In this document: positions 1 to 33,611 of the stretch, one piece after another
Layout: every line of letters begins with the position of its first letter
Numbering within the stretch: the stretch's first letter is position 1
Origin: Actinomycetota bacterium
GTDB lineage: Bacteria > Actinomycetota > Acidimicrobiia > IMCC26256 > PALSA-610
NCBI GenBank assembly: GCA_003134555.1
Contig: PLBO01000067.1
Coordinates: forward strand, 34,680-68,290
Length of the DNA stretch: 33,611 nt
Direction of reading: 5' to 3'
Translations under genes and position numbers: made by a program
Notes under the pieces: model-generated
The model's database searches: none
The model's input: the letters and a program-made list of their open reading frames with translations, nothing else
Told to the model about the DNA's origin: nothing

Positions 1-326
1 AGCGTGACGTCGTGATTCGCGAGGTGGACGACGGAGCCGTCGAAGCCATCCGCGATCGCCGAGCAGGACGGACAGCCGGCCGTGTAGTCAGGCCCGAACA
101 TGAAGTGATAGATGAGGAGCTGCGAGCGTCCGCCGAAGAGATCAGCGAGGGACGCCGTGCCGTCGTCGGTCTCGAAGCGGTACGCCTTGTCGATTCGAAC
201 CCACGGCAACTCCTGTCGCTTGCGGGCCAGTTCGTCGCTCCGCCGCGTCAGCGCCTTCTCGGCGTCGAGCAGCTCCAGCCGGGCTGCAAGCCACTCTTCA
301 CGGGTTCCGGTCTTGTGATCGGTCAT
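1..326 (-). CDS. DUF899 thioredoxin-like protein, N-terminal part (runs off the left edge)
   Basis: About 108 codons are visible, starting at ATG 326 behind a purine-rich AGAAGGA ribosome site. The N-terminal region is typical of the DUF899 family, a thioredoxin-fold group of unknown reaction common in actinobacteria. It opens MTDHKTGTREEWLAARLELL, followed by a basic RKRQELPWVRIDKAY stretch and a LADLFGGRSQLLIYHFMFGP segment. A CPSC motif (CxxC, where the thioredoxin active site would lie) is visible just before the edge. The gene is the third leftward gene after an ArsR regulator and an SRPBCC protein. That trio often occurs together, so common control by the ArsR protein is likely (inference). 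The C-terminal half is outside the window. The family call is firm; its biochemical role is not known. Confidence 0.88.
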   Translation of the reverse strand, partial: MTDHKTGTREEWLAARLELLDAEKALTRRSDELARKRQELPWVRIDKAYRFETDDGTASLADLFGGRSQLLIYHFMFGPDYTAGCPSCSAIADGFDGSVVHLANHDVT

Positions 327-487
327 TGTCCTTCTCTCTTGTCGTTACAGCAGCTTGGCGTGGCCCCCGCCAACGATGACGTTCCACATCGAGGGCGTGA
401 GTCCGGGAGCCGACGAGGGCGCGATGACGGTCAAGGCCGTCCCTCCGCTCGTCGTGCGCGCGGAGCGCAACGTCGCACGAGTGTCCG

Positions 488-928
488 TCAGGCCTCGCCC
501 GCGGACCCGCGGTCGGGTCCCGGGTCCCCGCCCGCGACGCGCACCGCGAGCCGTTCGAGGTAATGCGCCCAACCCTTGCCGTGGTCGTCGACCGCGTCGT
601 CCGGAAGGCCCGAGTGCACCAGCCGCACGCGGGTCTTGGCGCCTTCGGGATGCAGCGTGATCGCGATGGTGGTCGATCCGGGCGGGATCGGGTGGCCGTC
701 TGCTTCCCAGCCGAAAGTGAAGACCACCTTCTCCATGGGAACGACCTCGACGTACTCCCCCGCCGATTGGAACTGACCGGCGACGAACACGCGGTAGATG
801 CCGCCGGGCCGGGGGTCGATCTCGGCGACGGTGCCGTGCCACTGGACGAGCTCGTCGGGTTCGGTGAGGAACGGCCAGATCGTCTCTGGTGTCGCCTCGA
901 TCACGATCTCGCGCACGAGCTCAGCCAT
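488..928 (-). CDS. SRPBCC / AHSA1-like START-fold protein
   Basis: A 146-residue protein of the SRPBCC superfamily, in the AHSA1/activator-of-Hsp90-ATPase-like branch. The pattern is characteristic: an N-terminal strand (REIVIEATPETIWPFLTEPDELVQWHG), a PGGIYRV segment, a VVFTFGWE core strand and a C-terminal helix (GKGWAHYLERLAVRVAGG). These proteins form a hydrophobic ligand cavity; the ligand here is unknown. The ATG at 928-926 overlaps the TGA of the upstream arsR gene by one base, so the two are translationally coupled. ArsR-SRPBCC pairs are very common in actinobacteria, and the regulator usually controls the pair. The last ten or so residues (DPGPDRGSAGEA) are low-complexity and probably disordered. 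Confidence 0.9.
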   Translation of the reverse strand: MAELVREIVIEATPETIWPFLTEPDELVQWHGTVAEIDPRPGGIYRVFVAGQFQSAGEYVEVVPMEKVVFTFGWEADGHPIPPGSTTIAITLHPEGAKTRVRLVHSGLPDDAVDDHGKGWAHYLERLAVRVAGGDPGPDRGSAGEA

Positions 929-1245
929 CAGCGCTTCTCCTTGTCTCGTTGGGCGGCTTCGGCGACGTCACGGAGTCGCTCCAGCCCCGACGTCCAGTAC
1001 TCGTCGAGGAACTTGCGCAGCTTCTTCATCTCGTTCCTATCCGCGCGGTACAAGCGGCGCGTCCCGTCGCGGCGCTCGGTCACCAAGCCCGCGGTCTTGA
1101 GGACCGCGAGATGCTGCGAGATCGCGGAACGGGTGACCTCGCCGAAGTGATCGGCGATATCCGTGGCCGGCAGCTCGCGCATCCACACCAATCGGAGGAT
1201 CTCCCGCCGCCGGGGCTCGGCCAACGCCTTGAGTGCAGCATCCAC
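928..1245 (-). CDS. ArsR-family winged-helix transcriptional regulator
   Basis: A 105-residue protein covering a complete ArsR-type winged helix-turn-helix. It begins DAALKALAEPRRREILRLV, continues with a recognition-helix region (TRSAISQHLAVLKTAGLV) and a wing (ERRDGTRRLYRA), and ends with a charged C-terminal helix. No cysteine is present, so it is not a thiolate metal sensor. I chose GTG 1245 over the GTG at 1266 because family members start at this point. The longer version would also begin inside the promoter spacer. A TATACT box ends six bases before GTG 1245, which implies a leaderless message. The gene is coupled to the SRPBCC gene and probably represses its own operon through the palindrome in the promoter. 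Confidence 0.9.
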   Translation of the reverse strand: MDAALKALAEPRRREILRLVWMRELPATDIADHFGEVTRSAISQHLAVLKTAGLVTERRDGTRRLYRADRNEMKKLRKFLDEYWTSGLERLRDVAEAAQRDKEKR

Positions 1246-1281
1246 TCGATGAGTATAAGCCGTCACTTACGTAAGCGTCAA
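1246..1281 (-). promoter_or_regulatory. Promoter and operator of the ArsR-SRPBCC-DUF899 operon
   Basis: Reading leftward: a -35 box TTGACG (1281-1276), an 18-base spacer, a -10 box TATACT (1257-1252), then six bases to GTG 1245. The start codon therefore falls at the expected transcription start (leaderless). The spacer begins with a perfect 10-base palindrome, CTTACGTAAG (1275-1266), directly after the -35 box. This is the expected place for a repressor operator. The boxes and the palindrome are seen directly; the operator role is inferred. Confidence 0.7.
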
Positions 1282-1312
1282 CTACATATCAGTGCCGCAC
1301 GGGCTCGCGGGT

Positions 1313-3877
1313 TCATTCGAGTGGTTGGTGCGCGATCGAGACCGGCTCGCGCCCGGCGAGGAGCCAGCCCCCGACGATCGCGAACACCGGAAGGCCCACG
1401 ATGATGACTGCGAGGTCGAGATATGGCACGCGCGTCAGCGGATGCAGATCGCTTCGGTGCCAGGCGACAAGCGCGAGGTATGCGCCCCCGGTCCCGAGCA
1501 CTCCTCCGAGGAGTGCGAGCGCGCCCGCGGTGGCGCTGGTGATCGTGCGCCGCGTGGTGCTGGTCGCTCCGGTTGCCGCGAGCGTGCGGAGCTCGTTGGC
1601 AGTTTCACTACGGATGAGGCCGACGGTCATGGCCAGCACGCCCAGCGCAACGAGGAGGCCGACCGCGGTGGCTCCGTCGCGAAGTCCCGCGTTCGACGCC
1701 TGCTTCTGTCGAGTTTCGACGGTGAGCCCGGCCACGGCAGCAGTGTGGCGAGCCGAGCTGATCTGGGCCGTGGTGAGCGGCGACCGGGTCTGAATGAACC
1801 AACCCGCCGCCACCGACTCGAGTCCGAATTCCTGGAGCGCGTGCTTGGTGAGCAGCGTGTCGGGGGCCGAGGTGTACGTCGGAAGCTTGACGGTCTGGAT
1901 GATCGGGTTCCAGTCGTCCGGACCTTGGCGGGCGGCGGAGCCGGGCGTTGGCTGGACGCCGTTCACGCGGCACCGAGGTTGCGACGCCTTGCAACGCGTG
2001 ACACCGCCCCGGGGTGCAATAACCACGAGACCCCCGAGGTCGCGTCGTCCGGTGATGACGTCGGCGTTCGCGTTGATCTCGCTCGGACTGATCCCGTAGA
2101 AGTTCAACAGCGCGGGAGTAGCGACGTAGAGCGGCATTTCGTTGGAGATCTCGACGCCCTGCCGTCCTCCGTGCGCCACGGTCCTCACCTTGCCCAACGT
2201 GGCGGTCACGTCGGTCGCGGTCGGCGACGCGGAATCGACGGCTGCGGCGAGCGGGATGACGGCCCGCGCGTGGAGCGACGCGGCGAGCGCGTCGACGCGG
2301 GGTTGCAGTCCCTGCACGTCGGCCTCGGTCGGGCCGGGTGTCGCGACAGCCGCATTGCCGGGTGCGGAGCCACCGACCGAGCCGAGCGTGAGGATGGCTT
2401 GGTTGTTCGCAAGATTGGCCTCGGCGGGGGGAATCGCGGCCGCGGCGGCGCTGACGGCGACTGTCGCCGCGATCGCGAGTGCAAGGCTGATGGCTCCGAG
2501 GGCCGCCGCCGATCGGGCTTGGTAACGCGCCAGGTCGCGCAAAGCGAGCCGCAACGCGATCGGCGCCCGTCGTCCGATCGCCGCCAGTCCTCGAATAAAC
2601 AGCGGTCCGAGGGACAACATCCCGAAGGTGGTCGCGATCGTCCCGGCGACGATCAGGAAGGCGTTCGGCGCGTTGTCGTTGCGATGCGCGAACGCGAGGC
2701 ACCCGACCCCTGCGGCCACCAAGACGCCACCGGCACCGGCGAATCGGTGCGCGGGTTTGGGTGGCGACGGCCGCCCGGACAGCGCCGCGACGACCGACCC
2801 TCGGGACGCCGAGCGCGCCGGCCACCAGGCGGCGACAACGGCAGTCACGACCGCCAGGACCATTGCGCCCCCGATGGCCCACCACTGCAAGTGGAATCGG
2901 TCGACGCGGTGCTCGACGAGGTGCTCGAAGCGGGGAGCGAGCGCAATCCACGTGGCGAGGCCCAAGACAGCTCCGGTCACGGCGCCGACGGCCCCGACGA
3001 CCGTTCCGTTCGCGACCATCGCGAGGCGAACCTGACGGTCGGTTGCGCCGAGCGCGCCGAGCATGCCGAGCGCCCGGAGCCGACGCTGAGCCATGACGGC
3101 GAAACCCGCGGCGGCAACGAGACCCACGAACAACAGACCGATGGTCTCCAGCGCGAGGACGACCACGGCGGCGGCGGTCTTGTTCAACGTCGAGCGAGTT
3201 CCGATGCTCGTCGGGCTCCCCCTCGGGCGGAACGTGTCGAGTTGCTTCCCGGAAGCGTCGAACAGGATGGTCACCTGGGTCGGCCGGTTGATCCGGCCCG
3301 GCGCGACGAGCGCGAACTCGTCGCTCAGGTTCACGGGGTTCTCGACCATTCCCACGACGTGGCGGGTCACGCCGTTCACGACGAACGGGTCGCCGATGTG
3401 CACGTTGAACGACGCCGCGGCATCACCGGTCATCGCGATGTCTCCGGCGCCCGTCGGAAAGCGCCCGGCGACGAGACGCAAGGTCGAACTCGCGTACCCA
3501 CCACTGGGGTCCTGCGCGCGGAGATCCACCGCGTCGAGGGATCCCGGGATCGGGATGCTCTGGTGGTCGATCTCCTCGACCGTGCCGAACGCGTGCTGCG
3601 CAGCCGCGACATCGATGGGGTCGGGACCGGAGAGCGTCATCGAACCGGTCGCGGTGCCCATCGTCGGGTCGAGCGGTAGTCCGGCGTTGTACGCGAGCGA
3701 CACTCCGACCGTGGTTGCCCCGACGGACAACACCATCAGCGCCAACACGAGTATCTGCTGGCGCCACTCACGACGGAACAGCCGCCACGACCAACGGAAG
3801 ATCGCGCGGCGCGCCGGACCGCCGCCGAAGCCCGGCGTGTTCAATTCCCGCGGTCGCTCCTCGAGCGCCAGGCTCAC
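1313..3877 (-). CDS. FtsX/MacB-type ABC transporter permease, two-domain
   Basis: An 854-residue membrane protein starting at GTG 3877, whose GTGA overlaps the stop of the ATPase gene by four bases. A first membrane segment (around residues 27-48, QQILVLALMVLSVGATTVGV) is followed by a large extracytoplasmic domain. Next comes an FtsX block with ETIGLLFVGLVAAAGFAVM and the coupling-helix-like RRLRALGMLGALGATDRQVR. A second half has its own anchor helix (LGAISLALAIAATVAVSAAA), another extracellular domain, and a closing FtsX block with RSETANELRTLAATGATSTTRR. This duplicated FtsX layout is typical of actinobacterial peptide, lipid or drug exporters of the MacB/LolC superfamily. The substrate is not identifiable. 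The gene forms an operon with the ATPase and the PadR regulator. Confidence 0.92.
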   Translation of the reverse strand: MSLALEERPRELNTPGFGGGPARRAIFRWSWRLFRREWRQQILVLALMVLSVGATTVGVSLAYNAGLPLDPTMGTATGSMTLSGPDPIDVAAAQHAFGTVEEIDHQSIPIPGSLDAVDLRAQDPSGGYASSTLRLVAGRFPTGAGDIAMTGDAAASFNVHIGDPFVVNGVTRHVVGMVENPVNLSDEFALVAPGRINRPTQVTILFDASGKQLDTFRPRGSPTSIGTRSTLNKTAAAVVVLALETIGLLFVGLVAAAGFAVMAQRRLRALGMLGALGATDRQVRLAMVANGTVVGAVGAVTGAVLGLATWIALAPRFEHLVEHRVDRFHLQWWAIGGAMVLAVVTAVVAAWWPARSASRGSVVAALSGRPSPPKPAHRFAGAGGVLVAAGVGCLAFAHRNDNAPNAFLIVAGTIATTFGMLSLGPLFIRGLAAIGRRAPIALRLALRDLARYQARSAAALGAISLALAIAATVAVSAAAAAIPPAEANLANNQAILTLGSVGGSAPGNAAVATPGPTEADVQGLQPRVDALAASLHARAVIPLAAAVDSASPTATDVTATLGKVRTVAHGGRQGVEISNEMPLYVATPALLNFYGISPSEINANADVITGRRDLGGLVVIAPRGGVTRCKASQPRCRVNGVQPTPGSAARQGPDDWNPIIQTVKLPTYTSAPDTLLTKHALQEFGLESVAAGWFIQTRSPLTTAQISSARHTAAVAGLTVETRQKQASNAGLRDGATAVGLLVALGVLAMTVGLIRSETANELRTLAATGATSTTRRTITSATAGALALLGGVLGTGGAYLALVAWHRSDLHPLTRVPYLDLAVIIVGLPVFAIVGGWLLAGREPVSIAHQPLE

Positions 3878-4596
3878 GATTTCGCTTCCGGCGCGAACAG
3901 CGACTCCGGTCCGGCCGGTGGCATGGTCTGATCGACCACGCGCCCGTCGCGGAGAAACACCACCCGATCGGCCCACGACGCCAGTTGCGCGTCATGGGTG
4001 ACCACCACGCCCGCCACGCCGCGCTGACACGCGGCGCGGATGAGCCGGATCACCGACTCTGCGTTCGCCGAATCGAGCGCACCCGATGGTTCGTCCGCCA
4101 GAAGCAGGTGTCGATCCCCCACCACCGCGCGGGCGATCGCGACGCGTTGTCTCTCTCCACCCGAAAGCTCATCGGGAAAACTCGAAGCGCGGTCGGCGAG
4201 CCCGAGCTCCTCCAGCGCCTCCATCCCGGCGACGCGAGCCTTGCGCGCGCTGATGCCGTCGAGTTCCATCGGCAGGCAGACGTTCTCCAGCGCGCTCAAG
4301 CCGGCCAGCAGGTTGAAGTCCTGGAACACGTAGCCGATCGACCGGCGCCGCAATCGGGCCCGGTCGTTGCGCGACATCGCCGACACTGTGACTCCGTCGA
4401 TCAGGACGTCGCCGCCCGACGGAATCTCGAGACTTCCCGCGATCGTCAACAGCGTGCTCTTCCCCGAACCGCTGGGGCCCATCACCGCCACCAGCGCGCC
4501 CGACTCGACCGAGAGATCGATGCCGCGCAACGCGTGCACCTCGTTCGCGCCTTCGCCGTACACCTTGGAAACGTTCCGCAGCTCGAGCGCGCTCAT
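3874..4596 (-). CDS. ABC transporter ATP-binding protein (MacB/LolD type)
   Basis: A 240-residue ATPase starting at ATG 4596, overlapping the PadR stop by four bases. Walker A is GPSGSGKST (residues 40-48), the Q-loop is FQDFNLL, the signature is LSGGERQRVAIARA, Walker B plus D-loop is LLLADEPSGALDS, and the H-loop is VVTHDAQ. All catalytic residues are intact. The sequence places it in the MacB/LolD/FtsE group that pairs with FtsX-fold permeases, matching the permease encoded next. These systems use ATP to drive mechanotransmission or export, not classic channel-type transport. The neighbouring PadR protein is the likely regulator. The longer reading frame upstream is arginine-rich and overlaps padR, so it is not used. 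Confidence 0.95.
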   Translation of the reverse strand: MSALELRNVSKVYGEGANEVHALRGIDLSVESGALVAVMGPSGSGKSTLLTIAGSLEIPSGGDVLIDGVTVSAMSRNDRARLRRRSIGYVFQDFNLLAGLSALENVCLPMELDGISARKARVAGMEALEELGLADRASSFPDELSGGERQRVAIARAVVGDRHLLLADEPSGALDSANAESVIRLIRAACQRGVAGVVVTHDAQLASWADRVVFLRDGRVVDQTMPPAGPESLFAPEAKS

Positions 4597-5177
4597 CGCC
4601 GCACCCCCGACCTTCGCCGCAACCGAGGCGCCAAAGCAGGTCCGGGCGGCGCCGGTGGATCTGCCGCAAGGCGGGCGAGGCGACCGTCCGCAGCGTCCAG
4701 CCATCGAATCACCGAGTCGAGCCGGAACAACTCTGCATCAACGACCAACAAGAAGCCGACCTCGTGCTCGGCGGCGTCGTCCTTCAGACGCGTCCACTGC
4801 TGCATGAGCTCGACGACGTACCGCCGGTGCAGCTGCACCACGTCGCGCACGTCGACACCGGGCAGCCGTAGGGCGACCAAGACTTTGATGACCAACTCGT
4901 CGCGCGGCGGCGATGTCATGTCCGGCGGCGTGCGCAACCACGTCGCCAGCTCCGCCGCACCCTCGGTCGTGATTCGAAAACCTCGCTGCGGGCCCTCGTC
5001 GCCGTCGCCTTCCGACTCGACGAGCCCGTCACGCTCGAGCCGTTGCAGGGTCGTATAGACCTGACCGACGTTGAGCGGCCACACCTCGCCCGTTCGGTCC
5101 TCGAATTCCTGACGAAGCTGCAGCCCGTACTTCGGCCCGTCACTCAACAGCGCGAGCAGGGCGTGACGGACGCTCAC
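4593..5177 (-). CDS. PadR-family transcriptional regulator
   Basis: A 194-residue protein with an N-terminal PadR winged helix (SVRHALLALLSDGPKYGLQLRQEFE, then VGQVYTTLQRLERDGLVES and a wing ending GFRITTEG). A C-terminal Vir-like helical dimerisation domain follows, and the tail is a proline/arginine-rich stretch (about residues 170-194). PadR proteins usually repress an adjacent ABC exporter and are released by the exporter's substrate. Here the gene leads the operon padR-ATPase-permease with four-base ATGA overlaps, so autoregulation and exporter control are likely (inference). Translation starts at GTG 5177. A promoter with inverted repeats lies just upstream, within the decayed 3' end of the neighbouring toxin gene. 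Confidence 0.93.
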   Translation of the reverse strand: MSVRHALLALLSDGPKYGLQLRQEFEDRTGEVWPLNVGQVYTTLQRLERDGLVESEGDGDEGPQRGFRITTEGAAELATWLRTPPDMTSPPRDELVIKVLVALRLPGVDVRDVVQLHRRYVVELMQQWTRLKDDAAEHEVGFLLVVDAELFRLDSVIRWLDAADGRLARLAADPPAPPGPALAPRLRRRSGVRR

Positions 5178-5195
5178 GAGATGATCTTTCGAAGT

Positions 5196-5215
5196 AGCAT
5201 ACCGGGTATTTTACC
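5196..5215 (-). promoter_or_regulatory. Putative PadR operon promoter with overlapping inverted repeats
   Basis: A -10-like TATGCT (5201-5196) sits about 20 bases before the padR GTG, with only a weak -35 candidate. It overlaps two inverted repeats: ATACC-G-GGTAT (5199-5209) and GGTA-TTT-TACC (5205-5215). The repeats share GGTAT and form an AT-rich block in otherwise GC-rich DNA. This would suit an autoregulatory PadR operator. The repeats are visible; the function is inferred. Confidence 0.45.
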
Positions 5216-5267
5216 GAGCTTGCACGACTCGGGCAACGCCCGACAACAACTGACTTCGCGCGGCGGC

Positions 5268-5709
5268 TTACGCGATAGCGATCGTGGCCCAGGCGACGCC
5301 TTCGTCGTCGAGAAACCCCGGGCAAGATGCCGGCCGCGCTCTCTTCGGATAGCCAGACTGTCCCGCGCAGCAGGCGGGCCAGCGCGGTTGCTTCGAGGTT
5401 CAACAAGTCGAGCCGAGGGTGGCGCGCGGCGATGTCGACCATCAGCGGAATCGTCGTGTGAGGATCCGGGAGTCCGATGTCGTCTCGGAGTTCGAGCAAG
5501 CTGCGGATCGCGCGCTCTTGCTCGCCGGCCGGGAGTTGCTCGAATGGCCCGGACAAGTGACCCCCCGCGCCGATTGCCGCGGCACGGCAGGCGCGGTAGT
5601 ACCAGTAGCTCGTGGTGTGGAGCTCAACCCGGCGCCGAGTCTTGCGGAGCCCGACCAGGAGCTCCTCGATCAGCAGGCGGTCATCGAGGACGACATTCGG
5701 CGACGCCAA
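5268..5709 (-). pseudogene. Frameshifted toxin-like partner of the AbrB-like antitoxin
   Basis: Reads from TTG 5709, eight bases after the antitoxin stop. The first about 130 codons look coding: an LVLDD-like start (NVVLDDRLLIEELLVGL), an HTTSYWYYRACRAA segment, GGHLSGPFEQL, then LLNLEATALARLLRGTVWLSEESAAGILPG. At the C4/G4 run (5316-5319) the frame switches to an arginine-rich tail that runs on into padR. Skipping one base there restores FLDDEGVAWATIAIA and a TAA at 5270-5268, giving a protein of about 145 residues. I therefore read a one-base insertion or a sequencing error. The protein resembles uncharacterised actinobacterial proteins encoded beside AbrB/MazE-type antitoxins. It is not a recognisable PIN domain. 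The toxin function is inferred from pairing only. Confidence 0.6.
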
Positions 5710-5717
5710 CGGACCGA

Positions 5718-5852
5718 CTATTGATCGATCAGGTCAGCGTCTTCGATCTCGGCGAGCCCGGCGGCGTAGCGGTCGCGAAGGACACGACGCAGCTCGGCGG
5801 GCACACTCGTCTGACCCCGATGCGACACTTTGGCGGTGCTCGTTGCAGCCAT
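5718..5852 (-). pseudogene. Shortened AbrB/MazE-like antitoxin
   Basis: A 44-codon frame from ATG 5852. The N-terminus, MAATSTAKVSHRGQTSVPAE, matches the start of the SpoVT/AbrB swapped-hairpin DNA-binding domain as found in actinobacterial antitoxins. The C-terminus, LRDRYAAGLAEIEDADLIDQ, matches the partner-binding tail of the same proteins. The middle is missing: the second half of the AbrB fold, usually with WGL..GG(E/D)xG and an IVPGG strand. The two ends are joined in frame. I infer an internal deletion of roughly 30 codons, so DNA binding is probably lost. The following gene is frameshifted as well. An alternative is that this is a genuinely minimal antitoxin that still neutralises its partner. 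Confidence 0.55.
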
Positions 5853-5858
5853 GTCTGC

Positions 5859-5883
5859 TTTGTAATCTGCAACAGATCACAAA
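5859..5883. promoter_or_regulatory. Inverted repeat upstream of the toxin-antitoxin pair
   Basis: Two 11-base arms, TTTGTAATCTG (5859-5869) and CAGATCACAAA (5873-5883), differ by one base from perfect symmetry and are separated by CAA. They lie seven bases upstream of the antitoxin ATG, where an autoregulatory operator of an AbrB-type module would be expected. The role is inferred from position. Confidence 0.45.
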
Positions 5884-5981
5884 GCGCACCGGCCTCGTCG
5901 GGCACTTCCGGGAATGGCGATTTGTGAGGTATTACCGGTCTTTGCGCTTTAGACATCAGCGATGCGCGCCGTTTCAGGATC

Positions 5982-7235
5982 ATGCCCGAAACGTCCGAGG
6001 CGCGAGACCCGAGTTGCATCCTGATCCGCAACGAGATGGGCGGGATCGTTGCCGCACACGGCGAAGTCTTGGACGTGCTGGGTTGGACCGCCGAGGAGAT
6101 CCTCGGCCTCTCGTCTACGACACTTATCCATCCGGAGGACCAGACCAGCGCGATCACCGCCTGGCTGCAGATGATCGAAACCCCCGGCGCGACCGCCGCC
6201 TGGAGGGGCCGCTACCGCGCTCGGGCGGGCACGTGGCGTTGGGTCGAGTCGCTGAACACCAATAACCTCGATGATCCGAATGAGCCGTGCGTGACCAGCT
6301 CCCTTCGACCGGTCACCGTGGAACAGGTCGGGATCGAAGAGGAACTGCGCTCTCGCAAGCAACTCATCAGCCGACTCTCCGACTCGCTCCCCGTGGGGCT
6401 CTTCCAGATCGATCTCCGCCGACACCTCACGTTTACCAACGATCGCCTGCACGTCATCATTCAAACTCCGGCAGCCGCGACGACGGCGGCGCAGTTCGCC
6501 GCAGTACACCCCGACGATCGCGACAGGCTCGAGACGGCGCTCACCGCCGTCCTCGCCGACGAACTCGTCGATGACCTCGAGCTCCGCTTCCAGCTACCGA
6601 CTGTCGACGGTGACGGGCGCGGAACGCGGGTCTGTCTGCTGAGCCTGCGTTCGCTGACCGACAGCACAGACGTCGTCACCGGCGCGATCGGCTGTGTGAG
6701 TGATGTTACCGACAGTGTTCGACTCCGCCGGGAGCTCCAGATTCGAGCCAACGTCGACGCGTTGACAGGCTGCCTCAACCGAAGCGCCACCCTCGAACTT
6801 CTCGAACTCGCCGTTCACGAAGGGGCGACGAACGACGACGGGCTAGCCGTCATCTTCGTCGACCTCGATGACTTCAAGAACGTCAACGACCGATACGGGC
6901 ACGCCACCGGCGACGCAATCCTCATCGCCGCGTCCCGGCGAATGCGGGCCGGGCTTCGCTCCGACGACCACGTCGGTCGACTCGGCGGAGATGAATTCCT
7001 CGTCATATGCCCAAACGTCCCCAGCCGCCAACACGCAATCGACGTCGCAGGTCGACTCGACGCGAGCCTCCAAGGAACCGTCGCGGTCGCCGGCCACACG
7101 ATCGAACTACGAGCAACCCTCGGACTCGCCTGGACAAACGACGAAATCTCCCCGGACGAACTCGTCGCGCGAGCAGATCAAGCCATGTACAAGGCCAAGC
7201 AAGCCCGACGCGCACCGCAACGCGTCAACAGATAG
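5982..7235 (+). CDS. PAS-PAS-GGDEF diguanylate cyclase
   Basis: A 417-residue signalling protein with no membrane segment. A PAS domain spans about residues 10-115 (GWTAEEILGLSSTTLIHPEDQ; RAGTWRWVES). A second PAS-like domain spans about 128-245 (LPVGLFQIDLRRHLTFTND; VHPDDRDRLE; GAIGCVSDVTD). The GGDEF domain spans about 253-410, starting DALTGCLNRSATLELL. The active-site loop GGDEF is intact (335-339). The metal-binding VDLDDFKNVND is present, and an RSDD inhibitory-site motif (326-329) has the canonical spacing. It should make cyclic di-GMP from two GTP and be feedback-inhibited. ATG 5982 is preceded by a short purine stretch (AGGA); an ATG at 5962 is out of frame. The gene runs opposite to the toxin-antitoxin remnant on its left. 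Confidence 0.93.
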   Translation: MPETSEARDPSCILIRNEMGGIVAAHGEVLDVLGWTAEEILGLSSTTLIHPEDQTSAITAWLQMIETPGATAAWRGRYRARAGTWRWVESLNTNNLDDPNEPCVTSSLRPVTVEQVGIEEELRSRKQLISRLSDSLPVGLFQIDLRRHLTFTNDRLHVIIQTPAAATTAAQFAAVHPDDRDRLETALTAVLADELVDDLELRFQLPTVDGDGRGTRVCLLSLRSLTDSTDVVTGAIGCVSDVTDSVRLRRELQIRANVDALTGCLNRSATLELLELAVHEGATNDDGLAVIFVDLDDFKNVNDRYGHATGDAILIAASRRMRAGLRSDDHVGRLGGDEFLVICPNVPSRQHAIDVAGRLDASLQGTVAVAGHTIELRATLGLAWTNDEISPDELVARADQAMYKAKQARRAPQRVNR

Positions 7236-7390
7236 CGGCTCCCATTGACGCGTCCATGACACGGGCGCGCACATCGCGGCGGACTCCAACGGGAGTCGGC
7301 GGGAGCCGGACGGTACGAGGAGGGTCGCGCCAACGGCCCGACCTCGACGCGCGCGTGGCATGAAACGCGTCCCTCCCGACCTGCGCTTTT

Positions 7391-7436
7391 GAAGTGGGCG
7401 CTGGCGGGCTCGAACCGCCGACCCCCTGCTTGTAAG
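7391..7436 (-). repeat. Left attachment-site copy: displaced tRNA-Val 3' half
   Basis: Bases 7391-7436 are identical to 12185-12230. They contain the tRNA-Val anticodon loop, the 3' anticodon stem, variable loop, T arm, 3' acceptor strand and discriminator. The sequence diverges abruptly after the anticodon loop (7437 onward), so no tRNA can form here. Confidence 0.88.
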
Positions 7437-7672
7437 TACGTCCGAGATGGATTTCAACGGACGAGCGCGATCCGTTTCGGCAGCTCAAGCTGGCCGCACC
7501 GACACGAGCGGACAACCACGATCGACAGCAAACGCGCGAAGAACGCGCGATGACCGCCGGTGCATGGCGGCCCTTCGAATCGTCCGACGACCACGCACCG
7601 TTCGGCGCTCGCGCGACGACGCTTCGCTTCGGGTCGAGCCAGGTCGCGCTCGCCGGTGGGAGAGCGAGCGGT

Positions 7673-7698
7673 GACTACCCCAACTTGTTGGGGTAGTC
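7673..7698. promoter_or_regulatory. Perfect 12+2+12 palindrome upstream of the SnoaL-like gene
   Basis: The arms are GACTACCCCAAC (7673-7684) and GTTGGGGTAGTC (7687-7698), separated by TT. The element lies 31 bases before ATG 7730. No T tract follows on either strand, so it is unlikely to be an intrinsic terminator. A dimeric-regulator operator is the simplest reading. The nearby LuxR-type regulator is one candidate binder (inference). Confidence 0.55.
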
Positions 7699-7729
7699 GG
7701 ATCCCGTTGATCAGCAGACGCTTGTTCTC

Positions 7730-8155
7730 ATGAGCCTTACCGCACAGAACAAGACCATCGTCGGTGACTTCATCGGTGCCCTGTTCACCAAGGGTGACCC
7801 GAACGCCGTCGACGACTACCTCGCCGAAGATTTCGTGAACCACGATCCGCCGTTCGGGGCAAGCGCCGACCGCGAAGGCATGCGCAGCGCGGGGACGATG
7901 TTCCGTTCGGTGTTTCCGGACTGGCACAGCGATCTGCACCTCCTGGTCGCTGAGGGAGACATCGTCGTCGAGCTGTTCACAGCTTCGGGTACACACACCG
8001 GGACTGAGATCATGGGTGTCCCAGCCTCGGGGCGGACCGTCGCGCTGCCTGGTATCAACATCTTCCGACTGCGAGACGGTCGCATCGTCGAGCGTTGGGG
8101 ACGACTGGATGACCTCGGCTTCCTCCGTCAGCTCGGCGTGATCGAGTTCCCCTGA
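7730..8155 (+). CDS. SnoaL-like / ester-cyclase-family protein
   Basis: A 141-residue single-domain protein of the SnoaL-like NTF2-fold family. Typical motifs are visible: a start helix (QNKTIVGDFIGALFTKGD), DDYLAEDFVNHDPPFG, the FPDWHSDLHLLVAEGDIVVELFTASGTHTG core, GVPASGRTVALPGINIFRLRDGRIVERWGRLDDLGFLRQLG. Acidic and histidine residues at the pocket positions (His38, Asp64, Glu121, Asp127) are kept. Members range from polyketide cyclases to uncharacterised metabolic proteins, and nothing here points to polyketide synthesis. The gene lies just inside the island and may be read with the LuxR gene 74 bases downstream. No clear Shine-Dalgarno sequence precedes ATG 7730. Confidence 0.88.
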   Translation: MSLTAQNKTIVGDFIGALFTKGDPNAVDDYLAEDFVNHDPPFGASADREGMRSAGTMFRSVFPDWHSDLHLLVAEGDIVVELFTASGTHTGTEIMGVPASGRTVALPGINIFRLRDGRIVERWGRLDDLGFLRQLGVIEFP

Positions 8156-8195
8156 GCACACACGCAGCGTCGGTCGGGGCACGCGCGTGGCGAGG

Positions 8196-8223
8196 TTGCC
8201 GCATTGGGCGTCGCACGTAACGT
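8196..8223 (+). promoter_or_regulatory. Putative leaderless promoter of the LuxR-type gene
   Basis: TTGCCG (8196-8201), a 16-base spacer and TAACGT (8218-8223) are followed by exactly six bases to GTG 8230. There is no Shine-Dalgarno sequence. The same spacing is seen at other genes of this window, which supports a leaderless start. Confidence 0.45.
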
Positions 8224-8229
8224 GTATCT

Positions 8230-9294
8230 GTGAACGAGGTGGGGTGGGATCGTGGTGTGCTCGCCCTTGAACGGCTCGGCCACGCGGGTCTCGACGTCGC
8301 CGAGTTCCGCCGTCAGTCCCTCGGGATGTTGCGGTCGCTCATCAGCATCGATGCCGCGTTCTTCGCCACCGTCGACCCGGCAACCCTATTGTTTACCGGC
8401 GCGCTCGCCGAAGAACCACTCGCCGCGGCCACGCCACTGTTTCTCGACAACGAGTTCGGTCACGACGACGTGAACAAGTTCGCCCGCCTTGCCCGCGCAA
8501 CCGACTGCGTCGGTACGCTCGATCACGCCACCCGGGGCGATCGGACAACAAGCAGCCGCTACCGAGAAGTGCTGCAACCCCTCGGTCTCGGAGATGAGCT
8601 GCGCGTCGCGCTCGTGACCGGCGGACGCTGTTGGGGTGTGCTCTGTCTTCATCGACAAGATTCCCCCCGCGGCTTCGGCGAACGAGAGATCGCCTTCCTC
8701 CGCCGCCTCGCCCCGCAGCTTGCCGAAGGGCTCCGCAACGGCATCGCCCTGTTCTCCACCACACCCGATACCGGCGTCGCCGAAGGACCTGGGATCATCG
8801 TCCTCGGCAGTGACCTGTCGGTTGTCTCCATCAACCCGCAGGCCCAACGATGGTTATCCCACCTCGGCGATACCGACTGGCCCACACACCTCGGCCTCCC
8901 GTTGCCGATCTACGCCGCCGCCGCGCAGGTCATGGGCCACGAGAACGAAGGCGCTGCGACGCCAACTGCGACCCGCCTTCAACGCACCGACGGCGGATGG
9001 CTCACCGTCCACGCATCGCCGCTCACCGGCTCGGCCGGACACCACATCGCGGTGATCCTCGACGCGGCCAACGCGTCGCAGCTCAGCTCGCTCGTGCTCG
9101 CCGCACACGGACTCACCCCGGCACAAAGCCGCGTCGCCGCGCTCGTCCTGCAAGGACGATCCACCCGACACATCGTGGAAGAGCTGCACATCTCGTCCAA
9201 CACCGTGCAAGAACATCTGCGCGCCGTCTTCGAGAAGTTCGGCATCGGCAGTCGCAGGGAACTCGTCGCGGCGCTCTCCGGACGCCCACACTGA
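8230..9294 (+). CDS. GAF/PAS-like sensor with C-terminal LuxR helix-turn-helix
   Basis: A 354-residue cytoplasmic regulator. Residues about 20-170 form a GAF-like domain (FRRQSLGMLRSLISIDAAFFATVDP; GGRCWGVLCLHRQDSPRGFGEREIAFLRRLAPQLAEGLRN). Residues about 187-280 form a PAS-like domain (GIIVLGSDLSVVSINPQAQRWL; LTVHASPLTG). A LuxR/FixJ-type helix-turn-helix closes the protein (293-350; LTPAQSRVAALVLQGRSTRHIVEELHISSNTVQEHLRAVFEKFGIGSRRELVAAL). This architecture is common in actinobacteria as a one-component regulator; the ligand is unknown. Translation starts at GTG 8230, probably on a leaderless message. The stop overlaps the beginning of the truncated reductase frame. It is probably the local regulator of the SnoaL-like gene (inference). 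Confidence 0.88.
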   Translation: MNEVGWDRGVLALERLGHAGLDVAEFRRQSLGMLRSLISIDAAFFATVDPATLLFTGALAEEPLAAATPLFLDNEFGHDDVNKFARLARATDCVGTLDHATRGDRTTSSRYREVLQPLGLGDELRVALVTGGRCWGVLCLHRQDSPRGFGEREIAFLRRLAPQLAEGLRNGIALFSTTPDTGVAEGPGIIVLGSDLSVVSINPQAQRWLSHLGDTDWPTHLGLPLPIYAAAAQVMGHENEGAATPTATRLQRTDGGWLTVHASPLTGSAGHHIAVILDAANASQLSSLVLAAHGLTPAQSRVAALVLQGRSTRHIVEELHISSNTVQEHLRAVFEKFGIGSRRELVAALSGRPH

Positions 9295-9611
9295 CCGACA
9301 AGATCGTCTACTCCGCGACGCTGCACGTAGTCTCGACCACCAACACGCGGCTCGAGCGCCGCTTCGACCCCGATTCGGTCCGCGAGACGAAGGCGTCCGC
9401 CGCGAGCGATTTGACCGTCGGCGGGTCGACCCTCGCGGCGCACGCGTTCAACGCCGGGCTGGTCGATGAGTGCCAGCTCTTCATTTATCCGGTGCTCGTC
9501 GGTGAAGGAAAGCCCGCATTCCCCAGCGACGCCCGCGTCCAGTTGGACCTGCTGGAGGAGCACCGGTTCGGCAACGGTGTCGTGAACCTCCGCTACCGCA
9601 TCCAGAGCTGA
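9291..9611 (+). pseudogene. C-terminal remnant of a RibD-C/dihydrofolate-reductase-like protein
   Basis: An open frame of about 106 codons matches the C-terminal half of RibD_C-type reductases. Visible blocks are DKIVYSATLHVVST, TRLERRFDPDSV, then DLTVGGSTLAAHAFNAGLVDECQLFIYPVLVGEGKP and FGNGVVNLRYRI. Intact members are about 180-200 residues, and the N-terminal substrate and nucleotide-binding half is absent. Homology begins exactly where the luxR stop codon lies, and no ATG/GTG start is available there (only CTG). This looks like a deletion or insertion junction. A shorter product from an internal TTG would not be a working reductase. The closest relatives of the remnant would act on NADPH and pterin- or riboflavin-like or unknown substrates. 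Confidence 0.75.
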
Positions 9612-9751
9612 CCCTCCAGTCGGAGGCGAACCGGTCGCCGTCGCGTCGACGATCCAAACTGGGGCAGCGTCCGAGGCGACGAACAACCGATGCTGGAAGC
9701 GGCGGAGCTCGGCGCGGTGCGCGGGCATCTCGGTGCGGCAGCCATCGACGG

Positions 9752-9770
9752 ATCTACTATCTTATAGATA
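9752..9770. promoter_or_regulatory. AT-rich operator/promoter candidate before arsR-sulP
   Basis: Two nested inverted repeats: TATCT-TAT-AGATA (9758-9770) and ATCTA-(8)-TAGAT (9752-9769). They form an AT-rich island 26 bases before ATG 9796. A direct TCAG repeat follows (9773-9776 and 9781-9784). An ArsR-type repressor commonly binds such a site to control its own operon. The repeats are seen; the role is inferred. Confidence 0.5.
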
Positions 9771-9795
9771 TGTCAGATTGTCAGGTATCGGGCTG

Positions 9796-10155
9796 ATGCC
9801 GGATCGAGATCTCGCGGCGGCCCTCAACGAACCGGTGTCAGTGGTGAAGGCCGAGTTGTTCAAGGCGTTGGCACATCCAGCTCGTGTCCGGGCGCTCGAA
9901 GTGTTGGTCGATGGTGAGCATTCCGTTGGGGAGATGCAGCCGCTCGTGGGGATCGAGTTGTCGCATCTTTCGCAGCAACTGGGGGTCTTGCGACGTGCGG
10001 GTCTCGTCAGCACTCGCCGGGTCGGGACCACGGTCGTGTACGCGATTTCGAACCCGTTCGTTTCGGAGTTGCTGGGCGCTGCACGTCGCGTCCTTATCGG
10101 TTCGTTGAGTCAGACTCAAGATCTCCTGGCGGATCTTCGCGCCGCGGGAGCGTGA
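9796..10155 (+). CDS. ArsR-family regulator linked to a SulP transporter
   Basis: A 119-residue winged-helix regulator (KAELFKALAHPARVRALEVLVDGEHSVGEM; LSHLSQQLGVLRRAGLVSTRRVGTTVVYAISNP; then a C-terminal helix). I prefer ATG 9796 because the upstream extension runs through the palindromic operator. The protein contains no cysteine and no histidine cluster resembling known metal sites. Metal or thiol sensing by the classic ArsR mechanisms is therefore unlikely. Its GTGA overlaps the start of the SulP gene, so the two are cotranscribed and coupled. The likely job is to control anion uptake in response to an unknown signal (inference). Confidence 0.88.
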   Translation: MPDRDLAAALNEPVSVVKAELFKALAHPARVRALEVLVDGEHSVGEMQPLVGIELSHLSQQLGVLRRAGLVSTRRVGTTVVYAISNPFVSELLGAARRVLIGSLSQTQDLLADLRAAGA

Positions 10156-11819
10156 ACACGCTCACGCGTTTTCTCCCGCGTCGCTCCGACTATCGAGAAC
10201 TGCGAGGGTCGTGGAAGGCTGATCTGCTCGCCGGGCTGACGGTCGGTGTCGTCGCGCTGCCGCTGGCGCTTGCGTTCGGGATCACGAGCGGAATGGGCGC
10301 GACACCGGGATTGGTCACCGCGATCGTTGCTGGATTGGTCGCTGCGGTTCTCGGAGGTTCCAACGTCCAGGTGTCCGGCCCCACGGGCGCGATGGCCGTC
10401 GTTCTTTTGCCGGTCGTGACGCGCTACGGCGTGACCGCGGTCTACACGGTCGCACTCATGGCCGGAGGGTTGGTGCTCGTCGCGGCGCTTCTGCGCTTGG
10501 GCCGCTATGTCGCGTTCGTGCCGTGGCCGGTCATCGAGGGGTTCACGGTCGGGATCGCAACGCTCATCTTCTTACAACAGGTGCCTTCCGCGCTGGGCGT
10601 TCCCAAACCCAAAGGCGACAACACCGCGGTCGTCGCGGCACGGGCAGTCGGCCACGTCATCTCGCACGGCAATCGTGGGGCCATGCTGCTCGTTCTCATC
10701 GTCGTCGCAGTGATGATCGTGCTCCCGCGCCTACACCGTGCGCTTCCCGCGTCATTGATTGCCGTATCGGTAGCGACCGCGTTCGCTCAAATTGCCCACC
10801 TGAAAGCGGCTCGGATCGGCGCGATACCGTCCTCGTTGCCGACACCTTCGCTTCCGCATCTGTCGGTCAGCGCGACCACCAACCTCTTGTCGGCTGCGAT
10901 CGCGGTGGCGGCACTCGCAGCGCTGGAGAGTCTGTTGTCGGCCAAGGTCGCCGACGGGATGGCCGACGCACCAAAACACGATCCCGACCGAGAACTCTTC
11001 GGGCAAGGCGCAGCCAACATCGCATCAGCGTTGTTCGGTGGCATGCCCGCGACGGGCGCGATCGCCCGCACCGCCGTCAACATTCGTGCGGGAGCACGCA
11101 CGCGAGTCGCCGCGATCGTCCACGCCGTTTTCCTGCTCGGCGTGGTGCTCCTGGCGGGCCATCTGGTCGCGAGGATTCCGCTCGCCGCGCTCGCGGGCGT
11201 GCTGATGGTCACCGCCGTCCGCATGGTCGAACCCCACAACGTCCGAGCCGTCGTTCGTGCGACGCGCTCCGACGCGATCGTGTTCGCGCTCACCGCGCTC
11301 GCGACCGTGGCATTTGATCTTATTTTCGCGATCGAACTCGGAATGGCTGCCGCAGCAGTTCTCGCACTCCGCAGCGTCGCTCGCAGCGCATCGATCACTC
11401 CCGAGAACCCCACCGTGGAAATCGACGCCGACGAAGCCGAAGCGCTCCGACACAGCGGCATCGTCACCTATCGACTTGACGGAGCCTTGTTCTTCGGCGC
11501 GGCACAACGATTCCTCACCGAACTCACCGCGGTCACTGACGTCCGCGTCATCGTGCTGCGGCTGCCCGACGTGCAAGTTCTCGACGCGACCGGCGCACAA
11601 ACGCTCGGGGAGATCGTGTCCGAACTCGAAGGCCGCGGCATCACGGTCCTCGTCAAAGGACCCAAACCCGAGCACCTACGAACCCTCACCGCGGTCGGCG
11701 CACTCGACCACCTCGCCCACGAAAACCACTTGTTTGGCCAGTTGGACGCCGCACTCGCCCACGCCCGCGAACACGCGCTCCGCACGACCGACACCATCAC
11801 TACATCCAGCACGCCGTGA
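10152..11819 (+). CDS. SulP-family anion transporter with STAS domain
   Basis: A 555-residue SulP (SLC26-like) permease starting at GTG 10152. The membrane domain covers about residues 20-410. It includes the SulP entry block (DLLAGLTVGVVALPLALAFGITSGM), VLGGSNVQVSGPTGAMAVVLLPVV, the FTVGIATLIFLQQVPSALGV segment, ALESLLSAKVADGM, and the QGAANIASALFGGMPATGAIARTAVNIRAGARTR motif. A STAS domain follows (about 430-535; GIVTYRLDGALFFGAAQRF; IVLRLPDVQVLDATGAQTL). Known family members carry sulfate, bicarbonate or other anions in symport or exchange. The substrate cannot be decided here. No carbonic anhydrase or sulfur gene is adjacent. Coupling to a cysteine-free ArsR regulator inside a tRNA island marks it as acquired cargo. 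Confidence 0.93.
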   Translation: MNTLTRFLPRRSDYRELRGSWKADLLAGLTVGVVALPLALAFGITSGMGATPGLVTAIVAGLVAAVLGGSNVQVSGPTGAMAVVLLPVVTRYGVTAVYTVALMAGGLVLVAALLRLGRYVAFVPWPVIEGFTVGIATLIFLQQVPSALGVPKPKGDNTAVVAARAVGHVISHGNRGAMLLVLIVVAVMIVLPRLHRALPASLIAVSVATAFAQIAHLKAARIGAIPSSLPTPSLPHLSVSATTNLLSAAIAVAALAALESLLSAKVADGMADAPKHDPDRELFGQGAANIASALFGGMPATGAIARTAVNIRAGARTRVAAIVHAVFLLGVVLLAGHLVARIPLAALAGVLMVTAVRMVEPHNVRAVVRATRSDAIVFALTALATVAFDLIFAIELGMAAAAVLALRSVARSASITPENPTVEIDADEAEALRHSGIVTYRLDGALFFGAAQRFLTELTAVTDVRVIVLRLPDVQVLDATGAQTLGEIVSELEGRGITVLVKGPKPEHLRTLTAVGALDHLAHENHLFGQLDAALAHAREHALRTTDTITTSSTP

Positions 11820-12184
11820 CGCCAAGCCGCCGTCCATAACTGCCATCGATCGGCATCGCTTCAGGACACCCCTACGAACCAGCTCGTGTAGCGAGTTGCT
11901 CGTCGACGAGCGCGCGAAATGTCGATCGGCTGGACCCTCCCCCACAGCGACGCGGCACTGAACGGTGACCTCCTGCTTCGACGGCAACCCACGAAGCTGG
12001 AACGCCTCCCTTCACTACGTACGAGCGCACAACGACGGGCGACCGCGAATCTCGATGGACGTCGCACAACCCAATCGAAAGATTCTGCGGACGCCGGCTC
12101 CGGGGGGCGTGTGGCATGAACGCGCGAAGCCTGGGAACAGAAAGCAACTGCGCGAGACGAAATAGGCCTCTGACCTGCATGTTC
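11820..12184. other. Non-coding right end of the island
   Basis: No credible gene is seen in these 365 bases. Short frames lack ribosome sites and family resemblance. Bases about 12110-12184 share patches (GTGGCATGAA, GACCTGC) with the sequence just left of the left repeat (about 7350-7390), with a gap between them. Part of the flank therefore appears duplicated along with the attachment site. Confidence 0.5.
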
Positions 12185-12230
12185 GAAGTGGGCGCTGGCG
12201 GGCTCGAACCGCCGACCCCCTGCTTGTAAG
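12185..12230 (-). repeat. Right attachment-site copy within tRNA-Val
   Basis: Identical over 46 bases to 7391-7436. It spans three bases beyond the tRNA 3' end through the anticodon loop of the intact tRNA-Val gene. This is the usual extent of a tyrosine-recombinase core site in a tRNA. Confidence 0.88.
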
Positions 12231-12261
12231 GCAGGTGCTCTACCGACTGAGCTAAACGCCC
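12189..12261 (-). tRNA. tRNA-Val (anticodon UAC)
   Basis: A full 73-base cloverleaf can be drawn on the leftward strand. The acceptor is GGGCGTT/AGCGCCC with one G-U pair. The D arm is GCTC/GAGC around AGTCGGTA. The anticodon stem is CCTGC/GCAGG with loop CTTACAA (anticodon TAC). A five-base variable loop follows, then the T arm GGCGG-TTCGAGC-CCGCC and discriminator A. CCA is not encoded. It is the integration target of the island to its left. Confidence 0.96.
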
Positions 12262-12584
12262 GCGCTTTCGGGTTGCAGGCTACCGACCGGGTGTAGCTCA
12301 GCAGTTGAACCGGGCGGGCGGCCTCGAGGCTGCGGCGGCCCGTACGATTCCGGGATCAGCGTCTGGGCGCTGTGCCGAGGGGTGTGGCTTTTCTTGAGGG
12401 TGAAACTCGCGGTCGCCGTCCTCGCCGCCGCGCTCGCGCTCAGCGGGACTGACGGAGACAACGAGCGGAGAACCTCAAGGCCGCGGGGCGGGCGGCCGAT
12501 AAGGAGTCGACACCATTGGGAGGCGTGTTCCGAAGCGCGCCTTCTCATCGGAGGGCGAGCAGGCCTCGTATCCGGAGGGACTTC
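12262..12584. other. Intergenic region right of tRNA-Val
   Basis: Little can be supported here. A possible 62-codon frame (GTG 12400 to TGA 12588) starts with a short hydrophobic run (KLAVAVLAAALALSG) and overlaps the next ATG by ATGA. It then uses rare codons (ATA, AGG, AGT), and I do not call it. A tRNA-like D-arm fragment (GTGTAGCTCAGC near 12295) does not continue into a foldable tRNA. Confidence 0.5.
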
Positions 12585-12785
12585 ATGACCACCTTCGACG
12601 CCGGCACGACCCGACTGCTCCGCACCGGGACCGAGGTCGAGGTCCTGACCCGCTACGAACGCCACTGGGCGAGCGGGTTCGAGATCGCCTCGGTCGACGA
12701 CGACCGCTTCCGGCTGCGCCGCCACTCCGACGGCGCGGTGCTGCCCGCATCGTTCAGCGCGAGCGAGATCCGGCCTCGCCAATAG
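12585..12785 (+). CDS. Small conserved hypothetical protein, 66 residues
   Basis: Starts at ATG 12585 with a well-placed GGAGGGA ribosome site. The product reads TEVEVLTRYERHWASGFEIASVDDDRFRLRRHSDGAVLPASFSASEIRP in its core. This resembles a compact all-beta, SH3/Tudor-like fold: strands around VEVLTRY, GFEIASVD, FRLRRHSD and VLPASFSASEIRP. Similar short proteins occur in actinobacterial genomes without assigned function. It ends immediately before, and convergent with, the DUF523 gene (both stops lie within 12783-12788). No signal peptide or metal site is visible. The coding call rests on the ribosome site and the amino-acid pattern. Confidence 0.7.
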   Translation: MTTFDAGTTRLLRTGTEVEVLTRYERHWASGFEIASVDDDRFRLRRHSDGAVLPASFSASEIRPRQ

Positions 12786-13265
12786 CTAGGCCGGGAGGTC
12801 GTCCTCCGAGAGGACCTCGATCCCGACGGCCCGCAGCGCGGCCGCGGTCACGCCCTCGCCGGCACGCAACGTGCGCGAGAACGTGCCGTCGTAGACGAGT
12901 GCGCTGCCGCACGACGGACTGCGCGCCTTCAACACGGCCTGGCTGGCTCCGACCGCTCGGGCCAGCTCGACTGCCGCGCGAGCACCCCGTTCGTACGCAT
13001 CGGTCACGTCTGCGCCCTCGGCGTTGACGACGCGATCGCCGCGGCGTTCGGCGGCGGGCCGGGGGGTCGACAAGCCGCCGCACACCTCGGGGCAGATCGG
13101 CACCAGGCGGTGAGTCGCCGCCAAAGCCTCGACCGCAGGCCGGCGCGAGTGCCCGCCCTCGTGATTGCAGCGGGTCCCGAGCAGGCACGCCGACACGAGC
13201 AGCGCCGGCCGGTCGTCGGAATTCTCCGGGTCGGAGATTCTTCGGGAGATTCTTCGTAACGGCAC
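12786..13265 (-). CDS. DUF523 family protein
   Basis: The family core is clear: ALLVSACLLGTRCNHEGG near the start, then LVPICPEVCGGLSTPRPAAE, GADVTDAYERGARAAVELAR, and QAVLKARSPSCGS with YDGTFSRTLRAGEG. Four cysteines in conserved positions (SACLLG, CPEVCGG, SPSCG) suggest a metal or Fe-S site, but the reaction is unknown. GTG 13265 gives 159 residues, close to the usual length. Starting at GTG 13196 would remove the first beta strand. A tandem 12-base repeat (GAAGAATCTC units near 13234-13257) encodes RRISRRIS just upstream of the core, so the exact start is uncertain. It lies downstream of whiB7 in the same direction with a 167-base gap. Confidence 0.85.
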   Translation of the reverse strand: MPLRRISRRISDPENSDDRPALLVSACLLGTRCNHEGGHSRRPAVEALAATHRLVPICPEVCGGLSTPRPAAERRGDRVVNAEGADVTDAYERGARAAVELARAVGASQAVLKARSPSCGSALVYDGTFSRTLRAGEGVTAAALRAVGIEVLSEDDLPA

Positions 13266-13432
13266 GCCGGAGAAGGTATGCGCGGGCGGGGAAGCCGAGT
13301 CGGGCAATCGAAGGAATTGACCGCTCGCAGGCCGGGACTCGCATCCGTGAGCGGCGGGGGGATGTCGCTCACGTCTCGTTGTCCCGGCCCGCGCGTGTGC
13401 GGCAAACCGATGCGCCCGGCGCCCTCCCCGGC

Positions 13433-13759
13433 TCAGGCCGATTGCGCCTGCGGCACGTCGAGCTCGGGGCGCACCTTGGGCGGGCGTCCCCGCTTGCGCT
13501 TCTGGGCGACGATCTTGCCGTTCACGAACAGCTCGCCACCCCAGACGCCCCACGGCTCGCGCCGCTCCTGCGCGCCGTCGAGGCACGTCTCCCGTACCGG
13601 GCACTCGAGGCAGAAGGCCTTGGCGGCCGCGATGTCGTCGAGTTGCTCGGAGAAGAACAACTCGATCATCGATCCCGTGCCGTCGTTACAGCGCGCGAGT
13701 TCCTGCCAGTCGGGTTCTCTCGTGGTCTCGTCGGTCTCGAAAGGCTGGATGGCGAACAT
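13433..13759 (-). CDS. whiB7: WhiB7-type Fe-S transcriptional regulator
   Basis: A 108-residue Wbl protein. The four cluster cysteines are Cys24, Cys50, Cys53 and Cys59 (C..CxxC..C). They are followed by the EPWGVWGGELF turn (residues 68-78), which contacts the principal sigma factor, and by an AT-hook-like KRKRGRPPK (87-95). The combination REPWGVWGGE(L/I)F, a GxIV spacer and an RGRP(P/R)K hook is the hallmark of WhiB7. In Mycobacterium and Streptomyces (WblC), WhiB7 activates intrinsic antibiotic-resistance genes and its own promoter. The ribosome site GGGGGAG lies ten bases before ATG 13759. Upstream is a long leader with promoter, uORF and terminator. The C-terminal tail after the hook is longer than in mycobacterial WhiB7. 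Confidence 0.88.
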   Translation of the reverse strand: MFAIQPFETDETTREPDWQELARCNDGTGSMIELFFSEQLDDIAAAKAFCLECPVRETCLDGAQERREPWGVWGGELFVNGKIVAQKRKRGRPPKVRPELDVPQAQSA

Positions 13760-13861
13760 CGCCGATCACTCCCCCGTCTTCTCGTCGTTTCGTACGTTCG
13801 TCGTTCGTGTCGTGTCGGTCGTGGCGGGTCGGTCAGGTCGGTCGGGTCGTTCGGATTCGGA

Positions 13862-13895
13862 CAAACAAAAAGGCCGCCGGGTTGCCCCGACGGCC
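13862..13895 (-). terminator. Rho-independent terminator in the whiB7 leader
   Basis: On the leftward strand: stem arm GGCCGTCGGG (13895-13886), loop GCAA, arm CCCGGCGGCC (13881-13872) with one mismatch, then TTTTTGTTTG. It lies 102 bases upstream of the whiB7 ATG and 26 bases past the uORF stop. It would stop transcription before whiB7 unless the antiterminator forms. Confidence 0.88.
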
Positions 13896-13952
13896 TGGTG
13901 GATGCTCCCTGGTAGCGGTTGCTACGGATGGGACACCTCGAGGCGTCGGGGC
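13884..13952 (-). promoter_or_regulatory. Antiterminator hairpin of the whiB7 leader
   Basis: Nested complementary blocks: 13944-13952 with 13884-13892 (nine perfect GC-rich pairs, CGTCGGGGC/GCCCCGACG), CACC with GGTG (13934-13937/13897-13900), GGGA with TCCC (13930-13933/13906-13909), and GCTAC with GTAGC (13921-13925/13912-13916). The inner arm takes most of the terminator's first arm (13886-13895), so the two structures exclude each other. The uORF stop codon lies inside the hairpin. A ribosome finishing the uORF would disrupt the hairpin, and a ribosome stalled earlier would let it form. Confidence 0.75.
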
Positions 13953-14095
13953 CGACCGTGCTTGTGTGCCGTGGTACCGAGCGAAATCGGCGACCAGGGC
14001 GCAAAGGCCGGCGAGACCGGGCACGGCTGGAAGGCACGCACGCGCGCGTTCCCGGCCATGTCATTGGCCTGGGTTGCGTACATGCGGACGGTCAT
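13922..14095 (-). CDS. whiB7 leader upstream ORF (57 codons)
   Basis: A leader peptide frame from ATG 14095 to TAG 13922-13924. It starts MTVRMYATQANDMAGNARVR and ends HGRPRRLEVSHP. An alternative in-frame ATG is at 14083. A weak purine stretch (GAGAAAG) lies upstream. The frame starts about 34 bases after the inferred transcription start and ends inside the antiterminator. The peptide has no family resemblance, and its arginine, proline and threonine codons are unremarkable. In the known WhiB7/WblC systems, uORF translation controls termination: impaired translation favours antitermination and whiB7 expression. The position is what supports this call, not the peptide sequence. If transcription starts further upstream, ATG 14137 would add 14 residues. 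Confidence 0.65.
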   Translation of the reverse strand: MTVRMYATQANDMAGNARVRAFQPCPVSPAFAPWSPISLGTTAHKHGRPRRLEVSHP

Positions 14096-14135
14096 GCGAG
14101 GCGTGCTTTCTCGTGCGTCGAACAGTCGAGCGTTC

Positions 14136-14173
14136 ATCCGACCATGATCGGAAAGATCCGTCAAATGATTTAA
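14136..14173 (-). promoter_or_regulatory. Probable autoregulated whiB7 promoter
   Basis: A good -35 box TTGACG (14164-14159) is followed by a 17-base spacer and a weak -10 TCGGAT (14141-14136). An A/T-only-rich block (TTAAATCATTT, 14173-14163) directly abuts the -35 box. WhiB7 AT-hooks are known to bind such an AT-rich stretch just upstream of -35. The block overlaps the stop codon of the phosphatase gene. The boxes are seen; the control is inferred from the family. Confidence 0.6.
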
Positions 14174-14964
14174 CCGATTTCGGGGCGGGCGGAGGCGGCG
14201 ATGTCGATCAGGGCGGCATGAACGGCCGGGGGCGCGGCCAGCACGTTGCCCGATCGCAGCCAGGCCCGGTCGTCGCCTTCCCAGTCGGTGACGACGCCGC
14301 CCGCCTCGCGCACGATCAAGCCGCCCGCGGCAACGTCCCACGGACCGAGGCGGAGCTCGAAGAATCCGTCGAACACCCCCTCGGCGGTCCAGCAGAGATC
14401 GAGGCTGGCCGCACCGGCCCGGCGGAGATCCTCGAAGCCTCGCAGCGCGGCGGCCAGCGCCCGCTCGTAGACGGGCAACAGCTCCTTGCGCCGGAAGGGA
14501 AAGCCGGTTGCCACGATCGCCTGCGCCGGAGGACGCGAGCTGACGCGCAGAGGTCGTTCGTCGCGAAACGCCCCCACGCCCCGCGCCGCGCAGAACGTGC
14601 GGTCGAGGAGCGGCGCGTGCACCACACCGACGACGGGCACGCCGTCCTCGATCAGGCCGACCGAGACGCCGACCGCGTCGAAGCCGTGCACGAAGTTGGC
14701 CGTGCCGTCGAGCGGGTCGACGAGCCAGCCGGTCTCGAAGTCGTCCCCGCCGGCCTCCTCGCCGTACACCGGCAGGCCCGAGTCGCGCGTCAACAACTCT
14801 CGGATGGCCTGCTCGCTCGCGACGTCGGCTTCGCTCACCCAGTCGCCCGGCGATTTCTCGCGCACCGCCTCGAGGTGGCCGAAGTAGCGGCGCACGACGT
14901 CGCCGCCGACACGCGCCGCACGGTCGGCGCACGCGAGCAGCTCGCGATAGTCGAGGGCGCTCAC
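14170..14964 (-). CDS. Inositol-monophosphatase-family phosphatase (paralogue 1)
   Basis: A 264-residue Li+-sensitive-type phosphatase with all signature motifs. These are the metal-binding GEEAG (Glu69/Glu70), DPLDGTANFVHGF (Asp83, Asp86, Gly87, Thr88) and the C-terminal GPWDVAAGGLIVREAGG, where the Asp binds the third metal. It should hydrolyse inositol-1-phosphate or a related sugar or nucleotide phosphate. In actinobacteria, family members serve inositol, mycothiol, phosphatidylinositol or histidinol-phosphate pathways. It starts at GTG 14964, overlapping the stop of the second paralogue by four bases. It is the last gene of the molybdoenzyme operon, and the whiB7 promoter begins at its stop codon. 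Confidence 0.92.
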   Translation of the reverse strand: MSALDYRELLACADRAARVGGDVVRRYFGHLEAVREKSPGDWVSEADVASEQAIRELLTRDSGLPVYGEEAGGDDFETGWLVDPLDGTANFVHGFDAVGVSVGLIEDGVPVVGVVHAPLLDRTFCAARGVGAFRDERPLRVSSRPPAQAIVATGFPFRRKELLPVYERALAAALRGFEDLRRAGAASLDLCWTAEGVFDGFFELRLGPWDVAAGGLIVREAGGVVTDWEGDDRAWLRSGNVLAAPPAVHAALIDIAASARPEIG

Positions 14965-15704
14965 GCGAGACTCATGAGCGCGTCTGCGAGCTCGGGGGTA
15001 CCGGCCGCGACGAGCTGCCGCCGCGCGTCGGGGTCGTCGGTGACGAGCGTCCGGCCGCGCGCGTCACGCGCGACCGCGCCCGCTTCGACGCACGCGAGGT
15101 AGCCCGCGAGATAGTCCCACGGCGCGTGGAAGCCCCCCGCGTCGAGGAGGCCGTCGAGGCTGCCGGCTGCGATCTCGCACAGCCCGAGCGCGGCCGAGCC
15201 GAGCGCACGGAACTGCTTCCACGGGGCCACGGCGGGCGGGGTTCCCGTCAGGTACACCATGGCGTCCTCGACCCGTTTCGTCGTCGACGCACGCATCCGC
15301 ACGCCGTCTCGGAACGCGCCACAACCGCGCACCGCCGTGACGGAAACGCCCGTGGCCTGGTTCACGACGAGCCCGGCCAGCGGGCCGTCGGCGTCGAGCG
15401 CGCAGATCGAGGTGGCCCAGTAGGGGATGCGCCGGGAGCAGTTGGTCGAACCGTCGACGGGGTCGACCACCACGGTGATCGTCGCGCCCGCGCGTTCGTG
15501 CACCCCCGACTCCTCGCTCACGATCCGGACGCCGGCGGCCTGCAGGACGCGGCATGCCTCGGCGTCGGCGACGACATCGAGCGCGTACTGACCGGCGCGA
15601 TCGGTGCGCGCCCGCAAGTCGGTCGTGTCGATCGCGTCGACCGCGCGCCGCACGACACGCCCGACGTCGACGAACAGCTCCAGCAGCGCGTCGGGAGACG
15701 TCAT
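14961..15704 (-). CDS. Inositol-monophosphatase-family phosphatase (paralogue 2)
   Basis: A 247-residue paralogue of the following gene. Motifs present: SEESGV (Glu64/Glu65), DPVDGSTNCSRRIPYWATS (Asp81, Asp84) and APWDYLAGYLACVEAGAV. The metal-binding acids are kept, so it is probably active. TNCSR replaces the TNF(V/I)HG loop, and YLAGY replaces the usual VAAG segment, so its substrate pocket differs from the neighbour's. The ATG shares one base with the molybdoenzyme stop (TGATG), and its end overlaps the next gene by GTGA. Two divergent IMPase paralogues side by side in a molybdoenzyme operon is unusual. I cannot assign a substrate. Confidence 0.88.
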   Translation of the reverse strand: MTSPDALLELFVDVGRVVRRAVDAIDTTDLRARTDRAGQYALDVVADAEACRVLQAAGVRIVSEESGVHERAGATITVVVDPVDGSTNCSRRIPYWATSICALDADGPLAGLVVNQATGVSVTAVRGCGAFRDGVRMRASTTKRVEDAMVYLTGTPPAVAPWKQFRALGSAALGLCEIAAGSLDGLLDAGGFHAPWDYLAGYLACVEAGAVARDARGRTLVTDDPDARRQLVAAGTPELADALMSLA

Positions 15705-17962
15705 CAGACGGGAATCACTTCGACGACCGCGTTGTAGTCGGGCACACCCGAGATCGGCTCGCGCCGGGCCGGCGCGAGCAACGGATTCGCCTCGGGGAAG
15801 AAGGCCTGCACGTTGCCGGGCCGGATCGGCGCAACGTGCACCCGCGCGTGCATCTCGCCGAACTGCGACCGCACCAGCACGGCGGCTCCCTCGGCCACGC
15901 CGAGCGCGGTCGCGTCGCCCGCCGCGACGAACAGCGCATCGCGTCGCGCGCCGGTCAGAGGGTCGACGTCGTTCCACACCATTGTGTTGAACTGCTTGCC
16001 GCGCCGGGTCGACAGAACGAAATGACCCTCGGGCACGTCGTGGCGTTCGGGGGTGACCACGGCGAAGTTCGCGCGGCCGCCGGGTCTGGGGAAGACGCCG
16101 CCCTCGCACAAGCGTGCGCCCCCCACCTGGATCGCGTCGCCGGTCTCGTGCAGGTGCTCGATTCCCGCGTACGCGGGAACGACACGCGCGATCTCGGTGC
16201 GGATCGCCTCCGCCGATTCGCACCCGAAGACCGCCGCCCGCTCGGGCCGCACGCGTTTCGCGATGTCGGCGAATATCCGCCATTCACTGCGCGCTTCTCC
16301 GATCCGTGGACCTGGGATCTCGGGACTGAAGGCGACCCGCCGCTCCGTCGTGGTCGACGTCCCGCCGCCCTCCTGCTCGTAGCGCGTCGCCGCGGGCAAC
16401 AGCACGACGACTTCGCCGGGTTCGACGAGCATCTGGTGCGAAAGGACGATGTCCTGATGGATGCGGAGTGGTGCGCGCGAAAGCGCCGCGCGGGTGACGT
16501 CGGGCGCGGGCAACACGTCGAGAAAGTTGCCGCCGCTCGACCAGAGCACGTCGAGATCGCCTTGTCGCGCGGCGTCGACCATCGCCGCCGCGGTCAGGCC
16601 CGCCGACGCCGGTACGTCGAAGCCCCACTGCGCACTGAGCTCACGAGCCGCCTCCGCCGTGATGGGCCCGCCGCCGGGGAACGTGGTCGCATAACAACCC
16701 ATCTCCGCGCCGCCCTGCACGCCCGAGTGCCCGCGGATGGGCATGAGCCCTGCGCCCGGACGCCCGACGTTCCCGCGCGCCAGACCGAGGTTCACGATCG
16801 CGCGCACGTTGTCGACGCCCGAGACGTGCTGGGTCACACCCATCGACCAGACGAGCACCGCGGAGCGCGCCGACGCGTACATCCGCCCGAAGCGCGCCAT
16901 GTCGTCGCGCGTCGCACCTGACGCCTGCTCGAGCAGATCGAACGGCTCGTCCTCGAGCTCACCCAGCAGCGCGTCGAAACCCTCGGTATGTTCCTTGACG
17001 AAGTCACGGTCGACCCCGCCGGTCGCCATCAGTTCCTTGAGCACGCCATTGACGAACGCGACGTCGCCGCCAGTGTGGATCGCGAAGAACTCGTCGGCGA
17101 TCTTCGTGCCGAAGAGTGCGCTCTCGACGTTCGACGGCACCCAGTAATGCTCCAGGCCGGGCTCGCGCAGCGGGTTCACGACGGCAACCCGCGCCCCGCG
17201 CTGCTTGGCGAGATACAGGTACTTCATGAAGACGGGTTGGGCGTTGGCAACATCCGACCCGAACAGGACGATGAGATCGCTCTCGATCACGTCGCGGTAC
17301 GAGCACGTCGTCGCGGCGACGCCGATCGCCTCTTTGAGCGCCGAGGTCGAGGGTGCGTGACAGACCCGGGCCGCGTTGTCGACATTGTTCGTTCCGATGA
17401 ACCGAGCCGCCTTCTGTGACGTGTAATAGACCTCGTTGGTGATCCCCCGCGCGGTCAGATAGAGGCCGACGCGTTCGGGAGTCGTGGCGCGGATCCGCTC
17501 CGCAACGAGGTCGAGCGCGTCGTCCCACGACACGCGGGTGAACCCGCGGTCACCCTTGCGGCGCACCATCGGGTACGCGAGCCGCCCGAGCTCACGCAGG
17601 CGCCGGCCGTCGAGCCGCGCCAGCGCGTCGCCGTCGGCGAAGTGCTGCTCGTCGATCGCCCGCGCGGTGTTGAGCTTCAACAGGTCCAGGCGGGTCGTGC
17701 AGAGATGCACGCCGCTGATGGTCCAATCGTGGAAGCCGGCGACGCCGAGCGCGCACCCGTCGCACACGCCCTTGCGCAGGATGCGCATCGCGTACGGCAG
17801 TTCACGACGGTTGTCCCAGATCGTGTGCACGATGGCGCCGTAGTGGTTCGGCTTCTGTTCGCCGATGCCATTCGGTCTCCAGCCCACCCATTGGTCGCGC
17901 CGCAACCCGCGCCGGCTCTTGACGAGGTCGCCGCGCCGGCGACGCCTCCACCGAAGCTTCAT
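15704..17962 (-). CDS. Formate-dehydrogenase-like molybdopterin oxidoreductase (FdhF/YdeP type)
   Basis: A 752-residue molybdenum or tungsten enzyme of the DMSO-reductase family. An N-terminal CDGC pair (Cys67, Cys70) plus Cys88 lies where an Fe-S cluster would sit, although a fourth cysteine is not obvious. NAARVCHAPST (Cys201) corresponds to the Sec/Cys metal ligand of formate dehydrogenases, so this is a Cys form. Further motifs are LFGSDVANAQPVFMKYL, GDVAFVNGVLKELM, WSMGVTQHVSGVDNVRAIVNLGLARGNVGRPGAGLMPIRGHSGVQGG, and a C-terminal molybdopterin-binding domain (RRGKQFNTMVWN; ALGVAEGAAVLVRSQFG). No signal peptide is seen, so it is cytoplasmic. The YdeP-like group has poorly known substrates, so formate is a guess. 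The following fdhD and mobA genes support active cofactor delivery. Confidence 0.9.
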   Translation of the reverse strand: MKLRWRRRRRGDLVKSRRGLRRDQWVGWRPNGIGEQKPNHYGAIVHTIWDNRRELPYAMRILRKGVCDGCALGVAGFHDWTISGVHLCTTRLDLLKLNTARAIDEQHFADGDALARLDGRRLRELGRLAYPMVRRKGDRGFTRVSWDDALDLVAERIRATTPERVGLYLTARGITNEVYYTSQKAARFIGTNNVDNAARVCHAPSTSALKEAIGVAATTCSYRDVIESDLIVLFGSDVANAQPVFMKYLYLAKQRGARVAVVNPLREPGLEHYWVPSNVESALFGTKIADEFFAIHTGGDVAFVNGVLKELMATGGVDRDFVKEHTEGFDALLGELEDEPFDLLEQASGATRDDMARFGRMYASARSAVLVWSMGVTQHVSGVDNVRAIVNLGLARGNVGRPGAGLMPIRGHSGVQGGAEMGCYATTFPGGGPITAEAARELSAQWGFDVPASAGLTAAAMVDAARQGDLDVLWSSGGNFLDVLPAPDVTRAALSRAPLRIHQDIVLSHQMLVEPGEVVVLLPAATRYEQEGGGTSTTTERRVAFSPEIPGPRIGEARSEWRIFADIAKRVRPERAAVFGCESAEAIRTEIARVVPAYAGIEHLHETGDAIQVGGARLCEGGVFPRPGGRANFAVVTPERHDVPEGHFVLSTRRGKQFNTMVWNDVDPLTGARRDALFVAAGDATALGVAEGAAVLVRSQFGEMHARVHVAPIRPGNVQAFFPEANPLLAPARREPISGVPDYNAVVEVIPV

Positions 17963-17966
17963 GGTC

Positions 17967-18815
17967 TCATGCGTTCACGTCGACGCGGTCGGGACGCGTG
18001 TACACGTTGAACCTGGCGTCGCGGACGAATCCGACGACCGTCTGGCCCAACTGGTCGGCGGCCGCAACCGCCAGGCTCGATGGCGCCGACACCGCGCACA
18101 GCACCGAGATGCCCGCGACCGCGGCCTTCTGGACGAGCTCGAACGACAAGCGACCGGAGACGAGCAGGATGTCGTTCGCGAGCGGAAGCTCGCCTGCGAG
18201 CAACGCGTGGCCGATGAGCTTGTCGAGCGCGTTGTGCCGGCCGACGTCCTCGCGCGCGTCACGCAGGGTCCCGTCGGGCTCGAAGCGCGCCGCGGCGTGC
18301 AACCCACCGGTCTGGTCGAACACCCCTTGGTGGCGGGCGAGCTGCTCGGGCAGCGAGCCGATCACACTTGCCGCGATCGCCGGTCCCGCGCCGACCGGCG
18401 CGCACCGCACCTCGATCTCTTCGAGCGCAGCCTTGCCGCAGATCCCGCAAGACGAGTTCGACAGGTAGCGGCGCTCGCGCACATCGTCGGGAACCGGTGT
18501 ACGCAGCCGGACGGTGACGACATTGAACATCTGTTCGCGTTCCGGACCGAGGCAGTAGGCGATGTTGTCGAGATCGTCGGAGCCGGCGAGCAGTCCTTCG
18601 GTGAGGCACAAACCGGCCGCGAGCTCGAAATCATTTCCCGGTGTGCGCATCGCCACCGCAAACGGCACGGGCTCCTGCCGCGGTCCCGCCACCCGCACTT
18701 CCATCGGCTCCTCGGTGACGAGCTGGTCCGGACGCCGCCGCACGCCCCCCGCGTCGAACGAGAGCACCTGCACATCACTCACGGGACGCCGAACCGCCGC
18801 GTCGGACAAACGCAT
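17967..18815 (-). CDS. fdhD: FdhD, sulfurtransferase for formate dehydrogenase maturation
   Basis: A 282-residue FdhD. The conserved SSCGICGK motif (Cys123, Cys126) carries the cysteine pair that takes sulfur from IscS and passes it to the molybdenum cofactor. TEEPMEVRV, TPGNDFELAAGLCLTEGL, EDVGRHNALDKLIGHALL and ILLVSGRLSFELVQKA are all typical. It starts at ATG 18815. An upstream extension would overlap mobA and is not family-like. A TAGGCT box lies seven bases before the ATG and overlaps the mobA stop, so an internal leaderless start is possible. It lies four bases upstream of the molybdoenzyme gene it is expected to serve. Confidence 0.95.
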   Translation of the reverse strand: MRLSDAAVRRPVSDVQVLSFDAGGVRRRPDQLVTEEPMEVRVAGPRQEPVPFAVAMRTPGNDFELAAGLCLTEGLLAGSDDLDNIAYCLGPEREQMFNVVTVRLRTPVPDDVRERRYLSNSSCGICGKAALEEIEVRCAPVGAGPAIAASVIGSLPEQLARHQGVFDQTGGLHAAARFEPDGTLRDAREDVGRHNALDKLIGHALLAGELPLANDILLVSGRLSFELVQKAAVAGISVLCAVSAPSSLAVAAADQLGQTVVGFVRDARFNVYTRPDRVDVNA

Positions 18816-18825
18816 GTTCGAGAGC

Positions 18826-19383
18826 CTATGAGAGACCGAGGCGGCGAAGGTCTGCCGGAGTGTCGACGTCGGCAAACGTGTTGGCGGAGCCCACAGCACG
18901 CCACTGCGCCTCGGAAAGCTCGTCGTGGTCGCCGTCGCCCGCGGCGCGCAAGGAGTAGTCGCCCGCCGCGAGCGCGATCTCCGCTCGCGCGAGCGCATCG
19001 GAGCCGTAGCGCGCGCACGCGTACTGCAGCCGACCGTCGACGACGGGGATCACCGTTTGCCGTCCCGACCACTCGGCGAGGAGGGAGAGGACCGGCGGCT
19101 CCACGAACGGCAAGTCGCACGCGAGCAACACGACCGGACCCTGCGATCCCGCGGCGCGGGCGCCGGCGAGCAACGCGGCGAGCGGCCCGGATCCGGGCGG
19201 TTCCTCGAGCACATAACGAAGACCGCTCACCCCCGAACCGACCTCGAGCACCGGATCACATGCCGCGCCCAGCACGCGGGCCGCACGCGCCGCGAGCGTC
19301 TCACCGCGCCAGAGGATGCTCGCCTTGTCGGTCGCCATGCGGCGGCTCGCGCCGCCCGTGAGCAGCACGCCCGCGCAGGTCAC
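18826..19383 (-). CDS. mobA: Molybdenum cofactor guanylyltransferase MobA
   Basis: A 185-residue nucleotidyltransferase. The GTP-binding loop reads LLTGGASRRMATDKASILWRG (family consensus L(A/T)GG.S.RMG.DK). A central VVLLACDLPFVEP carries the metal-binding Asp90, and the C-terminus VGSANTFADVDTPADLRRLG is typical. The enzyme adds GMP to molybdopterin to make the guanine dinucleotide form used by DMSO-reductase-family enzymes, such as the one downstream. It starts at GTG 19383, overlapping the stop of the membrane-protein gene by four bases. One glycine of the loop is replaced by alanine (RRMA instead of RRMG), which is tolerated in homologues. Confidence 0.93.
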   Translation of the reverse strand: MTCAGVLLTGGASRRMATDKASILWRGETLAARAARVLGAACDPVLEVGSGVSGLRYVLEEPPGSGPLAALLAGARAAGSQGPVVLLACDLPFVEPPVLSLLAEWSGRQTVIPVVDGRLQYACARYGSDALARAEIALAAGDYSLRAAGDGDHDELSEAQWRAVGSANTFADVDTPADLRRLGLS

Positions 19384-19814
19384 GACGCCGAAGCTGGGGG
19401 TGCGGCCTCGGCATCGGGTCGCAACGAGTAACCGATGACGACCCAACCGTTCGCGGTGTGGTCGAGCATGACGTTGTTCCGCACCGCGCCGCCGTCGGCC
19501 GCGACGCGGGTGACGACCAGCGCGGTCTGGTGGCCCGCGACCGACGTGTCGACCGAGATCCGCGCGCCGATCCGGGCGCTCTTCCCGGCGTTCGCATACG
19601 CGGCGCGCTTGGCGGCCACGAATTGGTCGCGCCGCAATCCGTCGCGCAGCTCGGCGCCCGACAGGTCGTAGAGGAGACCGAAGTCCAGCTCGTCCCACGC
19701 CCGTTCGTAGGCGATCGCGACGTCGGACGCGCCGGGACCCGGCTCGCGACCGACCGAGATCCACATGAACAGGAGCAGCAACGCGACGATCACGAGCGCG
19801 ACGACGAGCGGCAC
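19380..19814 (-). CDS. Membrane-anchored protein with NTF2-like/DUF4878-like outer domain
   Basis: A 144-residue protein starting at GTG 19814, two bases after the dehydratase stop. Residues 2-19 form one hydrophobic segment (PLVVALVIVALLLLFMWI) acting as a signal anchor. The rest is outside the membrane and reads like a small NTF2-fold domain (DVAIAYERAWDELDFGLLYDLSGAELRDGLRRDQFVAAKRAAYAN; TALVVTRVAADGGAVRNNVMLDHTANGWVVIGYSL). Such domains are frequent in actinobacterial exported proteins of unknown role. The operon position between a pterin dehydratase and mobA is odd for a surface protein. I do not know its function. Confidence 0.78.
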   Translation of the reverse strand: MPLVVALVIVALLLLFMWISVGREPGPGASDVAIAYERAWDELDFGLLYDLSGAELRDGLRRDQFVAAKRAAYANAGKSARIGARISVDTSVAGHQTALVVTRVAADGGAVRNNVMLDHTANGWVVIGYSLRPDAEAAPPASAS

Positions 19815-19816
19815 GA

Positions 19817-20104
19817 CTAGACGACCGCTTCGATCTGCGTCGCGAGCTCGACGTCGTTCGCGGTGAGCCCACCCGAGTCGTGCGTGGTCAGCGCGACGCG
19901 CACCCGCCGCCAGCGAATGTCGAGATCGGGATGATGGTCGGCGGCCTCGGCGAGGAAGCCGACGCGGACGACGAACGCGATCGCGTCGGGGAAGGAGGGA
20001 CACTCGAAGGTCTTCACGATCTCGTCGCCCGCCCGGGACCACCCCGGGAGCGCGGCGAGCGCGGACACGACTTCGGCCTCGGCGAGCAGCGGCAAGCGCC
20101 CCAT
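19817..20104 (-). CDS. Pterin-4a-carbinolamine dehydratase
   Basis: A 95-residue protein of the COG2154/DCoH family. The core motif is EAADHHPDLDIRWRRVRVALTTHDSGGLTANDVELA, with His57, His58 and His75 in the active-site positions. Family members dehydrate 4a-hydroxytetrahydrobiopterin in organisms with aromatic amino-acid hydroxylases. In many bacteria without such enzymes, comparative genomics has linked them to molybdopterin metabolism. Here the gene is the first of an operon with mobA, fdhD and a molybdoenzyme, which favours the latter role (inference). An AAGGGGA ribosome site precedes ATG 20104. The gene is divergent from DUF971 across 58 bases. Confidence 0.93.
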   Translation of the reverse strand: MGRLPLLAEAEVVSALAALPGWSRAGDEIVKTFECPSFPDAIAFVVRVGFLAEAADHHPDLDIRWRRVRVALTTHDSGGLTANDVELATQIEAVV

Positions 20105-20162
20105 TCGATCCCCTTTCCCCGCTCATTCAACCAAAGCGTCCGGCTTGGGCCACACTCGCGCG

Positions 20163-20489
20163 ATGCCGCTCGACCTTCCCGACGCCGAGGCCCCGACCGA
20201 GGTGGAGCTCGATCGCGCCGCCGGCCTCACCTTGCGCTGGCCCGACGGCACTGTGTCACATTTCGACCTCGAGCAGCTTCGGCGCAACTGTCCGTGCGCC
20301 GAGTGCCGGGGCCTACGCGAGCAGGGACGCGTCGTCGGGCCCAACCCCCGGTCGCTCCTGCCCCTGACCGCCCTCGACGCCGAGCTCGTAGGGGGCTGGG
20401 GCCTCACGATCAAGTGGAGCGACGGTCACGGAACCGGCATCTTCGCCTGGAGCATCCTGCGCGCATGGCAGGAACCCGAACCCGACTGA
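20163..20489 (+). CDS. DUF971 protein (GBBH-like N-terminal domain)
   Basis: A 108-residue single-domain protein with the DUF971 signature. It shows LTLRWPDGTVSHFDLEQLRRNCPCAECR, where Cys43, Cys45 and Cys48 provide a zinc/Fe-S-like site, then GWGLTIKWSDGHGTGIFAWSILRAW. The same domain forms the N-terminus of gamma-butyrobetaine hydroxylase. Stand-alone copies occur near Fe-S assembly or molybdenum genes, with unknown action. It is divergent from the molybdoenzyme operon. Its TGA stop directly abuts the opposite-strand stop of the EAL gene (TGATCA at 20487-20492). Confidence 0.9.
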   Translation: MPLDLPDAEAPTEVELDRAAGLTLRWPDGTVSHFDLEQLRRNCPCAECRGLREQGRVVGPNPRSLLPLTALDAELVGGWGLTIKWSDGHGTGIFAWSILRAWQEPEPD

Positions 20490-22310
20490 TCAGGCGCTGA
20501 CGCGCTCGCTCCACCGGAATCGGTGGTGGACGAGCGCGCGCACGACCTCACCGGGCTGCGGCCGCGCGAAGTAGTAGCCCTGCGCGAGGTCGCATCCGAA
20601 CGTGCGCATCGTGTGGAGCTGCATGTCGTTCTCGATGCCTTCGGCCGTCACCGTGAAACCGAGCGCGTGCCCGAGGCCGACGATGGCCGAGACGATCGCC
20701 GAATCCGCCTCGTGGTGGCCGAGACCTTCGATCAACGAACGATCGATCTTCAAGGTGTGCATGGGGAACTCGTTCAGGTGCGCCAGCGACGATTGGCCGG
20801 TGCCGAAGTCGTCGATGCCGATGCGCACGCCGTGCGCCGCGAGCTGCTGCAAGACGTCCGCGGCCCGCTCGCGATTCTCCACGATGACCGTCTCGTTGAT
20901 CTCGAGCGTCAGCAGCGACGGGTCGAGGCGCGTGGCCGCGAGCGTGGAGTCGACGATCGAGACGAGCTCGGGATCGTTGAGCTGCCGAGCCGAGAGGTTG
21001 ACGGCGATCGAGAGCGGCGACTCCTGCGGTAGCTCCGCACACCAGCGGGCCGTCTGCGAGCATGCTTCGTGCAGGACCCATGCCCCGATGGGGACGATCA
21101 GGCCGGTCTCTTCTGCGATATCGAGGAAGTCGGCCGGTTCGAGCAGACCGAGGTCGGGGTGCTGCCAGCGCACGAGTGCCTCGAGTCCGATCATCTCCGA
21201 GCCGGCGATGTCGACCACCGGTTGGTAGTGCACGCGGAACTCGCCGCGAACGAGCGCGCGCCGCAGAGCGCTCTCGATCTCGAGTCGTCTTACCGCGCGG
21301 TCGCGCATCGTGCCGTCGAAGAGCTCGACGCGCCCGCGCCCCATCTCCTTGGCGGCGAAGACCGCGACGTCGGCGTCGCGCAAGAGCCGGGTGGCTGTGT
21401 CGTGCGGCCCGTCCGAAACGATGACCCCGATGCTGGCATCGAGGCACACCTCGTCGTCGCCCAACGAGAGAGGCTGGTCGAATACGGCGCGCAAACGCCG
21501 CGCGAGCGCGAGGACGTCGTCGACCTCGGTCACGTTCCGACAGACCACCCCGAGCTCGTCACCGCCGACGCGAGCCAGGCGGTCTCCCGCGCGCAGCACG
21601 CGGTCGAGGCGACGCGCCGCGGTCGCGAGCAACTCGTCGCCCGCCTCGTGGCCGAGACTGTCGTTCACGACCTTGAAGTGGTCGATGTCGAGGAGCACCA
21701 GGCCCACACGGTCTTCTTCGGTGCTCGTAGCGAGCGCCTCCTGGAGCCACTCCACCAGCATCACGCGGTTCGGCAGTTCGGTGAGTGGATCGTGGCGAGT
21801 GCGATGCGCGAGCTCGGCCTCGATCCGGCAATGCTCGCTGATGTCGTACGCGGCGCCGACGAGCTTTCTGCAAACGCCGTCCGCGTCGACGAGCGGGGTC
21901 ACGTCGACGGCGACGCGTCGCTTCGGGATCGAGGCTCCCCACTCGGCTTCGAATGCGATCGTCCGGCGCTCACGAGCCGCCCGGGCGAACGCCCGCACGT
22001 GCGCGACGAGCGCGTTGGCGGGCACGACGTGGCGCAGGTCACCGGCGGCCGTGTCGTCGCCGAGCAGCCCGCGGTACGCGTCGTTCGTATAGGTGAAACG
22101 GAAGACGTCGTCGCCGTCGACCGCGACCGCGAACGCGGGATGCGGGAGCAGATCGAGCAGCGTCGTGTCGCCGACGGCGCCGGCGTCGCCGACATCGCCG
22201 ACTTCGGCCCCCGCCGACTCGCTCACCGACGCCGACGTGCCGGGAACGCTCCCCGCCCACCGGCTCGGCATCTCATCATTCTCCGCACCACTCGGTTGCC
22301 ACCGCGCCAT
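20490..22310 (-). CDS. PAS-GGDEL-EAL c-di-GMP signalling protein
   Basis: A 606-residue cytoplasmic protein. A low-complexity start (1-45) is followed by a PAS domain (about 47-160; PHPAFAVAVDGDDVFRFTYTNDAYRGLLG; LVGAAYDISEH) and a GGDEF domain (about 170-335). An EAL domain follows (about 345-600). The cyclase loop reads GGDEL (249-253) instead of GGDEF, with an RAGD inhibitory-site-like motif (240-243). The EAL domain keeps EAL (377-379, GLEALVRW), the NLSARQL asparagine, the EINET glutamate and DDFGTG (500-505). It also keeps KIDRSLI and EGIE. The phosphodiesterase is probably active, and the GGDEL half may be regulatory or weakly active. A GGAG ribosome site precedes ATG 22310. It is divergent from the cyclase/AAA gene across 108 bases. 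Confidence 0.93.
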   Translation of the reverse strand: MARWQPSGAENDEMPSRWAGSVPGTSASVSESAGAEVGDVGDAGAVGDTTLLDLLPHPAFAVAVDGDDVFRFTYTNDAYRGLLGDDTAAGDLRHVVPANALVAHVRAFARAARERRTIAFEAEWGASIPKRRVAVDVTPLVDADGVCRKLVGAAYDISEHCRIEAELAHRTRHDPLTELPNRVMLVEWLQEALATSTEEDRVGLVLLDIDHFKVVNDSLGHEAGDELLATAARRLDRVLRAGDRLARVGGDELGVVCRNVTEVDDVLALARRLRAVFDQPLSLGDDEVCLDASIGVIVSDGPHDTATRLLRDADVAVFAAKEMGRGRVELFDGTMRDRAVRRLEIESALRRALVRGEFRVHYQPVVDIAGSEMIGLEALVRWQHPDLGLLEPADFLDIAEETGLIVPIGAWVLHEACSQTARWCAELPQESPLSIAVNLSARQLNDPELVSIVDSTLAATRLDPSLLTLEINETVIVENRERAADVLQQLAAHGVRIGIDDFGTGQSSLAHLNEFPMHTLKIDRSLIEGLGHHEADSAIVSAIVGLGHALGFTVTAEGIENDMQLHTMRTFGCDLAQGYYFARPQPGEVVRALVHHRFRWSERVSA

Positions 22311-22384
22311 CTCACCACTCCCGCTCTACAGGATTGTCGGCACCGAGGGCGTCGACCTGAACGCGAAACACCCGAATCGGGGCG

Positions 22385-22412
22385 TTGGCCCCACCGGCGC
22401 GGCCGGTATCGT
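22385..22412 (+). promoter_or_regulatory. Putative leaderless promoter of the cyclase/AAA gene
   Basis: TTGGCC (22385-22390), a 16-base spacer and TATCGT (22407-22412), then exactly six bases to ATG 22419. There is no Shine-Dalgarno sequence. The geometry matches the arsR and luxR promoters in this window. Confidence 0.45.
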
Positions 22413-22418
22413 GAGCGG

Positions 22419-25400
22419 ATGACCTGTCCGGCGTGCGGCGCGCCCGTACCCGAAGGCGCGCGCTTCTGCTCGGAGTGCGGGCAGCGTCTGATCGTCGCGG
22501 CCGACGAGCGCCGCCTGGTCACCGTCCTCATGGCCGACCTGGTGGGCTTCACCGCGCTCTCGGCCGCGAATGACCCCGAGCACGTGAAACGCCTCGTCGA
22601 TGCCTGCTTCGAGGGCCTCGTCGCCGACATCGTCACCTTCGGCGGTCACCTCGACAAGATCGTCGGCGACGAGATCGTGGCCCTGTTCGGCGCGCCCGTC
22701 GCGCACGAGGACGACGCCGAACGAGCGGTGCGCGCCGCGCTGCGGATGCAGGGGACGCTCGCCGCGCTCGCCCCCGATCTCGGCATCCGCGTGCAGATGC
22801 GGGTCGGGGTGAACACGGGCGAGGTGCTCGTCGGCGCCATGCGTGCCGGCGGAGACGCGACCGTGATGGGCGACGTGGTCAACACCGCGCAGCGGCTCCA
22901 GAAGCTCGCGGGGCCCGGTGAGGTGGTCGTCGGCCCGGCCACCTACGCCGCCACCCGCACCTCGATTCGCTACGAGGCGCTCGGGCCGCAGGGCTTGCGC
23001 GGACGCGAGGAGCCGGTCGAGTCCTACCAGGCGATCGACGCCCCCGCGCCGCCCGGACGCCGGCAGGCGCGCGAGCAGGCGCCGATGCTCGGCCGCGACG
23101 CCGAGTTCGCGACGCTCGAGCACGTCGTCGCGATGGCGATCCGGCGCCGGCGGGCGCAACTCGTCCTGCTCTCGGGTGAGGCGGGAGTCGGCAAGAGCCG
23201 GCTCGCCAGCGAGCTCGGAGCTCGCGCGCGACGCGATTTCGGCGCGGAGGTGCTCACGGGCCAGTTCGTTCCGTACGGCGATGCGAACGCGTTCGTCGCG
23301 GTCGGCGAGGCGCTGCGCCGAGCCTGCAACGTCGACCTCGACGACACCGACGACGAGAGCGACCGTCGCAGACGCGTCGTCGAGCGGGTCGGCAACGCAC
23401 TGAGCCTTCCGCCCGACGCGGCCGAGACGGAACGCATGGTCGAGGGCCTGCTGTATCTGATGGACGGTGTGACGCGGCCGGGCGTCGACCCGACCCGGGC
23501 ACGCGACGACGCATTGCGTTCGACAATTGCGTTCTTCGAATCGCTCGCATCGAGCGGACCCCTCGTCCTCACGCTGTCCGACCTGCACTGGGCGAGCGAC
23601 GAAGCGCTCGACCTGTGCAATCGCATGCTGGCGCGGCTGCACGACCAGCCCTTCGTGCTGGTCGCCACGACGCGTCCCGGTCTCGACGACCGATGGACGC
23701 CCGCGCCGGGCCGGCACAACGAGCTGGCGTTGCATCTCGATCCGCTCGACCGCGACTCGACCGCCGAGCTCGTGCGCGCGCTGTTCTGCGGGGAGGCCGA
23801 CGACGCTACGGTCGACTTCTTGCTCGAGCGAAGCGGCGGAAACCCGTTCTTCGTCGAAGAGCTCGTGGCCTTCGTACAAGAGACGCGCGACAGCGATCGT
23901 CTCCACGAGTTACCGGCGACACTGCACGGTCTGGTCGCCGCCCGGCTCGACGCCCTCGCGTCCTCCGAGCGGTCACTCCTGGAAGACTGCGCGATCGTCG
24001 GTTCCAGCGGGCCGATCACAGCGGTCCTCGCGTTGGCGGCACGCCCCGACGCGCGCCGGCTGCTCGACGATCTCGCGGAACGCGATTTCCTCCTCATCGA
24101 GCACGACGAATTCCACTTCAAGTCGGAGCTCATCCGCGAGATCGCGTACGGCACGCTCACAAAAGCCGAACGGGCCCGCCGGCACGCGCTGGTCGCACCC
24201 GTGCTCGCCGCGCGCGGTGAACAAGCCGTCGACCAGGCCGCTCACCATCTCGCCACCGCCGCCGAGCTCGTCGACGAGCTCGGCGCGGTCGACGGAGTTC
24301 CGCACGACGTTCGCGCCCAAGCCGTCGACACCTTGATGCGCGCGGCCGAACGCGACGAGTCGGTCGAATCGTGGCTTCACGCCGAACGACATCACGACCG
24401 CGCGCTGGCGCTGCTCGGCCGCGAGAACACGGTCGCGCGCCGGACCGCGCTGCTCGGCCGCGCGCGTGCACGTATCAACCGGCGCGTGCTCGACGAGGCG
24501 CGCGACGACGCGCTGACCGCGCTCACAGACGCGCGCGCCGCCGACGACCGGCTCCAAGAAGCCGTCGCGTTGACGTTGCTCGGCGAAGGCGAAGCCGCGA
24601 TCGGGGCGTACGACGTCGCCGAGGCGACGTTCGGGGAGGCACTGACACTGTGGCGCGCCCTCGACGACGACTCGGGCGCGGCCAACGTGTTGCGCGGACT
24701 CGGTATGACGCATCTCTTCCGGGGCGACCTCGAGCAGGCGGAGCGATTCGTCTCCGAGGCGCTGGGCTCCTTCCGGTCGTCCGGCAACCAGCGGGGCGCG
24801 GCATGGGCGCTGCAGAACCTGGCGTGGATCTCGTTCACGCACGGCAACATCCCGCGGGCCGAGAATCGGCTCGAGGAATCGGCCGATCTCTTCGGAGAGC
24901 TCGGCGATTGGGGCGGCCTCAGCTGGGCCTACGGACTGCTCGCGTTCGTGCGCTACAACCAGGGCCGGCTCGACGAAGCCGCGGCGATCGCCGAGCACAT
25001 CTCGATCGAAGGTCGCGAGACCGGCAACCGTTGGGCGGTGGGCATGATGGACGTGCTGCTCGCGAACGTCGCGCTCTGGAGCGGACGAACACGCGAGTGT
25101 GTCGAGCGCGGCAACGATGCCGTCGAACTGTTCCGCGACATCGGCGACCGCTGGGGCGAGGTGATGTCGACGGCGTCGCTGGTCCGAGCCCACGCCGAGC
25201 TCGGCCACGACGACGAGTACGCATCAACGCTCGCGCGCTACTACGAGATCGCACGCGCGATGCCCGACGAGGGCATGCGTAACATCCCCGCGCTCGTCGA
25301 GGCGACCGTGCATCTGCAGCGGGGAGACGCGGCAGAGGCCGTGCAGGCTCTCACGGTGGTGGCGCCGGCGGACGAGAACGAGCTCGGCGCGGCCGACACG

Positions 25401-25901
25401 GCCGCCGCCATCGGGCTCGCGCGACTGCAGCTCGGCGACGTCGACGCCGCGATCGAAGCGCTCGTTGGTCCCTACGAGGCGTCGACCGACGACGGTCCGA
25501 GGCTCGCGGTCGGGTGCCGGCTCGCCCTGGCCTACGCCGTTGCCCACCGCTGCGACGACGCCCGCAAAGTGCTCGAGGAGATGAACGAGCGCAGCGGCGG
25601 AACCTACTCCGATCGGATGATCGCCCTGTGGGCCGAGAGCCTCGTGCACGTGCAGATGGGGAGCGGCGACGGACGGGGCAGCGTCGACGCCGCGCACGCG
25701 ATCGCGACGGCGACCGACGCCCGGTTGGAGCACGCGATGGCCGCCCTCGCGCGCGCGTGCGTGCTGGAGGCCCTCGGAGACGACGACGCGACCGAGGCGC
25801 GCGACGACGCCGAGCGCCAACTGCGGTCGCTTGGTATCACGGGTACCGGTTGGCGCCGGGTGTTCGAGCTCGCGCTCGAAGGGGTTCCGGCAAGGAGATA
25901 G
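22419..25901 (+). CDS. Zinc-ribbon / class III nucleotidyl cyclase / AAA ATPase / TPR regulator
   Basis: A 1160-residue multidomain protein. The N-terminus is a zinc ribbon (CPAC...CSEC; Cys3, 6, 17, 20). The class III cyclase domain (about 30-205) keeps the two metal aspartates (Asp40 in MADLVGFT, Asp84 in VGDE). The adenine-selecting Lys80 and Asp152 and the transition-state Asn155 and Arg159 (NTAQR) are also kept, so it is predicted to make cAMP. A STAND/AAA ATPase follows, with Walker A GEAGVGKS (253-260) and Walker B LVLTLSDLHWAS. The C-terminal half (about 620-1150) is a helical TPR-like array (for example GDLEQAERFVSEALGSFRSSGNQRGAAWALQNLAW). This is a known actinobacterial architecture with mostly unknown signals. 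I chose ATG 22419, since upstream sequence belongs to the divergent gene. Confidence 0.92.
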   Translation: MTCPACGAPVPEGARFCSECGQRLIVAADERRLVTVLMADLVGFTALSAANDPEHVKRLVDACFEGLVADIVTFGGHLDKIVGDEIVALFGAPVAHEDDAERAVRAALRMQGTLAALAPDLGIRVQMRVGVNTGEVLVGAMRAGGDATVMGDVVNTAQRLQKLAGPGEVVVGPATYAATRTSIRYEALGPQGLRGREEPVESYQAIDAPAPPGRRQAREQAPMLGRDAEFATLEHVVAMAIRRRRAQLVLLSGEAGVGKSRLASELGARARRDFGAEVLTGQFVPYGDANAFVAVGEALRRACNVDLDDTDDESDRRRRVVERVGNALSLPPDAAETERMVEGLLYLMDGVTRPGVDPTRARDDALRSTIAFFESLASSGPLVLTLSDLHWASDEALDLCNRMLARLHDQPFVLVATTRPGLDDRWTPAPGRHNELALHLDPLDRDSTAELVRALFCGEADDATVDFLLERSGGNPFFVEELVAFVQETRDSDRLHELPATLHGLVAARLDALASSERSLLEDCAIVGSSGPITAVLALAARPDARRLLDDLAERDFLLIEHDEFHFKSELIREIAYGTLTKAERARRHALVAPVLAARGEQAVDQAAHHLATAAELVDELGAVDGVPHDVRAQAVDTLMRAAERDESVESWLHAERHHDRALALLGRENTVARRTALLGRARARINRRVLDEARDDALTALTDARAADDRLQEAVALTLLGEGEAAIGAYDVAEATFGEALTLWRALDDDSGAANVLRGLGMTHLFRGDLEQAERFVSEALGSFRSSGNQRGAAWALQNLAWISFTHGNIPRAENRLEESADLFGELGDWGGLSWAYGLLAFVRYNQGRLDEAAAIAEHISIEGRETGNRWAVGMMDVLLANVALWSGRTRECVERGNDAVELFRDIGDRWGEVMSTASLVRAHAELGHDDEYASTLARYYEIARAMPDEGMRNIPALVEATVHLQRGDAAEAVQALTVVAPADENELGAADTAAAIGLARLQLGDVDAAIEALVGPYEASTDDGPRLAVGCRLALAYAVAHRCDDARKVLEEMNERSGGTYSDRMIALWAESLVHVQMGSGDGRGSVDAAHAIATATDARLEHAMAALARACVLEALGDDDATEARDDAERQLRSLGITGTGWRRVFELALEGVPARR

Positions 25902-25920
25902 AGGGGTAAGGCGGTAGATC

Positions 25921-26469
25921 ATGACGGAAGTATCAGAGCGCTACGCGCGGCTGGCCGACGCCTTTGCCGCAAAGATCGGGGCAGTGCCGTCCGAACGGTG
26001 GGCGTCGCCGTCGCCCTGCCCCGAGTGGAGCGCTCGCGACGTCGTCGGTCACGTCGTCTCGACGCAGGGCATGATCCTCGGCCTTGTCGGACGCGAGCTC
26101 GGCGAGGTCCGCTCGGTCGACGACGATCCGCGCGGCGCGTTCACCGACGCGCGCGCCGTCGTGCAACGCGACCTCGAAGACCCGGCTCGGGCCGGTACGG
26201 AGTTCGAAGGGTTCATGGGCAAGATGACGTTCGAGGGCGCGGTCGACCGCTTCTTGTGCTTCGATCTCGTCGTGCACGGCTGGGATCTCGCGCGCGCCGC
26301 GGGTCTCGGCGAGCACATCGATCCCGACGATGTCGCCCGCGTGCGCGGGCTGGCGGAATCCATGGGTGACCAGATGCGCGGCCCGAAGGCGTTCGGTCCC
26401 GAGCTGGAACCACCGGCGGGAGCCGACGAGCAGGGAAGGCTTCTCGCCTTCCTCGGCCGTAACCCCTAG
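25921..26469 (+). CDS. TIGR03086-type DinB-fold protein (mycothiol-transferase-like)
   Basis: A 182-residue helical-bundle protein of the maleylpyruvate-isomerase/TIGR03086 family. It shows RWASPSPCPEWSARDVVGHVVSTQG (His44) and FLCFDLVVHGWDLARAAGLG (His119, Asp122). These are the metal-binding positions of DinB-like mycothiol-dependent enzymes. Members may use mycothiol, the actinobacterial thiol, for conjugation or isomerisation; the substrate is unknown. The start lies 19 bases after the cyclase/AAA stop, so it is probably cotranscribed. It ends 17 bases from the convergent deazaflavin-type gene. Confidence 0.85.
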   Translation: MTEVSERYARLADAFAAKIGAVPSERWASPSPCPEWSARDVVGHVVSTQGMILGLVGRELGEVRSVDDDPRGAFTDARAVVQRDLEDPARAGTEFEGFMGKMTFEGAVDRFLCFDLVVHGWDLARAAGLGEHIDPDDVARVRGLAESMGDQMRGPKAFGPELEPPAGADEQGRLLAFLGRNP

Positions 26470-26486
26470 CCGCGCGCGCGGTCCGG

Positions 26487-26918
26487 TCAGGTCGCGGGCT
26501 CGAGCAGCACGAGCGGGATCTCGCGCGTCGTCTTGGTCTGGTATCCCGCGTAGTTCTTGTGGTCGGCCACGACGAGCGGCCACATGCGCGCCCGCTCTTC
26601 GGGAGTCGCGATCCGCGCCCGCATGCGTTGCTTCGGCGCGCCCTTGAGCGAGACCTCGACGTCGGGGTTGTCCCGCAGGTTGAGGAACCAAGCGGGATGA
26701 TCGTCGTCGCCGCCACGCGAGGCGACGACCACGACGGTCGAGCCCTCCTGCAGTGGCGACGTCAGCATCACCGACCGGGACTGACCGGACTTGCGGCCGG
26801 TGGTCGTGAGCTCGAGAACGGGCATCTTCGATGCCTCCCAACCAACTCGCCCGCCGCTGATCTTGAGCAGGGCGCGGTGGATCCCGTTCATGGTCTTCAA
26901 GGTCAGATCGCTCGGCAT
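26487..26918 (-). CDS. F420/deazaflavin-dependent nitroreductase-family protein (Ddn-like)
   Basis: A 143-residue protein of the DUF385/Ddn family (FDOR-A-like split beta barrel). The pattern is VLELTTTGRKSGQSRSVMLTSPLQEGSTVVVVASRGGDDDHPAWFLNLRDNPDVEVSLKG, with a KNYAGYQTKTTREIPLVLLEP C-terminus. The TTTGRKSGQ.R and HPAWFLNLRDNP blocks are family hallmarks and line the deazaflavin site in Mycobacterium Ddn. It may reduce quinones or other small substrates with F420H2. Actual cofactor use is inferred. A TAGGTT box ends six bases before ATG 26918, so it is probably leaderless. It stands alone, convergent with the TIGR03086 gene. Confidence 0.9.
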   Translation of the reverse strand: MPSDLTLKTMNGIHRALLKISGGRVGWEASKMPVLELTTTGRKSGQSRSVMLTSPLQEGSTVVVVASRGGDDDHPAWFLNLRDNPDVEVSLKGAPKQRMRARIATPEERARMWPLVVADHKNYAGYQTKTTREIPLVLLEPAT

Positions 26919-26924
26919 GCGCCG

Positions 26925-26930
26925 AACCTA
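26925..26930 (-). promoter_or_regulatory. -10 box of a probable leaderless promoter (Ddn-like gene)
   Basis: TAGGTT (leftward strand) is followed by exactly six bases and ATG 26918, without a ribosome site. The -35 region is weak. It is reported because the same TANNNT-6-start spacing recurs across the window. Confidence 0.35.
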
Positions 26931-26939
26931 GACCAGGAG

Positions 26940-27932
26940 CTACGACGGATCGACCGGTCCGGGAGCGAAGGGGGCGGCTCGGAGCCGGTCGAGCACGGCG
27001 TCGCAGGCCCGGCCGTCGGAGAACGTCGGCGCATGGGCGGGGATCTCGCCCGAGGTGACCGCGTCTCGCACCACCTCGGCGAAGCGGCGCATCGGCGCGA
27101 GATGGCCGTCGGCTTCCTCCGCGTCGGCGAGGTCGACGGACTCCCGCGAGCCGTCGGCGCGCCGGATCGTGATGCGCGTCTCCCCGACCAGCTCGGCAAT
27201 TGCGTTCGAGCCGAACACCGTGAAGCGCGGCGTCAGGTTCGCCACGGCGGCGAACCCGCTGTCGATCGCGACGGACGCGCCATTCGAGAGCACGAGCGAC
27301 GCGCTGAAACCGTCCTCGGCGGTGCAGGTGTGCAGGTCGCCAAATTCGTCGGGACGCTCCCGCACGTCGAGCCGAAGCAACGCCTGCACCTCGGTGACCT
27401 CCGCGGCGAACAGCGAGCGCAGCGTGTCGACGGCGTGCGAACCCCACGCACCGACCCAGCCGCCGCCCAGCTCGCGATCGAAGAGCCAGCCCCACGGCCG
27501 CAGCGGAACCCGGGAGCCGGCGGAGAGCCGCGTCATCTGGACGTGCTCGATTCGACCGAGCTCGCCTTCGGCGACGATCTCGCGCAGCATGCCGCGCGCC
27601 GGTGCGTAGCGAAACTCGAAGTTACAGAGCGCGACCACACCCGCGGCGCGCGCTTCGGCTTCGAGCTCGGCGGCTTCGTCGGCGTCGAGCGCGAACGGCT
27701 TGTCGCACAAGACCGCCTTGCCTTCGCCGAGCGCGAGTCGAACGTGCGGTGCGTGCAGGAAGGGCGGCGAGTGCACGCTGACCAGATCGACGTCGGCACG
27801 TGTGGCCAGGGCGCGCACCGCGGATTCGTCGCGGGCCGAGACAACGTCGACGACCTCACAGCCGTGGGTCTCGGCGAACACCGGTGCCACCACCCGCCGG
27901 CCGAACCCACCGCCGATGATTGCGACTCTCAT
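26940..27932 (-). CDS. Gfo/Idh/MocA-family NAD(P)-dependent oxidoreductase
   Basis: A 330-residue dehydrogenase. An N-terminal Rossmann fold begins MRVAIIGGGFGRRVV, then DLVSVHSPPFLHAPHVRLALGEGKAVLCDKPFAL with the catalytic-loop lysine in DKP (77-79; family consensus EKP). The C-terminal sheet domain has LGGGWVGAWGSHAVDTLRSLF, where the His lies at the usual active-site position, and FTVFGSNAIAELVGE. These enzymes oxidise or reduce sugars and inositols at a ring or carbonyl carbon. The ATGA at its start overlaps the end of the NagB-like gene, so it is the last gene of the carbohydrate cluster. The substrate is not known. Confidence 0.92.
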   Translation of the reverse strand: MRVAIIGGGFGRRVVAPVFAETHGCEVVDVVSARDESAVRALATRADVDLVSVHSPPFLHAPHVRLALGEGKAVLCDKPFALDADEAAELEAEARAAGVVALCNFEFRYAPARGMLREIVAEGELGRIEHVQMTRLSAGSRVPLRPWGWLFDRELGGGWVGAWGSHAVDTLRSLFAAEVTEVQALLRLDVRERPDEFGDLHTCTAEDGFSASLVLSNGASVAIDSGFAAVANLTPRFTVFGSNAIAELVGETRITIRRADGSRESVDLADAEEADGHLAPMRRFAEVVRDAVTSGEIPAHAPTFSDGRACDAVLDRLRAAPFAPGPVDPS

Positions 27933-28696
27933 GGCTCGAGGAGCGCCGACGACTCGGCGTCGAGGTAGAGGGTCGCATTCGACTGCCGGCGCAGGACCGA
28001 GGCCGGGCAGGCAGTAGTGATCGGCCCGTAGAGCGCCTCGTGCACGGCTTTCGCCTTCCGCGCCTCGGGCGCGATCACGAGCACGCGCTCGGCCCGGAGC
28101 AGCGCGGGGATCGTGACGGTGATCGCGTGGGTGGGCACGTCGTCGATCGTTGCGAAATGGCCCTCCGCCACCTGCTGACGGCGCGACGCCGGTTCGAGCG
28201 CGACGATCTTGACGTCGCGCGGGTCGTCGAAGTACGCAACGGGCGGATCGTTGAACGCGAGGTGGCCGTTCTCACCGATCCCGGCGCAACACAGGTCGAG
28301 CGGATGCGTCCGCAACAACGCTGCGTAACGGTCCGCTTCCTGCTCGGGATCGGGCGCGTCACCCGAGAGATACTGGAACTCCTTCAGCGGCAATCGGGCG
28401 GCGACCCGCTCTCGCATGTAACGCTGGAAGCTCGCGGTGTGCGCCGGCGGGAGCCCGACGTACTCGTCCATGTGGAACGCGCGCACGCGCGGCCATTCGA
28501 CATCGGGAGTCGCGGCCAGCTGCGCGAGGAACACGAGTTGTGAGTTGCCCGTGGCGAGCATCACGTTGGCCTCGCCTCGTGCGCCGATCGCGGCCCGGAG
28601 CACGGCGGCGGCGTCGGCGGCCGCGTCCCGCGCCATCGCGTCGACGTCGGGCGCGACGCGTACGTTCAGCGCGTCGATACGCAGTTCACGACTCAC
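27929..28696 (-). CDS. NagB-like glucosamine-6-phosphate deaminase/isomerase family protein
   Basis: A 255-residue protein. It shows VMLATGNSQ (phosphate loop), FHMDEYVGL (general base Asp), CCAGIGENGHLAFNDPP and CPASVLRRQSNATLYLD. NagB proper has FNEPGSS after the GHLAF block. Here it is FNDPPVAYFDDP, the variant seen in NagB-like proteins of uncertain substrate. It probably acts on an amino-sugar phosphate or a related aldose/ketose (inference). I chose GTG 28696, which gives a four-base GTGA overlap with the GH4 gene; GTG 28714 would overlap by 22 bases. It is cotranscribed with two GH4 glycosidases and a Gfo/Idh dehydrogenase. Confidence 0.88.
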   Translation of the reverse strand: MSRELRIDALNVRVAPDVDAMARDAAADAAAVLRAAIGARGEANVMLATGNSQLVFLAQLAATPDVEWPRVRAFHMDEYVGLPPAHTASFQRYMRERVAARLPLKEFQYLSGDAPDPEQEADRYAALLRTHPLDLCCAGIGENGHLAFNDPPVAYFDDPRDVKIVALEPASRRQQVAEGHFATIDDVPTHAITVTIPALLRAERVLVIAPEARKAKAVHEALYGPITTACPASVLRRQSNATLYLDAESSALLEP

Positions 28697-30063
28697 GCGA
28701 ATTGTGGCAGCCACTGCGCGGTGGCCGCGAGCATCTCGTCGGTCATCTGCTCGAGGTGGTCGAAGTCGATCCGCCCCGCGAGCGGGTCGAGGAGCATTGC
28801 CTCGACGACCCGGGCGCGATCACCCGAGAGCGCGGCCGCGACGGTCGCCTCTTGCGCAGCCGAGATCCGGCGCAACCACTCGGCGAGCGCGCCGGGCAGC
28901 CGGACCTCGTCGCGCGGGTGCAGACCTTGGGCATCGGCCACGCACATCGCCTCGACGACGACGTCGGGCGGGAGGTCGGGAGCCTGACCGGAGTTGGGCA
29001 GATTCAGCGGGAGCGCGTGCGGCCGGTCGCGCAGGAACGCGTCGATCATCGGTGCAACCATCTCGCCCGACGGCATGGTCGAAACCTCGTCGGAGGCGCG
29101 CATCTTGGCGAGCTCCTGCTTGTACGCGTCCGCGTCGCCCTCTCGATCGGCGATCGTGGTGAGCTCTACGCCCCAACGCTTCCCCCATCCGGATTCCTCG
29201 GTGAGAAAGCCGGGGAAGAACTCGACGAGGTGACGGTCGCCCGCGCCCGGCAGCACGCCGAAACGTTCGAAGAGCGCGAACTTGACCTTGTGATGTTCGA
29301 GGATGTCGCGCTTGCGGATACCGCCCGCGAGACTTTCCGCCTCGGCGCCCAACCACGGCGGAAGCTTGACGTGCTCCTCGCCGAGACCTTCGGGATCGGC
29401 CAGCAACGCGCGCAGCCGATCGAAGGAGTCCTCGCCGTTCACCCGCAACGCGGTGACGATCGGCAAGTGGTTCACGCCGACCAGCTCGAAGTCGAGGTCG
29501 AGGAAGTTCGCGTCGAGGAGCAGCGAGAGCGCGAACTGTGCACCGGCGATCTCGTGACACAACCCCACGGTCCGGATGCTCGTCTCGTGCGTCACCGCGC
29601 GGCACAGTGTGGTCATCGGGTTCGTGATGTTCAGCATCCACGCGTCGGGGCAGAGCTCGGTCATGTCGCGCGCGATACCGACGAGCACGGGGATATTGCG
29701 CAGGGCGCGCATGATGCCGCCCGGACCCACCGAGTCGCCGACCGACTGCTTGATCCCGTGGCGCTCCGGTATCTCGAGGTCGTGGCGCATGCTGGCGAAT
29801 CCACCGGTCGAGATGGTGACCACCACGTAGTCGGCGCCCGCGAGCGCAGCCCGCCGATCGGTGGTCGTCGACACCGTCATGCCCAGACCCTTCAGGCCGA
29901 TGACATGGCGCGCGAAGTCGGCGATCGGCGTGAGCGGCTCCGGGTCGATGTCGTGCAGGACGATCTCGGCTTCCCCGAGTGACGGCGTGTTGACGAGATC
30001 GACGAGCAGCTTCGGAACCCATTGGTAGCTGCCGCCACCGATGACGACGATCCTCGGTGCCAC
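28693..30063 (-). CDS. Glycoside hydrolase family 4 (paralogue A)
   Basis: A 456-residue GH4 enzyme. It starts MAPRIVVIGGGSYQWVPKLL, the NAD-binding loop. It continues with the NITNPM motif, GLCHE (Cys169, His170) and GVNHLP (His199). In characterised GH4 enzymes (AglA, GlvA), the GLC cysteine and the GVNH histidine bind Mn2+. Catalysis goes through transient NAD+-dependent oxidation at C3. The subfamily (alpha-galactosidase, glucuronidase, 6-phospho-glucosidase) cannot be read off the sequence. It starts at GTG 30063, with an AGGA stretch overlapping the stop of paralogue B ten bases upstream. Confidence 0.93.
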   Translation of the reverse strand: MAPRIVVIGGGSYQWVPKLLVDLVNTPSLGEAEIVLHDIDPEPLTPIADFARHVIGLKGLGMTVSTTTDRRAALAGADYVVVTISTGGFASMRHDLEIPERHGIKQSVGDSVGPGGIMRALRNIPVLVGIARDMTELCPDAWMLNITNPMTTLCRAVTHETSIRTVGLCHEIAGAQFALSLLLDANFLDLDFELVGVNHLPIVTALRVNGEDSFDRLRALLADPEGLGEEHVKLPPWLGAEAESLAGGIRKRDILEHHKVKFALFERFGVLPGAGDRHLVEFFPGFLTEESGWGKRWGVELTTIADREGDADAYKQELAKMRASDEVSTMPSGEMVAPMIDAFLRDRPHALPLNLPNSGQAPDLPPDVVVEAMCVADAQGLHPRDEVRLPGALAEWLRRISAAQEATVAAALSGDRARVVEAMLLDPLAGRIDFDHLEQMTDEMLAATAQWLPQFA

Positions 30064-30073
30064 GCCGGCGATC

Positions 30074-31456
30074 CTAGGCGTCGAAGTTGGGCAGCCAGCG
30101 AGCCGTTGCCGCGAGCATCTCGTCGGTCAACTCGATGATCTTCTCGTACGGAAGCTGCGCGGCAATCGGGTCGGCGAGCATCGCCTCCAACACGAGCTCG
30201 CGATCTCCCGACACCGCGGCCTCGACCGTCCACTCCTGCACCACGTTGATACGCCGCAGGAACTCGCCCATGATGCCCGGCACCGTCGTCTTGTCGCGCC
30301 CGCGCACACCCAAACCGTCGGCGACACCCATGATCTCGACGACCGCGCCGACGTCGAGATTCGTCACGTTGCCTTCGTTCGGCAGATTGACCGGCAGGTG
30401 GTGCTGTTTGCCCGTGACCATGCCGTCGAGAAGTTGCGCGACGAGCTCACCGGACGGCATCCGCGTGACGTCCGGCGCGTCGCGCATCTCCTCGTAATAG
30501 GCGACGTCGTCTTCCGCGTCACGGCGATGACCGGGCATCCCGTAGTGATGCACGCGCCAACCGCGGCCGTAGTCGTTGTCGGAGTGCACGAAGCTCGGCA
30601 TGAACTCGACCGAATGATGGTCGCCCGAGCCGACGAGCACGCCGAAACGACGGAACAGCTCGAAACGCACCCGGTTGTTCTCGATGACGTCGAGCTTCGT
30701 CCAATGCTCGGCCGGCGAGACCTTCACCCACCCGGCACGCTCGGGCGGATCCATCCAGATCGGTTCGGTCGCCGCGCGCTCCGGCTCGCCGAGGAGCGCG
30801 TGCAACCGGACGAAGCCGTCGTCGTCGCCCGCGACGCGCAGCGACGTGGCGAGCGGATAGTGGTTGACGCCACCGAGGACGGGGTCGATGTCGGCCATCC
30901 CGCAGTCGAACAACAGGCTAAGGATCCACGAGCAGCCGACCCACTCGTTGCAGAGACCGACGGTCTTCACGTTCGTCTCCCGCGTGACCGATCGGCAGAG
31001 CGCGGTCAGCGGATTGGTCACGTTCACCAGCCAGGCGTCGGGGGCAACCGCTTCGACGTCGCGCGCGATATCGAGCAACACGGGCACGCTGCGCAAGGCG
31101 CGGAGGATGCCGCCGGGTCCGACACTGTCGCCGATGGGTTGACGGATGCCGAACCGCTGGGGGATCTCGATGTCGTGCTGCATCGAGTCGAAACCGCCCA
31201 CCGAGAACGCGGTGACGACGAAATCGGCGCCGTCGAGCGCCCGGCGCCGGTCGCCTTCGGCCTCTACGGTCATCGAGATGCCGCGCCGGCGGGCGATCTC
31301 GCTTCCGAGTTCCTGCATGAGCTTCATGCGCTCGGCGTCGAGATCGTGCAGCACGACGCGCGCGTCGTTCAACGACGGCGTGTTGGCGAAGTCGGCGAGC
31401 AGCCGCGGCGCCCAGTGATAGCTACCGCCACCGACGATGGTGATGCTCGCGCCCAT
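30074..31456 (-). CDS. Glycoside hydrolase family 4 (paralogue B)
   Basis: A 460-residue GH4 paralogue of the following gene, aligned from end to end without gaps over the first 200 residues. The NAD loop is ITIVGGGSYHWAPRLL, followed by NVTNPL, GLCNEW (Cys169, Asn170) and GVNHYP (His199). The metal-binding Cys and His are kept, but the histidine after the cysteine is asparagine here. The two enzymes therefore differ in the active-site shell and probably in the stereochemistry or substituents of the sugar they cut (inference). A TAGGCT box ends six bases before ATG 31456, so this may be an internal leaderless start. A 60-base gap separates it from the RidA gene upstream. Confidence 0.93.
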   Translation of the reverse strand: MGASITIVGGGSYHWAPRLLADFANTPSLNDARVVLHDLDAERMKLMQELGSEIARRRGISMTVEAEGDRRRALDGADFVVTAFSVGGFDSMQHDIEIPQRFGIRQPIGDSVGPGGILRALRSVPVLLDIARDVEAVAPDAWLVNVTNPLTALCRSVTRETNVKTVGLCNEWVGCSWILSLLFDCGMADIDPVLGGVNHYPLATSLRVAGDDDGFVRLHALLGEPERAATEPIWMDPPERAGWVKVSPAEHWTKLDVIENNRVRFELFRRFGVLVGSGDHHSVEFMPSFVHSDNDYGRGWRVHHYGMPGHRRDAEDDVAYYEEMRDAPDVTRMPSGELVAQLLDGMVTGKQHHLPVNLPNEGNVTNLDVGAVVEIMGVADGLGVRGRDKTTVPGIMGEFLRRINVVQEWTVEAAVSGDRELVLEAMLADPIAAQLPYEKIIELTDEMLAATARWLPNFDA

Positions 31457-31516
31457 CCGCGGAGCCTACGAGTCGACGAGCCGCGGGGCGAGATGGCGAA
31501 ACGGGTCGACCGCCAC

Positions 31517-31984
31517 TCAATCGGCGAGCGCGACCTCGACCTCGATCTCGACCGCGCCGCCCCGGGGAAGCGCGGAGACCCCGATCGCGGAGCGGGAGTG
31601 CCGGCCGGTGTCGCCGAACACGTCGTGCAGCAGCTTGCTCGCGCCGTCGATCACCGCGGGCTGCTGATCGAAACCCGGCGCGGATGCCACGAAACCGAGG
31701 ACGGTAAGGACGCGTGAGATGCGATCGAGCGAACCGAGCCCGGCGCGCAGCACCGAGAGCGCATTCAGCGCGCACCACCGTGCCGCCTCGGCTCCGTCGT
31801 CGACCGAAAGCCCGCCACCCAGCACGCCCGGATGCACGAGCCGGCCGTCGTGATCGCGCGGCAGCTGGCCCGAAGTGCGAGCCCGGCCTCCGTGCACGAC
31901 GATGGCGTCGAGCGGATCGTGGGGCGGGTACGGCCCCGGCAACGCCAGGCCCAGTGCTCTGAGTTGCGCGTCGATCGTGGTCAC
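31517..31984 (-). CDS. RidA/YjgF/YER057c-family protein
   Basis: A 155-residue protein. It carries DAIVVHGGRARTSGQLPRD, ALNALSVLRAGLGSLDRISRVLTVLGFVASAPGFDQQPAVIDGAS, then SRSAIGVSALPRGGAVEIEVEVALAD. This matches the YjgF superfamily, including Arg131 and the carboxy-terminal Glu residues of the ligand pocket. The proteins hydrolyse reactive imines or enamines, and members in catabolic operons often act on specific intermediates. It begins at GTG 31984, overlapping the hydrolase stop by four bases. Its presence beside a NagB-like enzyme would suit handling of imine intermediates from amino sugars (inference). Confidence 0.9.
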   Translation of the reverse strand: MTTIDAQLRALGLALPGPYPPHDPLDAIVVHGGRARTSGQLPRDHDGRLVHPGVLGGGLSVDDGAEAARWCALNALSVLRAGLGSLDRISRVLTVLGFVASAPGFDQQPAVIDGASKLLHDVFGDTGRHSRSAIGVSALPRGGAVEIEVEVALAD

Positions 31985-32979
31985 AGCCACCTCTCCAAGA
32001 AGGCCGGCACCACGGCACCGTGCCACCGATGATCACCTTCGAACACGTCGTGCACCAAAGCATCGTCGGGTGCGCCCAAGCGCGCGTACACCGCGCGTAG
32101 CCGGCCGACGGTCTCGCGCGCCGACGCGACGGGGAAGATCGAGTCCTGCGTTCCCGATTCGACCAGCATCGGCCGGGGCGCGATCAGCGCGGCGATGTCG
32201 ACGTGCTCGATCTCTCCGAGTTGTCCGGGCATGACCTGGGAACCGCACATGTTCCAGGGAACCGTGTGCGCGGCGCGCCACGACGACAGATAGCCGGAGA
32301 CGATCGCGACGCGTACCCGAGCGTCGAGCGCGGCGAGCAAGAGCGTGCAGGTCGCGCCGTACGACAGCCCGGCGGCCGCGACCCGCGTGGGATCGACGAG
32401 CGCATGCGCGCACAGAAGGTCGAGCGCCCTCGAGAGATCCCAGAGATTGCGCTCGAGGGGCACGACGCCGGCCATCGTCGCGCACACGAGATCCCAGTCG
32501 CAGTGGTAGACGCCTTCGGGCATCCACTCGGAGCGCTCGCCGAAACCGCGCAGGTCGGGCGCGAGCACGACGTAGCCGAGCGACGCGAGTACGTGCGCGT
32601 AGTCGTCGCCCTCACCGCCTGGCTCGACGCCGCACACCCGCGCCTTCCCGGGACCGTGGCCGTGCACCGCGAGCACCGCGGGTCCCGGCGCGGAGTCGCG
32701 ACGCGCGTGCGGAACGAGCAGATACGCGGGCACCGACATCGTCTCCTCGACGTCGAAGACGATCCGCGCCCGCGAATAGTCGCCGCAGTCGACCTCCTCG
32801 GTGATCTCGAGGTCGAACGGCACGGGCATGGGGTGCGCACCGAGACGCGCGTCGAGCTGCGCGCGAGTACGTGCCCGCCACATGTCGAAATCGGCCGGCG
32901 GTGGTTGCTCGGTCGCGGCGACCCGCTCGTGGTGAAGTCGCCAGTACGCCCAGTTGGAGAAGTTACGAGTGCGGCTCAC
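31981..32979 (-). CDS. Alpha/beta hydrolase (dienelactone-hydrolase / acetyl-xylan-esterase-like)
   Basis: A 332-residue protein. The N-terminal lid region (residues 1-75) precedes an alpha/beta-hydrolase core with PAYLLVPHARRDSAPGPAVLAVHGHGPGK (oxyanion-hole strand). Also seen are YVVLAPDLRGFGERS, the nucleophile elbow AAGLSYGAT (Ser206), and IAPRPMLVESGTQDSIFPV (acid near Asp279). EGDHRWHGAVVPAFLERWL carries the catalytic His. It resembles the DUF1100/abhydrolase group found in carbohydrate operons as deacylating esterases. It starts at GTG 32979, overlapping the ThuA-like stop. No signal peptide, so it acts inside the cell, perhaps removing acyl groups before glycoside cleavage (inference). 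Confidence 0.88.
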   Translation of the reverse strand: MSRTRNFSNWAYWRLHHERVAATEQPPPADFDMWRARTRAQLDARLGAHPMPVPFDLEITEEVDCGDYSRARIVFDVEETMSVPAYLLVPHARRDSAPGPAVLAVHGHGPGKARVCGVEPGGEGDDYAHVLASLGYVVLAPDLRGFGERSEWMPEGVYHCDWDLVCATMAGVVPLERNLWDLSRALDLLCAHALVDPTRVAAAGLSYGATCTLLLAALDARVRVAIVSGYLSSWRAAHTVPWNMCGSQVMPGQLGEIEHVDIAALIAPRPMLVESGTQDSIFPVASARETVGRLRAVYARLGAPDDALVHDVFEGDHRWHGAVVPAFLERWL

Positions 32980-33611
32980 GCCGCGTCGCCGAGTGCCCAG
33001 CCGAGCCCGCCCGCGAGATGGCGAAGGTACGAGGGCGACTCCCATGCGGCCGGGAAGTGGCCGAGGCTCGTCGAGAACACCCGCCCGCGGCCCTCGCCGA
33101 AGCACCACGCGAGCGGGTACCCGAACGACGGCCGGCGGGCGCCGGCGGCCGCGGGGTCGAGCTCGCCTTCGCGGACGCGCAGCAACACCTGCGCGTCGGG
33201 CCGCAGGTCGCGGAATTGGTAGACCTCGTCGTGCCAGCGCCACTCGGCGCCGAGATGCGCACACGCCGGGTGCGAGGAATCGAGCACGTCCGCGACGAAC
33301 GTCTGCGTCCACGGGTGGCCGTCGAAGCGCGCGCCGACGATCTGTCCGTACTCGTCCCACGCGTAGCAGGAGTCGGTCGCGCAGTGGATCGCGCAGATCG
33401 CCATGCGTCCCGCGCGGACGCGTTCGACGATCGCGCGCTGCTGCGGCGCGCTCCAGGGCGTCTCGCCGATCGTGAACAGCGCCAGTGCGCGGGCCTCCCG
33501 AATGGCACCGACGGAGAGCTCGCGCACGTCCTCGATTCTCCGGGCCCGTAATCCGTGCATCTCCGCGACCTGATCGACGCCCACCGCAGCCTGGTCGAGC
33601 ACGCCGTGCAC
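32976..33611 (-). CDS. ThuA-like (trehalose-utilisation) protein, N-terminus beyond the right edge
   Basis: About 211 codons are visible and the frame is open at the right edge. Typical ThuA-like elements are RALALFTIGETPWSAPQQRAIVERVRAGRMAICAIHCATDSCY, HPWTQTFVADVLDSSHP, HDEVYQFRDLRPDAQVLLRV and GRVFSTSLGHFPAAWESPSYLRHLAGGLGWALG. The fold is related to class-I glutamine amidotransferases. Members are found in sugar catabolic operons and their exact reaction is unsettled. The first strand of the domain appears to be missing, so the start lies outside the window. It is the first visible gene of the carbohydrate cluster. Confidence 0.88.
   Translation of the reverse strand: MHGVLDQAAVGVDQVAEMHGLRARRIEDVRELSVGAIREARALALFTIGETPWSAPQQRAIVERVRAGRMAICAIHCATDSCYAWDEYGQIVGARFDGHPWTQTFVADVLDSSHPACAHLGAEWRWHDEVYQFRDLRPDAQVLLRVREGELDPAAAGARRPSFGYPLAWCFGEGRGRVFSTSLGHFPAAWESPSYLRHLAGGLGWALGDAA

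Follow-up and report, generated by a model that had tools for sequence, protein, structure and literature searches.

A uORF-controlled transcription attenuator very probably precedes whiB7 in Acidimicrobiia

The whiB7 leader on the minus strand of the window (the whole 33,611-nucleotide stretch of DNA analysed here) is very probably, at about 0.92, a transcription attenuator controlled by an upstream open reading frame (uORF). This conclusion rests on the anatomy of the leader, its conservation and covariation, its mutually exclusive folds and the presence of about one such element per genome, all observed here. An earlier note, made from the sequence of the window alone, had proposed the antibiotic-responsive switch of mycobacterial whiB7 and Streptomyces wblC, and that proposal is now supported by conserved arms, uORF and terminator, by compensatory changes and by the position ahead of whiB7. 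Attenuation of whiB7/wblC by a uORF has been published before (PMC10727445, PMC11550727, PMC13236596; also PMC4128351). Since the leader matches the published attenuator, we regard it as an instance of a known device and not as a new one; the comparisons appear to extend this device to the distant, mostly uncultured class Acidimicrobiia, where it bears evolutionary marks of selection. Control of whiB7 by antibiotic sensing is probably general in this largely uncultured class and would reach beyond pathogens and antibiotic producers, and the findings suggest that sensing of translation stress is ancestral in Actinomycetota. Our literature search returned no paper treating whiB7 together with Acidimicrobiia.

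The whiB7 gene and the anatomy of its leader

The features discussed below are, in order of transcription:

14165..14173, minus strand: AT-rich block TTAAATCAT, presumed AT-hook site (sequence; recurs at the leader TTGAC boxes of relatives)
14159..14164, minus strand: -35 box TTGACG (sequence; TTGAC also in the leaders of relatives)
14136..14141, minus strand: putative, weak -10 element TCGGAT (position only, 17-bp spacer)
13922..14095, minus strand: uORF of 57 codons plus TAG (position and length recur in relatives)
13944..13952, minus strand: 5' arm of the antiterminator (P1), within the uORF (9 perfect pairs; covariation and permutation tests)
13912..13925, minus strand: small hairpin P2 with the uORF stop in its stem (local fold z in relatives; two-sided changes)
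13884..13892, minus strand: 3' arm of the antiterminator, part of the terminator's first arm (covariation, permutation, folding)
13863..13895, minus strand: Rho-independent terminator, GC-rich stem of 10-11 bp and U-rich tail (folding; same hairpin in nearly all relatives)
13433..13759, minus strand: whiB7, a WhiB7/WblC-type Wbl regulator of 108 aa (Pfam Whib, E 2.2e-15)

By its sequence, the gene at 13433..13759 is a true whiB7. WhiB7/WblC proteins are recognised by four Cys, a G[IVL]W[GA]G turn after EPW and a C-terminal RGRP AT-hook (PMC10727445), and the translation holds all of these, with the turn as EPWGVWGG and the hook as KRGRPPK. Among solved structures, WhiB7 of M. tuberculosis (7kif) is the best match to the protein (E 2.3e-18; next Wbl type 8e-8) and outscores WhiB1 and WhiB3 by far. 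An NCBIfam search with the protein gave no match. The genome has about ten Wbl matches, and the other ones are 32-48% identical to WhiB7. The closest named relatives are Actinomycetota and Acidimicrobiia metagenome-assembled genomes (MAGs), such as KatS3mg009 with 74% identity; the source genome thus reads as an Acidimicrobiia-type MAG, which bears out the distant actinobacterial lineage surmised earlier. Of 41 relatives, 35 have whiB7; among 247 genomes of Acidimicrobiia, 95 gave a match when a strict cut-off of 1e-22 was applied. Two genomes carry a pair of whiB7-like genes about 1 kb apart (L114/L103 in G169, L120/L116 in G042), the leader of the first copy showing no terminator.

All neighbours named here lie on the minus strand. 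After whiB7, an ORF at 12786-13604 holds a 2-thiouracil desulfurase domain (DUF523, PF04463; 12786-13230), and a tRNA gene (12189-12261; Rfam RF00005, 72 bits) is found downstream of the whiB7 cluster. Upstream are an adjacent pair of inositol-monophosphatase-family genes (14170-16283) and an FdhF/YdeP-type molybdopterin oxidoreductase gene beside an FdhD gene (15704-18998).

The uORF begins with ATG at 14095 and ends with TAG at 13924-13922, encoding 57 aa, exactly as it had first been read. Its frame is open far upstream in the window (336 codons), so the window alone does not fix the start; the relatives do. The terminator consists of a stem at 13895-13872 and a U-rich tail reaching 13863, and it lies 102 bases ahead of the whiB7 ATG at 13759; it is the sole strong terminator found in the region. 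Within its first arm, CGUCGGGGC (13892-13884) pairs at nine of nine positions with GCCCCGACG (13952-13944), which sits 28-20 nt before the uORF stop. The larger hairpin formed in this way encloses the uORF stop, as the earlier note had described, and the stop lies in the small stem P2 (GUAGC/GCUAC, 13925-13921/13916-13912). Two features by which an attenuator is recognised are thus in place, namely a Rho-independent terminator between the uORF and whiB7 and an antiterminator built from overlapping uORF and terminator sequence; translation of the uORF, a predominance of short terminated RNA and a rise of full-length RNA under ribosome-targeting drugs would be the others. Folding, which had been named as a check, gave the antiterminator for a leader truncated behind the first terminator arm. 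The segment that begins with the uORF and reaches that arm has a folding z of -4.2, with none of 200 shuffles as low (z = -3.0 for the local region).

Upstream of the uORF, the AT-rich block directly abuts the 5' side of TTGACG (14164-14159), likewise as noted before. The AT-hook of WhiB7 binds an AT-rich motif adjoining the -35 box (PMC3905903, PMC7157823), and this rule, together with conservation of the block, supports the AT-hook part of the original claim. In 49 non-redundant leaders TTGAC is located 190-330 nt upstream of the terminator, and the mean A+T content next to these boxes is 5.6/8, while TTGAC sites elsewhere in those loci average 3.0/8. The putative -10 element diverges strongly from consensus, and a generic promoter scan of the region found no promoter. 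Within this genome the exact promoter motif occurs at whiB7 alone, and a search by motif for a wider WhiB7 regulon returned near matches no commoner than the reversed control.

Conservation and covariation across the class

Leaders of about 70 members of the class were extracted. The earlier note had staked its reading in part on conservation of the pairing arms in relatives, and arm, terminator and uORF do recur, with compensatory changes. Nearly all leaders contain the terminator hairpin GGCCG(U/C)CGGGG...CCCGGCGGCC with a U-rich tail behind it. Of 68 non-redundant leaders, 64 carry a uORF, 56 of them with ATG; its length is 46-73 codons (median 57). The distance from its end to the terminator arm is 21-36 nt in 60 of these leaders and 49-72 nt in the four exceptions. 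As the count seeks an open frame by construction, the evidence lies in how tightly uORF length and stop position cluster.

Some 24-28 nt ahead of the uORF stop, each leader has a stretch that fits its own terminator arm better than it fits those of other leaders (mean score 25.5 versus 21.5), and none of 10,000 permutations of the arms was as good. In an alignment of 35 leaders, the 11-pair helix is formed in 86% of cells. The whole structure has a covariation score of 0.176, compared with 0.126 ± 0.011 after shuffling and 0.037-0.084 for slid versions, and 27 of its cells are doubly changed versus 12.4 expected from shuffles, in counts that are inflated by the relatedness of the sequences. 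At the clearest position, G-C (17 leaders) exchanges with A-U (13) in the antiterminator, while the 3' arm of the terminator stays G, leaving a U.G wobble in 15 leaders. Thus, the antiterminator pairing appears to be selected on its own account. On the WhiB7 protein tree the terminator base of this pair has been substituted at least 9 times and its partner in the uORF 7 times, with two mismatching leaders; the tree is poorly supported, and its well-supported branches alone leave one independent pair scorable. RNAalifold returned the terminator alone from the alignment because each column may pair once.

P2 is conserved in a looser manner. Most leaders place the uORF stop within a small hairpin or next to one, with GUAGC/GCUAC in the relatives of the window and GACGU/ACGUC or CCCUGG/CCAGGG elsewhere, and four of the five pairs are changed on both sides. 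Since the hairpin shifts between lineages, it is just 66% paired in the strict-register alignment; a fold test per leader was used instead and gave a mean local z of -2.2 over 61 leaders, 48 of them below -1.

Some more distant members lack the arm in the same place (L044-L046, L017). In one further leader (L035 of G025), whiB7 apparently has neither uORF nor terminator, and an AAATC-TTGAC box lies about 81 nt before the gene; the attenuator may have been lost naturally in this relative.

A covariance model of the element has one strong match in most of the 41 relatives' genomes. The matches precede whiB7 wherever contigs allow, and two (G035, G036) are unlinked to whiB7 by contig breaks. The element therefore occurs about once per genome, ahead of whiB7. 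In the Rfam scan the tRNA was the one match, and no family fits the leader of the window or that of Streptomyces wblC, so our model is supplied where Rfam has none.

These comparisons also bear on the idea that the terminator merely ends the upstream inositol-monophosphatase gene (14170-14964), with the whiB7 promoter downstream of it and uORF and pairing incidental. The terminator does lie between both genes, and the phosphatase gene adjoins whiB7 in many relatives. It does not do so in all of them, however: about eleven leaders with roughly 1 kb of upstream sequence hold the uORF-terminator unit with no phosphatase detected. The promoter block is moreover conserved upstream of the uORF, and covariation ties the uORF to the terminator. 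We consider this explanation highly improbable.

Mutually exclusive folds and the proposed switch

When transcripts are truncated directly behind the first terminator arm, each of the 35 leaders folds predominantly into the antiterminator, with a median probability of 0.95; at full length the terminator is the minimum free energy fold in 27 of the 35. A masked ribosome footprint of 26 nt abolishes the antiterminator only with the A site about 3-12 codons before the stop, and modelled stalls further upstream leave it intact. In the leader of the window, a footprint at the stop codon lies inside the loop but misses the arm, which makes it uncertain precisely where a ribosome blocks pairing. The class offers a large set of natural variants in which the effect of ribosome position on termination could be dissected.

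A switch that depended solely on RNA folding, or on a ligand as in a riboswitch, would operate without translation. The strong structure of the leader (z -4.2) would suit it, but length, start and stop position of the uORF are conserved, within-genus indels are in frame, no Rfam family matches and homologous leaders need uORF translation (PMC11550727). We give this explanation hardly any weight compared with attenuation through the uORF.

It is harder to decide what the uORF would sense. It could encode a drug-specific arrest peptide of the erm/TopAI type that stalls ribosomes at one codon and works the same terminator/antiterminator switch. A Trp codon lies in the middle of 50 of 65 uORFs (3.5% versus 1.0% elsewhere), A-M-P...S-W-S is common to the peptides of some leaders, and another actinobacterial group has R-M-P-W in several of its uORFs. 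However, within-genus nonsynonymous/synonymous ratios of the uORF are mostly 0.6-0.9, the peptides differ widely between families, the C-terminal R-P-R-R is what the RNA arm encodes, and the arm stays free if the ribosome stalls anywhere upstream of roughly the last dozen codons. The peptide is, as far as these comparisons go, weakly constrained, and we therefore demote arrest at one codon to an unlikely variant of the switch. Weak constraint and variation between families suggest instead that the uORF is a sensor of translation speed.

For the attenuator as we read it, antibiotic response, coupling to the ribosome and autoregulation would be shared with the homologous leaders that have been studied by experiment. 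RNA polymerase would start near 14130 from the promoter with the AT block beside its -35 box, and a ribosome would translate the 57-codon uORF. A ribosome keeping pace would be in the last dozen codons, or at the stop codon, when the terminator's first arm is made; it would then cover the arm at 13952-13944, the terminator (13895-13872) would fold and transcription would stop. If the ribosome were stalled or slowed further upstream, by ribosome-targeting drugs or possibly by amino-acid shortage, the free arm would capture the terminator's first arm, the terminator would be blocked and whiB7 would be transcribed. WhiB7 presumably then boosts its own promoter through the AT-hook. A kinetic reading of the switch, by the pace of the ribosome, would be the simplest one. 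A ribosome that reaches the stop codon would open P2, which is nested in the antiterminator. We tentatively speculate, with some doubt, that the leader predates the split of the classes, that P2 is a working part sensitising the antiterminator to ribosomes near termination, and that the conserved U.G wobble weakens the terminator where the antiterminator stays Watson-Crick.

Comparison with known attenuators

Reviews describe the Streptomyces wblC leader (Lee, Lee and Roe 2022) with the same parts, namely a uORF and a terminator ahead of whiB7/wblC, a segment towards the end of the uORF that can pair with the first terminator arm, and a gap of about 25 nt between stop codon and terminator. In the Streptomyces leaders compared here, 33 nt separate the arm from the stop and 25-27 nt the stop from the terminator, close to the 24-28 and 21-36 nt of Acidimicrobiia. 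The arm sequences differ: UUCCG(C/U)GG with CCGCGGAA in Streptomyces, CCCCG(A/G)CGG with CCG(U/C)CGGGG in Acidimicrobiia. Streptomyces uORFs reach up to about 100 codons compared with about 57, and besides Trp residues the peptides of the two groups have no obvious similarity. Arm complementarity in single Streptomyces leaders is weakly significant (p 0.02-0.14). In another actinobacterial class (family code f63; L153, L154, L158, L159), uORFs of 37-40 codons stand ahead of whiB7 in the arm-stop-terminator layout of Acidimicrobiia, and several contain R-M-P-W.

Mycobacterial whiB7 likewise has a long 5' leader with a uORF behind a Shine-Dalgarno motif and a stem-loop with a U tract 3' of the uORF, and stalled ribosomes relieve attenuation there (PMC4128351, PMC13236596, PMC10727445); an AT-rich motif stands beside its -35 box (PMC3905903). 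The organism is different, and the likeness is one of leader descriptions. In amino-acid attenuators of the ilvB1/trp type, too, the position of the ribosome on a short leader ORF picks terminator or antiterminator. Unlike in these systems, no run of regulatory codons is seen in the whiB7 uORF, and while they control a biosynthetic operon, the target here is a resistance regulator.
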